64,000 bases of DNA from a virus, in IMG/VR virus record IMGVR_UViG_3300021127_000002, positions 56,203-120,202 of that record, one strand, 5' to 3'. The notes beneath the pieces were generated by a model, which had not been told where the DNA came from, ran no database searches, and was given only the letters and a program-made list of their open reading frames with translations. Shown one piece after another: positions 1-64,000 of this stretch (within the stretch, counting starts at the first letter, position 1; every line of letters starts with the position of its first letter). The translations under genes were made by a program, and so were the position numbers.

Positions 1-231
1 GTAAATATAGATATTCAGGGGGCTGAGCTTTTATCACTAAAAGGTTTTGGTGATTTATTATATCAAGTAAAATATTTATTTCTTGAGGTTAATGATGAGG
101 AATTATATTCTGGTTGTGCACTTTATCCTGAAATAGTATCATATCTTGGGAATTTTAATTTTGAACCAAAAGAAAAAGTTATGGCTGGAAATTTTGGATG
201 GGGTGATGCGTTTTTTATTAATAAATATTAA
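1..231 (+). CDS. FkbM-family methyltransferase, C-terminal part
   Basis: An open frame enters from the left edge and ends at TAA 229-231, giving 76 residues. It begins VNIDIQGAELLSLKG, which matches the SAM-methyltransferase strand and acidic motif of the FkbM family (typically NIDIEGAE followed by LKG). It ends with a GWGDAFFINKY tail. FkbM enzymes O-methylate sugars or small molecules. The start and SAM-binding glycine motif lie outside the window. The next gene, a glycosyltransferase, starts 5 bases downstream, which suggests a shared glycan-modification operon. Confidence 0.7.
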   Translation, partial: VNIDIQGAELLSLKGFGDLLYQVKYLFLEVNDEELYSGCALYPEIVSYLGNFNFEPKEKVMAGNFGWGDAFFINKY

Positions 232-235
232 TAAC

Positions 236-1012
236 ATGGTTTCAGCAAAACTTTCTGGTGGATTAGGTAATCAAATGTTTCAAATAGCGACAGCAACAGC
301 TTTAGCTATAAGAAATAATGATGTTTCACGATTTAATTTAAATACTTGCCATACACCATTGCAAGGTAAACCAGCTAATAATTATAAAAATAATATATTT
401 AGAAATATAGACGATGCACCAAACAATTTTTTAAAAATAGATTATGTATATAAAGAACCATATTTTAATTTTAAAGAAATTAAATATGTTCCTAATATAC
501 AAATAGATGGTTATTTCCAATCCGAAAAATATTTTAAAGATCAAACTAAAGATATAAAAAAAATATTTGATTTTGATGAAGAAACAAAACGTGATGTTAA
601 AAAGTTTTTAAGTTTATTAGATGGTAAAAAATTAACATCGGTTCATGTAAGACGTGGTGATTATTTAAAATTTCCTAATATCCATCCTACGTGTGATGTT
701 AATTATTATAATAATGCAATATCACTTATTGGTGATAATTATTTTATTTTTATTTCAGATGATCCACAATGGGTTGTTGAAAATTTCAAAGGAGATAATA
801 TTAAATATTCAATAGGAAATTCAGATGTTTTTGATCTTTGTTTAATGACATTATGTGATAATAATATTATTGCTAATAGTTCATTTAGTTGGTGGGGTGC
901 CTGGTTGAATAATAATTTAAATAAAAAAATTATTGCACCTAAATTGTGGTTCAATAATTTAAATTATGATGACTATAAAGATATATATGGAGAAAGTTGG
1001 ATAGTTATTTAA
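236..1012 (+). CDS. Glycosyltransferase family 11 (alpha-1,2-fucosyltransferase-like)
   Basis: The 258-residue protein opens with KLSGGLGNQMFQIATATAL, the GT11 N-terminal signature. It also has the donor-binding VHVRRGDYL motif near residue 145 and the C-terminal NSSFSWWGAWL motif. These identify a GDP-sugar-dependent glycosyltransferase of the alpha-1,2-fucosyltransferase type. I chose the ATG at 236 because the SGGLGNQ motif follows directly; the longer TTG-started frame overlaps the methyltransferase. It converges with the GDP-mannose epimerase on the other strand, with an 8-base overlap. A plausible donor is the GDP-L-sugar made by that neighbour, but this is inference. Confidence 0.85.
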   Translation: MVSAKLSGGLGNQMFQIATATALAIRNNDVSRFNLNTCHTPLQGKPANNYKNNIFRNIDDAPNNFLKIDYVYKEPYFNFKEIKYVPNIQIDGYFQSEKYFKDQTKDIKKIFDFDEETKRDVKKFLSLLDGKKLTSVHVRRGDYLKFPNIHPTCDVNYYNNAISLIGDNYFIFISDDPQWVVENFKGDNIKYSIGNSDVFDLCLMTLCDNNIIANSSFSWWGAWLNNNLNKKIIAPKLWFNNLNYDDYKDIYGESWIVI

Positions 1013-2051
1013 CCTGTGTATTTATCCAATTATATGTTTTTATTATACCTGCACGTAATGGGAATGATGGAACCCAATCCATTTTTTCTTGGAATAATTT
1101 ATTATCTGAATTCCTACCTCTTACACCAGTTGGACATTTAAAACCATATTTGGATTCAAATTCCTCACCATATATATTACTTATTGTAATATCTTTACCA
1201 GAAGCGTCTATAGCCATTTGAGCTAAATCATTAATAGTTACCATTTCATCTGAACCTATATTAACAGGTCCTAAGAAGGAATCTTGGCGCATAAATCTGA
1301 ATACAGCTTCAACACACTCATCAATATAAAGGAATGATCTTGTTTGTTGACCATCACCCCAAACTTCGATTATACCGCCATTAGGTGTTTCAGCAGCCTT
1401 TCTACACATTGCGGCTGGCGCTTTTTCTTTTCCACCTTTCCAGGTACCATAAGGCCCAAAAATGTTATGGAATCTTGCAATTCTAACATCAAGATTATAA
1501 TTTCTATTAAAGGCCAAATAAAGTCTTTCAGAGAATAGTTTTTCCCAACCATATTCAGAATCAGGATTTGCTGGATAGGCCGATGATTCCTCACAATTTG
1601 GGTTATTTGGGTCTAATTGATTATGTTCAGGATACATACATGCAGATGATGAGTAAAATACTCGTTTTACGTTATATTTTACAGCATCATAAGCAACATT
1701 CAAATTTATCAAGGCTGAGTTATGCATAACATTAGCGTCATTTGCGCCAGTAAAAATATAACCAGCACCACCCATGTCGGCAGCTAACTGATAAACCTCA
1801 TCAAAGGAATTTTCTTTATCATCTAAAGACCTTTGATTTGGTGAAAACATAACTTTTGAAACCACTTTAGGGTCTCTTAAATCACCAACAATAAATTCAT
1901 CACAGAAATCTGGTGAACCCATGAAATATTCATGTTCTTTTATATCAACAACTCTTACCCAATAACCTTCAGATTTTAATTTTTTTGCAATATGTCCTCC
2001 AATGAAACCTCCGCCACCTAAGACCAATGCTGTTTTAATAAATTGAACCAT
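1005..2051 (-). CDS. GDP-mannose 3,5-epimerase-like NAD-dependent epimerase
   Basis: A 348-residue extended short-chain dehydrogenase. It has a Rossmann glycine motif LVLGGGGFIGGHIAKKL at the N-terminus and MGGAGYIF near residue 95. It continues with SSSACMYPE, and YGWEK as the catalytic Tyr and Lys. The block RFHNIFGPYGTWKGG is followed by EKAPAAMCRKA and GDGQQTRSFLYIDECVEA. This series closely follows plant-type GDP-D-mannose 3,5-epimerase (GDP-L-galactose and GDP-L-gulose formation) rather than UDP-glucose epimerases. The C-terminal VRGRNSDN motif fits too. It is leftward and convergent with the GT11 gene. The ATG at 2051 precedes the Rossmann motif by about 10 residues. Confidence 0.8.
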   Translation of the reverse strand: MVQFIKTALVLGGGGFIGGHIAKKLKSEGYWVRVVDIKEHEYFMGSPDFCDEFIVGDLRDPKVVSKVMFSPNQRSLDDKENSFDEVYQLAADMGGAGYIFTGANDANVMHNSALINLNVAYDAVKYNVKRVFYSSSACMYPEHNQLDPNNPNCEESSAYPANPDSEYGWEKLFSERLYLAFNRNYNLDVRIARFHNIFGPYGTWKGGKEKAPAAMCRKAAETPNGGIIEVWGDGQQTRSFLYIDECVEAVFRFMRQDSFLGPVNIGSDEMVTINDLAQMAIDASGKDITISNIYGEEFESKYGFKCPTGVRGRNSDNKLFQEKMDWVPSFPLRAGIIKTYNWINTQVK

Positions 2052-2106
2052 AATTATATTTTTTTCTTTAAATATAACTATGGTTCAATAAAAAATAAAC
2101 CCAAAA

Positions 2107-2637
2107 TTACTTAATTTTATCGCTTTGATCAAGGTAATCTAAATCTGAAGATATTTTAACTGTTTTAAGATTATAATCTTTACCAGCTAATACCATTTCA
2201 GCATTATCAAGGTGTTTTTGGTCATCATCATAGAATACAATATTTTTAACACCAGAATAGTATTTTTTCATTATTTCCAACATTCTGTCACCCTTCTCAT
2301 GATCATTATGTTTATAAGAATAATGTTCAAATGTCATATTATGACTATCCAATACTTTTTTAACTTCATCACCCAATTTATATTGTCTATTTGTAAGTAG
2401 AACAGCATGTGCCTCTGGGTTTTTCATAACATTACGATATACTTCTTCCATACCAGATTTTGGTCTAATATCGAATATATCCATATCAAGTGATTCAGGT
2501 TTACTCCACCAACCTATATGAGGATATGGTTTACCTGTAACTTGTTGATATATATCTTTACCAGTTTCAGGTAAAGGTGTTGAAAAAAGACAACCATCAA
2601 AATCAAAAAAGGTCACAACCTCTAAATTTTTTGTCAT
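2107..2637 (-). CDS. HAD-superfamily phosphatase (RNA-repair-type HAD)
   Basis: A 176-residue protein with HAD motif I FFDFDGCLFSTPLP near residue 10, motif II AVLLTNR near residue 80 and motif III/IV NIVFYDDDQKHL near residue 133. No large cap domain is visible. The short HAD type with TPLP after motif I resembles the predicted Swiss-army-knife RNA-repair HADs (end-processing phosphatases). That assignment is from recall of the family, not a search. It lies upstream of the epimerase on the same strand with 55 bases between them. Confidence 0.65.
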   Translation of the reverse strand: MTKNLEVVTFFDFDGCLFSTPLPETGKDIYQQVTGKPYPHIGWWSKPESLDMDIFDIRPKSGMEEVYRNVMKNPEAHAVLLTNRQYKLGDEVKKVLDSHNMTFEHYSYKHNDHEKGDRMLEIMKKYYSGVKNIVFYDDDQKHLDNAEMVLAGKDYNLKTVKISSDLDYLDQSDKIK

Positions 2638-2685
2638 AATTATTAACTTTTAATTTTTATATGCTATTTATAATAAAGTAAAGAT

Positions 2686-3690
2686 ATGAAAAAGAAATTA
2701 GAAATACAAGAGGTTAAAAAAATTTATTTTGAGGAAAATAAAACATTAAAAGAAGTTGGTGATATTTTGGGCTATACCGCTTCTGGTGTCAGAAAATTTT
2801 TAATTAAAAATAATATAAAAACTAAAAAACAAAATTTTAATTCTAAAAACTGTAAAAATAGTATGAATATTACTTTTTTTGAAAATATAAATTCATCGTC
2901 TAAAGCATATGTTTTAGGCTTGTTATTATCAGATGGGTATATTAGTAAAAAATGGTCTAAGGTAGTATTAACATCTAAAGATTATGAATTAGTTGATATC
3001 GTTAGAAAAGAATTAAATTCCACTCATAAGTTAAGTGAATATGATGTCTATGATAAAAGAACTAATAAAACATATAAAAGATTTAGTTTACAGATACCAT
3101 CTAAGAAAATGTGTGTTGATTTAAATTGTTTAGGATTACAAAATAATAAATCTTTTGATTGTGAATATCCTAATATTAATGATGATTATTTTTGGGATTT
3201 TGTTAGAGGTGTTTTTGATGGCGATGGTTCAATATCAAAAATGAACAAAGAAGGTATTTTAAGGTTTTCAATTATTGGTTCTGAAAATTTTATATTAAAA
3301 TTAAAAGAAAAGTTTAATTCATTTGGGTTAACTGATACTAAAATTATATATACCAAATATAAATCCGAAAAAGGTTGTATATGTAAATTATTATATTATT
3401 CTTTTGAAGATTTGGATTTTATAAAAAATAATATGTATAATAATTCGGATGGTTTGAGATTGAGTAGGAAATATGAAATATTTCAAACGTTAAAGGAACA
3501 TAATCGTGGTGCGTATGATAGAACACCAGTTCTGAAACCAGTTAAAATGTATGGTTTAAATGGTGTTTTAATTAAAGAGTTTAAAAATATACATGACGCA
3601 ACAACCGAATTAGAAATAACATCAGAAATGATTTATAGGGTTATTCGTGGTGAAAGAAAAAAAACAAAAGGTTATAAATTTAGTTATTAA
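2686..3690 (+). CDS. LAGLIDADG homing endonuclease with NUMOD1 tail
   Basis: A 334-residue protein with an N-terminal helix-turn-helix-like segment (LKEVGDILGYTASGVRKFL) and two LAGLIDADG-type motifs, VLGLLLSDGYIS near residue 82 and FVRGVFDGDGSIS near residue 172. A C-terminal NUMOD1-like module (IKEFKNIHDATTELEITSEM) follows. The gene opposes its neighbours: the HAD gene upstream and the CCA-enzyme fragment downstream are both leftward, and its last bases overlap the latter. It is therefore a free-standing mobile endonuclease in a convergent gap. I see no target duplication around it. Confidence 0.8.
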   Translation: MKKKLEIQEVKKIYFEENKTLKEVGDILGYTASGVRKFLIKNNIKTKKQNFNSKNCKNSMNITFFENINSSSKAYVLGLLLSDGYISKKWSKVVLTSKDYELVDIVRKELNSTHKLSEYDVYDKRTNKTYKRFSLQIPSKKMCVDLNCLGLQNNKSFDCEYPNINDDYFWDFVRGVFDGDGSISKMNKEGILRFSIIGSENFILKLKEKFNSFGLTDTKIIYTKYKSEKGCICKLLYYSFEDLDFIKNNMYNNSDGLRLSRKYEIFQTLKEHNRGAYDRTPVLKPVKMYGLNGVLIKEFKNIHDATTELEITSEMIYRVIRGERKKTKGYKFSY

Positions 3691-4715
3691 CCTTTTGTTT
3701 TCATTTTACCAGACACATATTGCAAAAGTTGTGATTTATCGTTTGCAACGGTATCAGAGTAAACAGCATCCATAGCCAACTTCAATCCAAGACCAACTTT
3801 TTCGTTTTTAAAGCCCAGACTTTCCAGATCATTACCATTAATAGCTAATTGTTTATATGATATCGGATATCTACCATCTTCGAAAAATGGTAATACGTTA
3901 TCCAATTCGTTCAATATGAAATAACTATCAAACATTGTCGGCGCAATCTTATTTACACCAAAAACCATCCATTTATCCTCAAGGTCAGTTCTCACAGGTT
4001 TATCCATAACCAATTGTAAGGCTTTCATTTCAGCATGAGTCTTCAAATCACCTTTCATAACTTTCATGAAATAAGCTGCTGGGTCTTTTGTAATTGGTTG
4101 TAATAACCAATAAATAAATTCACTTAGTTTGTTGACATGATTAAATGGTTTGAATGAGCCAAGAAACCTGCTATCAAAAATACCTTCATATAAACCAGAC
4201 TTAACCAACAAAGTGACACCAACATAGGGTGAACCTTTATCTACAATCTTTTGAAACTCTTCTATAACCCTTTCAAACGCTATTGTTTTGATTGAATCGG
4301 CGTTTTTTTGAATCATATCAAAAGTATGAGGCTCAATTGTGAATCCAAACCTCGAAGCAAATTGAACCGATCTTAGCATTCTCAAAGGGTCATCAGCAAA
4401 AGCTTCAGGATTTGTTAAACGTATAGTTTTTGTTTTAATATCTTCAATACCCTTGTATGGATCAATTAGATTACCTTCAGCATCCTTAGCTATTGAGTTG
4501 ATAGTAAAATCACGCCTTTCAAGATCCTTTTCAATTGGTAGAGTATGGTCGGAAGTCACATCAAATCCTTTATGACCAGCTAAATTTTTTATCTTAGTCG
4601 GCTTAATTGTTTTATTTAAAAAACTAATTATATTTTCTGGTTTATTGTAAACAACTCCGTTAATGACATTGAAACCATTTAATTCTAATAGTTGTAATAT
4701 TTTTTTCTTATCCAT
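3687..4715 (-). CDS. CCA-adding/poly(A) polymerase, C-terminal half (split gene)
   Basis: This 342-residue ORF carries the downstream half of a class II tRNA nucleotidyltransferase. HKGFDVTSD and LERRDFTINSIA are followed by LIDPYKGIEDI and DDPLRMLRSVQFASRFGF, then a long helical body. It lacks the N-terminal GGxVRD and DxD catalytic motifs, which sit in 5681-6451. The two halves are separated by a Vsr-like endonuclease gene. Its own ATG at 4715 overlaps the endonuclease end. The first 40 or so residues do not look like the family and were probably recruited at insertion. The halves could assemble into a working enzyme or be decaying. Confidence 0.8.
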   Translation of the reverse strand: MDKKKILQLLELNGFNVINGVVYNKPENIISFLNKTIKPTKIKNLAGHKGFDVTSDHTLPIEKDLERRDFTINSIAKDAEGNLIDPYKGIEDIKTKTIRLTNPEAFADDPLRMLRSVQFASRFGFTIEPHTFDMIQKNADSIKTIAFERVIEEFQKIVDKGSPYVGVTLLVKSGLYEGIFDSRFLGSFKPFNHVNKLSEFIYWLLQPITKDPAAYFMKVMKGDLKTHAEMKALQLVMDKPVRTDLEDKWMVFGVNKIAPTMFDSYFILNELDNVLPFFEDGRYPISYKQLAINGNDLESLGFKNEKVGLGLKLAMDAVYSDTVANDKSQLLQYVSGKMKTKG

Positions 4716-5703
4716 ATATTTTTTTCAATTCGTTAATCTTTTCGTTTAAATCATCTGATTCCCAAATAACAATCACTCGCCAACCATTTTGAATATAATC
4801 AGATATTCGTTTTTCATCCTTATCCCAAATTTGTTTAGCTGTCATTTTAATAAAAGGGTGATAATAGTCACCATTATAAAATTTTGGATTACAATGCCAA
4901 AAATCACCATTTAGCTCAATAATAATTTTTTTCTCTAAATCAACCTCATCACTTGTGTAATTGTTAACGACAGTTTGTTCCGATTCTGTTATTATATTGT
5001 TTTCGATTAACATTTGTTTTAACTTATCATGCCAATTTGAATGACCTGCCGTTTTATTACCATACGCAACAAACCCACCATATTTTTTTATTATTGTTTC
5101 AGCTCGTTTTAAATAAGATTGATTCTTTTCACAAGTAGCTAATCGTTTTTTAATGATTGCCCTTTTTTCTTCTTGTGTTTTTTCATCGTATATTTGTTTT
5201 CTTTTTTCAATAATTTGTGGATTATGTGAGGGGTTATTATACTTTAACATTTCAGATAATTTTTCTAACCTTGAAACATTAGTTGAAGCGACTTTAGCCG
5301 CTTTTTTTGCTAATGTTTGATTTTTAAAACCACCCATTCTTTCAATAAATTTTTCAGAGTAACGTGACCCTGTATTATTGAGTAAGGTTTGCTTACCCCT
5401 GTCAGTTACTTTCTTATTAAAATCATCTGGGTATATATTACTTAATGATTTTTTTAGCATTGGTAGCGACCCAGTACCAATATTATGATATTTTTTTTGT
5501 ATGGATTTCAAACCAATACCGTTTCGAATCATATCTTTTATATCATCCAATATTCCAGGATTGTTATAATCAAAATACATCAGATATATATCCGCATTTT
5601 CGGATAATTTTAATTCGTGTATGTTATGGTAATGCCTACCAACACCTTTAGCTGTAGTTTCAAAATCACAAATGTGACATTTAACCTTTAAGTTCTCTTT
5701 CAT
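4708..5703 (-). CDS. Vsr-like (EDxHD-type) homing endonuclease interrupting the CCA-enzyme gene
   Basis: A 331-residue protein with an N-terminal C2H2-like finger (CHICDF, then HYHNIH) and a long basic middle. The C-terminal nuclease block contains SNWHDKLKQML, then DEVDLEKKIIIELNGDFWH and WRVIVIWESD. The HD pair followed by an acidic strand and IELNGDFWH is the pattern of very-short-patch-repair-like homing nucleases such as I-Bth0305I. The gene overlaps the CCA-enzyme N-half by 23 bases and the C-half by 8. It therefore sits exactly within that gene and provides alternative ends to both fragments. Confidence 0.75.
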   Translation of the reverse strand: MKENLKVKCHICDFETTAKGVGRHYHNIHELKLSENADIYLMYFDYNNPGILDDIKDMIRNGIGLKSIQKKYHNIGTGSLPMLKKSLSNIYPDDFNKKVTDRGKQTLLNNTGSRYSEKFIERMGGFKNQTLAKKAAKVASTNVSRLEKLSEMLKYNNPSHNPQIIEKRKQIYDEKTQEEKRAIIKKRLATCEKNQSYLKRAETIIKKYGGFVAYGNKTAGHSNWHDKLKQMLIENNIITESEQTVVNNYTSDEVDLEKKIIIELNGDFWHCNPKFYNGDYYHPFIKMTAKQIWDKDEKRISDYIQNGWRVIVIWESDDLNEKINELKKIYG

Positions 5704-6451
5704 TCATTGAATCGTTATATTCTATAAATATATCGTTTTGACCTAAAGTTACCACGATCTGTTTTTTAGCCTTTTCAGTACGTGGTAAAGCAATATCAAT
5801 TTCTTCACCACCTGGGGGTGTAAATTTGATAATACCAAATGATGCACCAACAAGATCCACTTTACCGTATTTACTCAATATTGATTGTAGTTTATCTGAA
5901 GGTACACCAGTAATTAAAATATCAAGGTCTTTAGATGTTTTATTCAAGAAGGTATCTCGTACAGCACCGCCAACTTGATAGATTTTACCACCAGCTTTTG
6001 TTACATCCGATTTAAAGGGTAAATCGTTGATATCCACAATTTCTTTTAAATTTTTTTTCATAGGTTGATCAGGTTGTCCCACTTCTTTAATTTGGCCTGT
6101 TAGTATAAATTTTTCTTCAATTGGTTGCCAATCAGTTATGTTATTTGACATGAATGGTTTACCACCATCTTTTCTATTAACAGCTAATGTTACATGTGGT
6201 TGAGTATTTTTGGATTCAAACCCAGAAACACCAATTTCCATAACCATATCGGTCATACCTAAAGATTCAGCGGTAATAGATTGTTCTGTACCAAGCAAAT
6301 CAAGTTTTTCCTTGGGTAAAGAACCCATAGTTATTGTCATATGGTGAGCAATCCATTCCCAACCATCAGGCATCATTTGCTTATACTTTTCAGCCAATAG
6401 TTGTCTGGATTTATTATCCAAAATAATCCCTGTATATGATATATTTTTCAT
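5681..6451 (-). CDS. 2H phosphoesterase fused to CCA-adding enzyme N-terminal catalytic half (split gene)
   Basis: 256 residues. The first 95 form a 2H (LigT-like) phosphoesterase with both HxT motifs, HHMTITMG near residue 36 and PHVTLAV near residue 85, acting on cyclic phosphates or 2',3' RNA ends. A class II nucleotidyltransferase starts near residue 150 with IYQVGGAVRDTFLNKTS, the metal-binding DLDILITG, and EIDIALPRTEK. After that point the frame runs about 30 unfamiliar residues into the endonuclease gene and stops. The fold continues in 3687-4715. A 2H-CCA fusion fits tRNA 3'-end healing and CCA restoration. Confidence 0.8.
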   Translation of the reverse strand: MKNISYTGIILDNKSRQLLAEKYKQMMPDGWEWIAHHMTITMGSLPKEKLDLLGTEQSITAESLGMTDMVMEIGVSGFESKNTQPHVTLAVNRKDGGKPFMSNNITDWQPIEEKFILTGQIKEVGQPDQPMKKNLKEIVDINDLPFKSDVTKAGGKIYQVGGAVRDTFLNKTSKDLDILITGVPSDKLQSILSKYGKVDLVGASFGIIKFTPPGGEEIDIALPRTEKAKKQIVVTLGQNDIFIEYNDSMNERELKG

Positions 6452-6532
6452 AAATTATAAATATGGGCAAAAATACACAATACTCTTCATTTTTACAATC
6501 ATTTTTATATATTTATTTTAAATTAAAGTATT

Positions 6533-6823
6533 ATGGAAGACATATCACTATTCAATAAGTGGGCTTTGAAATATAATTTGAAATGCGAAACGAATAAACA
6601 AACATTTCCGTTTAATACGTTTTACCCAGAATTTATAATAAACGATAAGATATATATCGATATTTATGAAGATTGGGAAATTTCTGAAGATTATTTCAAC
6701 ATTTGTGAAGCATTTAAAAATAGACATGGTATAATAATCATGATACCAATAGATGGTCTATCAGAATTGTTTAATTATGTAACACCAGAAGATATTGAAA
6801 ATAAATTTGATATTAAATTTTAA
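6533..6823 (+). CDS. Small hypothetical protein, possible nuclease-like fold
   Basis: A 96-residue protein, not recognised. A central FYPEFIINDKIYIDIYED stretch, with an acidic residue before a hydrophobic strand ending in an acid, is faintly like PD-(D/E)xK nucleases, but a downstream lysine motif is not clear. It starts the long plus-strand run after a strand switch, and its TAA overlaps the next ATG, so the two are probably translated together. Confidence 0.6.
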   Translation: MEDISLFNKWALKYNLKCETNKQTFPFNTFYPEFIINDKIYIDIYEDWEISEDYFNICEAFKNRHGIIIMIPIDGLSELFNYVTPEDIENKFDIKF

Positions 6824-7236
6824 TGATTTACCTTAATACAACAAATAAGACTTTCATGCGTAAATTTTTGCGTAGAAATCCTGACAGAAATAAATTCAAT
6901 AACATATTTTCTGGTAACTATTATATTCTTAACATATATGAATTTCATATATTAGTTGAATACACACAAAACAAATATGGGGAATTTTTGGGTTTTGAAA
7001 CTCAAAAACTTAAATCATTAATCAAATTCATAGATAAACTATATTTTGTTTGTGGTATTGATTTTATCAATAATAGCTGGTCATTGGATTATATATTTTT
7101 TGATGCACCACTATCAAAAACATTTTTGATGAAGAAAACAGTTATGCATGAACTGGATTATTTCTTCACAAATATAAAGATAGATAATATGAGATCAAAT
7201 TCCTATAATATAACAATATTTAACCCTGAATGTTGA
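6823..7236 (+). CDS. Hypothetical protein
   Basis: 137 residues, unrecognised, rich in aromatic and basic residues with no membrane segment. It begins at the ATG overlapping the previous stop (TAATG) and ends in a TGA stop after NPEC. That stop is useful evidence that UGA is a genuine terminator here. Confidence 0.6.
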   Translation: MIYLNTTNKTFMRKFLRRNPDRNKFNNIFSGNYYILNIYEFHILVEYTQNKYGEFLGFETQKLKSLIKFIDKLYFVCGIDFINNSWSLDYIFFDAPLSKTFLMKKTVMHELDYFFTNIKIDNMRSNSYNITIFNPEC

Positions 7237-7263
7237 TTTAATCAAAATTTTTTACTATATTTG
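7232..7263 (+). promoter_or_regulatory. Bacteroidota-type promoter
   Basis: A TTG box near 7232 is followed by TATATTTG at 7256-7263, 19 bases before the ATG of the next gene. It fits the -33/-7 consensus of the Bacteroidota primary sigma factor. Confidence 0.5.
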
Positions 7264-7281
7264 TTTTTTAAATCCAAAACC

Positions 7282-7473
7282 ATGGAAAAAGAAACTATTA
7301 AAATTAAGTTAAAACAACTTAATATCACTGACGATACTATCAATTCAATTCATGAATTTATTGTATCTTTGCAAATTAAAGATGAAGAAATTGAAAAGTT
7401 GCTTGCCCTAATTGAAAAAGTTGGGTTACAACACTATATTCGTGAATTTATGAAAAAAAATATTAATCTATAA
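7282..7473 (+). CDS. Small hypothetical protein
   Basis: 63 residues from the ATG at 7282 (a longer TTG frame overlaps the promoter). Mostly charged helix, with no recognised domain. Its stop overlaps the next ATG (TAATG), so it probably heads a promoter-driven operon with 7473-8102. Confidence 0.6.
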   Translation: MEKETIKIKLKQLNITDDTINSIHEFIVSLQIKDEEIEKLLALIEKVGLQHYIREFMKKNINL

Positions 7474-8102
7474 TGAGTTTTGACAATAATGAAAAAAAGC
7501 TGAGTATCTTCAGGAAGATATTTTTGTGGTGGAAGTTCGAAGGTAAATATTACCATAAGGATTTATATCAAGGCATTAGAAATATTATACGTTGGTTCCC
7601 TGTAATTTGGAAAGATAGGGACTGGGATGACCATTATATATGGCAAGTAATGATGACAAAATTAACATTCCAAGCTAAGTACATTCGTGAAAAGGGTTTA
7701 CATGTTGATAATGTTCGTGATGCTGAAAAAATGGAGTTGTGTGTTAGATTGATGAAGCTCATATCTGATGAATTTTATACTGGCGAATATATGGATTATC
7801 ATAAATCAAAATTTCATTTTGATCCAGTGACCAAGGAAGAACTTGATGAAATGTCTGAAGACAAAAGGAAATTGTATGAGGATTGTTCAACATTAAGGAT
7901 TGAAGAGATATGGGAAAAGTATGATGATTACTTTAAAAAGTATCCACATGCCTATAAAGAAGTTACAAAGACAGATAAATATATCTTTGATAATAAATCC
8001 AAACAAACTATTGCTATGAATATGGGATATTATTTACACAATAAAGCAAGGCGTATTTTATTTACGCTATTAGAACGTAATATAGAAAGTTGGTGGGATT
8101 AG
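7473..8102 (+). CDS. Conserved-looking phage hypothetical protein
   Basis: 209 residues, soluble, Trp- and Tyr-rich. An N-terminal IFLWWKFEGKYYHKDLYQG stretch could sit at a membrane surface. It then has an RDWDDHYIWQVM motif and a C-terminal NKARRILFTLLE helix. I do not recognise a catalytic motif. The RDWDDHYI start resembles a widespread phage hypothetical family, but I cannot confirm this. Confidence 0.6.
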   Translation: MSFDNNEKKLSIFRKIFLWWKFEGKYYHKDLYQGIRNIIRWFPVIWKDRDWDDHYIWQVMMTKLTFQAKYIREKGLHVDNVRDAEKMELCVRLMKLISDEFYTGEYMDYHKSKFHFDPVTKEELDEMSEDKRKLYEDCSTLRIEEIWEKYDDYFKKYPHAYKEVTKTDKYIFDNKSKQTIAMNMGYYLHNKARRILFTLLERNIESWWD

Positions 8103-8105
8103 CAT

Positions 8106-8300
8106 ATGTCTTCAAAGATAAATAAGTACAAAGTTGGTGATAAAATAGAATTCTATTTTCTGGATGTTCTAAAATGGGGTATTGTTAAAGAAATTAACAC
8201 TAAGGATAATACTGTCAGCATAATTTCAACCAATAATATTATATATGTGGCTCATGCCACAGAAAAAGATTCAAAATTTTGTTTTTTGAAAAATAATTAA
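8106..8300 (+). CDS. Small SH3-like hypothetical protein
   Basis: 64 residues. The pattern KVGDKIEFYFLDVLKWGIV, followed by short beta strands, suggests a small barrel of the Tudor/SH3 type. The function is unknown. Confidence 0.5.
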   Translation: MSSKINKYKVGDKIEFYFLDVLKWGIVKEINTKDNTVSIISTNNIIYVAHATEKDSKFCFLKNN

Positions 8301-8308
8301 TACTTTTG
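8278..8308 (+). promoter_or_regulatory. Bacteroidota-type promoter
   Basis: TTTG at 8278-8281 and TACTTTTG at 8301-8308 with 19 bases between them; the ATG lies at 8316. The promoter overlaps the end of the upstream gene. Confidence 0.6.
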
Positions 8309-8315
8309 TAGTATT

Positions 8316-8588
8316 ATGGAAAATGATTTATTTTTGATGTGTGAATGTCACACAGAATCTATGCAGGTTACATTTGAAGAAGAACATAACGAATATTGGT
8401 TTGCATATTGGGGTTATGGTTTTAATAATAAAAAATCTTCATTATGGCATCGAATCAAGAACGCTTATTTGTTATTAAAGACAGGTACGTTACATAAAGA
8501 TTTCATCATACTTGACAAAGATAAAGCACAACAATTAGCTGACTATATTAATAAAAATAACAATGACAATACAAGAACTCAGGGATAA
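8316..8588 (+). CDS. Small hypothetical protein
   Basis: 90 residues with a Trp-rich middle (EYWFAYWGYGFNNKKSSLWH) and an N-terminal MCECHTE that could bind metal. Unrecognised. It overlaps the RlaP-like gene by 26 bases, so the two are probably translationally coupled. Confidence 0.55.
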   Translation: MENDLFLMCECHTESMQVTFEEEHNEYWFAYWGYGFNNKKSSLWHRIKNAYLLLKTGTLHKDFIILDKDKAQQLADYINKNNNDNTRTQG

Positions 8589-9648
8589 TAATTTGATATT
8601 ATTTGAATGTCTAAGCGGTAGCTATGCATATGGTACAAATAAACCATCAAGCGATATGGACTATCGTGGTGTTTTTATATTGCCTAAAGATAACATATAC
8701 GGTTTTAATTATATTGACCAAGTCAACGATGAAACCAATGATATCACCTTTTATGAAATTGGTAAGTTTCTTGAATTACTTGAAACAAATAACCCCAATA
8801 TCATCGAGATATTGAATATGCCTCCAGAGAACATTGTGTATAAACATGAATTGTTTGACATTATTTTGAATAATAAATCTAAATTCATAACAAAAAAATG
8901 TAAAAACACATTTGGTGGTTATGCTTCAACACAAATAAAAAAAGCCAGGGGATTGAATAAGAAAATTGTTAATCCTGTTGATAAGGAGCGTAAGTCCATA
9001 TTAGATTTTTGCTATATTATTGATGGTTACAAGTCAAGACCTCTTAAAGAATTTTTGGATAATAGCGGATACAACCAAGCTAAATGTGGATTGGTTAATG
9101 TTCCAAATGCCAGAGATGTTTATGCTTTGTTTTACGATGCTTATTCATCTAAGGAAGGTTCTGGTTTGGGTTATCGTGGGATTATGAATGAAGATGAAAC
9201 CTCAAATGAGGTTAGACTTAGTTCAGTACCTCAAGGTGAAAAACCAGTGGCAACTATCATTTACAATAAAGATGGTTATTCTAAATACTGTAAAGACTAT
9301 AAAGAATATTGGGATTGGGTAGAAAAACGTAATTCTGATAGATATGAAACAAATGCTTCACATGGCAAGAACTACGATTCAAAAAATATGATGCATTGTC
9401 TTAGACTTCTTAGAATGGCAAAGGAAATCGGATTAACTGGTCAAGTAAATGTTAAAAGGCATGATGTAGCTGATCTGATGTTAGTCAGAAATGGTGAAAA
9501 AGAATATGATGATCTTATTGTCGAAGCACAATCAATCATGGATTCTATGGAAAAAATATATGCCAATTCTAATTTACCTGAAGAGGTGGATCATAACTTT
9601 GTAAATAATATGTTAATCATAATCAGAACTTTGTTTTATGAGCGATAA
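8563..9648 (+). CDS. RlaP-type DNA polymerase beta superfamily nucleotidyltransferase (RNA repair)
   Basis: A 361-residue protein with the nucleotidyltransferase signature FECLSGSYAYGTNKPSSDMD, followed by YRGVF. This is a GS motif with a DxD-type metal site near residues 17-36. It continues with an RlaP-like helical body containing NIIEILNMP and MMHCLRLLRMAKEI. RlaP proteins are nucleotidyltransferases predicted by Burroughs and Aravind to act with RNA ligases in repair of cleaved RNA. The neighbourhood holds a polynucleotide kinase, an RNA ligase and a cyclic-phosphate receiver protein, which supports that role. Confidence 0.75.
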   Translation: MTIQELRDNNLILFECLSGSYAYGTNKPSSDMDYRGVFILPKDNIYGFNYIDQVNDETNDITFYEIGKFLELLETNNPNIIEILNMPPENIVYKHELFDIILNNKSKFITKKCKNTFGGYASTQIKKARGLNKKIVNPVDKERKSILDFCYIIDGYKSRPLKEFLDNSGYNQAKCGLVNVPNARDVYALFYDAYSSKEGSGLGYRGIMNEDETSNEVRLSSVPQGEKPVATIIYNKDGYSKYCKDYKEYWDWVEKRNSDRYETNASHGKNYDSKNMMHCLRLLRMAKEIGLTGQVNVKRHDVADLMLVRNGEKEYDDLIVEAQSIMDSMEKIYANSNLPEEVDHNFVNNMLIIIRTLFYER

Positions 9649-10111
9649 AACATCTATAAAAAATGTTGATGCGTTTCAATACTTTTTCGAAAAATATACT
9701 CGTTTTACTCGTTCAAGTGGAAGTAATATAATTTCTAAAATAGTTAATTTAAATTTCTCAGAAATAGCAATGTTATATGAACTTAATAATAGCATGTTCA
9801 AAGATTATTTCGATCATACAGCATTGAAAATGTTTGCCAAGTATAGAGATAATATTAATTTTAATGTTCAAATACAGAAAACCACATTATCAGTTTTTGA
9901 AATGACAATTTCAATTGATAACTTTGATAAAAATGATGTTGATGACATTGAAGAATTATACTCTGAATTTGGAGCCGAAAACTACCCAGCTTACCAATAT
10001 AAAAATATTGTTGTAAAAGATGAAAATATCGATGGTATGTTTATTGTAAATTCAGGTTTAGTTGAAGACTATAATAGTAATGATGGAACACTGGAATTGA
10101 TATTTTATTAA
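9638..10111 (+). CDS. Hypothetical protein
   Basis: 157 residues, soluble, no recognised motif. It starts within the last bases of the RlaP-like gene (11-base overlap), so it is in the same operon. The C-terminal half is acidic and probably beta-rich. Confidence 0.6.
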   Translation: MSDKTSIKNVDAFQYFFEKYTRFTRSSGSNIISKIVNLNFSEIAMLYELNNSMFKDYFDHTALKMFAKYRDNINFNVQIQKTTLSVFEMTISIDNFDKNDVDDIEELYSEFGAENYPAYQYKNIVVKDENIDGMFIVNSGLVEDYNSNDGTLELIFY

Positions 10112-10124
10112 ATAAAATTATTAT

Positions 10125-10424
10125 ATGTTAACATTTAGAAAACCAAAGGATGTTGATGAAGCTTTTGTGCTTCTCGAAAATAGTGGTTTAAAGGTATTAT
10201 GGGATATTTGTAATCCCAATAATATTGAATTGAGTAAACAATATTTTGAAATGTATAAGCCAATAGTGTTCATATATAAAAAAAACAAATTGGTTGGTGC
10301 TGCTCATGGTAAATTTGGTAATCCAGAGGTTATTGGGTTGGATGATGTACCTGAAACGAAAAAATATTCAAAAAGTGAATTAACCGAAATTGATTTAGCT
10401 ATAAGACAAATTGAAATATTTTAA
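10125..10424 (+). CDS. Hypothetical protein
   Basis: 99 residues, soluble, unrecognised. It shares a TAATG junction with the next gene. Confidence 0.55.
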   Translation: MLTFRKPKDVDEAFVLLENSGLKVLWDICNPNNIELSKQYFEMYKPIVFIYKKNKLVGAAHGKFGNPEVIGLDDVPETKKYSKSELTEIDLAIRQIEIF

Positions 10425-10609
10425 TGGAAAAATTTGAAAAAACAGAAAAATTTACTATTTTTACATCTGAATTTCTTCTTGAAAGAGGATATTGTTGTGG
10501 TAATGGGTGCAAACATTGCCCATATGACTATAAAAATGTGCCAGAACCCAGGAAAAGTAAATTATTAGAAAAAAGAAACGAAAATGAAAAAAGAGAAGTT
10601 AGAGCTTAG
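10424..10609 (+). CDS. DUF5522-like cysteine motif protein
   Basis: 61 residues containing GYCCGNGCKHCPYDYKNVPE, the compact Cys cluster typical of DUF5522 proteins common in Bacteroidota. It probably binds a metal, and the function is unknown. It overlaps the next gene by 26 bases. It supports the host assignment. Confidence 0.65.
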   Translation: MEKFEKTEKFTIFTSEFLLERGYCCGNGCKHCPYDYKNVPEPRKSKLLEKRNENEKREVRA

Positions 10610-11072
10610 AATGTATGGTCTTGTACCGTATAATATTAGTCCGATTCAGCAAGGTATTCAGTTTGGCCATGCTGTCGTTGAATATGGTTTAAAACACAAT
10701 AATGAAGCCTATAAAGACTGGGCTAAGAACTGGAAAACATTCATCATACTAAACGGTGGAACCACAAATACTAAGGCTGATTTGGAAACTGGTTTACCTG
10801 TGGGATCGTTAAACAATCATTACTTGAACCTGCACAAGCTTGGAGTTAAGACTGCCGTGTTTCATGAACCAGATCTTGGAGATCAGCTTACAGCGGTTGT
10901 TTTTTTACTTGATGAGCGTATATTTAATAGAGTGAAATATCCTGATTTCATTGAGTGGGCTAAAAATCCAGATACAAAAATCGCAAGAACCCAAGAAAAC
11001 TGGATAAAAATGATTGGAGGCAAAAACAATGTAAAAATAAGAGATTATATTTCAAAATTCAGATTAGCATGA
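10584..11072 (+). CDS. Peptidyl-tRNA hydrolase Pth2-like protein
   Basis: 162 residues. The order of elements follows Pth2: SPIQQGIQFGHAVVEYGLK (compare KGKxAAQCGHA), a helix ending in W, then KTFIILNGG. Near the C-terminus GVKTAVFHEPDLGDQLTAV matches the family's xLRDAGxTQ segment. Pth2 recycles peptidyl-tRNA from stalled ribosomes. That would fit the SmpB and RNA-repair genes nearby, though identity to bacterial Pth2 is visibly low. Confidence 0.6.
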   Translation: MKKEKLELRMYGLVPYNISPIQQGIQFGHAVVEYGLKHNNEAYKDWAKNWKTFIILNGGTTNTKADLETGLPVGSLNNHYLNLHKLGVKTAVFHEPDLGDQLTAVVFLLDERIFNRVKYPDFIEWAKNPDTKIARTQENWIKMIGGKNNVKIRDYISKFRLA

Positions 11073-11737
11073 AAAACGTATTAGCTTATAAGAAGGTCAA
11101 CCAAGTTATCCTTAGCTGCGAAAATAAAGAGCAACTAAAATCAGCAAGTAACATGGTCGTCAGTTTCTCTAAGCTATACGGTGATAGTGAATTAACAAAA
11201 GTTCTTTCAATATTATTAGAAAGAAAACTATATTTTATCGAAATGAAAACAAAACCTGTGGTATATTTTTTGGTGGGCCCTCCAGGTATTGGTAAGTCAA
11301 CATACGTAAAAAACGTGTTGTTACCAAATGGGGATTACCATGTCGCTTCCACAGATGATATATTAACAAAGAAAGGAAAAGAAATAGGTCTTAATTATAA
11401 TCAAGCATTTGATCATTTTGACTTTAAGGATTTTAAGGATATTGAAAAGATTTTCAGATTCGGAATTATGCGAGCCATAAACGAAAGACTTGATATTGTC
11501 ATTGATAGAACAAACATGACATTAAAAGGTAGAAACAAATTACTTCGTCTTTTTCCTGATGATTATATCAAGATTGCCGTTGTTTTTGATTTTTCAAACG
11601 CTGAAAAATTAAAGGCTCAGCTTGCAAAACGTGAAAAAGAAGAAGGTAAAGTGATATCCGATTCTGTCATGTACAAAATGATAAAATCATACGTTGAACC
11701 AACAAATAAAGAATTTGATCAAATTATAAAATTATAA
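11069..11737 (+). CDS. P-loop polynucleotide-kinase-like protein
   Basis: 222 residues with Walker A FLVGPPGIGKSTYVKN near residue 67, a catalytic-type STDDIL after it, and DIVIDRTNMTLKGRNK near residue 140 (the RTN motif of Pnkp/T4 PNK-like kinases). A lid region follows with KAQLAKREKEEGK. Such kinases phosphorylate 5'-OH ends of RNA for ligation. The first 65 residues are a helical extension. It overlaps the Pth2-like gene by 4 bases (ATGA). Confidence 0.7.
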   Translation: MKNVLAYKKVNQVILSCENKEQLKSASNMVVSFSKLYGDSELTKVLSILLERKLYFIEMKTKPVVYFLVGPPGIGKSTYVKNVLLPNGDYHVASTDDILTKKGKEIGLNYNQAFDHFDFKDFKDIEKIFRFGIMRAINERLDIVIDRTNMTLKGRNKLLRLFPDDYIKIAVVFDFSNAEKLKAQLAKREKEEGKVISDSVMYKMIKSYVEPTNKEFDQIIKL

Positions 11738-11739
11738 AT

Positions 11740-11961
11740 ATGTCTTATAAACTTGATAAAGTTAATACAAATGTAAAATATAAACATTTTAAAAAAATTA
11801 TTTCGATGAATAATAATACTGGTGAATCAATCGATTTCAAAAAAGTAAAGGAAGCTGCGTCATATTATGGTGTAAGCGCCTCTTCAATTTATCAAATATT
11901 AAGTAAACAAAGAGAATATATTTATTCATCCAAAGGAAAAATTAATTTTATATATGAGTAA
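11740..11961 (+). CDS. Orphan NUMOD1-like DNA-binding module
   Basis: 73 residues with GESIDFKKVKEAASYYGVS then ASSIYQIL, the helix-turn-helix of NUMOD1 modules normally attached to homing endonucleases. No nuclease domain accompanies it. It sits between two intact genes and may be an HEG remnant or a free-standing DNA-binding protein. Confidence 0.55.
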   Translation: MSYKLDKVNTNVKYKHFKKIISMNNNTGESIDFKKVKEAASYYGVSASSIYQILSKQREYIYSSKGKINFIYE

Positions 11962-12403
11962 TAAATATCGCCTTTTTTTAGATGATTACAGAATTCCCTT
12001 GGATTGCATATCATATATGTACCAAAGGATTGGTAAAATGAATCCAATATATCTTGAAAAGGATTGGGTTATTGTTAAAGATCATGATGCTTTTGTTAAG
12101 CATATAACAAAATATGGTTTACCTGAAATTGTGTCTTTTGATCATGACCTTGCTGATGAACATTATGCAACAGAAGCAAATTGGGATAATTATACTGAAT
12201 GGGTAGAATCTCAGGAATTTAAAGAAAAAACTGGATATGATTGTGCGAAATGGTTGATTGATTATTGTATGGAACATAATCAAAAGTTACCCTTTTTTAT
12301 AGTGCATTCTATGAATCCATCTGGTACTGAAAACATATTGAGTTTATTAACAAATTTTAAGAACTTTCAAGAAAGTGAAAACCAAACTACTCAGAAAGAT
12401 TAG
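11954..12403 (+). CDS. Cyclic-phosphate-processing receiver domain protein (cREC)
   Basis: 149 residues. KYRLFLDDYRIPLD at the start, IVSFDHDLADEHY near residue 60, a TGYDCAKWLIDYC helix and FFIVHSMNPSGTENI near residue 117 match the cREC family (receiver-like fold with LDD, SFDHDL and HSxNPxG). It is predicted to process cyclic phosphates in RNA repair systems. It lies in the same run as the kinase and RNA ligase genes. Confidence 0.75.
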   Translation: MSNKYRLFLDDYRIPLDCISYMYQRIGKMNPIYLEKDWVIVKDHDAFVKHITKYGLPEIVSFDHDLADEHYATEANWDNYTEWVESQEFKEKTGYDCAKWLIDYCMEHNQKLPFFIVHSMNPSGTENILSLLTNFKNFQESENQTTQKD

Positions 12404-12611
12404 AAATAGGTTTCATGTATCCTATTACCATGATCAATGGCATATCTATGATTATAAACTCAAAGATATGTCCAGAAGACCTTATACAGGTTCAGCGGTA
12501 GTATTCATGGCTGTCAGATTAAAAATCTATAGTGTTTCCGAAATGACAAAAACAAAAATTTGGTCACGAACATATAAATTATATGAAAAATATTACAAAG
12601 ATCTTTTTTGA
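12375..12611 (+). CDS. Small hypothetical protein (GTG start)
   Basis: 78 residues, basic and Tyr-rich, overlapping both neighbours. GTG at 12375 is the most plausible start because no ATG occurs before residue 30. Unrecognised. Confidence 0.45.
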   Translation: MKTKLLRKIRNRFHVSYYHDQWHIYDYKLKDMSRRPYTGSAVVFMAVRLKIYSVSEMTKTKIWSRTYKLYEKYYKDLF

Positions 12612-13137
12612 TCTTGAATTTACTGGATTACATAAGAACACCACCCCAGTATCAATTGGTATTGTAACTGATACTAATAAAAAATTCTATGCAGAATTTA
12701 ATGATTATGATAAATCACAATGTGATGAATGGATCAATAAAAATGTTATAGACAATTTACTATATAATGATTATTTTCATTATCTTCACAATGATGAGGA
12801 AAATGATACATTATACATAAAAAATGATTTTCAAACTATTAAACAAGCGTTAAAAGATTGGTTAAATCAATTTAAGCAAATTGAGTTTTGGGGTGATTGT
12901 GTTTTTTGGGATTGGTTTCTCATGGTTGATCTTATTATGGAAGGAAATACCATGAGAAAACCGCCAAAAAACTTTACAACAGCGCAACCTTTTGATATAT
13001 TTACATTATTAAAAACTAAGGGGATTAATCCCAAGGAAAAAAGGCATGTTTTGTTGGATATGGAGAAACCATTGAATCAACATAATTCACTTTATGATGC
13101 TGAGATAACTAAAAAGATTTATGAAAAATATGGGTAA
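12583..13137 (+). CDS. DEDD-fold 3'-5' exoribonuclease (Rv2179c/RNase-AS-like)
   Basis: 184 residues. FFDLEFTGLHKNTTPVSIGI supplies the first two acids (DxE) and FWGDCVFWDWFLM the second motif. HNSLYDAEITKKIYEKY gives the HxxxxDA motif near the end. This is the DnaQ-like family PF16473 that trims RNA 3' ends. It could prepare ends for the repair enzymes around it. Confidence 0.7.
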   Translation: MKNITKIFFDLEFTGLHKNTTPVSIGIVTDTNKKFYAEFNDYDKSQCDEWINKNVIDNLLYNDYFHYLHNDEENDTLYIKNDFQTIKQALKDWLNQFKQIEFWGDCVFWDWFLMVDLIMEGNTMRKPPKNFTTAQPFDIFTLLKTKGINPKEKRHVLLDMEKPLNQHNSLYDAEITKKIYEKYG

Positions 13138-13726
13138 TACACAAAGTGAGTTTGTTTTAGCTGGTAGAAAAACTGAAGAAAAATTTGTTAATGATTTCGA
13201 ACAATACGGTGATTATAAAATATCAACGCCAACTCAAGATAGACATGAACACTGGGATATTGAAGTAACCCCTTACGATGATTTTCCAAATGAATTAATT
13301 ATCAAAGATAAAATTAAATATTATTTTGATATTAAATCCATAAAGTCATTTAATTTCTACGATAAAGGAACACATGAATATATTGATGGTAAAACAGATA
13401 AATATCAATATATTGAATGGACAAACCCAGTAGGTAAACCAGGTTATATACATAGTTCTGTAGATTATATAATATTTGAAACTGAAGAAAATTGGCTTTT
13501 CATCAAAACAGAAGTTTTAAGGGATTACGCAAGACCTTTCTTTACTGGAGATATATGTATATTCGGAAATGTGTTACATGGCGTAAATAAAAGATCTGAT
13601 GATAACCGCAAATTTAAATATTTCAGAAATCCAGACGGTTCTAAATTCACTAACAAAGAAGAGATAATGATTTTTAGAACAAGCGAACTTGAGCAAATAA
13701 CAACATATAAATTGAAAAAAAAATAA
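13130..13726 (+). CDS. PD-(D/E)xK-like endonuclease candidate
   Basis: 198 residues from ATG 13130 (another ATG lies 9 bases upstream). DRHEHWDIEV near residue 40 followed by KYYFDIKSIKSFN near residue 65 fits a D, then D/E-x-K nuclease core. The remainder resembles phage hypothetical proteins, with WLFIKTEVLRDY. The role is unknown. Confidence 0.5.
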   Translation: MGNTQSEFVLAGRKTEEKFVNDFEQYGDYKISTPTQDRHEHWDIEVTPYDDFPNELIIKDKIKYYFDIKSIKSFNFYDKGTHEYIDGKTDKYQYIEWTNPVGKPGYIHSSVDYIIFETEENWLFIKTEVLRDYARPFFTGDICIFGNVLHGVNKRSDDNRKFKYFRNPDGSKFTNKEEIMIFRTSELEQITTYKLKKK

Positions 13727-13729
13727 ACA

Positions 13730-13783
13730 ATGAAATTTAATAGTAACGAAAGAAATATCTGGTTTACATCAGATACACATTAA
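13730..13783 (+). pseudogene. Truncated 5' fragment of a metallophosphoesterase gene (first copy)
   Basis: ATG at 13730 opens MKFNSNERNIWFTSDTH and stops at TAA 13781-13783. SDTH is the first metal-binding motif (DxH) of calcineurin-like phosphoesterases. The rest of the gene is missing here. A homing endonuclease gene follows, and then a second version of the same N-terminus with the full body. Confidence 0.7.
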
Positions 13784-13831
13784 TTTTTCATAAAAATCAG
13801 TATATTTATATGTGTATAAAACTATATAAAT

Positions 13832-14719
13832 ATGGAAAAATCATTAAATAGAATATGTAAAACTTGTGATAAAGTTTTAAAATATAAATCAATTGAAAGT
13901 TTTAAATGTTCTGAGAAAGAAGGAACAGAATGTAGGAGCTGCTCAACAAAAAAATATGTTAAAAGAATTGGTGATGCGAATTATTTGTTAACTGATAATT
14001 TAGATACTTATTATTGGGTTGGTTTTATATTAGCTGATGGTCACATCGAAGATGGACGGTTATCCATTACCTTATCAGGTAAAGATAAAGAACATTTAAA
14101 TAAATTATCTGAACATTTATATGTTAAAACACAAGATAAAATTAATAATAAAAAATATTCGGCTTGCATACTTTCCTTAATGCATAAAGATATTATAAAT
14201 ATTTTTGTTGATCGTTTTGATATTAAATCAAATAAAACTATAAATCCACCAAATATAAATGTTTTCAAAAACTTGGATTTTGATAAATTATTTAGTATAT
14301 TTATTGGGTTTACTGATGGTGATGGAAATATTCGTAAATTACATAATAGATGCGATTTTCATATAAGAATTAAAACGCATAAAAATTGGTTGCCTGTTTT
14401 AGATTATTTTAATAATGTTTTGGATTTAGGTGGACATACAAGAATTAATAAATTGGGATATGCTACTTTAGAAATTAGTAATAGTGTATTTTGTAAAAAA
14501 ATTAAAGAAAAGGCTATTGGTTATAATTTACCTTTCTTGGAAAGAAAATGGTCTGAAATTGATTTATCCTTTGTTGGTAGAAATGAAAAAGCTGATCAGA
14601 ATAAAATTGCTATTTTTAGAATGTTAAATGAGGGTTTATCACATAAAGAAATTTATAAAAAATTGAATATAAGTAAATCATCCTATTATCAATTAATTAA
14701 AAGAAATAATATATGTTAA
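13832..14719 (+). CDS. LAGLIDADG homing endonuclease
   Basis: 295 residues. An N-terminal zinc-ribbon-like segment (CKTCDK, then CRSC) precedes two LAGLIDADG-type motifs, WVGFILADGHIE near residue 65 and FIGFTDGDGNIR near residue 155. A C-terminal helix-turn-helix reads LSHKEIYKKLNISKSSYYQL. It is inserted in a metallophosphoesterase locus right after the codons for the catalytic SDTH motif. Its stop overlaps the ATG at 14713 of the second copy. Confidence 0.8.
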   Translation: MEKSLNRICKTCDKVLKYKSIESFKCSEKEGTECRSCSTKKYVKRIGDANYLLTDNLDTYYWVGFILADGHIEDGRLSITLSGKDKEHLNKLSEHLYVKTQDKINNKKYSACILSLMHKDIINIFVDRFDIKSNKTINPPNINVFKNLDFDKLFSIFIGFTDGDGNIRKLHNRCDFHIRIKTHKNWLPVLDYFNNVLDLGGHTRINKLGYATLEISNSVFCKKIKEKAIGYNLPFLERKWSEIDLSFVGRNEKADQNKIAIFRMLNEGLSHKEIYKKLNISKSSYYQLIKRNNIC

Positions 14720-15330
14720 AATTTAAAACAAATACGTCCGAGGCTTCTGCAAGAAATTTGTGGTTTACCTCGGACACGTGAACACATTATTCTCATAAAA
14801 ACTTAATTAAAAGCTTAACGACTTGGGAACGTGGTGCCATTCGTGATTTTCAATCATTGGATGAACATAATCAAACACTTGTTAAGAATATTAATAATAC
14901 GGTAAAATATGATGATGTTTTATTCATTCTTGGTGATATTGCGTTCGGTGGTTTTGAAAACGTAAGAAAATTTATGGATCAAATACATTGTCAAGAAAGA
15001 TATTTGATATTGGGTAATCATGACTCACATATAAAGAATAATCGTGATAATTTACAAAATTGCTTCACAAAAGTTTCTAAACAAGAAGATGTTATTATAG
15101 ATGATGACTTATTCGTTTTATTCCATTATCCTATTCTTGAATGGGAAGCGTGTCATAAAGGGAGTTATCATCTATATGGTCATCAACATAATTTGCCACA
15201 AAACCGTTTTAGCAACGGAAATGGTAGGACGATGGATTGCGGTCTTGACGGACATCCAGAATTTCGTCCATACCATTACAATGAAATTATTGAACTACTC
15301 AAAAAAAGAGAGATAAAGGTTCATCATTAA
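14713..15330 (+). pseudogene. Metallophosphoesterase, second copy, with in-frame TGA in the DxH motif
   Basis: From ATG 14713 the frame reads a start homologous to the first copy (ARNLWFTSDT), then TGA at 14779-14781. It then continues in the same frame as THYSHKNLIK through FILGDIAFGG (GD motif), LGNHDSHIK (GNHD), FHYPILEWE and YHLYGHQHN to 15330. The family would expect DTHY; six extra bases including the stop lie inside it. The part after the stop can only start at TTG 14857 and would lack the first metal motif. It is broken, or made by readthrough. Confidence 0.7.
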
Positions 15331-15380
15331 TTTGCTTTTATCAAACCATTTGATTACTATTGTATTGTAAATAAATATAA

Positions 15381-16169
15381 ATGCGTAAAAAGTTAAGATA
15401 CGATCTCACACCACCATATGCTATCGAGCAGCTTGCTGAAGTTATGACATATGGGTCTGAAAAACATGGTGACAGAACTTGGGAAAACGGTAGAAAGTGG
15501 TCAGATGTATTGGCCTGTGCAGAGAGGCATATCAATGCTATAAAACGTGGTGAGGATTTTGATAAAGAAACAGGTCTTTTGCATTCATCTATGGCAATGA
15601 CACAACTTGCCTTCCTCACCGAATATTACAAAATATACCCACAAGGTGATGACCGAAGACATAGATTCCTTAAACCACCAAAAATTGGTCTCGATATTGA
15701 CGATACAATAAATAATTTTATTGAGTATTATTGTGATTGGTTTCATTTAGATAAACCTCATTTCTGGAGTTTTGATAGAAAAATGGCGGAAAATTTAAAA
15801 AAATTAGATAATAATAAAGAATTTTGGTTAAATATACCTCCTAAAATAGATCCAAAGTCTTTAGGTTTTTCACCAGATTGCTATATAACAGCCAGATCTA
15901 TAAGACAAGATTGGACTGAAGAATGGTTAAGTAAATATGGATTTCCATCAGTCCCTGTTTTTAGTGTTGGCTATGGAAAATCTAAAGTTGATATTGCAAA
16001 AAATGAAAATATTGATTTTTTTATTGATGATAGATTTGAAAATTTTGTTGAACTAAATGAAAATGGTATTTGTTGTTTTTTATTCGATGCCTTACATAAT
16101 AAAAAGTATGATGTTGGTTATCGTAGAATTATGGATTTTAATGATTTCGTTAATAGATTTATAAAATAG
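15381..16169 (+). CDS. dATP/dGTP pyrophosphohydrolase-like domain fused to 5'(3')-deoxyribonucleotidase (HAD)
   Basis: 262 residues in two domains. Residues 1-95 match the phage MazG-like dATP/dGTP diphosphohydrolase family: YDLTPPYAIEQLAEVMTYG, then HGDRTWENG and ERHINAIKRGEDFD. Residues 100-262 are a HAD nucleotidase of the NT5C type: IGLDIDDTINNF as motif I, CYITARS as motif II and DFFIDDR as motif IV. Together they could take dNTPs to nucleosides in one polypeptide, shaping the nucleotide pool during infection. Both halves look intact. Confidence 0.7.
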   Translation: MRKKLRYDLTPPYAIEQLAEVMTYGSEKHGDRTWENGRKWSDVLACAERHINAIKRGEDFDKETGLLHSSMAMTQLAFLTEYYKIYPQGDDRRHRFLKPPKIGLDIDDTINNFIEYYCDWFHLDKPHFWSFDRKMAENLKKLDNNKEFWLNIPPKIDPKSLGFSPDCYITARSIRQDWTEEWLSKYGFPSVPVFSVGYGKSKVDIAKNENIDFFIDDRFENFVELNENGICCFLFDALHNKKYDVGYRRIMDFNDFVNRFIK

Positions 16170-16205
16170 GATTAGATTTACAAAATGTTTTAACTATTAG
16201 ATAAA

Positions 16206-16442
16206 GTGAATAATCAAAAATTGAAATGTATAAAAAAAGAAGTATTTCTTATTAAAGATGGTGAAAAAATAAAGAGATTTGATTCATTGTTAGAATGTGC
16301 TAAACAATTTAAAATCTCACCAAGTCATCTATCTAAAATGATTAAACAAAATAAATTAATAAATGGTTTATTATTTGTTTTAGGTGAATCTTCTTTTAAA
16401 GAAACTCCATATAAAGGAAAATCAAATTTTATAAATAAATAA
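16206..16442 (+). CDS. Orphan NUMOD1-like module
   Basis: 78 residues with KIKRFDSLLECAKQFKISPS then HLSKMIKQNKLINGLLF, a NUMOD1-type helix-turn-helix. The start at 16206 is GTG. It lies between the nucleotidase fusion and a gene with a premature stop, so it may be debris from an HEG event there. Confidence 0.5.
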   Translation: MNNQKLKCIKKEVFLIKDGEKIKRFDSLLECAKQFKISPSHLSKMIKQNKLINGLLFVLGESSFKETPYKGKSNFINK

Positions 16443-16451
16443 ATTAATAAT

Positions 16452-16718
16452 ATGACACGTCAATAAGTTTATGAGGCAATCGATGGTGAGCGGAACTATC
16501 AAGAAGCGATGAGTAAAAACAAGTACCGCCCAGACATTATAAAAGATTTTCATCTTGGAGATGCATTATCAGCAATCCAACATAATCTTAACAAAGCACA
16601 TGAAACATGGTACAAAGGTTCTGACCCACATACTAACACCATGGAGCTTTTCAGAAAAATATCGGCACTATGTGTTGCTCAAATGGAAAAATATGGCGTT
16701 GATAAACGTATTGAATAA
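16452..16718 (+). pseudogene. Small phage conserved protein with in-frame TAA at codon 5
   Basis: From ATG 16452 the frame reads MTRQ, TAA (16464-16466), then VYEAIDGERNYQEAMSKNKY and on to CVAQMEKYGVDKRIE at 16718. Known phage relatives start MxRQxVYxxIDGERxYQ, so the stop replaces a normally coding position; CAA to TAA is the simplest change. A shorter product of 69 residues could start at ATG 16509. No function is known. Confidence 0.6.
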
Positions 16719-16742
16719 TAAAATAAATAAAAATTAAAATTT

Positions 16743-17450
16743 ATGCAAGAACAAATTAATGTGGTTGACACAGAAAAAAAATTAAATCAAACCGAAATTG
16801 TTGTTATATTGGATCGTTCAGGTTCAATGTCAAGTATTGCTAAAGCAACTGTTGAGAACTTTAATAAGTTTTTAAACGAACAAAAAAATGCTGAAGGTGA
16901 AGCATTTGTAACTTTGGTGCAATTTGATGACAGATATGAATTGAATTATAAATCCACACCAATTAAAGACGTTAACGACTTAGTATATGGTGAAACCTAT
17001 CAACCAAGGGGTTCAACAGCATTACACGATGCTATTGGTAAAACAATCAATGAATTGGAAAAAACTGACCGTGATATCATTATGGTAATTATCACTGATG
17101 GTGAAGAAAACGCCAGTAGAGAATATAAAGGTAATGCTATCAAAAACATAATCGAACAAAAAGAAAAGGATAACTGGAAATTTGTTTACCTGGGTGCAAA
17201 TCAAGACGCTATTTCTGTTGGTGGCGCAATGGGTATGTCTGATAAAAGTACTCTTAGTTGGGCTACAAATGATAATTCGATAGGTGCAACATATGCGGCA
17301 TTCAGTTCTAATATAAGGTCATATAGAAGCGCTAAAACAGCTTCTTTAAAGAGCATGAGTGTTGGTGATGAAATAAATTTAAATGCTGTAATGGACAACC
17401 TTAAAGATGAATTAAATTTTACTGATAAACAAAGAAAAGAATCTAAATAA
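16743..17450 (+). CDS. von Willebrand factor A domain protein
   Basis: 235 residues. EIVVILDRSGSMSSI supplies the MIDAS DxSxS motif near residue 22. GSTALHDAIGKTI near residue 95 holds the second metal Thr and IIMVIITDGEENAS the third Asp. No signal peptide or membrane anchor, so it is cytoplasmic. Stand-alone vWA proteins usually scaffold complexes; the partner is unknown. Thioredoxin starts 2 bases downstream. Confidence 0.8.
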   Translation: MQEQINVVDTEKKLNQTEIVVILDRSGSMSSIAKATVENFNKFLNEQKNAEGEAFVTLVQFDDRYELNYKSTPIKDVNDLVYGETYQPRGSTALHDAIGKTINELEKTDRDIIMVIITDGEENASREYKGNAIKNIIEQKEKDNWKFVYLGANQDAISVGGAMGMSDKSTLSWATNDNSIGATYAAFSSNIRSYRSAKTASLKSMSVGDEINLNAVMDNLKDELNFTDKQRKESK

Positions 17451-17451
17451 T

Positions 17452-17763
17452 ATGATAGAAATTAAATCGAAAGCTCAGCTTGATGAAGCTATAGCAAGCA
17501 ATGACAAAGTTGTTGTTGACTTTTATGCACCATGGTGCGGTCCTTGCAAAATGTTAACCCCATTGTTGGAAACAATGTCCAAGGAAAATAATGATGTTGC
17601 CTTCTTCAAGGTAAACGTTGATGAAAATGCTGAATTATCAGCAGAATATGGTATACAATCCATACCCCATGTATTCCTTATGAAAGGTGGTAAAACAATG
17701 GAACAATTCAAAGGAATTCAACCAAAGCCTAAGATTAATGAGATGATTAACAATTTGAGATAA
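17452..17763 (+). CDS. trxA: Thioredoxin
   Basis: 103 residues, full family length, with VVVDFYAPWCGPCKMLTPL (the WCGPC active site near residue 30), NVDENAELSAEYGIQSIPH (cis-Pro) and VFLMKGGK. A cytoplasmic disulfide reductase that may supply electrons to a nucleotide reductase or act as a polymerase cofactor. A terminator follows. Confidence 0.92.
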   Translation: MIEIKSKAQLDEAIASNDKVVVDFYAPWCGPCKMLTPLLETMSKENNDVAFFKVNVDENAELSAEYGIQSIPHVFLMKGGKTMEQFKGIQPKPKINEMINNLR

Positions 17764-17785
17764 TTTATCATTAATTAAATTTATA

Positions 17786-17819
17786 AAACCACCTAAAAAA
17801 AATTAGGTGGTTTTTTGTT
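17786..17819 (+). terminator. Rho-independent terminator after thioredoxin
   Basis: AAACCACCTAA pairs with TTAGGTGGTTT across an A-rich loop and is followed by a T run. It ends the vWA-thioredoxin unit. Confidence 0.85.
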
Positions 17820-17838
17820 TTTTAAAATTATTATTGTA

Positions 17839-17880
17839 TTTATTATTTAGGGTACAAATATTTGTACCCTAAATAATAAA
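17839..17880 (+). promoter_or_regulatory. Perfect 42-bp palindrome just upstream of the RNA ligase start
   Basis: The two 21-base arms meet without spacer at 17859/17860 (core GGGTACAAATATTTGTACCC) and end 3 bases before the ATG at 17884. As RNA it would form a long hairpin that could hide the start; as DNA it could be an operator. There is no T run, so it is not a terminator. It lies in the only sizeable gap of this stretch. Confidence 0.75.
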
Positions 17881-17883
17881 CTT

Positions 17884-19224
17884 ATGTCATACACAGCAAT
17901 TGTAACAAGATTAAAAGATGTAAGGCCACATTCAAATGCGGATAAAGTGCAGTTGGCAACTTGCCATGGTAACCAAGTGGTTATTGGATTGGATTCTAAG
18001 GAATCTGAATGGGGTGTGTATTTTCCGTGTGACGGACAATTATCTGACGAATTCTGTAAAGCCAATAATCTTTATAGGGATAATACTAAGAACAAAAATA
18101 CTGAAGCTAAGCCAGGTATGTTTGATGATAACCGTAGGGTTAGGGCTCAAAAGTTTCGTGGTGAAATTTCAGATGGGTTTTGGGTTCCATTACACTATTT
18201 TGCATTCATTGAAATAACTGGTCTTGATGTGGAAGGTTACGAATTCGACACTTGGAAAGGTGTACCTATCTGTAATAAATATGTTAATCCAGCAACTGTT
18301 AAAGCGGCTAAGGAGAATCAACCAAAGAAAGTTCGCAAAGCAAAAACATCTGAAATGTTCTTTGAACATATCGATACCAAACATATGATTGTTAACATTG
18401 ATAAAATCGAACCAAACGATTTAATTATCATCACATCTAAGCAACATGGAACATCTGGAAGGGTTGGTCACGTGTTGATTGACAGAAAGTTAACAACAAT
18501 CGAAAAGATTGCAAAGTTTTTTGGTGCCAAAATCAAAGAAAAGGATTGGTCATTTCTAAATGGAACAAGAAGGGTTGTTATTGAGGAAAGCTCAGGAACA
18601 CAATTCCATGATCCAACAATTCGTGATAAAGCATTCAACCTATTTAAAGACAACCTGAGAAAAGGTGAAACGGTATATTTTGAAATTGTTGGATATGAGT
18701 CACTTGGCAGACCAATTATGGGTATGGTGGATACAACAAAAATTGGTGACAAAAACTTCACCAAGTTGTATTCAAATGCTGGTGATAATAAACACATGAT
18801 TTTCAAGTATGGTTGTGCTGACGGTCAATCAGACGTATTTGTTTACCGTATGACAATGACAAATGAAGATGGTAAAATGGTTGACTACTCATGGGATGAC
18901 GTTAAAAGACGTTGTTCTGAAATCGGTGTTAAACACTCACCAGAACTTGACCGTTTTACGGTAAATGAATTTAAATTAAGACATAACATCACTGATGACC
19001 GTGATTTTAATGACAAATTCATTGAATATGTTAACCAAGTTTCAGATGGTGTCGACCCAACTGACTCAACACACTGGTCAGAAGGTTCATGTATCAGACT
19101 TGAATCAGGCCTTGCTGTTAGGATCTTCAAACATAAGAACTTCAACTTCAAAGTGTTAGAAGGAATTATTAAGGATTCTGGGTTTATTGACGAAGAGGAA
19201 GCACAATCTGAAGTCATAAATTAA
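17884..19224 (+). CDS. RNA ligase, DraRnl/Rnl5-like with N-terminal OB-type domain
   Basis: 446 residues. The first 140 form a beta-rich domain (IVTRLKDVRPHSNADKVQLA), as in DraRnl-like ligases. The nucleotidyltransferase follows: motif I is TSKQHGTSGRVGHV with Lys near residue 188, and motif III/IIIa is VYFEIVGYESLGRPI. Motif IV is EGSCIRLESG and motif V is RIFKHKNFNFKVLE. It would seal RNA 5'-phosphate/3'-OH nicks through an adenylate on that Lys. The kinase, 2H-CCA, RlaP and cREC genes nearby supply the healing steps. Its own terminator follows. Confidence 0.8.
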   Translation: MSYTAIVTRLKDVRPHSNADKVQLATCHGNQVVIGLDSKESEWGVYFPCDGQLSDEFCKANNLYRDNTKNKNTEAKPGMFDDNRRVRAQKFRGEISDGFWVPLHYFAFIEITGLDVEGYEFDTWKGVPICNKYVNPATVKAAKENQPKKVRKAKTSEMFFEHIDTKHMIVNIDKIEPNDLIIITSKQHGTSGRVGHVLIDRKLTTIEKIAKFFGAKIKEKDWSFLNGTRRVVIEESSGTQFHDPTIRDKAFNLFKDNLRKGETVYFEIVGYESLGRPIMGMVDTTKIGDKNFTKLYSNAGDNKHMIFKYGCADGQSDVFVYRMTMTNEDGKMVDYSWDDVKRRCSEIGVKHSPELDRFTVNEFKLRHNITDDRDFNDKFIEYVNQVSDGVDPTDSTHWSEGSCIRLESGLAVRIFKHKNFNFKVLEGIIKDSGFIDEEEAQSEVIN

Positions 19225-19245
19225 CAAAAAAAATATGTAATAATT

Positions 19246-19290
19246 GGAGTTCCTTTACTAATTATATATAGTAGGGGAATTCCTATTTTT
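19246..19290 (+). terminator. Hairpin terminator after RNA ligase
   Basis: GGAGTTCCTTTACTA (19246-19260) pairs along 15 positions, with G-U wobbles, with TAGTAGGGGAATTCC (19269-19283) around an 8-base loop. A short T run follows. Confidence 0.65.
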
Positions 19291-19310
19291 ATATATAATA
19301 AGACATATTT

Positions 19311-19318
19311 TATATTTG
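19311..19318 (+). promoter_or_regulatory. Promoter -7 box before clpP-like gene
   Basis: TATATTTG at 19311-19318, 5 bases before the ATG at 19324. The matching upstream TTTG is weak, so this is a partial match. Confidence 0.4.
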
Positions 19319-19323
19319 TTAAT

Positions 19324-19896
19324 ATGAGTAAAAGTAAGCAAGAAGATTTAGATATTGAAGAGCCTTCCAGGGAAATTGTGTTATTTGGTGACATTGATAA
19401 GGAAATTGTTGCTGAAGCTGCTAATCTCATATTAATAATTAATGAATATGATACAAAAATGGAGAAGGCTGATTCTAAATATGAGAGAATGCCGATAAAT
19501 TTCCATTTATGTAGTGAGGGTGGTGATGTAGCTGCTGGTGGTGCAATTATTGGGGTAATAGAGTCATCTAAAACCCCTGTTCATATTTGGTGTTATGGTT
19601 CTATTATGTCAATAGCTTTGAATATTGCTGTATCAGGACATTATGTAAAAGCGCATAGGATGTGTAGATTTATGTATCATGAAACAAGTCTTATCGGAGA
19701 GATAAACTCTACCTTGACTACTATGAGTAGTGACCTGAAGGAAAACATGGCATTGGATCAATTATATGATGACCATTTGATTGAGAGAACCAAGTTGAGC
19801 AGAAGAAAGATGACTTTAGCAAAGAAGATGAAGACAGATTGGTACTTTGGAGCTGATGAGGCATTGAGGTATGGAATAATTAACGAAATTTTCTAA
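19324..19896 (+). CDS. ClpP-family serine protease
   Basis: 190 residues. Strand motif REIVLFGDIDKEI, then LCSEGGDVAAGGAII as the oxyanion-type Gly motif. WCYGSIMSIALNIAVSGH carries the nucleophile Ser near residue 99, and RMCRFMYHETS carries the His near residue 121. In phages ClpP-like proteins serve either as prohead protease or regulated protease. No capsid genes are nearby, so a regulatory role is more likely here. Confidence 0.8.
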   Translation: MSKSKQEDLDIEEPSREIVLFGDIDKEIVAEAANLILIINEYDTKMEKADSKYERMPINFHLCSEGGDVAAGGAIIGVIESSKTPVHIWCYGSIMSIALNIAVSGHYVKAHRMCRFMYHETSLIGEINSTLTTMSSDLKENMALDQLYDDHLIERTKLSRRKMTLAKKMKTDWYFGADEALRYGIINEIF

Positions 19897-19901
19897 AAAA
19901 A

Positions 19902-19933
19902 TTTGGTTGTTAATTATTTAATGCTTATTTTTG
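19902..19933 (+). promoter_or_regulatory. Bacteroidota-type promoter before PRPP-synthetase-like gene
   Basis: TTTG at 19902-19905 and TATTTTTG at 19926-19933, 20 bases apart; the ATG lies at 19950. Confidence 0.6.
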
Positions 19934-19949
19934 TAAAAAATTATAAGCG

Positions 19950-20915
19950 ATGACAGATGTATTAAATCTGGTTAACCCTACAAATAGTATAAAATATGAA
20001 ATTAGCCGTTTCCCAGACGGTCAGCAGTCATTAAGACTGATAGAAGAAAATATACATACATTCTACGGTATTACAAATCAAACAATACCTATCAAAATTA
20101 AATCCAGATTGAATAATTTTCAGGATCTGGAACTTATTATTTGTGCCACACAAGCTCTTCGTGGTATAGGTGTAAAATCAATTGAATTATACATTCCATA
20201 TTGTATGGGTGCCAGAAGTGACAGAAAGTTCATGGAAGGTGGTATTAATTACGTTAAACACGTTATTGCTCCTATTATCAATTCTCAAAATTACGAGTCC
20301 GTTACTGTGGTTGATCCTCATTCAGATGTGCTTGAGGCATGTATAAATAACTTCAAAAAAATTGATAACACTGAGTTGGCACGTTTTGCTTTATCTGATT
20401 ATCTCAGAACGCAAATCCAGGATGGAAAATTTACCGATGGGGATAAAATAGCTCTAAATTATGACAATGTTCGTTTTATATCTCCTGATGCTGGTGCTTT
20501 GAAAAAAGTATTTCATGTGGCAGAAGCTTTGAAATACAAAAATGAGGTAATCATTGCTTCAAAACATCGTAATCTTGATACTGGTAAGATTGATTACACA
20601 AATGTTCACATGTCAGTAACAGATGCTGACAAAGATTTCTTTATTTTTGATGATATTTGTGATGGTGGTAGAACGTTTATTGAAATTGCAAAAACAATCC
20701 AAGAACGTAGAAATTTATCAAGTTCGGTACAACCAAAAGATTACGGCAATATTTACTTGGTGGTAACACATGGTATATTTAGTGCTGGTTTATCTGAACT
20801 AAGTAAATACTTTACAAAAATCTATTGCACGAATAGTGTTAAAGATAAAGCTGATATCAATTTTTCAGATATTACCATTAAAGAAGATTTCATTCAACAA
20901 TTAAATGTTTTTTAA
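19950..20915 (+). CDS. Ribose-phosphate pyrophosphokinase-like enzyme (PRPP or ADPR-PP synthetase)
   Basis: 321 residues. ISRFPDGQQSLRL, YCMGARSDRKF, TVVDPHSDVLEA, FISPDAGALKKV, the PRPP-loop FFIFDDICDGGRTFIEIA and VTHGIFSAGLSEL are in the order of the Prs family, at family length. Prs makes PRPP from ribose-5-phosphate and ATP. A related phage enzyme, Adps of the NARP1 pathway, pyrophosphorylates ADP-ribose. A NAMPT-family gene 2.9 kb downstream makes the NARP1 reading plausible, but which substrate is used cannot be told by eye. Confidence 0.85.
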   Translation: MTDVLNLVNPTNSIKYEISRFPDGQQSLRLIEENIHTFYGITNQTIPIKIKSRLNNFQDLELIICATQALRGIGVKSIELYIPYCMGARSDRKFMEGGINYVKHVIAPIINSQNYESVTVVDPHSDVLEACINNFKKIDNTELARFALSDYLRTQIQDGKFTDGDKIALNYDNVRFISPDAGALKKVFHVAEALKYKNEVIIASKHRNLDTGKIDYTNVHMSVTDADKDFFIFDDICDGGRTFIEIAKTIQERRNLSSSVQPKDYGNIYLVVTHGIFSAGLSELSKYFTKIYCTNSVKDKADINFSDITIKEDFIQQLNVF

Positions 20916-20917
20916 AA

Positions 20918-21481
20918 ATGGGTTGCGATATTCATATGTACGTTGAGTACACTAATAGAGAAAAATATAATAAATACAATCAGGATATAAAATACTCATC
21001 ACCTGAAGAAATCAAAAATATTCAGAAACCATATTGGTATTCTTTCGGTGGTAAATTCAACCCTGGTAGAAATTATGCTATGTTTGGTATTTTATGTGAT
21101 GGTGTTAGATGTTCTTTTGCAGAATCATTTTCAGCTAAGGGTTTACCACCTTTGGATGAACTTGGTTTTTATTCAAAGATTGATGCGTATATGTATATTA
21201 CCGAAGATGGTAAAGGTGAAAATGAATGTACTCTTGAACAGGCCGAAAGATGGGGTAATGAAATTATTAAAGATAATTTTGGTAAAACAAGATATACATC
21301 ACAACCAGATTGGCATTCATTTTCTTGGCTTACAACTCAGGAATTTGCGAAGGCAATCAAAATCCATGATAAATTGGATACTTTTAATATTGCTATTGAA
21401 TATCGTGCTATTCTTGCCGCAATGAAGATGCTTGAGAAGGGCAATAATATTGCCAGAATAGTTTTTTGGTTTGATAATTAA
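20918..21481 (+). CDS. Conserved phage protein (MGCDIH family)
   Basis: 187 residues starting MGCDIHMYVEYTNREKY, with RNYAMFGILCDGVR near residue 50, SAKGLPPLD and DWHSFSWLTTQEF. This start and the RNYxLFGxLxxVR motif recur in a widespread phage protein family of unknown function. It follows the Prs-like gene by 2 bases, so it is in the same operon. Confidence 0.65.
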   Translation: MGCDIHMYVEYTNREKYNKYNQDIKYSSPEEIKNIQKPYWYSFGGKFNPGRNYAMFGILCDGVRCSFAESFSAKGLPPLDELGFYSKIDAYMYITEDGKGENECTLEQAERWGNEIIKDNFGKTRYTSQPDWHSFSWLTTQEFAKAIKIHDKLDTFNIAIEYRAILAAMKMLEKGNNIARIVFWFDN

Positions 21482-21484
21482 TTT

Positions 21485-21895
21485 ATGAATAAATTGGAAA
21501 CAAAATCTTTGGTTGTTAAACAATCAACCATACCTAATGCTGGTAATGGTTTATTTGCCAAAAGATTTTTTAAGAAAGATAGTATAATTGGATACTTCAA
21601 AGGTAATATAATATCGAATGAGGAAGTTAATTCTATAAACGATTCTGGACATATTAAAAGATATTATTTAGTTGAACTTGATGATTATAAAACATTGGAT
21701 ACATATGATTATCAATCACCTGTAATTTATGCAAATGATGCTGAAGGGTTGACCAAAATTGATGGATTTGCAAATAATTCTTCTATTGGTATAACAAAAA
21801 ATAGAAGTAGAGCATATATTTACGCAACAAAAGATATACCTGTTGGTTCAGAAATATTCTTAGAATATGGAGAAGATTATTGGTTAAATTTATAA
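21485..21895 (+). CDS. SET-domain protein
   Basis: 136 residues. IPNAGNGLFAKRFFKKDSII is the SET N-motif, FANNSSIGITKNRSRAY stands where NHSCxPN is expected, and DIPVGSEIFLEYGEDYW carries the catalytic Tyr. SET domains transfer methyl groups to protein lysines. The substrate could be a host or phage protein. The NHS motif is altered, so activity is uncertain. Confidence 0.7.
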   Translation: MNKLETKSLVVKQSTIPNAGNGLFAKRFFKKDSIIGYFKGNIISNEEVNSINDSGHIKRYYLVELDDYKTLDTYDYQSPVIYANDAEGLTKIDGFANNSSIGITKNRSRAYIYATKDIPVGSEIFLEYGEDYWLNL

Positions 21896-21906
21896 AAACA
21901 TAAAAT

Positions 21907-22233
21907 ATGAAAACACTTTTATTTATTCCCTTGTTGTTTATAACAATATTATGTTATTCACAATCAAAACTTGCCGTTCCAAATGCATTTACACCAAATA
22001 ATGATAATGTGAATGATAGATTCAAAATCGTGAATTTAACATCAGAGAAAATATTAGATTTCTGCGTGTTTAACCGTTCTGGTAGATTGATATATCGATC
22101 AACAGATAATTCTGGTTGGGATGGCTCCTATAATGGTATTCTTCAAGATATGGGTTCATATTACTATCAAATCCGATATACATCTAATGATAGTTTATAT
22201 ATGTTAAAAGGTAATGTAATTCTAATACGATAA
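21907..22233 (+). CDS. Exported protein with gliding/T9SS type B sorting-like C-terminal domain
   Basis: 108 residues. A signal peptide (LLFIPLLFITILCYSQ) is followed by AVPNAFTPNNDNVNDRFKIV, FCVFNRSGRLIYRS, GWDGSYNG and SYYYQIRY, then KGNVILIR. That is essentially the whole CHU_C/type B C-terminal sorting domain found on proteins secreted by the type IX system of Bacteroidota. Here the domain is alone, with no cargo. The host is therefore likely to have T9SS. Confidence 0.8.
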   Translation: MKTLLFIPLLFITILCYSQSKLAVPNAFTPNNDNVNDRFKIVNLTSEKILDFCVFNRSGRLIYRSTDNSGWDGSYNGILQDMGSYYYQIRYTSNDSLYMLKGNVILIR

Positions 22234-22383
22234 ATAAAAATATAACGATAATATATCAAAGTCCTTTATGATGGAAGAAAATATAAAATTTGGTGGCGGT
22301 TCATGGACATGCAAAAATGTGGTATGACTATATATAGTTCGAGCATAATTCACGATTGTAAACCTTTATTTAAAAATGAAAAT

Positions 22384-22503
22384 ATGGAAACATTTAATTA
22401 TGAGTATGATCCTAATATGGAAAGATACATTTCAAGATTAGTTAAGGAATGGAAGGAACATAAAAAAATTATTTTATGCGTTGACTTTGACGATCAAGGG
22501 TAG
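22384..22503 (+). pseudogene. Truncated 5' copy of the HAD hydrolase gene
   Basis: 39 residues homologous to the N-terminus of 23250-23699 (METFNYEYDPNMERYISRL, then VKEWKEHKKIILCVDFDD), stopping two codons after the catalytic DFDD. A 29-base run including GTTAAGGAATGGAAGGAACA is identical in both copies, while much of the rest differs at third positions. A GIY-YIG endonuclease gene follows directly. Confidence 0.7.
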
Positions 22504-22534
22504 AATTTTGTCCTTTTCCCATATATTTATTGTT

Positions 22535-23245
22535 ATGAAAGCAATATATGGAATAGTAAACAAAATCAACGGTCATAAATATGTGGGATCGGCTGTAAAC
22601 TTTTATAAACGTAAAACAATACATTTACGACAATTAAAAAAAGAAATACACCATTCCGACTATCTGCAAAGAGCCTGGACTAAATATGGTGAGGATAATT
22701 TTGAATTTATCATACTTGAAAAGGTCGATAAAAAAGAGGATTTATTGATTCGTGAACAATGGTGGATCGATAACTCAAACAGCGAATATAATGTTTGTAA
22801 AGTTGCTGGCAGTTCGTTAGGCGTTAAACGTAGTGATGAAACAAAGGAAAAATGTCGATTGGCACATCTTGGTGAAAAACACCCAGAATGGCGAAGAAAA
22901 TTAAAATCCGAAGCACAAGGTGGTGAGAAACATTGGCAGTATGGTAAAAAAATGCCAGATGAAGTTAAACAAAAAAAATCGGAAAGTATGAAAAAGTTTT
23001 TTAAAACAAACACACATCCAATGAAAGGTAAAAAAAGTACTTTAACTGAACAAAGCAAAGAATCAATGATTGATAAATTATCAATACCAATTCAACAATA
23101 TACTAAAGAAGGTGAATATATACGAGATTGGAAAAGTGCAAAAGAGGCTGGAACTGAATTAAATATATTTCCCACAAACATTACAACTTGTTTGAAGGGT
23201 AAAGTTAAAACCGCTGGAAAATTTATTTGGAAATATAAAAATTAA
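22535..23245 (+). CDS. GIY-YIG homing endonuclease with NUMOD3/NUMOD1 modules
   Basis: 236 residues from ATG 22535. IYGIVNKINGHKYVGSAVNF is the GIY-YIG core, and REQWWIDN holds the metal Glu. Several NUMOD3-type segments follow (KEKCRLAHLGEKHPEW, HPMKGKK), then a C-terminal NUMOD1 (DWKSAKEAGTELNIFPTN). It sits between a truncated and an intact copy of one HAD gene. Confidence 0.85.
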   Translation: MKAIYGIVNKINGHKYVGSAVNFYKRKTIHLRQLKKEIHHSDYLQRAWTKYGEDNFEFIILEKVDKKEDLLIREQWWIDNSNSEYNVCKVAGSSLGVKRSDETKEKCRLAHLGEKHPEWRRKLKSEAQGGEKHWQYGKKMPDEVKQKKSESMKKFFKTNTHPMKGKKSTLTEQSKESMIDKLSIPIQQYTKEGEYIRDWKSAKEAGTELNIFPTNITTCLKGKVKTAGKFIWKYKN

Positions 23246-23249
23246 TACT

Positions 23250-23699
23250 ATGGAAAATTTTAACTATGAATATCATCCGAATATGGAAAGGTATATTGTA
23301 AGGCTTGTTAAGGAATGGAAGGAACATAAAAAAATCTTGTTGGCGATTGACTTTGACGATACACTTTCACCCTGGAAATTTGATGACTTTAACTATGAAG
23401 AAGTATTCAAATTGGTTAGGGAAGCTAAGGAACTTGGTGCTTATATTGTAATTTTTACTGCATGTAAGCCAGATAGATATGATTACATTAAAGATTATTG
23501 TTTAACTAAAGGTGGGTTTGAGATTGATGGTGTTAATGAAAACGTTATTGAATTACCATATGGTAATAATAGAAAAATATATTATAACCATTTGTTGGAT
23601 GATCGTACAGCATTGTTACCTGCAATGGCAATATTATCCATTGCCATGATGCGTGTCAAGACTGATGGTAAAAATGGCGGTGATGATTTTGATGTTTAA
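23250..23699 (+). CDS. HAD-like hydrolase, intact copy
   Basis: 149 residues. LLAIDFDDTLSPWKF is HAD motif I near residue 33, IVIFTACKPDRYDYI motif II and NHLLDDRTALLPA motif IV. The C-terminus is Gly/Asp-rich (KNGGDDFDV). The substrate is unknown. A truncated copy of its first 39 codons lies on the far side of the adjacent HEG. Confidence 0.7.
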   Translation: MENFNYEYHPNMERYIVRLVKEWKEHKKILLAIDFDDTLSPWKFDDFNYEEVFKLVREAKELGAYIVIFTACKPDRYDYIKDYCLTKGGFEIDGVNENVIELPYGNNRKIYYNHLLDDRTALLPAMAILSIAMMRVKTDGKNGGDDFDV

Positions 23700-23717
23700 A
23701 AAAAAATCAATAAAAAG

Positions 23718-23748
23718 TTTGTAATTTTAAAATAGATTTGTATCTTTA
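23718..23748 (+). promoter_or_regulatory. Bacteroidota-type promoter before NAMPT-like gene
   Basis: TTTG at 23718-23721 and TATCTTTA at 23741-23748, 19 bases apart; the ATG lies at 23771. Confidence 0.6.
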
Positions 23749-23770
23749 CATTCTAAAACAAAAAATAAAT

Positions 23771-25324
23771 ATGTTTAAACCTTGTAGTTTATATTATGTA
23801 GATGGCTATAAAACAGCGCACAAAGCAATGTTAGCCCCAGGTACAACAAGATTGTACGGCACATGGATTCCACGTAGCGTTAAATATGCTCCAGGTGGTA
23901 TCAAAAAAATTGTATCATTTGGTCAACAATTACTTGTTCGTTGGCTACATGACGAGTTCACAGAACATTTCTTTAGCCAACCAAAAGATATCGCTATTAA
24001 ATTTGGTAAAGACATGTCAATGTATCTTGGAATGGATTATGATGCTTCACACTTCGAAGCTCTTCATGATGTTGGTTATTTACCAATTCGAATCAAATCA
24101 TTACCAGAAGGTATTGAAACATTACCTAATATACCACACATGACATTCATCAATACAATTGATGGTTTTGCATGGTTAACTTTATATTTGGAAACAATCA
24201 TTTCATCATTGGCTTGGAAACCATCAACATCAGCAACTATTGCCTTACAATATCGCAGGAATTTAGTTAATTGGGTTATGAAAACAGATCCAGCTAACGC
24301 ATGGTTAATTCCTTTCCTTGCTCATGATTTCTCTGCTCGTGGTTTATCTCCTTGGGATATGTTATCAAGTGGTTTAGGACATGCTACTTCATTTAGAGGT
24401 TCTGATACAATTATTTGCATCCCAGGCGCTCGTTATTTTTATGATGAACCTGAAAATGAAGTTTTTATCAATTCAGTAAACGCAAGCGAACATTCAGTTA
24501 GTTGTACTAAGATTTTTACAGTTGGTGAACAACAAATGATTGCCGATTGGTTGCAGATATTCCCTAAAGGTATTCTTTCCATTGTGTCAGATACATTTGA
24601 TTTGTGGGAGTTGATTACCGAATACTTACCAGCAAACAAAGAAGCTATTATGGCTCGTGATGGTAAGTTGGTTATTCGTCCTGACTCAGGTGATCCAGTA
24701 GATATTATCTGTGGTTCATTTTTACAAAGTGACCGAGATTTATCGGAAAACAAAAATGAAATTTGGACAAGTGAAGAAAAAGGTGTAATCGAATTACTTT
24801 GGGAAATCTTCGGTGGTACAGTTAACGAACAAGGTTACAAAGTTCTTGACCCACACATTGGTGCCATTTACGGTGATTCAATCACATTGGATCGTCAGAT
24901 TAAAATCTATGAAAGGTTAGCCGCTAAAGGTTTTGCTTCTACTAATATTGTACTTGGTGTTGGTTCATTCACATACCAATATAATACTCGTGATACTTTA
25001 GGTTTTGCCGCTAAAGGCGCTTGGTTTGAAGTATTGCAAGATGCAACTTCACATCCTGACGAAAGCGTATTCCAAATTCGTCAATCATATGACATCTACA
25101 AAGAACCAGTAACTGATAGGGATGCTTCTGGTAAGAGCACCAAAAAATCACTTAAAGGTAGGGTTTGTGTTACTAAAGATTATGATGGTGAATATATTGT
25201 AAATACACAATGTACTCCAGAAATGGAAGCCGCTGGAATTCTACAAACCATTTACGAAGATGGTAAATTCTATAACCAAACGACTTTAACCGAGATTCGT
25301 AAAAAACTTGAAGAAATATGTTAA
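23771..25324 (+). CDS. Nicotinamide phosphoribosyltransferase family enzyme (NAMPT/Namat-like)
   Basis: 517 residues from ATG 23771; a longer TTG frame overlaps the promoter. YVDGYKTAHKAM starts the fold. HDFSARGLSPWDMLSSGLGH and FRGSDTI follow, then NASEHSV (catalytic-type His), SDTFDLWELI and VIRPDSGDPVDI (phosphate site). YGDSITLDRQIKI, LGVGSFTYQYNTRDTLGFA and SLKGRV complete it. This covers the NAMPT family end to end. NAMPT makes NMN from nicotinamide and PRPP. The phage homologue Namat uses ADPR-PP and makes NAD+ directly. The Prs-like partner upstream fits either reaction. Confidence 0.88.
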   Translation: MFKPCSLYYVDGYKTAHKAMLAPGTTRLYGTWIPRSVKYAPGGIKKIVSFGQQLLVRWLHDEFTEHFFSQPKDIAIKFGKDMSMYLGMDYDASHFEALHDVGYLPIRIKSLPEGIETLPNIPHMTFINTIDGFAWLTLYLETIISSLAWKPSTSATIALQYRRNLVNWVMKTDPANAWLIPFLAHDFSARGLSPWDMLSSGLGHATSFRGSDTIICIPGARYFYDEPENEVFINSVNASEHSVSCTKIFTVGEQQMIADWLQIFPKGILSIVSDTFDLWELITEYLPANKEAIMARDGKLVIRPDSGDPVDIICGSFLQSDRDLSENKNEIWTSEEKGVIELLWEIFGGTVNEQGYKVLDPHIGAIYGDSITLDRQIKIYERLAAKGFASTNIVLGVGSFTYQYNTRDTLGFAAKGAWFEVLQDATSHPDESVFQIRQSYDIYKEPVTDRDASGKSTKKSLKGRVCVTKDYDGEYIVNTQCTPEMEAAGILQTIYEDGKFYNQTTLTEIRKKLEEIC

Positions 25325-25695
25325 CCAACCAGATAATTATTAATATATTATTGATAATTTTTATACATTGGTTTGCTGACTTTTTTTGTCAGACTTCATG
25401 GCAAGCTGAAAATAAGAGCAAAAGGTTTGATGCATTAACATTTCATGTGTTAACCTATGCTCTTATTACAGCAGGTTTCTGGTGGTATGTATTTAAATTA
25501 TCATTTGCACCAACGGTTTTATTTGTATTTACAATTACCTTTTTTGCACATGGTTTAACGGATTTCGTTACCAGTAGAATAACCAGTCCATTATTCGCAT
25601 CAAAAAATTATCATTGGGCATTCGTAGTCATTGGTATAGATCAATGTCTACATTATTTACAGTTATTTTTAACAGCACAATATTTACATATATAA
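25318..25695 (+). CDS. DUF3307-like integral membrane protein
   Basis: 125 residues with four hydrophobic segments. HWFADFFCQTSWQAENKSKR resembles the DUF3307 start (HxxADFxLQ, then KS). FAHGLTDFVTSR and GIDQCLHYLQLFL match its later motifs. The function is unknown. It overlaps the NAMPT gene by 7 bases. Confidence 0.65.
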   Translation: MLTNQIIINILLIIFIHWFADFFCQTSWQAENKSKRFDALTFHVLTYALITAGFWWYVFKLSFAPTVLFVFTITFFAHGLTDFVTSRITSPLFASKNYHWAFVVIGIDQCLHYLQLFLTAQYLHI

Positions 25696-25729
25696 TTGAT
25701 ACAATTATTAAATTCATAAAAAAAAATCT

Positions 25730-26368
25730 ATGTCAAACACAATTACATCTCTTTTGATTATTTCGCCAATTGTATTATCGGTTCTTATTATTCTTATTAT
25801 TATGATAAGAAAATTACAAAAAAATGATGATATAGAAAAAAACCATCATCATGAACCAGAATCAATAAACTCACAAACGGATTCATTTAAAATGTATGAA
25901 CCAGTGCCACCGACACAACCTAAATTAAATGATCATATCCAAGAATTAAATAAAAAGGGGATTTATTTTGAAAATGAAAAACCGATGATTGATGAAGATG
26001 ACGATGTTGATGTTGTAACACCTTTAGTTATGGCCGCAGATATTATCATGAGTAGTCAATCTGATGATTTTGTTCAAGATAATACAGATCCTATTGTACA
26101 GGACAATACAGATACTTTCGTTCAGGATAATACTGTACCAATGTCTGATACAACATTTACACCTTCTGACCCAGGTTCTACACAACAATCTTGGATTGAT
26201 TCATCACCATCTTATGATAACTCTCCTTCTTACGATAGCAGTCCTTCTTATGACAATAGTTCATCATATGATAGTAGTTCCTCTTCTTCCTCATATGACA
26301 GCAGTTCATCTTCTTCATATGACAGTAGTTCATCATCATCATCATTTGATTCTGGCGGTAGCTGGTAA
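25730..26368 (+). CDS. Membrane-anchored protein with Ser-rich repeat tail
   Basis: 212 residues. One N-terminal transmembrane segment (residues about 5-26) precedes a disordered acidic region with three FVQDNT/IVQDNT repeats (residues 110-135). A C-terminal low-complexity tail of SSYDS-type repeats ends in GGSW. It is probably an inner-membrane protein with an extended tail. Unrecognised family. Confidence 0.6.
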   Translation: MSNTITSLLIISPIVLSVLIILIIMIRKLQKNDDIEKNHHHEPESINSQTDSFKMYEPVPPTQPKLNDHIQELNKKGIYFENEKPMIDEDDDVDVVTPLVMAADIIMSSQSDDFVQDNTDPIVQDNTDTFVQDNTVPMSDTTFTPSDPGSTQQSWIDSSPSYDNSPSYDSSPSYDNSSSYDSSSSSSSYDSSSSSSYDSSSSSSSFDSGGSW

Positions 26369-26388
26369 TAACATAAATAATTTAAATG

Positions 26389-26423
26389 AATACCCTCAGA
26401 AAAAAAAACTGGGGGTATTTTTG
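26389..26423 (+). terminator. Rho-independent terminator
   Basis: ATACCCTCAG pairs with CTGGGGGTAT (one wobble) around an all-A loop and is followed by TTTTTG. Confidence 0.85.
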
Positions 26424-26451
26424 TTTTTCTGAAATTAATTTTATATCTTTG
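26420..26451 (+). promoter_or_regulatory. Bacteroidota-type promoter
   Basis: TTTG at 26420-26423 (shared with the terminator T run) and TATCTTTG at 26444-26451, 20 bases apart; the ATG lies at 26462. Confidence 0.65.
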
Positions 26452-26461
26452 TTTAAAATTA

Positions 26462-26902
26462 ATGATTATGAAATGGGGTAAAGACGGACAATACGATTCG
26501 CTTGAAGAATATTTTGAGAGTGATGAAGGTAAAGAGTCCTTAAAAGAATTTGGTTTAAATGAAGAACGTAAAAAAGGCAATCGTGAAAGAGTTAAAAAGT
26601 TCTTTAATGGTAATCAAGAATTATTTGACCAATTAATGATTAATATTGAAAAACGTCACGATGACCGTTGGGATAATGTTTGCTATAAACAAGGTTGTGA
26701 ACCATATCCGTGGGAAATTTTATACGCTGTATTTAACCTGGCTGAGGCTGAGGGTACAGAGTTAACAAAACCACTGGATAGTTTAACAAATAATTGGCCA
26801 TCAGACATCTATGAATATATGGGTTGGCAATTTGCAATTACTCACGGTCAAGGAAGTGTAATGTCAGTTTATCACAATAAAATATTAAAATTCAGAATAT
26901 GA
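26462..26902 (+). CDS. Hypothetical protein
   Basis: 146 residues, charged and helical. YPWEILYAVFNLAEAEGTEL and a YMGWQFAITHGQGSVMS end are distinctive, but I do not recognise them. It has its own promoter and overlaps the next gene by 4 bases. Confidence 0.6.
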   Translation: MIMKWGKDGQYDSLEEYFESDEGKESLKEFGLNEERKKGNRERVKKFFNGNQELFDQLMINIEKRHDDRWDNVCYKQGCEPYPWEILYAVFNLAEAEGTELTKPLDSLTNNWPSDIYEYMGWQFAITHGQGSVMSVYHNKILKFRI

Positions 26903-27720
26903 GAAGTTATCCAGATTTAAACAATAAATACGATCAGAAAGATCTCGAACTATTGAAAGCCAAAGAATGGCAACTTGAATTACTAAAGAAAAATCCAGAC
27001 TATCCTTATTGGGGTAACCATGAGGATTATATGATAGGTGAGAATAAGGGTTGGGGTTCACCACAGGAATTGGAAACATTTGCTGAACATTGGAACCTCG
27101 ATGATTACAATGAAATTGTAAACTTCTATTTTGAGATTTACCGTGAAAATCACGAATGTCCTCATTGTGATGGTGAGGCATTAAATCCAGCCACAAAACG
27201 AATATCCGATGATTGGTATGACTTTGGAAATACTGGTCGAAAGTGGTCAGATAAAATTACTCAAGATGAAGTTTATGAACTTTTGAAACGCAAAAGATTA
27301 GGTGATTTTACTGATTATAATGGTTATTATGATGAGGATTTACAAAAGTGGTTAGGTTGGGTTGATGGTGAGAAAGTTGAAATTGCTCCCCCAACTCCAG
27401 AACAAATACCTTCGGTTGAAACGATTAATCAAGCCCAGCATGGCCGTGGATTTGGTCACGATGCTATTAATAAATGGATATGTGTTGAAACAAGGGCAAA
27501 ACGTCTTGGTGTATATGGTCATTGTGAACATTGCGATGGTGGTCACATCTATGATGAACCAGAGGCAAGGGTAGCTTTGCAACTTTGGGTTCTTCACCCA
27601 AGGAAGGGAGCATCACGTGGTGTCTACATTAAAAATATAGAAGAACATGAGGTTCCACAGGTTTTAGCTTACCTAAAAGAAGCTGCTGAACGAAATGCTG
27701 ATAGATTTTCAAAATTATAA
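26899..27720 (+). CDS. Conserved phage protein with two CxxC zinc motifs
   Basis: 273 residues. ECPHCDGEALNPATKRISDD near residue 88, then WSDKITQDEVYELL, GRGFGHDAINKWICVETRAK and YGHCEHCDGGHIYDEPEARV. RKGASRGVYIKNIEEHEVP follows, then a C-terminal helix AAERNADRFSKL. The two CxxC pairs probably form one zinc site. This block is familiar from large-phage hypothetical proteins. The function is unknown. Confidence 0.65.
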   Translation: MRSYPDLNNKYDQKDLELLKAKEWQLELLKKNPDYPYWGNHEDYMIGENKGWGSPQELETFAEHWNLDDYNEIVNFYFEIYRENHECPHCDGEALNPATKRISDDWYDFGNTGRKWSDKITQDEVYELLKRKRLGDFTDYNGYYDEDLQKWLGWVDGEKVEIAPPTPEQIPSVETINQAQHGRGFGHDAINKWICVETRAKRLGVYGHCEHCDGGHIYDEPEARVALQLWVLHPRKGASRGVYIKNIEEHEVPQVLAYLKEAAERNADRFSKL

Positions 27721-27727
27721 ATAAAAT

Positions 27728-28435
27728 ATGAAAAAGTTTTTACTATTATTATTGATTCCGACTTTGGGTTATGGTCAAATTAATTATAGCCTTGATAATA
27801 ACATTACTGGAACATATGCAACCACAAAGGTTGGTGATCAACCAGCATTAATGATTAATGGATCAAATCATTTTGATTGTGGTAATTTTGTTTTGGATAT
27901 CAATCCGTACTATTCATTGAAATATACTGGAACCAAACAAATTGACAATGAGTTTTTAACCAGAGAAGATATTGGTTACAAAGAAAAAGATATAACCGTA
28001 TTCGCCTATCATGAATATAACTCATCATTGATTCGTTCAATATCATCAGATAATTGGATTGGTTTGGGTGTGGGTAAAAAGTATGTTTTCAGTGATAAAT
28101 TATTCCTTGCTTTATCTTATTGTTCTGTTTATGAATATAGAAGATATTCTGAATTGAGTTTACAAACAATATTAAGAAATTCATTCAGAGCAAAATTAAA
28201 ATTGACATACCCAGCTGTTGCTTTTTCATTCGAATATTACTACCAACCAAGTGTAAATGATATGAATGATTATAATATGTTTGGTTCATCATCAATTTCA
28301 TTATTTCCAGGAAAAACCATTTCCTTTGTTGCACAAAATACTTATAATTTCATAAGCACAGATAAAGTCAAAACAATCCAATCCACATCATTTGGATTCA
28401 AAATAAAGGTTAAAAGCAAAAACGAAAAGTCATGA
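27728..28435 (+). CDS. Exported outer-membrane beta-barrel-like protein (DUF481-like)
   Basis: 235 residues. The signal peptide MKKFLLLLLIPTLGYGQ is followed by alternating amphipathic strands rich in Tyr and Ser. These include NYSLDNNITGTYATTKVGDQ, YSLKYTGTKQIDNEFLTRED and WIGLGVGKKYVFSDKLFLAL, ending in a strand with terminal Phe. The layout resembles salt-induced outer-membrane barrels of the DUF481 type. Phage-encoded outer-membrane proteins can block receptors or superinfecting phages; that role is inference. Confidence 0.6.
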   Translation: MKKFLLLLLIPTLGYGQINYSLDNNITGTYATTKVGDQPALMINGSNHFDCGNFVLDINPYYSLKYTGTKQIDNEFLTREDIGYKEKDITVFAYHEYNSSLIRSISSDNWIGLGVGKKYVFSDKLFLALSYCSVYEYRRYSELSLQTILRNSFRAKLKLTYPAVAFSFEYYYQPSVNDMNDYNMFGSSSISLFPGKTISFVAQNTYNFISTDKVKTIQSTSFGFKIKVKSKNEKS

Positions 28436-28950
28436 TGATGCGTTATTATAACTTCCACAGAGATACTGCCAGCAAGCTCCATGAAGAAGTTAATCAAAAA
28501 TATGATAAAACCTTACCATATGTACATCATTTGGATATGGTTGTCTATGTATGTAGGCAATTCAAACATCTCATACCACAAAATGAATATTTTGATGTTG
28601 AAACTGGTTGTTATTTCCATGATGCAATAGAAGATGCAAGGGTAACATATAATGATATTATGGATATAACCAATAGTGAAAAGGTTGCTGAGTATGTTTA
28701 TGCTGTTACCAACGAAAAAGGTAAGAATAGGTTTGAAAGGGCAAATGCCAAATATTATGAAGGTATCAGAAATCTACCTTATGCTACTTATATAAAATTG
28801 TGTGATCGTATTGCAAATATGCAATATTCCAAAAATAATGGTTCATCTATGCATAAAAAATATGTGTTAGAATACCCACATTTCAAGGATTCTTTATATG
28901 ATGAAACATATAAAGAAATGTTTGAATACATTGAAAATAATTTACTATGA
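28432..28950 (+). CDS. HD-domain (p)ppGpp-hydrolase-like protein
   Basis: 172 residues. YVHHLDMVVYVCRQF gives the first His, CYFHDAIEDARVTYNDI the HDxxED motif, and YIKLCDRIANMQYSKN the KLxDRxxN motif. These are ordered as in RelA/SpoT and MESH1 hydrolase domains. No synthetase or regulatory domains are present, so it is a small stand-alone hydrolase. It could remove (p)ppGpp or a related nucleotide. Confidence 0.7.
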   Translation: MMMRYYNFHRDTASKLHEEVNQKYDKTLPYVHHLDMVVYVCRQFKHLIPQNEYFDVETGCYFHDAIEDARVTYNDIMDITNSEKVAEYVYAVTNEKGKNRFERANAKYYEGIRNLPYATYIKLCDRIANMQYSKNNGSSMHKKYVLEYPHFKDSLYDETYKEMFEYIENNLL

Positions 28951-29120
28951 AAATTTTTAAAATATCAATACTATCTGTCATATTACTAATAATTGTTATA
29001 TACATTTGGTTATATCAAAAGAATGATACGATGTTGATGAAGCATTGGATCGAATTATTTGTAATTGAAGCATTTATACAGGAGATTCTGTTTTTATTGA
29101 GGAATCCTAAGAAGAATTAA
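28947..29120 (+). CDS. Small membrane protein
   Basis: 57 residues starting MKIFKISILSVILLIIVIYI, a single transmembrane helix, and ending LLRNPKKN. It overlaps the HD gene stop (ATGA). Unrecognised. Confidence 0.55.
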   Translation: MKIFKISILSVILLIIVIYIWLYQKNDTMLMKHWIELFVIEAFIQEILFLLRNPKKN

Positions 29121-29170
29121 CCTTTATTTTTTAATGTTTTATCATATATTTATTATTAAACTAAAAATAT

Positions 29171-29827
29171 ATGATGAAAAGAATGATTTTATCGGTAATA
29201 TTTGTTCTAACTACAATATTATCATTTGCTCAAGTTAGCACAAAGAATTGCGTTGAGATTAAACATAAGGGTTACACCACATTATTTGACACTGTATTGA
29301 AATATCCAGTGTTGGTTAAATGGATTGACACAAAGTCACGTTTATCTTGTGGTGATGATAAATTATCACGTAAGGATAATTTCCAACCAGATCCAAAATT
29401 ATATAAAGAAACAAATCTTGGAAAGGATTATGTTGGTTCAGGTTATGATAGAGGTCATATGTGTCCAGCTGCGGATAACCAATGTGATGCTGATGAAATG
29501 GTGGAATGTTTCTATTTTTCCAACATGGCACCACAGCCACATGCAACAAATGCTGGTGACTGGAAAACTGTTGAGGAAGACACACGTGATTATACTTTAA
29601 AAAATGACTCTGTTTATGTATGGTGCGGTTCAGTGGGTAACGCTAAAAAAGTTAAATCTTTAACTGTACCTACACAATGCTGGAAAGTTATTTATATTGT
29701 TAAAACTAATACTTGGTATGCTTATATCATGAATAACACATTCGATCACCCAGTTGGAAAATCTAAATGGGTTGTTAAAGTATCTGATGTTGAAAAATTG
29801 ACAGGTTTTAAATTTGTTAAGTATTAA
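29171..29827 (+). CDS. Secreted DNA/RNA non-specific endonuclease (DRGH type)
   Basis: 218 residues. The signal peptide ends near SFAQ. The NUC1 motif DRGHMCPAADNQ lies near residue 97 and FYFSNMAPQPHATNAGDWK gives the metal Asn. This is the beta-beta-alpha-metal nuclease family of Serratia nuclease and endonuclease G, exported to the periplasm or outside. Possible roles are scavenging DNA or destroying incoming DNA. Confidence 0.85.
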   Translation: MMKRMILSVIFVLTTILSFAQVSTKNCVEIKHKGYTTLFDTVLKYPVLVKWIDTKSRLSCGDDKLSRKDNFQPDPKLYKETNLGKDYVGSGYDRGHMCPAADNQCDADEMVECFYFSNMAPQPHATNAGDWKTVEEDTRDYTLKNDSVYVWCGSVGNAKKVKSLTVPTQCWKVIYIVKTNTWYAYIMNNTFDHPVGKSKWVVKVSDVEKLTGFKFVKY

Positions 29828-29859
29828 TTTGGAATAATCAAAAATGTTTATTAATTTTG
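29828..29859 (+). promoter_or_regulatory. Bacteroidota-type promoter
   Basis: TTTG at 29828-29831 and TAATTTTG at 29852-29859, 20 bases apart. A strong hairpin begins at once downstream. Confidence 0.5.
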
Positions 29860-29892
29860 TCCTACCTACTTAAAGGTGGGACATTTTTTTTT
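29859..29892 (+). terminator. Terminator-like hairpin abutting a start codon
   Basis: GTCCTACCT pairs with AGGTGGGAC around a 6-base loop and is followed by an unbroken T run that ends at the ATG of 29893. It terminates the nuclease gene or attenuates the next one. Confidence 0.65.
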
Positions 29893-30369
29893 ATGAAAAA
29901 TAGAATATTTACACCCCCAATGAATATTGCAGATAGATACCATAATATTAAATCTGTATTTCTTGGTGGGAGCATAGAACAAGGGACAGCCGAAGACTGG
30001 CAAAAATATGTTAGTGGAAAATTACAAAGTTCTTTTAACGTATTTAACCCAAGAAGGAGTGATTGGGATTCCTCTTGGGAACAAAATATAACCAACGCAC
30101 AATTCTTTCAACAAGTGGAATGGGAATTAAATGCTTTGGAACATTCTGATTATATAATCATGAATTTCATTCCTGAAACAATGTCACCCATATCTTTACT
30201 TGAACTTGGAAAATTTGCTCAACCTGGTAAAATGTTTGTTTGTTGTCCAGAAGGTTATTGGCGCAAAGGTAACGTTGACATCTTTTGTTCAAAGTACAAT
30301 ATAGAAATGTTTGATAACATCGACCAATTAATTAACACATTATTTAATTTAGACCATGATAGAAAATAG
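29893..30369 (+). CDS. Nucleoside 2-deoxyribosyltransferase-like protein
   Basis: 158 residues from ATG 29893. KSVFLGGSIEQGTAEDWQKY, FNPRRSDWDSSW, EWELNALEHSDYIIMNF and SPISLLELGKFA follow the Nuc_deoxyri_tr2 pattern (GSIxxG, DW, D, E, LELG). This family exchanges or hydrolyses nucleoside and nucleotide glycosidic bonds. Several phage and defence enzymes belong to it. Confidence 0.75.
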   Translation: MKNRIFTPPMNIADRYHNIKSVFLGGSIEQGTAEDWQKYVSGKLQSSFNVFNPRRSDWDSSWEQNITNAQFFQQVEWELNALEHSDYIIMNFIPETMSPISLLELGKFAQPGKMFVCCPEGYWRKGNVDIFCSKYNIEMFDNIDQLINTLFNLDHDRK

Positions 30370-30775
30370 AAAAGCTAAATTTGATTACGAATTTCTGTTT
30401 ACAGAAACAGCAGGTATCGTATTGCAAAGTTCTGAAATCAAACAATTAAAAGATGGCAAAGCATCTTTGGTCGATGGCTATTGCTATTTCGATGGTAATG
30501 AGTTATATGTTAAAAACTTTAATATCAATGAAGTAAAAACGGCTTATTCTCATGATCCAAAGAGAGATAAGAAGTTATTGTTGAATAAAAGTGAATTAAG
30601 GAAGTTTAAGCGTGAATTAGATGCCAATCTTACAATTATACCATTAAAGGTATTTAGGAACGATAATGGCCTATTTAAGATGGTTATTGCGATGTGTAAG
30701 GGTAAGAAGAATTATAATAAGAAAGAGGCGATTAAAGAGAGAGATATAAAACGTGATCTTGAAAGAAATTATTAA
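30356..30775 (+). CDS. smpB: SmpB-like tmRNA-binding protein
   Basis: 139 residues, family length. The N-terminal block KAKFDYEFLFTETAGIVLQ, then SSEIKQLKDGKASLVDGYCY, is followed by ELYVKNFNINEV. After a DPKRDKKLLLNKSELRKF block the C-terminus is NYNKKEAIKERDIKRDLERN. This follows bacterial SmpB throughout (AxxxYxxGIxLxGTEVKSLRxGK; DKRxxxKxRD). SmpB delivers tmRNA to stalled ribosomes. No tmRNA is recognisable in this window. It overlaps the upstream gene by 14 bases. Confidence 0.85.
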   Translation: MIENRKAKFDYEFLFTETAGIVLQSSEIKQLKDGKASLVDGYCYFDGNELYVKNFNINEVKTAYSHDPKRDKKLLLNKSELRKFKRELDANLTIIPLKVFRNDNGLFKMVIAMCKGKKNYNKKEAIKERDIKRDLERNY

Positions 30776-30797
30776 TTTTTCAGAACATTGAAAAATT
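30774..30797 (+). terminator. AT-rich hairpin after smpB
   Basis: AATTTTTCA pairs with TGAAAAATT around GAACAT. There is no following T run, so it is a weak terminator or processing site. Confidence 0.4.
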
Positions 30798-30831
30798 GAT
30801 ACATATTTATTTTCAAAATCACATTACTTAA

Positions 30832-31317
30832 ATGAGAATTTTTCTTATCAATATAAAAGGAGCTGGTGTTGACCTTACAGCTGGCAAATTAACAAAGGAT
30901 CAGGTTAAAAATTGGGATAAGATACAAGCTAACCCAGAATTAATAGATGACAATAATCCTATCTTTGAGTTATATGGGACACTTGTTGAAACTGCAACAA
31001 TTGAGGTTATAGATGATGAAGGTGAGATTGTTGATGTTTATGGGTATAATGATTTATTATCCGAAGAGGTTGAAAATATGAACCTAAAATCAGGTTCTCA
31101 TTATGTAAAAGAAACATATCTTAAAGGTTTATTCCATTCTTTCGAATTATTTTTGGACAACAGCGAAAGATTTGACATTGATTTGATTACCTTGAAGACG
31201 AAGGAATATAAGGGTGAGCAATATATTTGCGCTATGGATTACGATGGTGATCCACTCGAATCAATTGAATCCATAACAACTGGTCACGAAAAAAATATTC
31301 AAAAAATTATTTGTTAG
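30832..31317 (+). CDS. Hypothetical protein
   Basis: 161 residues, acidic and soluble, with an EVIDDEGEIVDVYGYNDLL stretch. Unrecognised. No membrane segments or Cys motifs. Confidence 0.55.
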   Translation: MRIFLINIKGAGVDLTAGKLTKDQVKNWDKIQANPELIDDNNPIFELYGTLVETATIEVIDDEGEIVDVYGYNDLLSEEVENMNLKSGSHYVKETYLKGLFHSFELFLDNSERFDIDLITLKTKEYKGEQYICAMDYDGDPLESIESITTGHEKNIQKIIC

Positions 31318-31333
31318 TTCGAATTAATTGTTT

Positions 31334-31341
31334 TATCTTTG
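31334..31341 (+). promoter_or_regulatory. Promoter -7 box
   Basis: TATCTTTG at 31334-31341, 20 bases before the ATG at 31361. The upstream element is weak. Confidence 0.45.
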
Positions 31342-31360
31342 TCTTATAAACAGACAATTT

Positions 31361-31708
31361 ATGATGCGATTAATAGAATTTAAAAAGATGCAAGATCTCT
31401 GGTTTGCTATACTACCAGAGTATATTGAGCAAGGTGGCGATTTTAACGACTGTCTTATGGTCGATGGTGCCCCAGAAATGCTTGATCGATTATCCAATAG
31501 TACTGATGAAATTACATTATTACTTTCCACTGAAGAAATTCCGTCTGATTGTGTATTGTCAAAATACGATGAGGAAATGGATTGGGGTTATTACCTATGC
31601 AAATTTCCTAACGATAAAAAAGGCAAACATGTCGCTCTTTGTCCTGTCAATTCATTTGTTTGGGTCGGTAAACACCCAAATAAAATTTATATACGTATAA
31701 AATCATAA
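31361..31708 (+). CDS. Conserved-looking phage hypothetical protein
   Basis: 115 residues from ATG 31361. LIEFKKMQDLWFAILPEYIE, GGDFNDCLMVDGAPEMLD and ITLLLSTEEIPSD are distinctive and probably family-conserved, but I cannot name a function. Confidence 0.55.
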   Translation: MMRLIEFKKMQDLWFAILPEYIEQGGDFNDCLMVDGAPEMLDRLSNSTDEITLLLSTEEIPSDCVLSKYDEEMDWGYYLCKFPNDKKGKHVALCPVNSFVWVGKHPNKIYIRIKS

Positions 31709-31710
31709 CT

Positions 31711-32406
31711 ATGCAACGCATAAAAATATCTGCAAGACCAGATTATATTAATAAACTGGAAAGTCTGTCATTTGAATTTCATTCCCTTGACAACAAGTAT
31801 TGGAATGAAGATGCTTATTATAAATTCACAATGGATGAAATAAACACCATTGAGAATGCTTCAAATGTTGTTTTTGATCTATGTTTACAGGCCGTTCAAC
31901 ACGTTATTGATAATAATTTATTTGATAAATTATTCATCAATCCAGAATTGGTGCCAATGATTATACGATCATGGGACAATGAAGAACCAAGTTTTTATGG
32001 CCGTTTTGACTTTGCAATGGGCAAGGATGGAATACCAAAGATGCTTGAGTTCAATGCCGACACCCCAACGTCTTTATATGAAGCCGCTGTTGTCCAATGG
32101 TATTGGTTAAACGATGTTTTTCCTGATAATGACCAATTCAACTCCATGCATGAGAAGTTATTGAACTATTTCCAGGGTTGTCATCAATATTTCCACGGTC
32201 AAACATTGCATTTTGCTTGTATTAAAGATAGTATTGAGGATTTTACAACAACGGAATATATTCGTGATGTTGCATCACAAGCAGGTTTGAATCAAAACAA
32301 ATTTATGTTGATGAGCCTGTTGAGCAAGGTAAAATTTCAGATAGCTGGGGTGATACTATTGGTTATTGGGTTAGATATAAACGAACCTATAGTAATGGTA
32401 AAGTAA
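31711..32406 (+). pseudogene. Glutathionylspermidine synthase-family protein, truncated
   Basis: 231 residues. YWNEDAYYKFTMDEINTIE, SFYGRFDFAMGKDGIPKMLE and FNADTPTSLYEAAVVQWYWL match the N-terminal half of GSP_synth proteins. The frame keeps family character to about EYIRDVASQAGLN (residue 195), then runs into unrelated residues. In another frame the same DNA reads IYVDEPVEQGKISDSWGDTI, the tail of a different protein ending at 32430. The ATP-grasp half (family length about 380) is missing. It looks like a deletion junction. Confidence 0.6.
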
Positions 32407-32437
32407 CTTATGTAGAAAAAGATTATAAATAAAATTT

Positions 32438-32845
32438 ATGAGACTATTTAACTTGAATCAAGTTTGCACAATGCGAACAATAATTGACGAGTACAATGCA
32501 GATTTTGAACATATTACTAAACCAACTAAACCTGGATTTTTTGCTCGTTTAAGAGGTGAAAAACCTCAGCCACAAGATCATTATGAATATTACAAAAATG
32601 GTTTATCTGGTCAAATATTAGGTTATGAACCAGACATGATAATCGATTCAGATAAGATTGATGATTTTGTTAAATCACATAATTCTTATGTTGACCCATC
32701 TGATAAAAATGTATATTATAAACCACATATTTTTATGCGATTCTCCAACGGAAATACTCGTAACAAGTATTTTGATACAGTTGAAGACATGACTTCCTAT
32801 ATTACCTCAACTCAAAATAAATACCCAAATATCCAAATCCTTTAA
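32438..32845 (+). CDS. Hypothetical protein
   Basis: 135 residues, soluble, with FARLRGEKPQPQDHYEYYKN and DTVEDMTSYITS. Unrecognised. Confidence 0.5.
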   Translation: MRLFNLNQVCTMRTIIDEYNADFEHITKPTKPGFFARLRGEKPQPQDHYEYYKNGLSGQILGYEPDMIIDSDKIDDFVKSHNSYVDPSDKNVYYKPHIFMRFSNGNTRNKYFDTVEDMTSYITSTQNKYPNIQIL

Positions 32846-32861
32846 AAAGTGGATAACTAAT

Positions 32862-32893
32862 TTTGTTTCTATCAATTATTATTAATAAATTTG
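32862..32893 (+). promoter_or_regulatory. Bacteroidota-type promoter
   Basis: TTTG at 32862-32865 and TAAATTTG at 32886-32893, 20 bases apart; the ATG lies at 32909. Confidence 0.55.
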
Positions 32894-32908
32894 TAAAAAA
32901 ATATAAAG

Positions 32909-33103
32909 ATGAAAACTATTCTGGATCTTGAAAATGATATACCTGCGGATTTTGTTGAAATGGTCAAAAAGATGCTTAAAACTGATGTGAGAACTATAGT
33001 ATTATCACATAAGGCGTTTGACATAGAAGAAACAGACATTTTTGGTAAAACCATCAAATACGCTTGTATGCATGGGATAACTGTTAATATTGTAGGTAGT
33101 TAA
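32909..33103 (+). CDS. Small hypothetical protein
   Basis: 64 residues, unrecognised, promoter-driven. It converges with a broken HNH gene on the other strand. Confidence 0.5.
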   Translation: MKTILDLENDIPADFVEMVKKMLKTDVRTIVLSHKAFDIEETDIFGKTIKYACMHGITVNIVGS

Positions 33104-33737
33104 GTTAATACGACATGTTTGTCTTTCTTAATAAACCTATTTTGATAACTACATAGTGGCTTTAGATTAGTGTAATGATTTAAAGCTATTATGTCGTTCT
33201 CATTTTGCGCTGTGGCTAATGGTATTACATGATCGATATCCCATGTTTTATTAGGGGTGTAGATATTGTCTTTTGGGTTTCCGTAATTGTCCCAAGACAT
33301 CCAGGGCTCAAATAGATTCTCAAGATGTGTTTTAAACACATCAAATGTGCAACCAAGAATTGTTTCAGATTTACTATTCTTTTTATATCCACCTTTTTTA
33401 ATTGCATTGACAATTGAACATCTCATATTGGCTTTTAAATTAAACAGAGGATCTTTTTCTTTTCGGCTACTATTATAAGCATTACGATAAGCTCTGATTT
33501 TAAGTTTATTATCAGATCTATATTGGGCTTCTTTTACCTTAATATGTTCTTTGTTAAGTTCGTTATATTTAGTTTGCGTTCTTTGTTTTTCTCACGATAT
33601 TCCTTGGTATAGCTTTTCAATTTATCAATGTTTTTATCGTAATATTTTTTATCTGATTTTTTCTTTTGTTCTTTAAGCGCTTCTTTGTTTTTTTTACGGT
33701 ACTGGCGCATATATTCGTTTTTTAAAGTTTTACTCAT
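33100..33737 (-). pseudogene. HNH homing endonuclease with a frameshift
   Basis: Reading leftward from ATG 33737, a basic coiled repeat region (YMRQYRKKNKEALKEQ, YTKEYREKNKER) runs to about 33590, then that frame stops. The -1 frame continues without interruption as TKYNELNKEHIKVKEAQYRS and on through DPLFNLKANMRCSIVNAIKK. It ends with the HNH core WDIDHVIPLATAQNENDIIA and LNHYTNLKPLC. The halves join only by a -1 shift near GAGAAAAAC. It is a decayed HEG or a frameshifted product. Confidence 0.65.
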
Positions 33738-33764
33738 AAAGTTGTTTTAATCGAAATTTTTAAT

Positions 33765-33772
33765 TATTTTTG
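33765..33772 (+). promoter_or_regulatory. Promoter -7 box
   Basis: TATTTTTG at 33765-33772, 20 bases before the ATG at 33792. The -33 region is weak. Confidence 0.45.
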
Positions 33773-33791
33773 TAACCTAAAGATAAATAAT

Positions 33792-34046
33792 ATGAAATGT
33801 ATCAAAGTACAAGACACTTACAAGCGTGTAAGTAATGAAGTTGCTGACAATGAGGTTAGCTTTGGCCGTGCTACCTATGCACCAAAATCAGAATGGAAGA
33901 AAAATGTCCGTGAAATTTCTAAACCAGCTACTGTTTCTGTTGCCGATGAAAAAGGTAAGGAAACAAAATCAAAGAAAGCGGAAAAAGCTGCTAAGCTGAA
34001 AGAAAAACAGCACCCAAAAGAATATTCTGACAATATACTAAAATAA
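33792..34046 (+). CDS. Small basic hypothetical protein
   Basis: 84 residues. A Lys-rich tail (KETKSKKAEKAAKLKEKQHP) suggests nucleic-acid contact. Unrecognised. Confidence 0.55.
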   Translation: MKCIKVQDTYKRVSNEVADNEVSFGRATYAPKSEWKKNVREISKPATVSVADEKGKETKSKKAEKAAKLKEKQHPKEYSDNILK

Positions 34047-34056
34047 CATTTCTAAT

Positions 34057-34368
34057 ATGCTACCATCAGATATGTTTGATGAAAACGGTTTATTTAAACC
34101 ATTAGTTTTTGAGCCATACAAAAACCCTAACGAAAGGTATTATTCATGTACAGCTACAAAAACAATTAAAGCAACAAAAAATGCAATATCTATTATTGTA
34201 TATGGCTTTACCAAATCTGTAAAAGTTATACCATTATCAAGTATAACTTCTTTCAGTCTTGATGGTATGTTTGGTGTTAGAACTGTACGAATCAAAACAT
34301 TAACCGAAAGTTTTGATTTCATGTTAAGCAAAAAAGATGCTTACGATTTACAAGATTTTATATTTTAA
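34057..34368 (+). CDS. Hypothetical protein
   Basis: 103 residues, beta-rich, with IKVIPLSSIT-like strands and no recognised motif. It ends 2 bases before the next ATG. Confidence 0.5.
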   Translation: MLPSDMFDENGLFKPLVFEPYKNPNERYYSCTATKTIKATKNAISIIVYGFTKSVKVIPLSSITSFSLDGMFGVRTVRIKTLTESFDFMLSKKDAYDLQDFIF

Positions 34369-34370
34369 TT

Positions 34371-35393
34371 ATGGCATACGATAGCAAAGCTGATACACTC
34401 GAACATATTCGCAAAGTATCACAAAATTTAAACAATTTTTCAAAAGAATTATTAGTAAGGGCTAATATTCATGATGAATCTAAGTTACATTCACCAGAAA
34501 AGGAATTATTCGATGAGTTAACTCCAAGACTGTCAAATATGACATATGGTTCAGATGAATATAAAGCCAGTCTTAAAGAATTAGAAGTGGCATTAGACCA
34601 CCACTATGCTAATAACTCTCATCACCCACAATTTGTGGAGTTTAATGAATTGTGGATGGATATTTCTGGTTATGTTGGTATATATCAAATATCATCACGT
34701 GGTAGGGTTAAGCGATTATCAACAATAATCCATAGAGAATCACAAGGTGATTTTATTGGTAAGGAAATGATAATGAAAGCACATGTAACACCAAAAGGTT
34801 ATGCGAGAATTAGATTACAAACTAATAATATTGGTAAAAACTTTTTCATACATTCATTGGTTGCTAATGCTTTTCTACCATCACCACCAAATGATAGATA
34901 TCAAGTTAATCATAAAAATGGCAGAAAGCTTGAAAATTACATTGAAAACCTGGAATGGTTAACACCATCAGAAAATTTACAACATGCCTATGATACTGGT
35001 TTAGCCACGCCAAATGTAAAATATGTTGTTCAATGTAATGAATTAGATTTTATTACATTTGGTACTGAGAAAATGGAGAAGGAATTAATTTCTCGTGGGT
35101 ATTTAAATGCTTCTTCGGCTGGTATTTGGAGATGTATAACATCTGACGATCCAACAAACACACATTTAGATCTAACATTTAAATCATGGAATATTGATGA
35201 ATATCGAGAATTAAATAGCCCAGTAAGTGATATGACATTGCAAGATATTGTTGAAATGTATTGTGATTGGAAAGCGGCTATTGAAAGAACAAAAGATGGT
35301 GATTTTAATAAAAGTTTGGAAATTAACGAAAAGCGTTTCAGTATAAGTCCACAATTAATTCAAATATTCAGAAACACATATGAAAGAGGTTAA
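34371..35393 (+). CDS. DUF5662-like protein with in-frame NUMOD4-HNH homing endonuclease insertion
   Basis: 340 residues. Residues 1-99 read as the DUF5662 N-terminus (DTLEHIRKVSQNLNNFSKEL, HDESKLHSPEKELFDELTPR, DHHYANNSHHPQFVEF). Residues 100-280 are a NUMOD4-HNH endonuclease: ELWMDISGYVGIYQISSRGR, VKRL and YQVNHKNGRKLENYIENLEW, then LTPSENLQHAYDTGLATPN. Residues 283-340 resume DUF5662: VSDMTLQDIVEMYCDWKAAI and FSISPQLIQIFRNT. The whole is one uninterrupted frame. No intein splice-junction residues are evident. Confidence 0.75.
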   Translation: MAYDSKADTLEHIRKVSQNLNNFSKELLVRANIHDESKLHSPEKELFDELTPRLSNMTYGSDEYKASLKELEVALDHHYANNSHHPQFVEFNELWMDISGYVGIYQISSRGRVKRLSTIIHRESQGDFIGKEMIMKAHVTPKGYARIRLQTNNIGKNFFIHSLVANAFLPSPPNDRYQVNHKNGRKLENYIENLEWLTPSENLQHAYDTGLATPNVKYVVQCNELDFITFGTEKMEKELISRGYLNASSAGIWRCITSDDPTNTHLDLTFKSWNIDEYRELNSPVSDMTLQDIVEMYCDWKAAIERTKDGDFNKSLEINEKRFSISPQLIQIFRNTYERG

Positions 35394-35886
35394 AGAGATA
35401 GAGCGTAGATTTCTTATGAAGAAATTACCATCATTTCCAGTACAATGGGATAAAATTTATGGTATTAGTCAATATTATTTACATGATGGTGATTTAGTTA
35501 AGAGAGTTCGACAAAAAATTGATCTAACGGATTGGCCAAATAATGTCCATGAATCATATGAATATCTGCATAAAATACAGAAAGGAATTGGTGAATACGT
35601 TGAAATGCATGAGGATATCGATCAATTAAAATTCGAAGAATTAAGCAATAAAGTTTTTAAAGGCCTTTATAAACAAAGATATGTTCATTTTGCAAATGGT
35701 TTTCATTTTGAGTTCGATGAAATTGATGGTACAAACTTAACAATACTTGAAGTCGAGCTTGAGGATATCAATCAGGAAATTATTTTTCCACAAGAAATCA
35801 AAGATTTAATCATAATGGAGGTTACTGGTATCAAAGAATTAAGTAACTTTGCATTAGCAACAAAATTAGAACATGTCAATCAATAA
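35380..35886 (+). CDS. CYTH-domain triphosphate tunnel enzyme
   Basis: 168 residues. KEIERRFLMKKLP is the ExExK-like start, with VKRVRQKI, RYVHFANGFHFEFDEIDG and LEVELEDI providing later tunnel residues. CYTH proteins hydrolyse inorganic or nucleoside triphosphates or make cyclic AMP. It overlaps the upstream gene by 14 bases. Confidence 0.7.
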   Translation: MKEVKEIERRFLMKKLPSFPVQWDKIYGISQYYLHDGDLVKRVRQKIDLTDWPNNVHESYEYLHKIQKGIGEYVEMHEDIDQLKFEELSNKVFKGLYKQRYVHFANGFHFEFDEIDGTNLTILEVELEDINQEIIFPQEIKDLIIMEVTGIKELSNFALATKLEHVNQ

Positions 35887-36520
35887 TTTCGAAATAATAA
35901 ATTCATTGTTAGATTTCAATATACCTAACACCATGTACCTGATACAAGTGCTCAAAAGAAGGAAGGATAATCGTGAGATGGAAACTGGTGTAAAGGTTGT
36001 TGATAACTACTATCTTTACAAACCAGACGATCTTTTGAAATTACAAGATCGTATCATAAATAATTGTAAAGATAAGAATGCTCGTGCTTATATCAATCTT
36101 AACAGATTAGATACAGAAAAGATTGCATTATACACAATGAAGATTATTACGGATTATATCATCAATCAACAATATGTTCAGGTTAAAAATGCTTATTCCA
36201 TGGCCTGTGGTTCGCATCACTCTGAAGAAAACAAAAGGTGGATTGTTGATATTGATTTGATTGATCCTGTTACCAAGGAGGTTATTCCTGATATGAGTGA
36301 TAAATATAATGCCATTATTCATTTCATTAATAAAGAACATAATGAAATGAATAACAAAAATCCTGGTGTTTCCTCTAAATGGAGATCGATAATTGCTGAG
36401 ATACCTACTAAGCATGGTACGCATATCATAACAAATCCATTTAACCTGAAATTATTTGGTGATAAATTTCCTGGTATTGATGTTAATAAAAACTCACCAA
36501 CCATACTCTATATACCATGA
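35873..36520 (+). CDS. Hypothetical protein, possible nucleic-acid enzyme
   Basis: 215 residues. ARAYINLNRLDTEKIALYTM, KNAYSMACGSHHSEENKRW, then IVDIDLID and IIAEIPTKHGTHIITNPFNL. The order of an acid pair on a strand (DIDLID) and a late His motif is faintly reminiscent of primase-polymerase folds. I cannot support a firm assignment. Confidence 0.5.
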   Translation: MSINNFEIINSLLDFNIPNTMYLIQVLKRRKDNREMETGVKVVDNYYLYKPDDLLKLQDRIINNCKDKNARAYINLNRLDTEKIALYTMKIITDYIINQQYVQVKNAYSMACGSHHSEENKRWIVDIDLIDPVTKEVIPDMSDKYNAIIHFINKEHNEMNNKNPGVSSKWRSIIAEIPTKHGTHIITNPFNLKLFGDKFPGIDVNKNSPTILYIP

Positions 36521-37095
36521 TTACATTTCAGAATGAAACAAGTTTGGAAGAACTGATAGTATTATGTAAAAAAAATGATTTAAAAGCTCAAAAAGCTTTG
36601 TATAATAGATACAATATCTTATTTGTATCATATATTGCAAAAAAATCAGAATTTTATGATTATGCTGATGAAATTATAAATATAGCTTTCAACAAAATCT
36701 TTATGAAAATACATTTGTATAGCTATAAAGGTTCTTTTGAAGGTTTTATGATACGCATTTTAAAAAATACTATATATGATTTCAGACAATCTAATAGTAA
36801 ATTTTATGATAACACAGTTCAATTTTCTGATTATTCTCTTGAAGACGAAGATAATGGGCGTGAAATAACTTTTAAACCCAAGATAGATAATGAATGTGAT
36901 TCAAAATTAAATTATGACGCATTGATTAATACTATTCACAGTGTTTTGTCAGATAAAGAATTAATTGTATTTATGATGTTTTTCAATGGGTATTCACATA
37001 AAGATATAGCCGAGCGATTAGATATATGTGTTAATACCTCTAAATGGCATCTAAGCGAAGCGAGAATAAAATTAAAAAAGTATATTAAACGATGA
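36517..37095 (+). CDS. ECF-like sigma-70 family factor
   Basis: 192 residues. A sigma2-like region (LKAQKALYNRYNILFVSYIA, YADEIINIAFNKIFMKIHLY, FEGFMIRILKNTIYDF) is followed by a sigma4 helix-turn-helix, LSDKELIVFMMFFNGYSHKD and IAERLDICVNTSKWHLSEAR. Family length. It could redirect host RNA polymerase to late or middle phage promoters. Overlaps at both ends place it inside an operon. Confidence 0.8.
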   Translation: MITFQNETSLEELIVLCKKNDLKAQKALYNRYNILFVSYIAKKSEFYDYADEIINIAFNKIFMKIHLYSYKGSFEGFMIRILKNTIYDFRQSNSKFYDNTVQFSDYSLEDEDNGREITFKPKIDNECDSKLNYDALINTIHSVLSDKELIVFMMFFNGYSHKDIAERLDICVNTSKWHLSEARIKLKKYIKR

Positions 37096-37631
37096 AGACA
37101 TTAATTGTCAATTTTTTTGGAGGGCCTGGCGCAGGTAAAAGTAAAATGGGTTTAAGATTAACCTCTGATATTAAAAATCTTGGATATTCTGTAGATTTTA
37201 CTGGTGAGTATGCCAAAGATATGACTTGGCAAAAATCACATCATGTTTTAGCTAATCAAAATTATATCTTTGCCAAACAACAACATCGTATTTGGCGTTT
37301 GGAAAATCAAGTAGAAATTATCGTTAGTGATTCGCCACTTATCAATAGCGTAATCTATGGTAAAGATGATACTACTGACTTATTTAAGTATTATGTGCAT
37401 GAGGAATTCTCAAAGAGAAATAACCTTAACATTAACCTTTTAAGGGGCATACATTATGATCCAAAGGGAAGAAATCAAACTTTGGATGAAGCTATTCAAC
37501 TTGATAACGAAATATTTGACGTTATGGTAAAAAATTATGGCGGATTTCATAAAACTATACCTGGAGAGTTGGAATATTCAGAAGAAATTCTTAATTTTGT
37601 AATCGAAGAATTTAAAAAATTGAATAAATGA
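37092..37631 (+). CDS. P-loop ATPase/kinase of the AAA_28/NadR-like type
   Basis: 179 residues. VNFFGGPGAGKSKMGLRLTS is Walker A. GYSVDFTGEYAKDMTW and VEIIVSDSPLINSVIY follow, as in AAA_28 proteins that include the kinase part of NadR. A nucleotide or nicotinamide riboside kinase role would link it to the NAD+ genes, but that is only inference. Confidence 0.65.
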   Translation: MKTLIVNFFGGPGAGKSKMGLRLTSDIKNLGYSVDFTGEYAKDMTWQKSHHVLANQNYIFAKQQHRIWRLENQVEIIVSDSPLINSVIYGKDDTTDLFKYYVHEEFSKRNNLNINLLRGIHYDPKGRNQTLDEAIQLDNEIFDVMVKNYGGFHKTIPGELEYSEEILNFVIEEFKKLNK

Positions 37632-37981
37632 AAATAGTTGACAGATTATTAGCGGTTGCACCTCATAATGGGTTTATCGTTTATCAACCAGAAGATATAT
37701 TATACATAATCCAAACGCTTACTGGTTTTCCACAACAAGAACAAGATGGACATCTTGAAGAACTTGATTTAGAAAATTACGGATTTGTTGAAATATCCGA
37801 AAATAAAATACATTTCTTTGGTGGTGGCGATTGGCAAAAACCAATGGAGGTTGTTCTTGAATTTATTGATAACAAATTTGTTTTCACAAAAGCAGAGATT
37901 ATCACCAATATCGAAATATTATATGGAAAGCAACTCGATGATGATATTGTTTGTGAATTAATGGATTTACCACCACTGTAA
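37628..37981 (+). CDS. Hypothetical protein
   Basis: 117 residues, acidic. IHFFGGGDWQKPMEVVLEF and the PL end are distinctive. Unrecognised. It overlaps the kinase gene by 4 bases. Confidence 0.55.
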   Translation: MKIVDRLLAVAPHNGFIVYQPEDILYIIQTLTGFPQQEQDGHLEELDLENYGFVEISENKIHFFGGGDWQKPMEVVLEFIDNKFVFTKAEIITNIEILYGKQLDDDIVCELMDLPPL

Positions 37982-37982
37982 T

Positions 37983-38726
37983 ATGAAAGCGTATCTATAT
38001 AAAGCTGGTGACCAGATAGCTGATGATTATATACATTCAGCATATCTTGGATTTTGTCAAAGAGGTATTGAAGTTGTATTTGTTGATGATCCAATGGAAG
38101 TACCCAGCATTAACTTAAATAAACAACCATCAGAACAACCAATATTTATTGGTTCAATTGAAGATACCAAAACGTATTTTAATAAATGCGGTATTGAGGT
38201 TCCTAAACCTTTGCATATACCTGAATGTTTAATAAAGTATTGTGATCGTGAAATAAAATTTACCACATTGGGTGAATTAAAAAGCGAAAGGAAAGTACCA
38301 TTATTCATAAAATCGATTGATTTAAAACTATTCCCAAGTGGGGTGATAAGGAAAGAAAGTAGTTATGATACTCTTTTTTCATATCCTGATGATACAAAAA
38401 TAATTACATCTGAAGTTGTAAATTTTAGTTCTGAATATCGTGTTTTCATTAATAAGGGTCAGATTGTTGGTATCAAGAATTATACTGGCGATTGTACAAA
38501 ATTCCCTTATCTAACTGATTTACCTAAGCTGATTAACGATTATGAAAATGCGCCAATATCATATACCATAGACTTAGGTATTATGGATGATAATGATCCA
38601 TTCATATATACCTCTTTAATTGAATTAAATGATGGTTGGTCATTAGGTTCTTATGGTCTCGATCCTCAAATATACACAAGATTCTTGATGGATAGATGGT
38701 TCGAAATAATATATAATAAAAAATAA
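37983..38726 (+). CDS. ATP-grasp-like protein (R2K/DUF4343 type)
   Basis: 247 residues. VPLFIKSIDLKLFPSGVI, a SEVVNFSSEYRVFINKGQIV segment, GIKNYTGD and SLIELNDGWSLGSYGLD (acidic metal motif E-x-N-D-G) match the R2K clade of ATP-grasp ligases often found in phages. This type is predicted to ligate amino acids or peptides. The partner is unknown. Confidence 0.65.
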   Translation: MKAYLYKAGDQIADDYIHSAYLGFCQRGIEVVFVDDPMEVPSINLNKQPSEQPIFIGSIEDTKTYFNKCGIEVPKPLHIPECLIKYCDREIKFTTLGELKSERKVPLFIKSIDLKLFPSGVIRKESSYDTLFSYPDDTKIITSEVVNFSSEYRVFINKGQIVGIKNYTGDCTKFPYLTDLPKLINDYENAPISYTIDLGIMDDNDPFIYTSLIELNDGWSLGSYGLDPQIYTRFLMDRWFEIIYNKK

Positions 38727-38731
38727 AATAA

Positions 38732-39118
38732 ATGAAAAGATCGGCAGTTTGTTGCATCATAGTTGATGATGAGATTTTATTATTAGAAAGGCCACCAAAA
38801 GATAGGACTATTACAGGTTGGTGTTTGCCTGGTGGAAAAATTGAAAGTGGTGAAACTGAAATTGATGGTGCCATTAGAGAAACATTTGAGGAAACTGGTA
38901 TTACAATAAAAGCACCAAAGTATGCTGGTGATTATATCTCAGCAAAAAAACATAATATCGTTAGTGTTTATTTTAAGGTTCTTGATAAAAAACCTGAGGT
39001 TACCATATCAGATGAACATTTATCATATCAATGGGTTAAACCAAAAGATCTTAATAATTATGATCTTGCAGGTAATACAGGAATGTTTATAAAAGCAATT
39101 TTTAGTAATTTAAAATAA
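38732..39118 (+). CDS. Nudix hydrolase
   Basis: 128 residues. The Nudix box is complete: GGKIESGETEIDGAIRETFE, then ETGI. WCLPGGK precedes it. It hydrolyses a nucleoside diphosphate linked to another moiety. Possible substrates here include ADP-ribose or NADH, given the NAD+ enzymes, but the specificity is not readable. Confidence 0.88.
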   Translation: MKRSAVCCIIVDDEILLLERPPKDRTITGWCLPGGKIESGETEIDGAIRETFEETGITIKAPKYAGDYISAKKHNIVSVYFKVLDKKPEVTISDEHLSYQWVKPKDLNNYDLAGNTGMFIKAIFSNLK

Positions 39119-39124
39119 TATAAT

Positions 39125-39511
39125 ATGAAGCATAAAATAAAAATCTGGTATACTACAGGTGATTCATTTGGTAGTCAAGATAGAGATGAAATCCTTGAAA
39201 TGGGGTGGGATAATCTCGATATTGCTAAAGCTAATCTCAAACGTATTAAAGAACATTATATACGCTATAAGGTTGATAATGATTTTTATGGTAAAAAAGG
39301 TTATTATTATAAAAGTTTGTCACCAGAAGATAAATTAATCTATGATACCAAAAAAACAAGAGATTGGGATAATTATCACTATTCAATATGTTTAAAGGCA
39401 GATAATGGTAATGATTGGATTATCTCACCATTTTGGGTTGGCTATTTCGAAACTTTAAATTCGGCACAAATCATATCAGATGATAATGATATGAGCATAT
39501 CTTTTCAATAA
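39125..39511 (+). CDS. Hypothetical protein
   Basis: 128 residues, Tyr/Trp/Asp-rich. IKIWYTTGDSFGSQDRDEIL and WIISPFWVGYFETL are distinctive. Probably a phage family of unknown role. Confidence 0.55.
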   Translation: MKHKIKIWYTTGDSFGSQDRDEILEMGWDNLDIAKANLKRIKEHYIRYKVDNDFYGKKGYYYKSLSPEDKLIYDTKKTRDWDNYHYSICLKADNGNDWIISPFWVGYFETLNSAQIISDDNDMSISFQ

Positions 39512-39529
39512 AAAAAAATATAATATAGT

Positions 39530-40564
39530 ATGTCAGTAGTACAAATAAATAAAGTTTTTAAATTAATGGATATCACTGATACTTTTGATAAAGTACCAGT
39601 TGGTGTTTACACTTTGGATTATGAGCCAAGGAATAATGAATATTATTTAACCAGGCAATCCGATTTTATTTTACCCTCAAAAATATATGGTACCAATACT
39701 GATATCATAAATCGTTTTAAAAAGTCTTATGAGGTAAACTCCGATAAGAATATGGGTATTATTCTTTCAGGTATAAAGGGTGGTGGTAAAACCATAACTG
39801 CTCAGAAGTTCTGTATTGAGATGAATAAACCAGTTATTCTTATCAACACACCTTATGAAGGTTCGGATTTTATAAGCTTTTTGGTTAACCCAAAAATTGG
39901 TGAATGTATTATATTCATCGATGAATTTGAGAAGATATATAATCATGACCATTATGAAAGCAGAAATAGTTCCAGGGATTTATTGGCGTTAATGGATGGT
40001 ACATATCAAACAAAATTAATATTTCTATTAACAGTTAATACATATAATCTTGGTGATTATTTTGTCAACCGTCTTAATAGAATAAAATACCGTAAGGATT
40101 TCAATGACCTCGATACCGATACAATCACTGAGGTTATCAACGACATGTTGATTAATAAAGACCATACCGAAAGCATACATGTGTTTTTCAAAATGATTAA
40201 CATGTGTACATTTGACCTATTGGTTAACTTGATTAAGGAAATGAACCTATTCAATGAAGATGCGCTAACAGTTGGTAAATATTTGAATCTAAGGTCGGAG
40301 CCAAAGAAATACTTGGTTTATGAAGAATCTGGTGGTAAAGATTATAAATGTAGGGACATCCTAATGACCCCAAGTGATAAAGCATTAATCATAAGTAGGG
40401 AAGATACTAATTATTTACCTGACTCAATGGAAGATGATTATCATTTGACAGTAAAATTGTCTGATGCTGAAATTATCAAACTTGATAATGCATCTTTCAT
40501 CCTAAAACATCATGATTTTAAGTTCAAATTTTTTGAGATTACGACAACAAATTTATTTATTTAA
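39530..40564 (+). CDS. AAA+ ATPase
   Basis: 344 residues. Walker A is GIILSGIKGGGKTITAQKF near residue 80 and Walker B is ECIIFIDEFEKIYNH near residue 128. A sensor-like LIFLLTVNTYN and an arginine pair NRLNRIKYRKD follow. A C-terminal beta domain of about 90 residues follows the ATPase. A remodelling or replication-loader role is possible; no partner is identified. Confidence 0.75.
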   Translation: MSVVQINKVFKLMDITDTFDKVPVGVYTLDYEPRNNEYYLTRQSDFILPSKIYGTNTDIINRFKKSYEVNSDKNMGIILSGIKGGGKTITAQKFCIEMNKPVILINTPYEGSDFISFLVNPKIGECIIFIDEFEKIYNHDHYESRNSSRDLLALMDGTYQTKLIFLLTVNTYNLGDYFVNRLNRIKYRKDFNDLDTDTITEVINDMLINKDHTESIHVFFKMINMCTFDLLVNLIKEMNLFNEDALTVGKYLNLRSEPKKYLVYEESGGKDYKCRDILMTPSDKALIISREDTNYLPDSMEDDYHLTVKLSDAEIIKLDNASFILKHHDFKFKFFEITTTNLFI

Positions 40565-40571
40565 AAATAAA

Positions 40572-40603
40572 TTTGGTTTTTAAAAAAAGAGTTTCTATAT
40601 TTG
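40572..40603 (+). promoter_or_regulatory. Bacteroidota-type promoter
   Basis: TTTG at 40572-40575 and TATATTTG at 40596-40603, 20 bases apart; the ATG lies at 40623. Confidence 0.65.
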
Positions 40604-40622
40604 TATTCTAAATTTAAATCTA

Positions 40623-41501
40623 ATGAAAAAAATAATCTTTATTGCATCCTTTTTAGGATTGTCACTCGGACTACATTCATGTGGTGAACCACAAGTTAGC
40701 GCACAAACTAACAATGTCACTATTAATCAGTCCCAACCAAGTAACATTGATGTCCAAACCGCAAATGTGCCAGGTTTCGATGTAAATGAATTTGCCAATT
40801 TGTTGAAGAATACAAAGGATCCGCAAACAATAGAACAAGCAATCAACCAATCAAACAACAAGATCAATAATCTTGATCTTAACAATGATGGTAACATCGA
40901 CTATCTTAAAGTTGTCGAATCAGCCAATCATACACTCACCGTTGTTGACGAAACAAGTGCAACCAATTCTGTAACAGTTGCAACCCTAACTGTTAATCCC
41001 CAACAACAAACAATGCAAATTGCTGGTAATCAAGCATATTGCGGAAATACATATATGTACACTTCTCACTACACTGTAGGTGATTGGTTATTCATGTCTT
41101 ATTTCTTATATCCGCACCCATACTATGTACCAATGTACCACTGGGGTTACTATCCTCGCTATTACCATCCATATCGTTCTTATTATGGTTATGGTTATTC
41201 TCGACCATATTACAGACAAACATATCGCACAACTAATGTTTACCACAATACCTATAGGACATCTAACTATCGTAGCGGTAGCGGATATCGTCCAGCTTCA
41301 TCTTATACCCCTCGTCAATCAATAAGTTCACCAACAACCTCACAACGTTCATTCAGTGTGCGTAATACATCAGCCCCTGTTCGTAGTGGTGGTTTCGGAA
41401 GGTCTTCTTCAGGATTTTCATCGAGCAGGTCATCCTTTGGTGGTGGCAGGTCTTCATTCGGAGGTGGGCGTTCTTCATTTGGCGGTGGCCGTAGACGTTA
41501 A
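40623..41501 (+). CDS. Lipoprotein with EF-hand-like segment and Gly/Ser/Arg repeat tail
   Basis: 292 residues. Signal peptide with lipobox GLHSC near residue 20, an EF-hand-like LDLNNDGNIDYLKV, and a Tyr/Pro/His-rich middle (PHPYYVPMYHWGYYPRYYHP). The tail has three SSFGGGR repeats ending in RRR. Probably surface or periplasmic. Similar lipoproteins occur in Bacteroidota; the function is unknown. Confidence 0.65.
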   Translation: MKKIIFIASFLGLSLGLHSCGEPQVSAQTNNVTINQSQPSNIDVQTANVPGFDVNEFANLLKNTKDPQTIEQAINQSNNKINNLDLNNDGNIDYLKVVESANHTLTVVDETSATNSVTVATLTVNPQQQTMQIAGNQAYCGNTYMYTSHYTVGDWLFMSYFLYPHPYYVPMYHWGYYPRYYHPYRSYYGYGYSRPYYRQTYRTTNVYHNTYRTSNYRSGSGYRPASSYTPRQSISSPTTSQRSFSVRNTSAPVRSGGFGRSSSGFSSSRSSFGGGRSSFGGGRSSFGGGRRR

Positions 41502-41513
41502 AAATAAAAATAT

Positions 41514-41633
41514 ATGAAAAAAATTATTGTATTTGCAATTTCTTTTTGTATGATTATATCATGTTCATCCACAAAAAAACATTTAAAAAATGTTCACAGA
41601 AATGAACTTGGTTGTTACCACAAAAAACATTAA
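41514..41633 (+). CDS. Very small lipoprotein
   Basis: 39 residues: MKKIIVFAISFCMIISCSST then a basic tail. The IISC lipobox indicates lipidation. It lies between two exported or membrane proteins. Confidence 0.5.
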   Translation: MKKIIVFAISFCMIISCSSTKKHLKNVHRNELGCYHKKH

Positions 41634-41634
41634 A

Positions 41635-41853
41635 ATGTTAAACTTCAAAAGCATTAAACAATCAAAAACGCTTAAAATAGCGTTGATAGCCTTAATAGTA
41701 TTTGTAATACTTGGGTTCACAGATTTATCATTCATATTGATGAATATGGCTTCCACACCTGCCTTTATAATTGGTCACATTTTATTAATCATTTCTTTTG
41801 GTTTACCAATTGAATATGTTTATCACAAATATCTAAAGCGTAAAAATAAATAA
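41635..41853 (+). CDS. Small membrane protein
   Basis: 72 residues from ATG 41635 with two hydrophobic segments (LKIALIALIVFVILGF; FIIGHILLIISFGL) and a basic C-terminus. Unrecognised. Its stop overlaps the next ATG. Confidence 0.55.
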   Translation: MLNFKSIKQSKTLKIALIALIVFVILGFTDLSFILMNMASTPAFIIGHILLIISFGLPIEYVYHKYLKRKNK

Positions 41854-42725
41854 TGAAAAAGTTAACTTACGGAGTAGCTCTACTCCTTATATTGAGCACA
41901 AGTATTTCAATGGAATCTTGTACAAGAATTAGCCCAACAGAGGCTGGTTTTAAGATTAGCAATTCAGGTAACTATCGTGGTTTGGATAGTTTGCCATTAT
42001 TAACTGGTTGGCAGTTCTTTTTCCCTGGCCAAAGCCAAATTATAACTATACCAACAACCATGCAACATGAGGTATGGACTGATGCAAAAAATGAAGGTCA
42101 AGAAGGTCTTCAAGCTATTACAATTGCTTGTCAAGGTGGTGCTGGTTTCAGGGTTGATGTTGGTTTAAACTATCATGTTGATGCAACTAAAGCATCTCAC
42201 ATTTATCTTAAATGGAGAAATGATGATCTTGAATCAATTACAAATCAGTATATTAAGAACATTGTTCGTGGTTGTATGCAAGATGTATCAGGTCATATAA
42301 CAGTTGATAGCATACTTACTAATTTACCAGCCTATGAACATGATGTAGCCAACAACATTAGCAAAAAACTTGCAAACGATGGTTTCATTGTGGATGGTTT
42401 CAATATTACATCACAACCTCGCCCAACAGATGCAAACTTAGCGGCATCAATCAATGCAAAGGTTAAAGCTAAACAAGATGCTGAAACATCGGTTATGCAA
42501 TTGCAAATGTCTGTAGCTGAAGCAAATAAAAAGATTGCTGATGCTCGTGGTGATTCAGCTTCCAAGGTAATTACAGCCGCAGGTGAAGCCGCTGCTATTC
42601 GTTTGAAACAACAAGTTGTAACACCAACATATGTTGAGTATATCAAAGCAAGCACCTGGGATGGTAAACTACCTAATGTTATGACAGGTTCTGGTGGTAC
42701 TATGTTAAATATCTCAGCAAAATAA
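41853..42725 (+). CDS. SPFH/prohibitin-like lipoprotein
   Basis: 290 residues. Signal peptide with a lipobox ending SMESC. An SPFH domain follows (TRISPTEAGFKISNSGNYRG, then FRVDVGLNYHVDATKASHIY and IKNIVRGCMQDVSGHI) and a long Ala-rich coiled coil (INAKVKAKQDAETSVMQLQM). SPFH proteins form membrane rings. Being a lipoprotein, this one should face the periplasm. A PspA-like gene lies beyond the non-coding RNA region. Confidence 0.75.
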   Translation: MKKLTYGVALLLILSTSISMESCTRISPTEAGFKISNSGNYRGLDSLPLLTGWQFFFPGQSQIITIPTTMQHEVWTDAKNEGQEGLQAITIACQGGAGFRVDVGLNYHVDATKASHIYLKWRNDDLESITNQYIKNIVRGCMQDVSGHITVDSILTNLPAYEHDVANNISKKLANDGFIVDGFNITSQPRPTDANLAASINAKVKAKQDAETSVMQLQMSVAEANKKIADARGDSASKVITAAGEAAAIRLKQQVVTPTYVEYIKASTWDGKLPNVMTGSGGTMLNISAK

Positions 42726-42740
42726 ATTATTATAAAAAAC

Positions 42741-43139
42741 ATGTTGAGTAATTGTCCGAGTTGCGATGGCTACCTTAACGGTTCCACTTTCTAAACAGAG
42801 TAATCGGAAATGAAGTATCAGCAAATTATTAGACAGGACTGGGGAGCCTATAATAGAGTAAGTACCAAGTCAAAAAAGTTTTATCAGGCGCAATTGAAGT
42901 TTCTTTTTTGGCGAATAGTTTAAAGATATTAACTCACATAGTGTAGAAGATACGATCAATAAATTGCACGTTCAGTAGTCAGTGAATCCTTAACAATACA
43001 TATAGGGAGTATTGGACTGAAAAGTATAGGGTGGAGAATTGGGAACCCCTCGGTGAGTTATAATAGTTCCAGTTTAATCTTTAAAACTGGTGGTGGCACT
43101 TACGACCCAGAGTTACACTTCTCTTTAAAAAAGTGAAAT
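42741..43139 (+). ncRNA. Structured non-coding region, candidate large RNA
   Basis: About 400 bases with no credible reading frame and visibly higher G+C than the flanks. Several hairpins can be drawn: CAATAC/GTATTG around 42993-43014, CCAGTTT/AAACTGG at 43068-43089, CACTT/AAGTG near 43116-43135, and a longer GCAATT/AATTGC pairing (about 42890 with 42962). It runs directly into a tRNA-like sequence. Large phage RNAs of the GOLLD and ROOL classes often neighbour tRNAs, but I cannot match their consensus by eye. The strand is inferred from the adjoining tRNA. Confidence 0.5.
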
Positions 43140-43261
43140 AGTCAGGTGGCGGAATTGGTAGACGCATGTATGTTGGGTTACTGCAAGAATAACTTACCAA
43201 CAACATTATACAACGCAGCAGTTTTTACTGAGTTATGATGGTTCGAATCCATCCCTGACTA
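43140..43261 (+). tRNA. Leu-type tRNA-like gene with enlarged anticodon/variable domain
   Basis: The acceptor strand AGTCAGG (43140-43146) pairs perfectly with CCTGACT (43254-43260). The D-arm GCGGAATTGGTAGACGC is of tRNA-Leu type, and the T-arm GATGG-TTCGAAT-CCATC is canonical. CCA is not encoded (ACA follows). The stretch between D and T arms is about 35 bases longer than in a normal Leu tRNA. It can fold as an extended arm (TGTAT with ATACA, GTTGG with CCAAC, GTTA with TAAC). No standard 7-base anticodon loop is evident, so decoding specificity is unknown. Confidence 0.6.
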
Positions 43262-43267
43262 CAAACT

Positions 43268-43312
43268 TCAATAGGAGTACCTGTTCAAGGGATTTCGAAG
43301 TCCCCCTATTGA
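43268..43312 (+). ncRNA. Mini tRNA-like element lacking D and anticodon arms
   Basis: TCAATAGG (43268-43275) pairs with CCTATTGA (43305-43312). Its 3' strand directly follows a T-arm-like hairpin GGGAT-TTCGAA-GTCCC. Only 13 bases stand where the D and anticodon arms would be. It starts 7 bases after the Leu-like tRNA. Confidence 0.45.
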
Positions 43313-43397
43313 TTAAAAACTACTGATGTAAGTTACGTTTGGATTTGGATGATTTTATTGATGTTATTTACGATTTTAAAAAATAATTGAATAAAAC

Positions 43398-43428
43398 TTT
43401 GTTTATACTGAAATAATACGTACATTTG
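43398..43428 (+). promoter_or_regulatory. Bacteroidota-type promoter before pspA-like gene
   Basis: TTTG at 43398-43401 and TACATTTG at 43421-43428, 19 bases apart; the ATG lies at 43447. Confidence 0.6.
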
Positions 43429-43446
43429 TAAAAAAAAATAAAAACT

Positions 43447-44211
43447 ATGTCAAATTTTATGATTGCATTAATTATTGTAGGTGGTATGCTTGCAATACTC
43501 GGAGTAAGTTTCAGAAAACGTCTTGCTCTAATTTTTAAGGCTAAAGCCAACACTATTGCCGATACACTGGAAAACCCAGTTGAGATGGCAGACCAGATCC
43601 TTCGTGAATTACGCACAAAGTTGCAACAAGGTATCGAAGGTGAAGCACAAATCAAAGCTATGGTTCTTGGTCTTCGTGCTGATGAAGCAAAATTCAGAGC
43701 AAAGGCTGATGAATGGGAAACCAAAGCAAATGCATTGCTTGATAAAATGGAACAACCTGGTGCTGATGTTGAGAATTTAACCAAATTGGCAGAAACAGCC
43801 GCAACTGAACACCAAAACGCATTAACACAGGCTGAAACTTATGCCAAAAATGCCACAACTCAGGAAGCTAAATTGGCTAAACTTGATGCCACTATCAAGG
43901 AATTACGTAATACCATTACCAAGACCGAAACTGATGTTAAGATGCTTAAATCTGAAAAGCAAATCGCCGATGCTTCTCTTACCATCAACAAAACAATGTC
44001 AAGTGTTGATACCGATGGTTTAATGCAGACAATGAAACGTATGCAAGAAAAGGTATCTCAAACAGCACTTACATCTGAAGCATATGCGGAAGTTAGCGAC
44101 TCTACAATGAGTTCTGCACAAGAAATCGATAAAGTTCTTGGTTCAAGTTCTGGTTCTGATGCTCTTGCGGCATTAAAAAATAAAAGAAACGGATCAGTAA
44201 AAGCTAATTAA
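43447..44211 (+). CDS. PspA/IM30-family membrane-associated coiled-coil protein
   Basis: 254 residues. An N-terminal membrane helix (FMIALIIVGGMLAILG) is followed by the PspA-type coiled coil. This comprises KAKANTIADTLENPVEMADQ, ILRELRTKLQQGI and an Ala-rich helix pair, ending with SSAQEIDKVLGSSSGSDALA. PspA/Vipp1 are ESCRT-III-like membrane remodellers that protect against loss of membrane integrity. The added transmembrane helix is unusual for PspA proper. Confidence 0.7.
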   Translation: MSNFMIALIIVGGMLAILGVSFRKRLALIFKAKANTIADTLENPVEMADQILRELRTKLQQGIEGEAQIKAMVLGLRADEAKFRAKADEWETKANALLDKMEQPGADVENLTKLAETAATEHQNALTQAETYAKNATTQEAKLAKLDATIKELRNTITKTETDVKMLKSEKQIADASLTINKTMSSVDTDGLMQTMKRMQEKVSQTALTSEAYAEVSDSTMSSAQEIDKVLGSSSGSDALAALKNKRNGSVKAN

Positions 44212-44236
44212 TACACAACAGTAAAAGCTAATTAAT
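44195..44236 (+). repeat. Short direct repeat
   Basis: CAGTAAAAGCTAATTAAT occurs at 44195-44212 and again at 44219-44236, spanning the pspA-like stop and the leader of the next gene. It looks like a small tandem duplication. Confidence 0.7.
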
Positions 44237-44237
44237 C

Positions 44238-44999
44238 ATGAGTACTAACGAAGCTAAAACCTTTCAGGCGATTATATTGTTAAATGAAATACTTAACAAT
44301 AATCGCAAATTTAAAACGATTATGAATGAAGATGATCATATTCTTGAGCCATTGTTCATTGATTTATTATCCAAAGGTTATGTTAAGATCACTGGTGACC
44401 AATACACCATAACTGAACTGGGTAAAAAAGTGTTTGACACATTCATGGTTCGTTATCAGGAATATCTCAAGATATATGATATATTCTCATTTGTTGACTT
44501 GGAAAAAGGTGAGTTTGCTTTTGCAAAATACTTTGATTTCAACACAGATGCTGAGTTTGATGCATATAAGGTTGATGAACGTTTTGATGATGTTCGCATA
44601 GCCGTTTCAAGGTTCAAAAAAATGAACTCATTCGAGATTGTTTTCATGAGTTTCATAAATGAAAATCGTTTTGACACTACCAAAACAGGCTGGCAAATTG
44701 ATTTATTATCGGATGATATCTGGATGGAAATTGATGATATTGTTAAGACAGCAATTTCAATTGAACAACTTGGTGGTGAAGATGTAATCAAAGATATTGT
44801 TGAACAGGGTTCAAAACTTATGATTGAACTTATCAAGCAAGAAGCAGAATTGCGTAAGCAAGATTTAATCAACAATGATAATCCTGTTGAAGAAACTGAA
44901 ACCATCGAGGTTATAGAGGAAGAGGTGGTTTACTATGAATCATACTATGATCCTTACTATGTATCTCCAGTTTGGTTTGCACCATTATTTATATGGTAA
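44238..44999 (+). CDS. Hypothetical protein with aromatic C-terminus
   Basis: 253 residues. The N-terminal 75 residues look winged-helix-like (FIDLLSKGYVKITGDQYTIT then ELGKKVFDTF). The middle is an acidic helix, and the end is Tyr/Trp-rich (YESYYDPYYVSPVWFAPLF). It is co-directional with the PspA-like gene and ends at a terminator. Unrecognised family. Confidence 0.55.
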   Translation: MSTNEAKTFQAIILLNEILNNNRKFKTIMNEDDHILEPLFIDLLSKGYVKITGDQYTITELGKKVFDTFMVRYQEYLKIYDIFSFVDLEKGEFAFAKYFDFNTDAEFDAYKVDERFDDVRIAVSRFKKMNSFEIVFMSFINENRFDTTKTGWQIDLLSDDIWMEIDDIVKTAISIEQLGGEDVIKDIVEQGSKLMIELIKQEAELRKQDLINNDNPVEETETIEVIEEEVVYYESYYDPYYVSPVWFAPLFIW

Positions 45000-45030
45000 T
45001 AAAAAATTAGTCTTTATTAAAAGAAATGTC

Positions 45031-45058
45031 AGCACTATTCTTAGTGCTTATTTTTTTT
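45031..45058 (+). terminator. Rho-independent terminator
   Basis: AGCACT pairs with AGTGCT around ATTCTT and is followed by TATTTTTTTT. Confidence 0.75.
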
Positions 45059-45087
45059 GGTTATTTGAAAAACATTTCTTATATTTG
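45056..45087 (+). promoter_or_regulatory. Bacteroidota-type promoter
   Basis: TTTG at 45056-45059 and TATATTTG at 45080-45087, 20 bases apart; the ATG lies at 45093. Confidence 0.6.
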
Positions 45088-45092
45088 TAAAT

Positions 45093-45725
45093 ATGAAAGT
45101 GATTTTTTTGGATATCGATGGCGTATTAAATCATCAAGCTTTTTATCATAAGGTAAGCAAAAGCAAAAGAATACAGGCCAGATTTGATTTGAATGATGAA
45201 TGGGGTGAAATGTTTTGTCCTAAATCAACTGAATTGCTTAATGAACTTATAAGCAAGACTGATGCTAAGATTGTTATATCCAGTTCAAAACGTTTTACCA
45301 GCTTTATAACAGAATCCTATGATGCTAATTTGAATTGTATAAAACATATGTGGAAAAATAGGGATTTTGTTGGGGAAGTTATTGGTACAACACCACATTT
45401 ATGGATTGATGGTAGAAAGACCTACCATATTGGCTATAATAGCACAATACCAAGAGGGTGTGAAATTGAAGCATTCCTGGAAAAACATCTACATTTTCAC
45501 CATATTAATTGGTCAAAGGAAGAACAATTAAAATATATGGAAAAATCTAATATTGAAAATTATATTATAATTGATGATGATTCTGATATGTTATATACAC
45601 AAAGGAATCATTTTGTTCATGTATTACCAAGCCCAAGGAATGTATCTGGTTTCAATAAAAAATATCAAAAGATTGCTTTAAATAAACTAAGTAAAACTAT
45701 AATTGATTTGAATTATGACTACTAA
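45093..45725 (+). CDS. HAD protein of the RNA-repair (SAK) type
   Basis: 210 residues. VIFLDIDGVLNHQAFYHK is motif I, AKIVISSSKRF motif II and NYIIIDDDSDMLYTQRNHFV motif IV. The layout, with FCPKSTELLNELISKTDAKI between motifs, matches HADs predicted as phosphatases in RNA repair systems. It is the second such HAD in the window (compare 2107-2637). Confidence 0.7.
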   Translation: MKVIFLDIDGVLNHQAFYHKVSKSKRIQARFDLNDEWGEMFCPKSTELLNELISKTDAKIVISSSKRFTSFITESYDANLNCIKHMWKNRDFVGEVIGTTPHLWIDGRKTYHIGYNSTIPRGCEIEAFLEKHLHFHHINWSKEEQLKYMEKSNIENYIIIDDDSDMLYTQRNHFVHVLPSPRNVSGFNKKYQKIALNKLSKTIIDLNYDY

Positions 45726-46008
45726 CACTAAAGATTCTAAAGCTTTCTTAATTGAGGGACAACTTTTGCATCAAATAAGAAAACAACAAAAACGTCTCAA
45801 TGAAATTAATGCAATGCGTAATGCCAATCCCAGGGAAATAAGTGAGGAGGGTTATTGGGCAGCTTTTTATAGTTGTAATGGAGCTATAACACAATTGATG
45901 ATATGTTTAACTGCTTATGATAACCCATTAAGCAATTTCATTCACGAAGAAGAAGTTGAAAGAAAAAAACAAGAAGAAAAACTTGGAAAAAATAAAAAAA
46001 AGAAGTAA
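45715..46008 (+). CDS. Hypothetical protein with charged coiled ends
   Basis: 97 residues, helical, with a Lys/Glu-rich C-terminal tail. Unrecognised. It overlaps the HAD gene by 11 bases. Confidence 0.5.
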   Translation: MTTNTKDSKAFLIEGQLLHQIRKQQKRLNEINAMRNANPREISEEGYWAAFYSCNGAITQLMICLTAYDNPLSNFIHEEEVERKKQEEKLGKNKKKK

Positions 46009-46033
46009 ATTTGTATAATAAAAAATAAATATC

Positions 46034-46285
46034 ATGGCAATTTCACCAAATAGTTTAAATGAAGCTTTTCTTAAAGAAGTGGATTTTTACGAAAAGAAAT
46101 TTGATGTAATATTATCATCTCAAAAATTAAGTTTAGGTGGTATTTTAGCAATAGATTCTATACCATCTGGTTATACTTTGGAGCATCACAAAATAATTGT
46201 TGAGAGATACAAAAAAGCTGGGTGGAAAGATGTTGTTTGGAATAGCGATCAGCGTGATGGTGATTGGTTAACTTTTAAATCTTAA
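46034..46285 (+). CDS. Small hypothetical protein
   Basis: 83 residues ending AGWKDVVWNSDQRDGDWLTF, a pattern seen in several phage hypothetical proteins. The function is unknown. Confidence 0.5.
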   Translation: MAISPNSLNEAFLKEVDFYEKKFDVILSSQKLSLGGILAIDSIPSGYTLEHHKIIVERYKKAGWKDVVWNSDQRDGDWLTFKS

Positions 46286-46289
46286 TTAT

Positions 46290-46457
46290 ATGAGATATTT
46301 TGCATTATTTATGATATGTGCCATTATATTATTAATGGTTATACCACACATCATTGGTTTTTTATTCTCATTGATGTGGACAATTTTTGATATACTTATT
46401 ATATTGTTGCTGGCATATTTTGCCACTCAAGCCATAAAAAATCGTTTTAGGAAATGA
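46290..46457 (+). CDS. Small membrane protein
   Basis: 55 residues starting MRYFALFMICAIILLMVIPH, with two hydrophobic helices and a basic tail. It overlaps the next gene (ATGA) and ends in TGA. Confidence 0.5.
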   Translation: MRYFALFMICAIILLMVIPHIIGFLFSLMWTIFDILIILLLAYFATQAIKNRFRK

Positions 46458-47047
46458 ACTATGAGATTCATATAACGGTCAATACAACTGATATTGATAA
46501 ATTTAAATCCGATTGTGAATCAATTGGCCTTAAAGCTATTGTCATTGAAACTGAGAACAACAATAACTTTGAAAACCAGGTTATGACCTCATCCAAACAT
46601 TCTGGAGATGATTATAAACCTAAATTGGATAGTATTGTTTGCAAGTTACAGGAAATCGGTTACACTATTCTCCGCCAAAAGGTTGAGATAGAGCCCTGCA
46701 TGACAAGAAAAAAACATCCAGACCATTTATATTATGAAACTCATTTTAGGTTAAAATTACCCATTGGTTTTGATTTAGATTTCCATAAAAATGATATCAA
46801 AAGCCTATCGTATCATTTAAGTAAAAACGTGTTTAAAAAAGATGACACTCATTATTATCAAATGATAACTTACAGAAATCGTAAAAGTGAGGATTATTTT
46901 TATTTTATGTTTTTTATAAATATGATGTTGATTTCAAGATATCTCAAATATTATAATATCAAATATGATAAAATTGAGATCGAGGAATGTATTTATGATA
47001 CCAATATATCGGTTGACCAATCATGGTTATACGATTCGGTATTATAA
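46454..47047 (+). CDS. Hypothetical protein
   Basis: 197 residues, starting MNYEIHITVNTTDIDKFKSD with IGLKAIVIE, then VMTSSKHSGDDY. This is an alpha-beta layout like a ferredoxin-type fold. I do not recognise the family. Confidence 0.55.
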   Translation: MNYEIHITVNTTDIDKFKSDCESIGLKAIVIETENNNNFENQVMTSSKHSGDDYKPKLDSIVCKLQEIGYTILRQKVEIEPCMTRKKHPDHLYYETHFRLKLPIGFDLDFHKNDIKSLSYHLSKNVFKKDDTHYYQMITYRNRKSEDYFYFMFFINMMLISRYLKYYNIKYDKIEIEECIYDTNISVDQSWLYDSVL

Positions 47048-47078
47048 TAAAAAATATATCAAAATAGTTCAATTAAAT

Positions 47079-47109
47079 TTTGGCATCTTGTTATAATTTA
47101 TTACTTTTG
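47079..47109 (+). promoter_or_regulatory. Bacteroidota-type promoter
   Basis: TTTG at 47079-47082 and TACTTTTG at 47102-47109, 19 bases apart; the ATG lies at 47114. Confidence 0.65.
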
Positions 47110-47113
47110 TAAC

Positions 47114-47887
47114 ATGAAAGCAAATAAGAACTCTCTCGAATTTAATCCAAAGTTTAACTTACACAAGATTGCTGATAGATTGTATTGTGTGGAAATGCCA
47201 TCCATGTATGACCTATCTATGTTATTTGTTAGGTATCAGGAGTACTACGAATCTCCTAATCCAGAGGTAAGAAATAAAGCTTATGACCTTGAGTTATATA
47301 AGCGTTGGTATGCAACAAGCAAACAACGTAGATACGTTCTTGGTTCTGATAATTCATTTTCTTATACATTGGACTTTGCTGGTTTCAATGTACCATCTCA
47401 TGTTTTAACAGATATATTACTTGATTTTAAATATTATGGTTCATTAAATGTCTACGATTATTTAATGAAACGTATATATAACACCATTATAGCCGATATT
47501 GGTGGCGAATACCCTTTTTATCTTATCGGCACACAAAAGATGAAATCTGATGTATTGAAGCATGAAATTGCTCATGGATTTTATCATCTTATTCCAGAGT
47601 ATAAGGAAACTATGGATAACCTCATTAATACCATTTTAACTCCAAGTAAAATCAAGAAATTCAAAAAATCTTTGGTTCAATACCATTATACAGAAGAAGT
47701 AATGTATGATGAGATGCAAGCTTATTTATCAACAGAAAAAAATCTGGATGGTTTCCCTGAAGTTGACATGACAGAGTTCAAAAAGTTTTATAATAAACAC
47801 TATAAAACCGTTAAACCTAAGTTGATGAAAAAAATCAATTTGGAATTACATCATGATGATAAAAGAATACCAGGTCTTGGTTGTTAA
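47114..47887 (+). CDS. Zincin-type metalloprotease candidate
   Basis: 257 residues. DVLKHEIAHGFYHLIPEYKE near residue 155 contains HExxH, with a downstream YDEMQAYL that could give the third metal ligand. The rest is mixed alpha and beta. No signal peptide, so it would act in the cytoplasm. The family is not identified beyond the motif. Confidence 0.65.
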   Translation: MKANKNSLEFNPKFNLHKIADRLYCVEMPSMYDLSMLFVRYQEYYESPNPEVRNKAYDLELYKRWYATSKQRRYVLGSDNSFSYTLDFAGFNVPSHVLTDILLDFKYYGSLNVYDYLMKRIYNTIIADIGGEYPFYLIGTQKMKSDVLKHEIAHGFYHLIPEYKETMDNLINTILTPSKIKKFKKSLVQYHYTEEVMYDEMQAYLSTEKNLDGFPEVDMTEFKKFYNKHYKTVKPKLMKKINLELHHDDKRIPGLGC

Positions 47888-47900
47888 AGAATATTAGATT

Positions 47901-48260
47901 ATGGAAATAAAAATTATAGAACTTAAGAAACCTTATGTTATGATAAATAACATTATCGATAACTTTGATTTTGAAAAGGTTAACAAAGTCATGATTTTTC
48001 TTGATTGGCACTGGCATTGGGCAGAGGATGGGGTTCCCAATATATCAGAATTAAAAAAATTAGCTACAAGACATTTATTTAATACCGTTAAAGATTTGGA
48101 GATGAATAATGATAGTGATGCTCAAAGCACAGTTCATTCTGGTGGAATCAAAGTAATTGGTAATAAAAGGGATGGTAAAATAACTGATTTAACTTTGGAA
48201 TTTATCATTGAAGATTGGTATGATACGAATGAGATTTATGAAAATAATAAAGAAGATTAA
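47901..48260 (+). CDS. Hypothetical protein
   Basis: 119 residues. VMIFLDWHWHWAEDGVPNI, then TVHSGGIKVIGNKRDGKI. The Trp/His cluster is characteristic but unnamed. Confidence 0.55.
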   Translation: MEIKIIELKKPYVMINNIIDNFDFEKVNKVMIFLDWHWHWAEDGVPNISELKKLATRHLFNTVKDLEMNNDSDAQSTVHSGGIKVIGNKRDGKITDLTLEFIIEDWYDTNEIYENNKED

Positions 48261-48269
48261 AAATATAAT

Positions 48270-49535
48270 ATGAACAAATTATCACATTTTGCTGAAGAAA
48301 TAATCGGCTCAGAAATAATCGCTTTGAATCAGAAGATCAAAGATAACCCAAACAGTAAAGATATTTTCAATTACACCATCGGTGACTTTGACCCAACATA
48401 TCATCCAATTCCATCTACATTGAAAAATATGATAATTGATCATTATGAGAATGATGATACCAATTATCCACCATCACAGGGTATACAATCTCTTAGGGAA
48501 TCTCTATCTGATTTTTATTCATCATATCATGGTTATAAGTATGGTGCCAATGAATTTCTAATTGGCGGTGGTGTTAGACCATTAATTTATACCATATTTA
48601 AAACAATACTCAGTCCCTCTGACCTTGTTATATATGCCGTACCGTCATGGAACAATAACCATTATTCGTTTTTACATGATGTTGATAGCATAGAAATTTC
48701 TACAAAGCCAGAAAATAACTTTTTGCTTTTGGCCAAAGACATTAAAAAATTTATCTCTATTGTTCATCTTATCTGTTTATGTTCGCCACAAAACCCAACT
48801 GGTGCAACATATACCAAAGAACAATTAAAAGATATTATCGATTTGGTATTAGCTGAAAATGAAAAAAGAAAAAAGGAAGAAACAAACTATAAACCTGTTT
48901 ATATATTCTTTGACCAAATATATAATGATCTATCACACTCAACACCTGAACACCCATTATTAATTAATGAAAATATCAAAGAATATTTAATATGTGCTGA
49001 TGGTATATCTAAATCACTTTGTGCTACTGGTGTTAGGGTTGGTTGGATAATGGCACCATATTATATCATCGATAAAGCCACACAGATATATTCGCATATT
49101 GGCGCTTGGGCACCAAAGCCTGAACAACTTGCCGTTGCAAGATATCTCAAGGATATCGATCTGGATGATGATGATTACGTTTTATTCTGCGATGAAAAGG
49201 TAAAACAATTCAGCATGATGCAACAAGAGTTCATAAATATACTCAATGATGAAGATAACATTGGTAAGTTTGATTATATCCAACCTGGTGGCGGTATTTA
49301 CCTAACTATTATGATGCCATACAAGAAATATTTCACTAACATTGATGATTTTATGACATTTTTGATTAATGAGTGTAATTTTGCTATGGTTCCATTTAAA
49401 TCATTTGGTGTCCAAGATAGTGAGTGGTTTAGAATATCGTTTGGAACATCTGATCCATTTGCATTTGAACCAAATAAAAAGAATTTTAAATCCATGTTAA
49501 CAAAATTCAACATGTTAAATGGAAATAAAATTTGA
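48270..49535 (+). CDS. PLP-dependent class I/II aminotransferase
   Basis: 421 residues, full family length. LIGGGVRPLIYTIFKTIL, LCSPQNPTGATYTKEQL, YIFFDQIYNDLSHS (Asp and Tyr for PLP), DGISKSLCATGVRVGWIMA (Schiff-base Lys in SKS) and a C-terminal FRISFGTS (carboxylate-binding Arg). An amino-acid aminotransferase of the aspartate type is most likely. Phage aminotransferases are uncommon; amino-acid or surface-sugar modification are possible roles. Confidence 0.85.
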   Translation: MNKLSHFAEEIIGSEIIALNQKIKDNPNSKDIFNYTIGDFDPTYHPIPSTLKNMIIDHYENDDTNYPPSQGIQSLRESLSDFYSSYHGYKYGANEFLIGGGVRPLIYTIFKTILSPSDLVIYAVPSWNNNHYSFLHDVDSIEISTKPENNFLLLAKDIKKFISIVHLICLCSPQNPTGATYTKEQLKDIIDLVLAENEKRKKEETNYKPVYIFFDQIYNDLSHSTPEHPLLINENIKEYLICADGISKSLCATGVRVGWIMAPYYIIDKATQIYSHIGAWAPKPEQLAVARYLKDIDLDDDDYVLFCDEKVKQFSMMQQEFINILNDEDNIGKFDYIQPGGGIYLTIMMPYKKYFTNIDDFMTFLINECNFAMVPFKSFGVQDSEWFRISFGTSDPFAFEPNKKNFKSMLTKFNMLNGNKI

Positions 49536-49580
49536 TTTTGTCAAAAATAATTATTACCTTTAAAAAAAAATAGAAATTTT

Positions 49581-50567
49581 ATGTATCTTATTAAAGAACT
49601 TCAAATTATTAAAGATGACCATTTAATATTCAAACCAGAATATGTTTCTCTTGGTTATGTTGAAACTGAAGCTGATGCTTTAAGTTATACCAAAGGATGT
49701 AAAATATACACATCTAAAGACCATAAACGTTTACCACGTGGAAGTGCTTGGCCAAGTTTCATAGGTGTGAAGATAAAACTTCTTAAAAGCAATCCGCTTA
49801 ATATTTCATCTGATTCTGTTAAGGATGAAATTCCTGATACAAAATTGAAAATAGAAATTATTGAGGTTCCTATTGATGTGACGGAGTTCACACTACATGA
49901 ACTTGCTGGTATGATGCACAAAAACAAAGGTAATGTGTATAATATTCCAGATACCCCTCAAGATGTTTTGAGATCGACCCAATGGTTTAATAATACCCCC
50001 ATTGATCTTCATGTGGTAATTAATGACAAGCCAAAAATTGGGGACTGGTGTATTGATAAGAATTTCCATATCCGAAAATTTGATGGTCTATCAGTACATA
50101 ATGATGATCTCAAACCGATTCTTGAGTCAACAAATAAAGCTATCAAATTACCTTTATCTAAAGAAGCGCTTAATAAAATTTTGGGTAAAACTAACACAAA
50201 TGATTTGAAAAAGTATTTTACCGAATATATATCTAAAACAGCTAAAGATGAATTACATGAAAATACATGGAAAACATTTGATGGCAAGGTATTAAAATAT
50301 GATGAGTTAGATCATCAGCATTTATCGAACATTTACTGGTACAATATGATTTGTTTGAACAACAAGCCACTTAATATTGTTAATATTATCAATAATAGAT
50401 TTTATGGGGAAATACTTCCATATAAACCAATGCTAAAATTCAAAGATGAAATAGCATTTTTGGAATCACGTGGATATTTGGTTTGGACAGATAAGGGTGA
50501 TTATTTCTTAGGTGAAATTTTCCTCAAAAATAAAGGAAGAATAGGAACATTATATAAACTTAAATAA
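49581..50567 (+). CDS. Hypothetical protein
   Basis: 328 residues, soluble. KDHKRLPRGSAWPSFIGVKI and a C-terminal winged-helix-like end (LESRGYLVWTDKGDYFLGEI). No catalytic motif recognised. Confidence 0.55.
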   Translation: MYLIKELQIIKDDHLIFKPEYVSLGYVETEADALSYTKGCKIYTSKDHKRLPRGSAWPSFIGVKIKLLKSNPLNISSDSVKDEIPDTKLKIEIIEVPIDVTEFTLHELAGMMHKNKGNVYNIPDTPQDVLRSTQWFNNTPIDLHVVINDKPKIGDWCIDKNFHIRKFDGLSVHNDDLKPILESTNKAIKLPLSKEALNKILGKTNTNDLKKYFTEYISKTAKDELHENTWKTFDGKVLKYDELDHQHLSNIYWYNMICLNNKPLNIVNIINNRFYGEILPYKPMLKFKDEIAFLESRGYLVWTDKGDYFLGEIFLKNKGRIGTLYKLK

Positions 50568-50568
50568 A

Positions 50569-51321
50569 ATGAAAATTGTTTGCATAACAGATACACACAA
50601 TAAACATAAATACCTTACAAGCAAAGCATATGGAGATTTATTGCCACATGGTGATTTGTTATGTCATTGTGGTGATTTAACCAACCTTGGTAAAAAGGGA
50701 GAAGTTGAGGACATATTTAAATGGTTTGAAAGCATTGTTGATAGATATACATATGGTATTGTCTTCATATGCGGCAACCATGATAAAACATTTGACCCAA
50801 AGTTCGGTGATTACCAAATTGATGATGTTAATGGTGAATTGCCCAAGATTAAGCCATATTGGTTAAAACAAATGATAAACAATTTGCCAGGTAATATCCA
50901 TTATCTTGAAAACAGTGATATAACAATCAATGGATTAAAGATATGGGGTTCTCCAGTATCTCCGTGGTTTCATGGTGATCGCTGGGGTTTTAATAAGTAC
51001 AGAGGTGATGAAATTGATGAGGTATGGAAACAAATACCACTTGATACTGATATCATAATGACTCATACACCAGTATCTTATAAGTTGGATTATTTACCTG
51101 ATCAAAACGAATATCTTGGTTGTGAACAATTGAGATATAGGGTTAAAGAAATCAAACCATTGGTTCATATGTGTGGTCACATTCACCCTGGTCGCAATGT
51201 TGATTATGATGAAAACACAACGTATGTAAATGCTTGCATACTTGATGATGGTCATAATTTTGTTAACAAACCAATTGTTATTGAGGTAAATAAAGAAGAA
51301 CGAGAAGTTAAAATTTTATAA
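50569..51321 (+). CDS. Calcineurin-like metallophosphoesterase
   Basis: 250 residues. ITDTHNKH (DxH), LCHCGDLTNLG (GD), FICGNHDKTFD (GNHD), IIMTHTPVSYKLDY (TH) and MCGHIHPGRNV (GHxH) are all present. This is a complete metallophosphoesterase, unlike the broken one at 13730-15330. The substrate is unknown. Confidence 0.85.
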   Translation: MKIVCITDTHNKHKYLTSKAYGDLLPHGDLLCHCGDLTNLGKKGEVEDIFKWFESIVDRYTYGIVFICGNHDKTFDPKFGDYQIDDVNGELPKIKPYWLKQMINNLPGNIHYLENSDITINGLKIWGSPVSPWFHGDRWGFNKYRGDEIDEVWKQIPLDTDIIMTHTPVSYKLDYLPDQNEYLGCEQLRYRVKEIKPLVHMCGHIHPGRNVDYDENTTYVNACILDDGHNFVNKPIVIEVNKEEREVKIL

Positions 51322-51323
51322 CT

Positions 51324-51449
51324 ATGAAAACAGAAAACATTCTACTTAGATTACTCCAAATAATAATGGTTTTTGGTGTAATATTTTTGGCCTTCAACAA
51401 TAAAGAAGGTTGGGGTTGGTTATTATTCATTTTAGTCTTATCATTATAA
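51324..51449 (+). CDS. Tiny membrane protein
   Basis: 41 residues with two hydrophobic stretches (IIMVFGVIFLAF; WLLFILVLSL). It lies between coding genes with 2-base gaps. Confidence 0.45.
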   Translation: MKTENILLRLLQIIMVFGVIFLAFNNKEGWGWLLFILVLSL

Positions 51450-51451
51450 TT

Positions 51452-51874
51452 ATGGCATTTAGCAGAATAAACTACAAAGAATCAAAACAAAGCACATACG
51501 AATCGATAGAACTAAGTTATCAAGAAAAAGGTAAAGAAAAAAGAAAGTTTTTCGACTCAGGAAATATCATTATTGATTATTATGATTATATGAGATTTAT
51601 TGGTAATCAACCAGATTCTTGGTATAATGAAAATTTTCATATAATTGGTTCTTCTTCATGGGATCATTTCTTTATGGGTGGTAATAAATATACCCAAAGT
51701 TATTTTGACCCTGAAACTGGTGAGTTCATGGATTGGCGCAAAGCTTTTGATGAAAAGAATTTTGAGCTTTACCATGATATTGTTGATAAAGGTAAATATC
51801 CAATAGTAATACATCTTTCATGTCATAAGAATTTTAATGACGTAAAACGATATTATAAAAAGAAAACAAAATAA
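51452..51874 (+). CDS. Hypothetical protein
   Basis: 140 residues from ATG 51452. FDPETGEFMDWRKAFDEKNF is distinctive. Soluble, unrecognised. Confidence 0.55.
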   Translation: MAFSRINYKESKQSTYESIELSYQEKGKEKRKFFDSGNIIIDYYDYMRFIGNQPDSWYNENFHIIGSSSWDHFFMGGNKYTQSYFDPETGEFMDWRKAFDEKNFELYHDIVDKGKYPIVIHLSCHKNFNDVKRYYKKKTK

Positions 51875-51875
51875 A

Positions 51876-51907
51876 TTTGGTTATATCATTATCATGTTTT
51901 ATCTTTG
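51876..51907 (+). promoter_or_regulatory. Bacteroidota-type promoter
   Basis: TTTG at 51876-51879 and TATCTTTG at 51900-51907, 20 bases apart; the ATG lies at 51928. Confidence 0.65.
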
Positions 51908-51927
51908 TACTATTAAATAATTAGAAT

Positions 51928-52218
51928 ATGATATTCCAAACAAAATATGACCCAGGTGATGAGGTTTACACAATTGTCGGTTCAGATGCGAAAGCAAGAA
52001 TCGTATCACCAAAAATTAGTTCTATTGATAATGTTGTCATGGCTATCAGTGGTATCAAGGTAACTTATAATTTATCTGTAAGTCGTAAAGATACTGATAC
52101 CTATGTTAATGGTATGCCAGAATATTATAGTGTACAGAGAACAGAAGATAGTATATATGGTACATTTGATGAGTGTCTTGCTGTACAGACAGAAAAATTA
52201 AAAAGATTCAAAAAATAA
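51928..52218 (+). CDS. Small beta-rich hypothetical protein
   Basis: 96 residues. YDPGDEVYTIVGSDAKARIV suggests a small SH3-like barrel. Unrecognised. Confidence 0.55.
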   Translation: MIFQTKYDPGDEVYTIVGSDAKARIVSPKISSIDNVVMAISGIKVTYNLSVSRKDTDTYVNGMPEYYSVQRTEDSIYGTFDECLAVQTEKLKRFKK

Positions 52219-52244
52219 TTCTTAACTTTATAAAATCAAATATT

Positions 52245-52538
52245 ATGTCATATATTGTTGCACTACTCATTGCCTTGTTTTTTATAATTATCTATTCCGC
52301 ATTTTCATGGGGATATGTATTAAATGTCATGTATTATTGGTTTATTTTACCAGCAATGCCTACATTACCACATTTCACAATACTTCAGTTTGTAGGTATT
52401 AGCTTATTTGTGAATGCTTTAATAAGGTCTAATTATTCTTCAAATAAAGAAGATGATAAGAATAATATAGTTTTTGGGTTATTATTACCTTGGATTACAT
52501 TAGGTATCTCATGGATGATTCACGGTTTATTCTTTTAA
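52245..52538 (+). CDS. Membrane protein
   Basis: 97 residues from ATG 52245 with three to four hydrophobic segments, starting MSYIVALLIALFFIIIYSAF. Unrecognised. Confidence 0.55.
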   Translation: MSYIVALLIALFFIIIYSAFSWGYVLNVMYYWFILPAMPTLPHFTILQFVGISLFVNALIRSNYSSNKEDDKNNIVFGLLLPWITLGISWMIHGLFF

Positions 52539-52540
52539 TC

Positions 52541-52696
52541 ATGGGAAATTTAATACCCATTCTCGCATATGCCTGGGTTGTTGTCCTATGCATAAGTATG
52601 CTCTTAGCTAAATTTGATCTTCCACTTATGGATAGATTCTTCATAAAGTTGATGAGTTTATTTACATTAATATTTATTTTATCTACTTTATTCTAA
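52541..52696 (+). CDS. Small membrane protein
   Basis: 51 residues from ATG 52541 with two hydrophobic helices (ILAYAWVVVLCISMLLA; LMSLFTLIFILSTLF). A longer frame from 52490 would overlap the upstream gene. Confidence 0.45.
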   Translation: MGNLIPILAYAWVVVLCISMLLAKFDLPLMDRFFIKLMSLFTLIFILSTLF

Positions 52697-52705
52697 AATA
52701 TATTT

Positions 52706-53281
52706 ATGTATATAAATAAGAAATTATTAGCCGAAATTTTTATTGAAAAACTTAAAGCCTGTAATGAGGATATTGGTTCTTGTTACTATCATATTTTTAG
52801 TAAATTATTAACCGATGATGAGCTACAAGATATGATTAACAATTTATACGATAGGTATACATTTATTCATAACTTAGATAAACTTTGTGGTGTAACCAAA
52901 ACTGAGAAAGATGAATGGTTCTATAAATTCCATAAAAGTATCAGACAATCTGATTTTTTTGAGAACATTAAAAAACATTATTATGTGAATGAGTTAACGG
53001 AAGATGAAAATAAACGCATGAACGAATTAAAAGCTATGTTACCTCAACATAAAAAATTCTATGAAGCTGTAGATGGAAAAGAAGCCAGAGAAACTGGACT
53101 TGAAGTAGAATTGAATGAATATTACAGTTTATTTAACAAAAAAAGGGTTAAGAAAACAAAGGATGTTTCTGGTTGTATAGATATGATTTTGTGGAATCTT
53201 ATTCACATTGACGTAAATAATCTTTTACAAAAAGTAATGGTTAGCACATTTAAACAGTATAATTTCGAACAAGAAAGTTAA
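52706..53281 (+). CDS. Hypothetical protein
   Basis: 191 residues, helical and charged, no recognised motif. LTDDELQDMINNLYDRYTF and DMILWNLIHIDVNNLL are visible helices. Confidence 0.55.
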   Translation: MYINKKLLAEIFIEKLKACNEDIGSCYYHIFSKLLTDDELQDMINNLYDRYTFIHNLDKLCGVTKTEKDEWFYKFHKSIRQSDFFENIKKHYYVNELTEDENKRMNELKAMLPQHKKFYEAVDGKEARETGLEVELNEYYSLFNKKRVKKTKDVSGCIDMILWNLIHIDVNNLLQKVMVSTFKQYNFEQES

Positions 53282-53321
53282 ATTTGCTTTCCTCAAATTT
53301 GTTTATTACTATTGTAGTATT

Positions 53322-53546
53322 ATGAAAAAATTATTAATAGCATTATTATTTCTATCATCATGTGATGGCTATTTTTTTAAATCGAATGATACAGAAAAAA
53401 CCTTCACTGTAAATTCTAAAGAATATACCATCTATAAAGGTTCAGATAGTTGTGAATATTATGCCGTACCCATGACATCTAACTACAGTAAAGACAAACA
53501 ATATTTTCATTATCCCCAATGTTCATTTTGTAAAAAACATAAATAA
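53322..53546 (+). CDS. Small lipoprotein
   Basis: 74 residues. KKLLIALLFLSSC is a lipoprotein signal. Three further Cys residues near the end (SCEYY, CSFCKKHK) could form a disulfide or bind metal. The stop overlaps the next ATG. Confidence 0.6.
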   Translation: MKKLLIALLFLSSCDGYFFKSNDTEKTFTVNSKEYTIYKGSDSCEYYAVPMTSNYSKDKQYFHYPQCSFCKKHK

Positions 53547-53896
53547 TGTCTAAAAAAATATACTACAAGATAGTTGAAATTAACGATAAAGGTCAATTCC
53601 TTACATTATTTCATGGTATTGGTGGCACCAGGGTATTACCTATAGGAAAAACTATTAAAGCCGAAATAAAGGAAAATGTAATGGATGGTAAAGGTACTAA
53701 ATATACATCTGGTTTACATGTTATTGATGGTTATGATAATGCTTTAGATTACTTAGAAAGGTTTAAAAGAACTGATCGTGTTATTGTTACATGTACCGCA
53801 AAAGGGCTTAAACATAAAACAAAAAGTAAACCATATGTTTATCTTGCTGATGAAATCGTAATTATTAATTCTGGTTACACAAAAATTGAAAAATAG
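53546..53896 (+). CDS. Conserved-looking phage hypothetical protein
   Basis: 116 residues. YYKIVEINDKGQFLTLFHGI, TSGLHVIDGYDNALDYLERF and VYLADEIVI are reminiscent of a phage family of unknown function with a LFHG start. No catalytic assignment. Confidence 0.55.
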   Translation: MSKKIYYKIVEINDKGQFLTLFHGIGGTRVLPIGKTIKAEIKENVMDGKGTKYTSGLHVIDGYDNALDYLERFKRTDRVIVTCTAKGLKHKTKSKPYVYLADEIVIINSGYTKIEK

Positions 53897-53899
53897 ATT

Positions 53900-54061
53900 A
53901 TGCCTTTAAATATAAATTATGTTGTTGTACAATATTATTGTGACACTTTAGTAGATATCTTTCATTCGCTAAGCGAAGAAGAACAAGAGAAATTAGCAGA
54001 TACTCTTGAAGAATTATGTGATAAATTTAAAGATAAAATTAATGAAAACGAAGAAGAATAA
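53900..54061 (+). CDS. Small acidic hypothetical protein
   Basis: 53 residues, helical and acidic (LSEEEQEKLADTLEELCDKF). The next gene starts inside it in another frame. Confidence 0.45.
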   Translation: MPLNINYVVVQYYCDTLVDIFHSLSEEEQEKLADTLEELCDKFKDKINENEEE

Positions 54062-54371
54062 CGAAAAACAAATATGGGTACCATATAATCTCGCACTTTT
54101 ATTAAAAAATAAAGGTTTTGATAAACAATGTAGATATCATTACAAGGTCAGTATAGAAGATGAAACAAAACATTCCAATATACCAACATTTGTTTTGGCT
54201 GAACCATATGGTAAAAACCACAACACCATGCCTACAAGAATATCCGCTCCAGAGTGGAGTTTGGCATGTGACTGGATTTACGAAAAATATGAAATTATTG
54301 TTATATATAACCCATCCTTTGATTTGGAATTTTTAACATCAGAATTTGAAAACGCACTAAAAAATAAATAA
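54042..54371 (+). CDS. Hypothetical protein
   Basis: 109 residues from ATG 54042. IWVPYNLALLLKNKGFDKQC, then ISAPEWSLACDWIYEKYEI. This layout recurs in Bacteroidota phage and element proteins (a NLAxxLKEKGF start), function unknown. Confidence 0.55.
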   Translation: MKTKKNNEKQIWVPYNLALLLKNKGFDKQCRYHYKVSIEDETKHSNIPTFVLAEPYGKNHNTMPTRISAPEWSLACDWIYEKYEIIVIYNPSFDLEFLTSEFENALKNK

Positions 54372-54372
54372 T

Positions 54373-54675
54373 ATGAGTATAAGTATAGATGTTGATATTG
54401 ATGCGGATGATATTGTATATAATTGTAGCCGTAGCGATAAAGAAGAACTTCTTAAAGTCTTAATTGATAATATGAATGATGAAGATATCATGGATGTATT
54501 AAGACAATATAAATCTGAAAATGATAATACAATTCATTTTTTCAGTAGAGTAAATGGTAATGATACCCCAGGGTATTCCTATTTCAATCAGGCACTAATG
54601 AGGTTATCAAGAGCTTACTACCAATTAAGCAATGATGATATAAATGATATTGAAAACTTGTCAAAAAAATATTAA
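54373..54675 (+). CDS. Small hypothetical protein
   Basis: 100 residues, very acidic N-terminus (SIDVDIDADDIVYNC). Unrecognised. Confidence 0.5.
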   Translation: MSISIDVDIDADDIVYNCSRSDKEELLKVLIDNMNDEDIMDVLRQYKSENDNTIHFFSRVNGNDTPGYSYFNQALMRLSRAYYQLSNDDINDIENLSKKY

Positions 54676-54676
54676 T

Positions 54677-54805
54677 ATGAACGAAATAGAATCATTGAGC
54701 CATTTACACCCAGCTGTGGCTTGTACAGTTGTTATTTGTGTTGCAGCTGTTACATGCGTATTCATATGGGGTTTTTTTAGTTACCTTAAAAAATTTTTTG
54801 ATTAA
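54677..54805 (+). CDS. Tiny membrane protein
   Basis: 42 residues with one helix (VACTVVICVAAVTCVFIWGF). The TAATG junction couples it to the next gene. Confidence 0.45.
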   Translation: MNEIESLSHLHPAVACTVVICVAAVTCVFIWGFFSYLKKFFD

Positions 54806-54936
54806 TGAAAAAATATGTAACCCCAGGTAATGTCTTATGGGCATTATCAATCATCATGCTCATTTGGTATATGAACCATGATCATTTGCAACATTTCAAT
54901 CAAATTGTTGAAGGAGTCAAAAACTTATTAAAATAA
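54805..54936 (+). CDS. Tiny membrane protein
   Basis: 43 residues with one helix (VLWALSIIMLIWYM). It shares TAATG junctions with both neighbours, a sign of strict translational coupling. Confidence 0.45.
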   Translation: MKKYVTPGNVLWALSIIMLIWYMNHDHLQHFNQIVEGVKNLLK

Positions 54937-55517
54937 TGATAAAAAAATTAACAAAAGAGCATGTTGGCTCCAAAAGGATTAAATTCGAACAATACAGGCG
55001 TATTGATATCCAGCATATATTATGGAAAACGAACCCACAAAACTGTGGTGTGTATTGGCTCATGAGAAACAATAAAATCGTTTATATTGGTTTCAGTGAG
55101 AATCTTAAAAAAAGAATTAGAACACATTCTTCATATAATCCAAACAACAAGAAACATTGGAATAAATGTGAATATGCAATAATCGGTAATTCTGATTTAT
55201 CCAGAGCAATTGAAACCGCAATGATCATGCGATTTAAACCAGAGTATAATAATCCTGTTACATATAAATCTCATATTAATATGAATAACCCTCAAAAGTC
55301 ATTCAATTCATATAAGAATTATATCAAGTCAAAGATGAAAAGCGAAAATGAATATTTGAGTGAACTTATGGTTAATAGAAATAAAAACCAAACAGAGATC
55401 AAAAATGTTCTAACTATTATCCGTAAATTAAAGAAACATATGGATATGTCCTACACTGAGTTTCTCATAAATCATAAAAAAAAGGTACAAGGTAGACCGC
55501 ATAAATTATATAAGTAA
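54936..55517 (+). CDS. GIY-YIG nuclease
   Basis: 193 residues. CGVYWLMRNNKIVYIGFSEN, LKKRIRTH and a later IETAMIMRFKPEYN Glu form the GIY-YIG core near residues 35-105. The C-terminal 70 residues are basic. There is no split neighbour, so it may be a free-standing HEG or a domesticated nuclease. It is coupled by TAATG at both ends. Confidence 0.75.
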   Translation: MIKKLTKEHVGSKRIKFEQYRRIDIQHILWKTNPQNCGVYWLMRNNKIVYIGFSENLKKRIRTHSSYNPNNKKHWNKCEYAIIGNSDLSRAIETAMIMRFKPEYNNPVTYKSHINMNNPQKSFNSYKNYIKSKMKSENEYLSELMVNRNKNQTEIKNVLTIIRKLKKHMDMSYTEFLINHKKKVQGRPHKLYK

Positions 55518-55729
55518 TGCCAGAATTATATATTGTTCAAGTAATGGCCAAGAAAAAGTTTATTCATCCAACACTTCACGGTCATTTATATGGCCAGGAA
55601 AGAATAAAAATACACCCAGTCGAAGCGGAAAGTGGACAAGAAGCCATGACCAAGATTGAGAAGTATTATAAGGAGAATAAACCTGATTGGAAAATGTATG
55701 TTGTTGACACAGAAGTCTTAGTTAAATAA
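55517..55729 (+). CDS. Small hypothetical protein
   Basis: 70 residues. LYIVQVMAKKKFIHPTLHGH, then HPVEAESGQEAMTKIEKYY. Possibly a ferredoxin-like fold; unrecognised. Confidence 0.5.
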   Translation: MPELYIVQVMAKKKFIHPTLHGHLYGQERIKIHPVEAESGQEAMTKIEKYYKENKPDWKMYVVDTEVLVK

Positions 55730-55730
55730 T

Positions 55731-56282
55731 ATGGGACATTTAATATACAAAGATAACAAGTATTTGGATATCGATAGTGGTGAAGTCTTCATTCCAAAAG
55801 ATAGGGATGAAGAATTTCTGCTTAATTTCAGGGTTCGTCTTGAACCAGAAACCAAATTATGGTTTGGTAAACATAAGGATAAAACAATGGCTGAAACACT
55901 TCATGAAGATAGATCATATATCTATTGGCTCCATGACAAAGGTTTTAATTTATCCAAAGACCTCAAGAAGATGTCCAATGATATCACAAGAGAACATTAT
56001 CGTATGTTAAAGAATGATGGTGAAGAATTGGAAAATATTGATGTGCCAGAAGAAATGACACATGATGAAAAAACATATGCATCATTAACTTATATTGGTG
56101 GCGGCAAGATTATGCATGTTCCAGATTTTGCTTTCAATAAATGGGCAAAGCAATTCAAATCCCATCTTGATGAAACCGTTTTATGTAAACATCATCCTGG
56201 TGGTGATCGTGATGATGATGAGTGGGGATTAATGCCAGGTGATGCTGATAGTATAAACGATTGTTTTGATTTTAATTTTTAG
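55731..56282 (+). CDS. Protein with ExoX-like C-terminal (DUF3820-like) module
   Basis: 183 residues. LWFGKHKDKTMAETLHEDRS, then YIYWLHDKGF near residue 42, is the small module found at the C-terminus of exonuclease X-like proteins (FGKYKGKT, then YLxWL). The exonuclease domain itself is absent. The C-terminal half is unfamiliar and acidic. Confidence 0.6.
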   Translation: MGHLIYKDNKYLDIDSGEVFIPKDRDEEFLLNFRVRLEPETKLWFGKHKDKTMAETLHEDRSYIYWLHDKGFNLSKDLKKMSNDITREHYRMLKNDGEELENIDVPEEMTHDEKTYASLTYIGGGKIMHVPDFAFNKWAKQFKSHLDETVLCKHHPGGDRDDDEWGLMPGDADSINDCFDFNF

Positions 56283-56285
56283 TAT

Positions 56286-56729
56286 ATGAATCAGAAAAAA
56301 TGGAAATTTGTTGGTTTCAATACCAATAGACTTGAAATGAAGGATGAATATGGTCAAATATGGCATATACCAGAACATTATTTGGTTGATGAATTTAATA
56401 ATCAATTTAAATCGAAACACACACTCAATAAAATCATTAATCATCCCAGGGGTTATTTGACCAACAATGAGATAAAGGTCGCAATGAGTATGTTGCAATG
56501 GTTAGGAACAAATGTTGGCAGTGAATTTTATGAGACAGCAATGAAAAAGGCTTCGGATAAAACTCAGAAGCTTGATTTTATTTACAGAATCATCAACCCA
56601 ATTAAGAATAAAGCCAAATGCGATAAAAAACCTATATCAATTCATAATGATATATATAACTTTTATTATTATACTAATGGTACTAATAACACATTAACAT
56701 TATATGGATCAAACGCAGAAAACAATTGA
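56286..56729 (+). CDS. Hypothetical protein
   Basis: 147 residues. WKFVGFNTNRLEMKDEYGQI, a helical body, and a Tyr/Asn-rich end. Unrecognised. Confidence 0.5.
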   Translation: MNQKKWKFVGFNTNRLEMKDEYGQIWHIPEHYLVDEFNNQFKSKHTLNKIINHPRGYLTNNEIKVAMSMLQWLGTNVGSEFYETAMKKASDKTQKLDFIYRIINPIKNKAKCDKKPISIHNDIYNFYYYTNGTNNTLTLYGSNAENN

Positions 56730-56868
56730 GAACTTTAAGATAAGGTTCCCAGCCGCATATAAAATTTATATGGATGGCGATAACCAGCTTGAGATGTTAA
56801 GATGGATTATCGATAATCTTGATAAGATAGCCCTAAACACTGAAAAAAATAAAAACATCAAAAAATAA
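56704..56868 (+). CDS. Small hypothetical protein
   Basis: 54 residues starting MDQTQKTIENFKIRFPAAYK, overlapping the previous gene by 26 bases in another frame. Unrecognised. Confidence 0.45.
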   Translation: MDQTQKTIENFKIRFPAAYKIYMDGDNQLEMLRWIIDNLDKIALNTEKNKNIKK

Positions 56869-56884
56869 AATATCCCAAATTTTA

Positions 56885-56928
56885 TTTTGTTGCTAATTCG
56901 TTTTGTTGTATCTTTGTACGACAAAACG
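56885..56928 (+). promoter_or_regulatory. Promoter overlapped by a palindromic operator-like site
   Basis: TTTG at 56885-56888 and TATCTTTG at 56909-56916 form a good promoter. Arms CGTTTTGT (56899-56906) and ACAAAACG (56921-56928), extended inward by GTA/TAC, flank the -7 box symmetrically. A dimeric repressor bound there would block RNA polymerase at the amidoligase gene. Confidence 0.6.
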
Positions 56929-56933
56929 ATTTT

Positions 56934-57971
56934 ATGTTAATTGAATATCCAAAAAATATTAGGTTTGGTTTTGAATCAACCTGGAGATTAAAGAATAAGG
57001 AACGTCAAAAAAATATTGATGACAACGGATCTTACTTAGACAAAACTGAACTTACTAAGAATAAAAAGTTCATGACCAAATTTGCTAAGCTTGACCAATT
57101 CAGAGAGATTGATGTTGACCCATATAATATTGAAATTCCAACTGTTAAGGTTGTGAATAAAAAATTATTGCTTGATCAATTCACCAAGTTATCAAAATTA
57201 ATGGATGAATATGGTTATATAGAATCAAGTCGTTCATTTAATAATAATTTTGAAGGGGGCGGACATATTCATATAGACTATACTGGTATATTCACTAAGT
57301 TAGGATATGGTGTAGAATTGAATTTGTGGCTTAAAAAGATATTTAATCACACCGATGAAACATTAAATAAATTGGGCATGGGTTCGGAACCAACCTCTTC
57401 AGTATTTTTTGCTCCATTTTCATTATTTGTTCATAATCTCAATACCTTTATAATCAATAATCCATGGATTCCATGGACATTTAATGATCCAAACGATAAT
57501 TTAAATGCCATCAATAACATTATCAATAATTCATTGAATAAAGATATTGTTCAAATAAAAAAAGATGGTTTGATGCGTAGCGCCAATCTTAGTATTGATA
57601 TAAAGAAATGGGCAATAACTGTAAGACCAGAATTCGGTACAATTGAGTTTCGTTTCTTTGGTATGCCCAAAAATGCTGATGAGTTGGAAACAAACATCGA
57701 TTTAGCCATGGCTATTTACAAATACTGCTTTGACTTAACGGCAAAGGGAATCAAATTAGAAAGCCATTACAAGTCATGGAAAGATTTTCGTAACATAAGT
57801 TACCCACAAGCAACCAGAGGCCTCAGAAAGGTCTGCAAATTGCTTAAAATCGATTATAATAAACTTAAAGATACTGGTAAAGTTAATAACATGAAAATAA
57901 GATACGCTTTTCATGAAACACTTATCAAATCTAAAGATTGGAATAAACTTACGCATCAAATATTAAATTAA
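56934..57971 (+). CDS. Amidoligase-family protein (COOH-NH2 ligase)
   Basis: 345 residues. IRFGFESTWRLK (first strand Glu), FEGGGHIHIDYTG near residue 105 and a late FGTIEFRFFGM near residue 240 match the amidoligase (PF12224) pattern. This is a glutamine-synthetase-like fold forming amide bonds on peptides or amines. The promoter directly upstream carries a palindrome. Confidence 0.7.
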   Translation: MLIEYPKNIRFGFESTWRLKNKERQKNIDDNGSYLDKTELTKNKKFMTKFAKLDQFREIDVDPYNIEIPTVKVVNKKLLLDQFTKLSKLMDEYGYIESSRSFNNNFEGGGHIHIDYTGIFTKLGYGVELNLWLKKIFNHTDETLNKLGMGSEPTSSVFFAPFSLFVHNLNTFIINNPWIPWTFNDPNDNLNAINNIINNSLNKDIVQIKKDGLMRSANLSIDIKKWAITVRPEFGTIEFRFFGMPKNADELETNIDLAMAIYKYCFDLTAKGIKLESHYKSWKDFRNISYPQATRGLRKVCKLLKIDYNKLKDTGKVNNMKIRYAFHETLIKSKDWNKLTHQILN

Positions 57972-57977
57972 TAAATA

Positions 57978-58009
57978 TTTGTTTAGTAATTTTATTTATA
58001 TTAATTTTG
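57978..58009 (+). promoter_or_regulatory. Bacteroidota-type promoter
   Basis: TTTG at 57978-57981 and TAATTTTG at 58002-58009, 20 bases apart; the ATG lies at 58014. Confidence 0.6.
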
Positions 58010-58013
58010 TGCT

Positions 58014-58190
58014 ATGACAGTTAAAGAATTTCAACAAGCTAAAATAGCTGTAGAATTGCAAATAGAAGCAATCTTAAATGATTTCAATCAAGTATGTGTT
58101 GTGAACGATTTTCAACTGGAAAAGGTTCAGATAAAAACAATCGGTACTGATGAAGATAGAATATTCAGCGTAGATTTATTAGTATTATAA
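58014..58190 (+). CDS. Small hypothetical protein
   Basis: 58 residues (MTVKEFQQAKIAVELQIEAI and onward), alpha-beta. Similar small proteins occur in phages. The function is unknown. Confidence 0.5.
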   Translation: MTVKEFQQAKIAVELQIEAILNDFNQVCVVNDFQLEKVQIKTIGTDEDRIFSVDLLVL

Positions 58191-58205
58191 TCAAAAATAA
58201 AATAT

Positions 58206-58403
58206 ATGAAACAAAATACATTAGCTTTAGTCCTCCTTATTATGTTAATATTCATTTGGACTGTGATTTTTACATCATGCAATACACATAAAGATGCGGA
58301 TCAATATTATAAAAAAAATATTGACTCATTGGTAATACTTGACCATAGCAAAATCCCTGATTCATTACCAAATAATGTTCGTGACACACCTGTTTGGGAA
58401 TAA
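58206..58403 (+). CDS. Small lipoprotein
   Basis: 65 residues. The hydrophobic start ends in a FTSC lipobox near residue 25, then a charged tail. The first of a run of exported or membrane proteins. Confidence 0.55.
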   Translation: MKQNTLALVLLIMLIFIWTVIFTSCNTHKDADQYYKKNIDSLVILDHSKIPDSLPNNVRDTPVWE

Positions 58404-58454
58404 GAAAGTTATCTATTACTAAAAGAAATATTCGTTTTTTATAAAAACATAGCA

Positions 58455-58462
58455 TATCTTTG
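58455..58462 (+). promoter_or_regulatory. Promoter -7 box
   Basis: TATCTTTG at 58455-58462, 5 bases before the ATG at 58467. The -33 element is weak. Confidence 0.4.
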
Positions 58463-58466
58463 ATTT

Positions 58467-58904
58467 ATGAAAAAGATAAACAATTATTTTGATCACTTTT
58501 TTGAAAATCTTCACCTATTCAAAGTATGGGTTATTTTTTGTATTGTATGTACAATTATGTTCTTTTTAATATGGACAAGTATGGATAATCTTTTATCTAC
58601 ATCAAATGCTGATAAACTATCAAATCATCTTAAAGACCCAATTGCTTTTTATCTTACATTAGGTACTGTTATGGGTAGTTTGGGAACAATGTTGTTATCT
58701 CTTGGTCGTTATGCTCAAAAGTTTTATAGAGAGGCTGATATGATTGAGCAATTGGTTAAGACAGCTAATACCAAAGAGGAATTGGAACACATATGGGCTA
58801 ATGAGTTCAAAGCTCTTGCAAATAAAAGTTTTCATCAACAAACTGGTTCCAGATTGCTTGAGATAAAAACTATCATCAAAACAAAATACGAAATATTTAA
58901 ATAA
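58467..58904 (+). CDS. Membrane protein with cytoplasmic tail
   Basis: 145 residues with two membrane helices (VWVIFCIVCTIMFFLIW; FYLTLGTVMGSLGTMLLSLG) and a helical tail. Unrecognised. Confidence 0.55.
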   Translation: MKKINNYFDHFFENLHLFKVWVIFCIVCTIMFFLIWTSMDNLLSTSNADKLSNHLKDPIAFYLTLGTVMGSLGTMLLSLGRYAQKFYREADMIEQLVKTANTKEELEHIWANEFKALANKSFHQQTGSRLLEIKTIIKTKYEIFK

Positions 58905-58911
58905 ATAATAT

Positions 58912-59247
58912 ATGAGAATAAGTGCTATATTTTGGAATATCATTTATGTTGTTGTAAACTTAATTTTATTTCTAACAATTAAGGATTATATTTATCCTTA
59001 TTGTATTTTTTCGTCCATTCTTGCTTATGCTTTCGCTTTTGCTTTCGCTTTTGATATATTAAGTAGGTCTAATAATTTCAAAAACCAACCATGGATTTTT
59101 TTAACGCCAATTGGTTTGATAGGTTTGGCTTTTGCTGGAATTTATTATATCGTTCTTTTGGTTGAAGATAAATTTATTATACCCTTCAATAAGTGGATAA
59201 ATGAAATAAATAGTGAAGTTGAAAATAACGAACCAGATTATCATTAA
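58912..59247 (+). CDS. Membrane protein
   Basis: 111 residues, three hydrophobic segments, with an AFAFAFAFD repeat in the second. The C-terminus is acidic. Unrecognised. Confidence 0.55.
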   Translation: MRISAIFWNIIYVVVNLILFLTIKDYIYPYCIFSSILAYAFAFAFAFDILSRSNNFKNQPWIFLTPIGLIGLAFAGIYYIVLLVEDKFIIPFNKWINEINSEVENNEPDYH

Positions 59248-59258
59248 TAAAAATATAT

Positions 59259-59474
59259 ATGAAACACAAAATTTTTAAAGGTTTATTAACATTTTTATTG
59301 TTAATATTAACATGTTCAATACTCACATTTCTTGGTTGGATGTTTATTTATCATCTTTTAATATCTGAGTTAATAATGGTAGGTGTTTTACTATTGCGGA
59401 TTTTAATTATTTGGTTCAAATGGACATATAATATAATATCAAAAGTTTACGATAATTACAGATTAAATAAATAA
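59259..59474 (+). CDS. Small membrane protein
   Basis: 71 residues with two hydrophobic helices (LLTFLLLILTCSILTFLGWM and LIMVGVLLLRILIIWF). Unrecognised. Confidence 0.5.
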   Translation: MKHKIFKGLLTFLLLILTCSILTFLGWMFIYHLLISELIMVGVLLLRILIIWFKWTYNIISKVYDNYRLNK

Positions 59475-59475
59475 T

Positions 59476-59661
59476 ATGAAAAAAATAATTACAGATTGGG
59501 AATGGCTCTCATTAAGAATCATTACCTTATTCGCTTTGGCGATGTTAATATCATTCACACCAGAACTACTTCGTGGATTTTTTGGCGATGAATTATATGT
59601 TCCTCAAGGCGGCTTTGTTTCCTTATTCAGTTCTAATGGTGGTGGTTTTTTTTACCTTTAA
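59476..59661 (+). CDS. Small membrane protein
   Basis: 61 residues, one helix (SLRIITLFALAMLISF) and a Gly-rich end. Unrecognised. Confidence 0.45.
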   Translation: MKKIITDWEWLSLRIITLFALAMLISFTPELLRGFFGDELYVPQGGFVSLFSSNGGGFFYL

Positions 59662-59672
59662 ATGGTATATTA

Positions 59673-59771
59673 ATGAGTGATAAAAAATTTTGGAATGAGG
59701 ATTTGCCGATTGGTTTGATTATCCTTATAGTTATTGCGTTAGCGATATACCTATCATTCTCAACTATATGA
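59673..59771 (+). CDS. Tiny membrane protein
   Basis: 32 residues: a charged start then one helix (LIILIVIALAIYLSF). ATGA overlap with the next gene. Confidence 0.4.
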   Translation: MSDKKFWNEDLPIGLIILIVIALAIYLSFSTI

Positions 59772-60061
59772 ATATAATTAACAATCAAAATATTGTCGAT
59801 AAAACGCCTGTTATTACGGTTTTTTTATTGGAGGGTGCAAACATATCCCAGATACATAGAATGTGGACAGAACACAGTGCAAATGGGCAATCCTTGCAAG
59901 GTTGGATATTTGTTACCATAGCTCTTATACTTTGGGCAAACTTTTATAGGGTGTGTTGTAAAGACCAAAAATGGGCATATTATACCACATTATTCGGAAT
60001 ATTTATAAATTTATTGTTAGTATTAACAGTAATATATTTTAGATACATACATCACCAATGA
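59768..60061 (+). CDS. PQ-loop/SemiSWEET-like small membrane protein
   Basis: 97 residues, three helices. ISQIHRMWTEHSANGQSLQG, then WIFV, resembles a PQ-loop repeat (PQxxxxxRxxSxxGxSxxxW). NFYRVCCKDQKWAYYTTLFG connects to the last helix. PQ-loop proteins move sugars or amino acids; a single three-helix unit would dimerise as SemiSWEETs do. The proline of PQ is a serine here. Confidence 0.45.
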   Translation: MNIINNQNIVDKTPVITVFLLEGANISQIHRMWTEHSANGQSLQGWIFVTIALILWANFYRVCCKDQKWAYYTTLFGIFINLLLVLTVIYFRYIHHQ

Positions 60062-60093
60062 ACTTATTCTAAGTTCTAAAAATTATATAATTT

Positions 60094-60267
60094 ATGATAT
60101 TTTTATTCCGTTGGTTTAAAAGATTGCTTGGCTTGATACTATTTGTTTGATTTGTTTTTGAGGCAATGTTATATGTTTTAACATTAGGTATTTACGATCC
60201 ATGGGATTTTTATGGCAATCCAGATTCAAAATTATTTAGATTGGCATTAAAACTTTTGGAAAGTTAA
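60094..60267 (+). pseudogene. Small membrane protein gene with in-frame TGA
   Basis: ATG 60094 reads MIFLFRWFKRLLGLILFV, TGA (60148-60150), then FVFEAMLYVLTLGIYDPWDF and on to TAA at 60265-60267. Both halves look like one small membrane protein. TGG to TGA (Trp) is the simplest cause. Confidence 0.5.
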
Positions 60268-60278
60268 ATTAGTTTCCA

Positions 60279-60286
60279 TATCTTTG
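60279..60286 (+). promoter_or_regulatory. Promoter -7 box
   Basis: TATCTTTG at 60279-60286, 4 bases before ATG 60291. The upstream element is weak. Confidence 0.4.
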
Positions 60287-60290
60287 TATT

Positions 60291-60461
60291 ATGAACGCAA
60301 CAGAATATGAAAAGCGCAGAGATTACTTTTTAAAAGTTATGCGCAAACAAAATGCCATGTGGGAACGCAATATTGAAATGGAAGAAAAGGCCAGGAAACC
60401 ACTTAGACAAAAAACATCGTCTGATATTCATAAACGTGTACCAACCAAAAGGTTTGTATGA
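60291..60461 (+). CDS. Small basic hypothetical protein
   Basis: 56 residues, Arg/Lys-rich helix (MNATEYEKRRDYFLKVMRKQ). It ends in TGA overlapping the next ATG. Confidence 0.45.
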   Translation: MNATEYEKRRDYFLKVMRKQNAMWERNIEMEEKARKPLRQKTSSDIHKRVPTKRFV

Positions 60462-60544
60462 TTAACATTAATACTAAAACAAGACGTGATTTTGTTTCAC
60501 CTGCATATACAACAAACTGGAATGAATTACCAATAGCATTTTAA
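60458..60544 (+). CDS. Very small hypothetical protein
   Basis: 28 residues (MININTKTRRDFVSPAYTTN and onward), coupled to the previous gene. Similar very short proteins with a DFVSPAYTTNWNELP-like end may be a phage family; low certainty. Confidence 0.35.
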   Translation: MININTKTRRDFVSPAYTTNWNELPIAF

Positions 60545-60549
60545 AAGAT

Positions 60550-60816
60550 ATGGAATTTAATAAACTACAACGATTCGGAAACGATCCAAAGATACCAACA
60601 GAGTTGCCAATATATCAAAAGAATATTATTGAAGCAATGCGCAACGGTAGTTTCATTTGGCAAGATGATTTTGATAAAGTCACCTACCATATCAGAATTG
60701 GTAAAAAAATTCATACTTTGATTGAACCATTAATATGCACATTGATTTTCAGGAATCTAATATCCGATATTGATTATTCACTCACTGAATATGGCGAAAA
60801 AGTTAAATTAATTTAA
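60550..60816 (+). CDS. Small hypothetical protein
   Basis: 88 residues, soluble, unrecognised. The C-terminus LTEYGEKVKLI looks winged-helix-like. Confidence 0.5.
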   Translation: MEFNKLQRFGNDPKIPTELPIYQKNIIEAMRNGSFIWQDDFDKVTYHIRIGKKIHTLIEPLICTLIFRNLISDIDYSLTEYGEKVKLI

Positions 60817-60827
60817 TAATAAATAAT

Positions 60828-61109
60828 ATGACATTAGAATCAATTAATAAACAAATCCAAGAATTGGAAGCTAAGAAAAAAGAACTCTTAGAACAACTTG
60901 AATACGTTAAAAAGTTAAGCCCAGCTCAACGTCTGGCTGACCTGCTTCATTCAAAACAATGTCATTTTGCACACGAAGACCAATGCGGTTGGTTTTATGA
61001 ATCATGGGACAACCCAGGTTATTCTCGCAATGAATACCTTTCAAAAGCAAATAAAATGCTAAGGGAATTTGATTTCGATACCTGCTGTAAAATGGTCAAC
61101 TTCGTTTAA
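60828..61109 (+). CDS. Coiled-coil hypothetical protein
   Basis: 93 residues. An N-terminal coiled coil (INKQIQELEAKKKELLEQLE) precedes LADLLHSKQCHFAHEDQCGW, whose Cys/His pair could bind metal. Unrecognised. Confidence 0.55.
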   Translation: MTLESINKQIQELEAKKKELLEQLEYVKKLSPAQRLADLLHSKQCHFAHEDQCGWFYESWDNPGYSRNEYLSKANKMLREFDFDTCCKMVNFV

Positions 61110-61111
61110 TC

Positions 61112-61309
61112 ATGACAGAACTTCAAACATTAAAAGAGGCTGAGATTATTCTTGCTGGTAATTATTGGGAAAACTTTAAATTTCAAAAGGATATTGCTAT
61201 GTTCATGGGTGGTAATCACCCACGATTATTGAAACTTATTGATGAAACCAATAAAATACAAAAGGAGTGGCATGAAATAAAAGCAAAGATTGCTGCTCTT
61301 GAAAAATAA
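61112..61309 (+). CDS. Small hypothetical protein
   Basis: 65 residues, helical, unrecognised. 2 bases after the previous gene. Confidence 0.5.
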   Translation: MTELQTLKEAEIILAGNYWENFKFQKDIAMFMGGNHPRLLKLIDETNKIQKEWHEIKAKIAALEK

Positions 61310-61310
61310 A

Positions 61311-61342
61311 TTTGGTTGTTCCAAAATTGTTTCATATCTTTA
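61311..61342 (+). promoter_or_regulatory. Bacteroidota-type promoter
   Basis: TTTG at 61311-61314 and TATCTTTA at 61335-61342, 20 bases apart; the ATG lies at 61362. Confidence 0.55.
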
Positions 61343-61361
61343 TGTTCTCAAACAAAATCTT

Positions 61362-61688
61362 ATGAACATATCAAACAATACAACAACCGAAACTTGGTTA
61401 GATACATTCGTAAAAGCAACCTATAAAGGTTGGGAATGTTATATGGACTTCAATGGTGTTATGACCTGGTGGTGCAATGGCGCTCCAGGTTTTTGCCTTT
61501 TGGCAACTCCTGATTGGATCGGTTGTGGTTTCACACCAGTTGATTATACAACAGATTTGGATTATTATAATCTTGGAAAGATTGATAAATCAGACTTTAA
61601 AGACTTCACCGAATATGCCCAAGCAATTGAACCTTATCTTAATATCTTTTTAACTGAGGATGAAACAAACGATTTTTTAAATCATTAA
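61362..61688 (+). CDS. Hypothetical protein
   Basis: 108 residues from ATG 61362 (an earlier TTG overlaps the promoter). WECYMDFNGVMTWWCNGAPG and FCLLATPDWIGCGFTPVDY are distinctive. Unrecognised. Confidence 0.55.
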   Translation: MNISNNTTTETWLDTFVKATYKGWECYMDFNGVMTWWCNGAPGFCLLATPDWIGCGFTPVDYTTDLDYYNLGKIDKSDFKDFTEYAQAIEPYLNIFLTEDETNDFLNH

Positions 61689-61690
61689 AA

Positions 61691-61987
61691 ATGAACAAAA
61701 ATAAACTTATTGCCAAATTTATGGGTTACATCACCGATGATACCCTTCTTGATAATTTTGATGAAACATATCCTGTACATAAGGATTGGAATCTATTATT
61801 TACTGTATTAGAAAAAATTGAATCACTTGGTTATCATCCAACTATATCAAAGCGACAATTCCAAGTATATTCATCAAACTGGAAAATGATAATTGATTCA
61901 GATTTTTATGATTCTTTCTTGGAAAATGCCTATCATGGTGTTAATGCCTTTATTAAATTTTATAACGAAAAAAATGGTTCCATATGA
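61691..61987 (+). CDS. Hypothetical protein
   Basis: 98 residues. KLIAKFMGYITDDTLLDNF, then HKDWNLLFTVLEKIESLGYH. This matches a common phage protein pattern (IAxFMG, then YHxSWDWLMPVVEKIE) of unknown function. ATGA overlap with the next gene. Confidence 0.6.
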   Translation: MNKNKLIAKFMGYITDDTLLDNFDETYPVHKDWNLLFTVLEKIESLGYHPTISKRQFQVYSSNWKMIIDSDFYDSFLENAYHGVNAFIKFYNEKNGSI

Positions 61988-62097
61988 GAAAATCTCGATT
62001 CTGGCTTGAAGACTTGCCACTTGCATTATTATATATAATGTTTTTTGTTTGTATATTCTTATTTGGATATCTAACCTTCACATCACTTATTAATTAA
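61984..62097 (+). CDS. Tiny membrane protein
   Basis: 37 residues: a charged start (MRKSRFWLEDLP) then one helix. It resembles the tiny protein at 59673-59771 in layout (W.EDLP then helix), so the two may be paralogues. Confidence 0.4.
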   Translation: MRKSRFWLEDLPLALLYIMFFVCIFLFGYLTFTSLIN

Positions 62098-62113
62098 TAT
62101 AAAATATAATAAT

Positions 62114-62680
62114 ATGTCAGATTTATTAAAATTGGTAAAATTTTGCTTAAACGATAAAGATTTTTATTTATCAAAATCAAAAAAGAAATCTATTAAACGT
62201 TATTTTGTAGATGATTACGGTTCAGATGCGATTAGATGTGATATAGATTTTGATTCTATTCAACCAACTATTAAAAACAAATATATCTTAGATTTAAAAT
62301 CTAAAATGTATCAATCAATCAGAAAGACATTTGATTTATCTAAAAGATTATCACCAGAGTCTTGTTTAGAAATAAATTTTGAAGATCAGCCGCCAATCAA
62401 TATATTTGATGCCTTTAAAGTTAACGAGAGTAAACCATTTGATGCTAAATTTACCATAGATAAAAAATTCCCTTTCTTTAAGAAAGAAATCGAATATACA
62501 TTTAACTATGTTGCAAATTTCGTGGTTAAGAAATATTATATATCTTGCGGTTCAATTAAAGAAGAAATAACACATGAACAATTTTTAGAATTGGTCAAAT
62601 TATTTGAAGATAATAAGAAAATACTTCGAGAAGAGGCTGATAGGGAAAAAATTAGCAAAAGACTAAGCAATTATCAATAA
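62114..62680 (+). CDS. Hypothetical protein
   Basis: 188 residues, basic N-terminus (YLSKSKKKSIKRYFVDDYGS), then mixed alpha and beta with a charged C-terminal helix. Unrecognised. Confidence 0.55.
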   Translation: MSDLLKLVKFCLNDKDFYLSKSKKKSIKRYFVDDYGSDAIRCDIDFDSIQPTIKNKYILDLKSKMYQSIRKTFDLSKRLSPESCLEINFEDQPPINIFDAFKVNESKPFDAKFTIDKKFPFFKKEIEYTFNYVANFVVKKYYISCGSIKEEITHEQFLELVKLFEDNKKILREEADREKISKRLSNYQ

Positions 62681-62690
62681 CATTACATAA

Positions 62691-63203
62691 ATGTCCAATA
62701 TCAAAATTTTCAATTTATTAGGTATACGCCATACTGGTGAGGTATTATACTCTGATGATAAAAGATTCTATTGTTATGAGGATATTATCGTTGATTTGCA
62801 TAATAAAAAATCAATACAATTAACAGAGTTAACACCAACTAATCTACTATCCAAACAACTTGGATTGGATTTAGAATACATTATTGTTTATGTTGAAAAT
62901 GATTTCGATAGTGAACTTTGTAACGGACAAGACGGTATTCGTTATGGTGCTTATAACCGTCTTGTATTTAAATTGGATGATTTTGAAATAGAGATTAATG
63001 AACATCCAAATGGTCAAAAATATTACATTCATTATAATGATAGTTATAATAAAAATATTAAACCAACAACTATAAGATTTGTGTGTTATAAGTGGGAAGA
63101 AAATATTTGGATCAAAGAAATAATCTTTGATTTATATAGTGAAAAAATAAATTATAAAAAATATCCAGATTTGATTAAAAGAAATATCAATAGATATCAA
63201 TAA
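62691..63203 (+). CDS. Hypothetical protein
   Basis: 170 residues, mostly beta, Tyr/Asp-rich. Unrecognised. It converges on the minus-strand gene with a 7-base overlap. Confidence 0.55.
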   Translation: MSNIKIFNLLGIRHTGEVLYSDDKRFYCYEDIIVDLHNKKSIQLTELTPTNLLSKQLGLDLEYIIVYVENDFDSELCNGQDGIRYGAYNRLVFKLDDFEIEINEHPNGQKYYIHYNDSYNKNIKPTTIRFVCYKWEENIWIKEIIFDLYSEKINYKKYPDLIKRNINRYQ

Positions 63204-64000
63204 TTAATCATATCTTTCATTCTATCCAAAGACTCATTCAAAGACTCATTAGATTTCTTACCCCATTTGCTACCCTTTTTAGGCGTACCACAAGATGCTG
63301 GTGTTGGTCTGCAAGCTGGATATTTTCTATTCTCTCCAGGTTTTCTACCACAGGCTTTGCAGGTCTTTCTTCCAGATGGATTAGTTTTGCATGTATTACA
63401 ATCAACCCAACCTTTTGATCCTCCGCCACCTTTTCTTGAAAACCAACCATGTAAACCCTGGGATTTCTCCTTTGAATAATCCGTTTTCTTTGCTTCATCC
63501 ATATCATTCAATTCGGTTGTATCATCGATAAGATATTGATTTGCCTTTTCAAAATTGAATATTACATATTCATAATGTCCTTGCTGCATACCATCATAAC
63601 CTAACTTTAAAATAAGCTCCGACCAAAGTTTATCTGTATCCCAGCTTATTTTATTACTAAATATTCTCCACCCATACCATATAGATTCACGACCAATCAA
63701 TTTTTTAAAAATATCAGCAATAAAATCATACATAGAACCTAAATGGATATTAATATCCATGGTTTCTTTTGCTATTTGTTCGATATTATTTACTAATGTT
63801 TCATCTATCTTATCATTTAAATCTAAAATATTAAGATTAGATATATCTAATTTAGTAATTTCTTTACCGTAGTCTTTAGCTTTATATACGCTCGATGAAA
63901 AATATGTACCCCAACCTAAATTAGCTCTTAACCCACCTCTAATAGAATCAGGATCCAATTTGGTAATTTTTTTGTCACCACCGTGATATACAATTTCAGG
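63197..64000 (-). CDS. ADP-ribosyltransferase-like domain fused to DUF5872-like C-terminus (5' end outside window)
   Basis: Leftward frame entering from the right edge (first codons read PEIVYHGGDKKI). IVYHGG, then GLRANLGWGTYFSSSVYKAK with DYG, and later QQGHYEYVIFNFE, fit the ART fold of phage polyvalent-protein type (HG start, GxGxYF strand, YVIF end). Residues from about GLHGWFSRKGGGGSKGWVDC through CKACGRKPGENRKYPACRPT to a Lys/Gly-rich end match the small cysteine-rich DUF5872 module. It could modify a host protein on entry. The true start is beyond 64000. Confidence 0.6.
   Translation of the reverse strand, partial: PEIVYHGGDKKITKLDPDSIRGGLRANLGWGTYFSSSVYKAKDYGKEITKLDISNLNILDLNDKIDETLVNNIEQIAKETMDINIHLGSMYDFIADIFKKLIGRESIWYGWRIFSNKISWDTDKLWSELILKLGYDGMQQGHYEYVIFNFEKANQYLIDDTTELNDMDEAKKTDYSKEKSQGLHGWFSRKGGGGSKGWVDCNTCKTNPSGRKTCKACGRKPGENRKYPACRPTPASCGTPKKGSKWGKKSNESLNESLDRMKDMINY

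Follow-up and report, generated by a model that had tools for sequence, protein, structure and literature searches.

Results

The window, the 64,000-nucleotide stretch of viral DNA analyzed here, contains two endonuclease genes that each lie between a truncated gene and a full-length copy of the same gene (Table 1). At locus 1, direct reading of the sequence gives a 5' fragment of a calcineurin-like phosphoesterase gene, a LAGLIDADG open reading frame (ORF), and a full-length copy of the phosphoesterase gene. At locus 2, a 5' fragment of a HAD-like gene is followed by a GIY-YIG ORF and a full-length HAD-like copy. The initial annotation had proposed this shared order, and both loci bear it out. 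Each ORF has an endonuclease domain and its own reading frame and adjoins its inferred target, features of the free-standing type. The phosphoesterase was assigned to its family (PF00149/phrog_547) via its relative in the related phage G003.

Table 1. Features of the two endonuclease loci, in window coordinates
Feature	Position	Strand	Description
Phosphoesterase 5' relic (fragment 1)	13731..13784	+	Reads MKFNSNERNIWFTSDTH, then stop; weak homology on to ~13800
LAGLIDADG homing endonuclease ORF with C-terminal HTH	13832..14719	+	Weak PF14528/PF00961 matches plus HTH tail
Full phosphoesterase copy	14713-15330	+	Starts MLKFKTNTSEASARNLWFTSDT; start codon overlaps endonuclease stop
Re-encoded, probably mobile phosphoesterase 5' part	14713..14784	+	87-89% identical to G004; gene remainder 63-64%
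Hairpin in re-encoded 5' part	14736..14775	+	8-bp outer and 6-bp inner stem; folding, window/G004 comparison
Putative take-off ACG, stop TGA, putative landing ACA at DxH	14776..14784	+	6-nt insert; direct reading
Native phosphoesterase 3' part	14785..15330	+	HYSHKN... to stop; background divergence from G003 and G004
HAD-like gene 5' fragment (fragment 2)	22384..22502	+	METFNYEY...VDFDD, then QG and stop; 94% identical to G004 gene start (104/111 nt)
GIY-YIG endonuclease ORF with NUMOD3 motif	22535..23245	+	PF01541, E 3.4e-11
Full-length HAD-like gene (DFDDTLSP)	23250..23699	+	phrog_1238; uniform, about 75% to G003 and G004

Contig G001, from a different sample, matches the window contig over 66,223 nt at 99.997%, and L030, L031, L013, and L011 are identical to it wherever they overlap it, so that misassembly of a single contig does not explain the layout. 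When the full 120 kb contig was compared with itself at the protein level, leaving aside its repeat-rich far end, loci 1 and 2 were the only endonuclease-flanking duplications among the matches listed. Other duplications were set aside because they fall in the repeat-rich region or are pairs with no endonuclease between them.

Locus 1 was compared with the related phages G003 and G004. Fragment 1 starts like the G003 gene (MKFNTNER) and has neither the 15-nt extension nor the insert of the downstream copy; the relic is short, and its percent identity to G003 does not exceed that to the others (33, 35, and 39 of 50). Its stop looks like the product of a 2-nt indel, as homology seems to continue beyond it (CATAAAAATC). 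G003 has a 34% identical LAGLIDADG ORF at the matching place, directly upstream of a phosphoesterase gene with a different 5' part. The gene ahead of the phosphoesterase is SmpB in both G003 and G004, whereas the window does not have SmpB at this position.

Across these three phages, the phosphoesterase 5' part is swapped as a unit that ends at the catalytic DxH motif. Identity between G003 and G004 rises from 42% to 90% at DxH; between G004 and the window it is 87% up to just beyond the motif and 63% thereafter (0/500 shuffles in each changepoint test). The G004 copy starts as in the window, with no upstream exon, and the last codons of the window endonuclease are still legible ahead of it; no displaced 5' end is left in G003 or G004. 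G004 also has a mirror layout in this gene, at its GHxH motif, consisting of a re-encoded 3' end, an endonuclease, and a displaced 3' fragment that sits beyond this second endonuclease. The corresponding boundary between G003 and G004 falls exactly after TACGGACAC (GHxH), where identity drops from 0.90 to 0.61 (0/500 shuffles). Locus 1 is thus strong evidence for a carried 5' part, a unit that is exchanged independently of the remainder of the gene and is bounded by the motif, and the swap boundaries suggest that this phosphoesterase motif is the endonuclease target. The proposal that such cassettes bring a replacement 5' part is therefore partly supported: the evidence favors it at locus 1, whereas at locus 2 the full copy is uniformly diverged from its relatives.

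The window copy of the phosphoesterase gene carries an in-frame TGA and a 6-nt insert within DxH (ACG TGA ACA CAT), which the initial annotation had missed. The equivalent site in G004 has a 5-nt insert (ACG TA ACG), so that the putative take-off ACG is followed by the stop TAA. The core GTRAC is common to both inserts. The putative landing codon matches exactly in G004 (ACG to ACG) and in amino acid in the window (ACG to ACA, both Thr). The upstream hairpin folds with z = -3.42 in the window (66-nt fold) and -2.47 in G004. All 14 of its 14 pairs are kept, with one double change, in a comparison of two sequences only, for which 254/500 shuffles reach the covariation score. Because of the stop, the locus 1 copy can replace the gene only if the stop is bypassed. 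A ribosome hop between the Thr codons would restore the DxH motif, as in T4 gene 60. The 181 codons downstream of the insert are open in both the window and G004, and dN/dS between G003 and G004 is 0.12, a value that includes time before the insert. An alternative code with TGA as Trp was rejected, as 15/85 long open frames terminate at TGA. TGA readthrough was also rejected: the window would read D-T-x-T-H, breaking the DxH spacing, and G004 would still be frameshifted.

Locus 2 behaves differently. Its fragment and full copy share 81% DNA identity across 37 codons, a closer match than chance would give. It is the fragment that is anomalously close to G004, whereas the full copy lies at background divergence along its whole length (Fisher 2.4e-6), so that a native fragment followed by an imported replacement is not the simple reading here. 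No swap boundary was found in the full copy (changepoint test not significant), and recoding, expected to be stronger near the junction, is no greater there than elsewhere in the gene. G003 and G004 each hold one HAD-like gene copy in the stretches read. A matching layout occurs in the same target family in L012, with an endonuclease 58% identical to the window GIY-YIG ORF.

The layout extends beyond the window, a possibility raised in the initial annotation. Flanking duplications are enriched at endonucleases, with 8/66 locus clusters against 2/313 control ORFs (p 2e-5), with the qualification that cut-offs were chosen after seeing the data and that 2 of the 8 hits are not real cases; they are still a minority. 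Targets elsewhere include PurZ-like, rIIA-like, clamp, and helicase genes. L087 and L144, like G004, combine a re-encoded 3' end with a 3' relic. The majority of the GIY-YIG loci sampled stand alone in intergenic positions and lack a duplication, and the layout is absent from all ten GIY-YIG loci taken from genome contigs. LAGLIDADG loci in the sample are very few; scans of viral contigs for LAGLIDADG genes yielded no phage other than the window phage itself and G003. When deposited phages were searched at the DNA level with the re-encoded 5' part, only partial, weak matches came back. The isolates phiR1-37, Goe21, PJN02, and VD13 have genes annotated as split; neither these isolates nor the crAss-like and Enterocloster loci showed convincing duplicated flanks. 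Among other candidates, sequence features led us to read L014 as tandem group I introns, L105 was taken as a duplicated terminator-like hairpin, and L108 as low complexity. A flank duplication in Streptomyces phage Jada was not counted because the near-identical Forrest has neither copy.

Discussion

These loci are probably homing-endonuclease insertions that use neither intron nor intein; the endonuclease gene would move as one piece with a re-encoded end of the gene it targets. In a related phage, the enzyme would cut that gene at a conserved catalytic motif, and the re-encoded end would resist cutting. Repair would then copy in the endonuclease together with the donor gene end, and the join to what is left of the recipient's gene would fall at the cut site. 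Where the outer neighbor gene is also common to donor and recipient, both ends could recombine and no displaced end would be left, the situation seen at the 5' end in G003 and G004. Where homology exists on the inner side only, the outer join would be illegitimate, and the recipient's displaced gene end would persist as a relic. Locus 1 fits this one-sided case, as possibly do locus 2, L012, L085, and L091; the loci with 3' relics would represent the mirror form.

Several other explanations were considered. A self-splicing intron joining fragment 1 to the phosphoesterase 3' part would give the usual picture of a gene split by an endonuclease ORF, but it is very improbable: Rfam models scored nothing above their gathering thresholds in the 64 kb window, the endonuclease start codon follows the fragment 1 stop after only 47 nt, the 5' part is present again in the copy, the copy in G004 starts in the same way although no exon precedes it, and the presumed tandem group I introns of L014 look different. 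We also regard as improbable, to a lesser degree, ordinary intronless homing with co-conversion of the T4 seg/mob kind, in which the endonuclease sits beside its target, the flank up to the cut site is co-inherited, and the relic is a by-product. This process has a T4 precedent (PMC2988022), would likewise yield a swap boundary at the cut site, and suits the many free-standing GIY-YIG loci. However, the relic upstream of the endonuclease points to entry into the gene and not into intergenic space, at least at locus 1, and the G004 mirror case leaves a 3' relic. Co-conversion and the carried-end reading differ mainly in emphasis.

Insertion into a tandem paralogue or a partial imported copy, one of the alternatives offered at the outset, would mean at locus 2 that a G004-like phage supplied the fragment and endonuclease together and that these inserted ahead of an intact native gene. 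The closeness of fragment 2 to G004 and the lack of a changepoint in the full copy agree with this, but the single HAD-like copy in the stretches read of G003 and G004 argues against it, and it misfits locus 1, where the copy itself is mosaic with its boundary at the motif; overall we consider it unlikely. Somewhat doubtful is the idea that the phosphoesterase copies with a stop and insert are debris of cutting and misrepair, dead versions of a dispensable gene. Two different inserts at the same motif, each with an immediate stop, and the indel at the motif in fragment 1 would be expected from such scarring. On the other hand, the downstream codons have stayed open, dN/dS is low even if part of that record predates the insert, the GTRAC core and hairpin are common to both phages, and the entire 5' part moved together. 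The two alternatives first offered, a tandem paralogue and illegitimate repair, can be merged, since the parts are accounted for by a carried gene end combined with repair that is one-sided after the cut.

More tentatively, the carried 5' end may be protected at the cut site by its stop-bearing insert of 5 to 6 nt, hopped by ribosomes with the help of the upstream hairpin, as a miniature system of the T4 gene 60 type that spread between phages with or after the endonuclease. A genuine hop would add to the rare cases of programmed bypass in phages, again at a homing-endonuclease target, and would open the proposed protective origin of such inserts to direct test. Insertion with a carried gene end shows how a phage endonuclease gene can enter a catalytic motif with neither intron nor intein, and homology on one side only offers a simple reason for relics.

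The initial annotation's suggestion of a class not known to be described is only partly right. No description of a re-encoded 5' gene end in phages was found in the literature, but the 3' mirror image is known from fungal mitochondria, where mobile ORFs carry a replacement C terminus in Allomyces atp6 and in Glomus atp6, atp9, cox2, and nad3 (PMC3630166). The phage cassettes are thereby tied to these elements. Both have a LAGLIDADG or GIY-YIG ORF with no intron, a foreign re-encoded end fused to the native gene, a gene end beyond the ORF that in the phages is putatively the displaced native one, and strong DNA divergence with conserved protein (PMC3630166). Fusion to a native remainder at the insertion motif is seen at locus 1 and at the G004 3' end but not at locus 2. 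The fungal ORFs replace the 3' end, whereas the window cases are phage genes altered at the 5' end, one of them with a stop and an insert where the parts join; G004, L087, and L144 match the fungal polarity.

Among phages, T4 mobA is related: this endonuclease splits a gene, and the downstream gene 60 holds a bypassed 50-nt insert proposed to be protective (PMC5009743, PMC3014915). Locus 1 shares with it the endonuclease-split gene and a downstream insert that may protect from cutting (PMC5009743, PMC3014915, PMC11194080), as well as a putative take-off codon followed by a stop, a matching putative landing codon, and a candidate upstream stem-loop, the hop itself being likewise putative. The insert is 5 to 6 nt instead of 50, the codons encode Thr instead of Gly, and these papers describe no duplicated 5' part for T4 (PMC5009743, PMC3014915, PMC11194080). 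Like the free-standing T4 seg/mob endonucleases, the window ORFs are intronless and adjoin the target gene, with flank co-conversion expected, but the T4 enzymes typically lie between genes and cut at a distance, with no displaced gene fragment (PMC2988022). Magnusiomyces mitochondria also have short, frame-breaking inserts that are skipped in translation; these number 81 sites in one genome with relaxed decoding, whereas the insert described here is a single site in a phage gene (PMC5009743).

Layout of the two loci

At two places in the window, which forms the final 64 kb of a 120-kb viral contig, the order truncated gene start, endonuclease, full gene copy can be read directly, as the initial annotation had claimed. 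By family matches (the phosphoesterase being assigned via its relative in the large phage G003), the interruption points are DxH, the metal motif of calcineurin-like phosphoesterases, at locus 1 and DxDxT, a motif of HAD enzymes, at locus 2. The sequence is also present in contigs from other samples.

Features of the endonuclease loci (window positions unless G004 is named)
Feature	Position	Remarks
Locus 1 relic		5' of LAGLIDADG ORF; open frame of 17 codons, MKFNSNERNIWFTSDTH*
Locus 1 LAGLIDADG ORF	13832-14719	
Locus 1 phosphoesterase copy	start 14713	start overlaps endonuclease stop
Locus 2 fragment		5' of GIY-YIG ORF; METFNYEY...VDFDD, end at QG*
Locus 2 GIY-YIG ORF	22535-23245	
Locus 2 full HAD-like gene	23250-23699	
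G004 second LAGLIDADG ORF	302478-303347	opposite strand; between phosphoesterase and 3'-end fragment of second phosphoesterase

Elsewhere in the window, two short free-standing ORFs of NUMOD-like look (11740-11961 and 16206-16442) are perhaps endonuclease tails, and a perfect 21-bp inverted repeat without spacer (17839-17880) lies just 5' of a 446-aa ORF at 17884. Repeat-rich coding sequence is found at positions 1-6000 of contig G000 and at L033:5698-8205 (minus strand), where an 835-aa protein is rich in GTSGSSGTSG repeats.

Origin of the re-encoded gene parts

Most DNA matches between the window phage and G004, a related 320-kb phage, are 66-80% identical; G003 and G004 are the closer pair (83% overall, 94% in SmpB) and have the gene order SmpB, phosphoesterase, next gene in common. 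Judged by sequence against this background identity, the phosphoesterase is a mosaic. Between G003 and G004, identity is 42% (gaps counted) as far as the motif and rises to 90% once CACTATTCC begins; between G004 and the window it is 87-89% until immediately beyond the insert, then 63-64%. One 5' part, insert included, thus occurs in both the G004 and window lineages, attached in each phage to that phage's own 3' part. The window relic begins MKFNSNER, resembling MKFNTNER in G003, and has neither the 15-nt extension nor the insert, and we therefore read it as the native gene end. This is not proven, because over 50 nt the relic has 33, 35, and 39 matches to the compared sequences, which does not place it nearer to G003 than to the rest.

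Directly 5' of its phosphoesterase, G003 carries a LAGLIDADG ORF that shares 34% identity with that of the window; the motif is differently changed (SDPH, not SDTH) and there is no relic. G004 has no endonuclease at this position; KIKRNNIC*, readable ahead of its phosphoesterase start codon, corresponds to the final codons of the endonuclease in the window and could be either what remains of an endonuclease since lost or a leader that has been conserved. At the second LAGLIDADG ORF of G004, identity to G003 is 0.90 up to and including TACGGACAC, which is the GHxH motif, and directly beyond it drops to 0.61 (0/500 shuffles).

The proposal that each cassette brings a replacement for part of its target is supported at locus 1, where G004 and the window share a 5' part on differing 3' parts, and finds no such support at locus 2, where no significant identity break was found along the full copy. 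Here the fragment and the start of the G004 gene agree at 104/111 positions (94%), against about 75% for the full copy (Fisher, 2.4e-6). Either the cassette brought in the whole copy, or what was imported is the fragment, perhaps a 5' end acquired earlier that a later cassette pushed aside. Outside the window, L012 has the same layout, a target in the same family, and an endonuclease 58% identical to the window GIY-YIG, suggesting an old association. To be open throughout, the re-encoded HAD copy in L012 (L012:4708-5113) needs either a -1 shift within seven consecutive T (GAA TTT TTT TGG) or a TTG start codon; this may reflect a further recoding event or an error in the homopolymer. L006:4180-4203, with no HAD-like gene nearby, reproduces 24 nt of the window GIY-YIG ORF's 3' end without mismatch and is a possible endonuclease remnant.

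Generality of the layout

Among GIY-YIG loci of IMG/VR (85 usable, 66 clusters), a protein-level duplication lying no more than about 150 nt from the ORF on each side occurs in 8/66 clusters versus 2/313 of the remaining ORFs on these contigs (P = 2e-5, only indicative because cut-offs were picked after inspection). The layout is enriched at endonucleases beyond the two window loci and is absent from about nine in ten sampled loci. Six of the eight clusters are real by eye: four are of the 5' type (the window, L012, the PurZ-like L085, whose relic ends at HNAG, and the rIIA-like L091) and two of the 3' type (clamp in L087, helicase in L144). One ORF taken out of the controls, in L087, itself encodes an HNH endonuclease and has a displaced helicase end.

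That phage has HNH and GIY-YIG endonucleases (L087:1769-2321 and 3968-4634), each followed by a displaced 3' end (helicase, clamp). In Streptomyces phage Jada, a LAGLIDADG gene lies between two copies of a VRGYWxWQSRRNxPEMGS segment (L168:2665-3600); the near-identical Forrest is without the endonuclease and both copies. Near-identical terminator-like hairpins flank a GIY-YIG gene at L105:3900-4620.

Proposed mechanism

The endonuclease would cut at the conserved motif, the re-encoded end would resist cutting, and repair would use homology on the inner side only. The predicted product begins with upstream sequence of the recipient and its displaced end, from which an illegitimate junction leads into the endonuclease, the donor's gene end, and the remainder of the recipient. 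If homology extended to both sides, the displaced end would be lost. The gene 5' of the phosphoesterase is SmpB in G003 and G004, which have no 5' relic, and is not SmpB in the window phage; in these three phages, this pattern fits one-sided repair.

A possible ribosome hop, and relation to known elements

The motif of the window copy reads GAC ACG TGA ACA CAT TAT, with an internal TGA, a normal stop in this phage, that had gone unnoticed initially; the G004 site reads GAC ACG TA ACG CAC TAT. A 40-nt hairpin (14736-14775) ends immediately 5' of the ACG codon. Its fold is more stable than those of shuffled sequence in both phages, with z -3.42 (66-nt stretch) and -2.20 (118 nt) in the window and -2.47 in G004. 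All 14 pairs are kept between the two, with one double change (A-U to C-G; a silent Arg change plus Leu to Val), and the covariation score is reached by 254/500 shuffles, two sequences being too few to prove covariation. A dN/dS of 0.12 (G003 versus G004, 3' of the motif) favours function, although it includes time before the insert. The 5' stem-loop, take-off codon, stop, and matching landing codon of T4 gene 60 (PMC11194080) have putative counterparts in the copy, and we consider full programmed bypass here a tentative reading, at somewhat below an even chance. Gene 60 adjoins mobA (PMC3014915), and protection from nuclease has been proposed for its insert (PMC5009743).

These T4 cases and fungal elements (PMC3630166) are the precedents found in the literature searched. 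No phage cassette with a re-encoded 5' gene end was found in this mostly non-subscription literature, which is weak evidence of absence. The claim of an undescribed class is correct only in part: the 3' case in G004 has the layout of fungal mitochondrial elements (PMC3630166).
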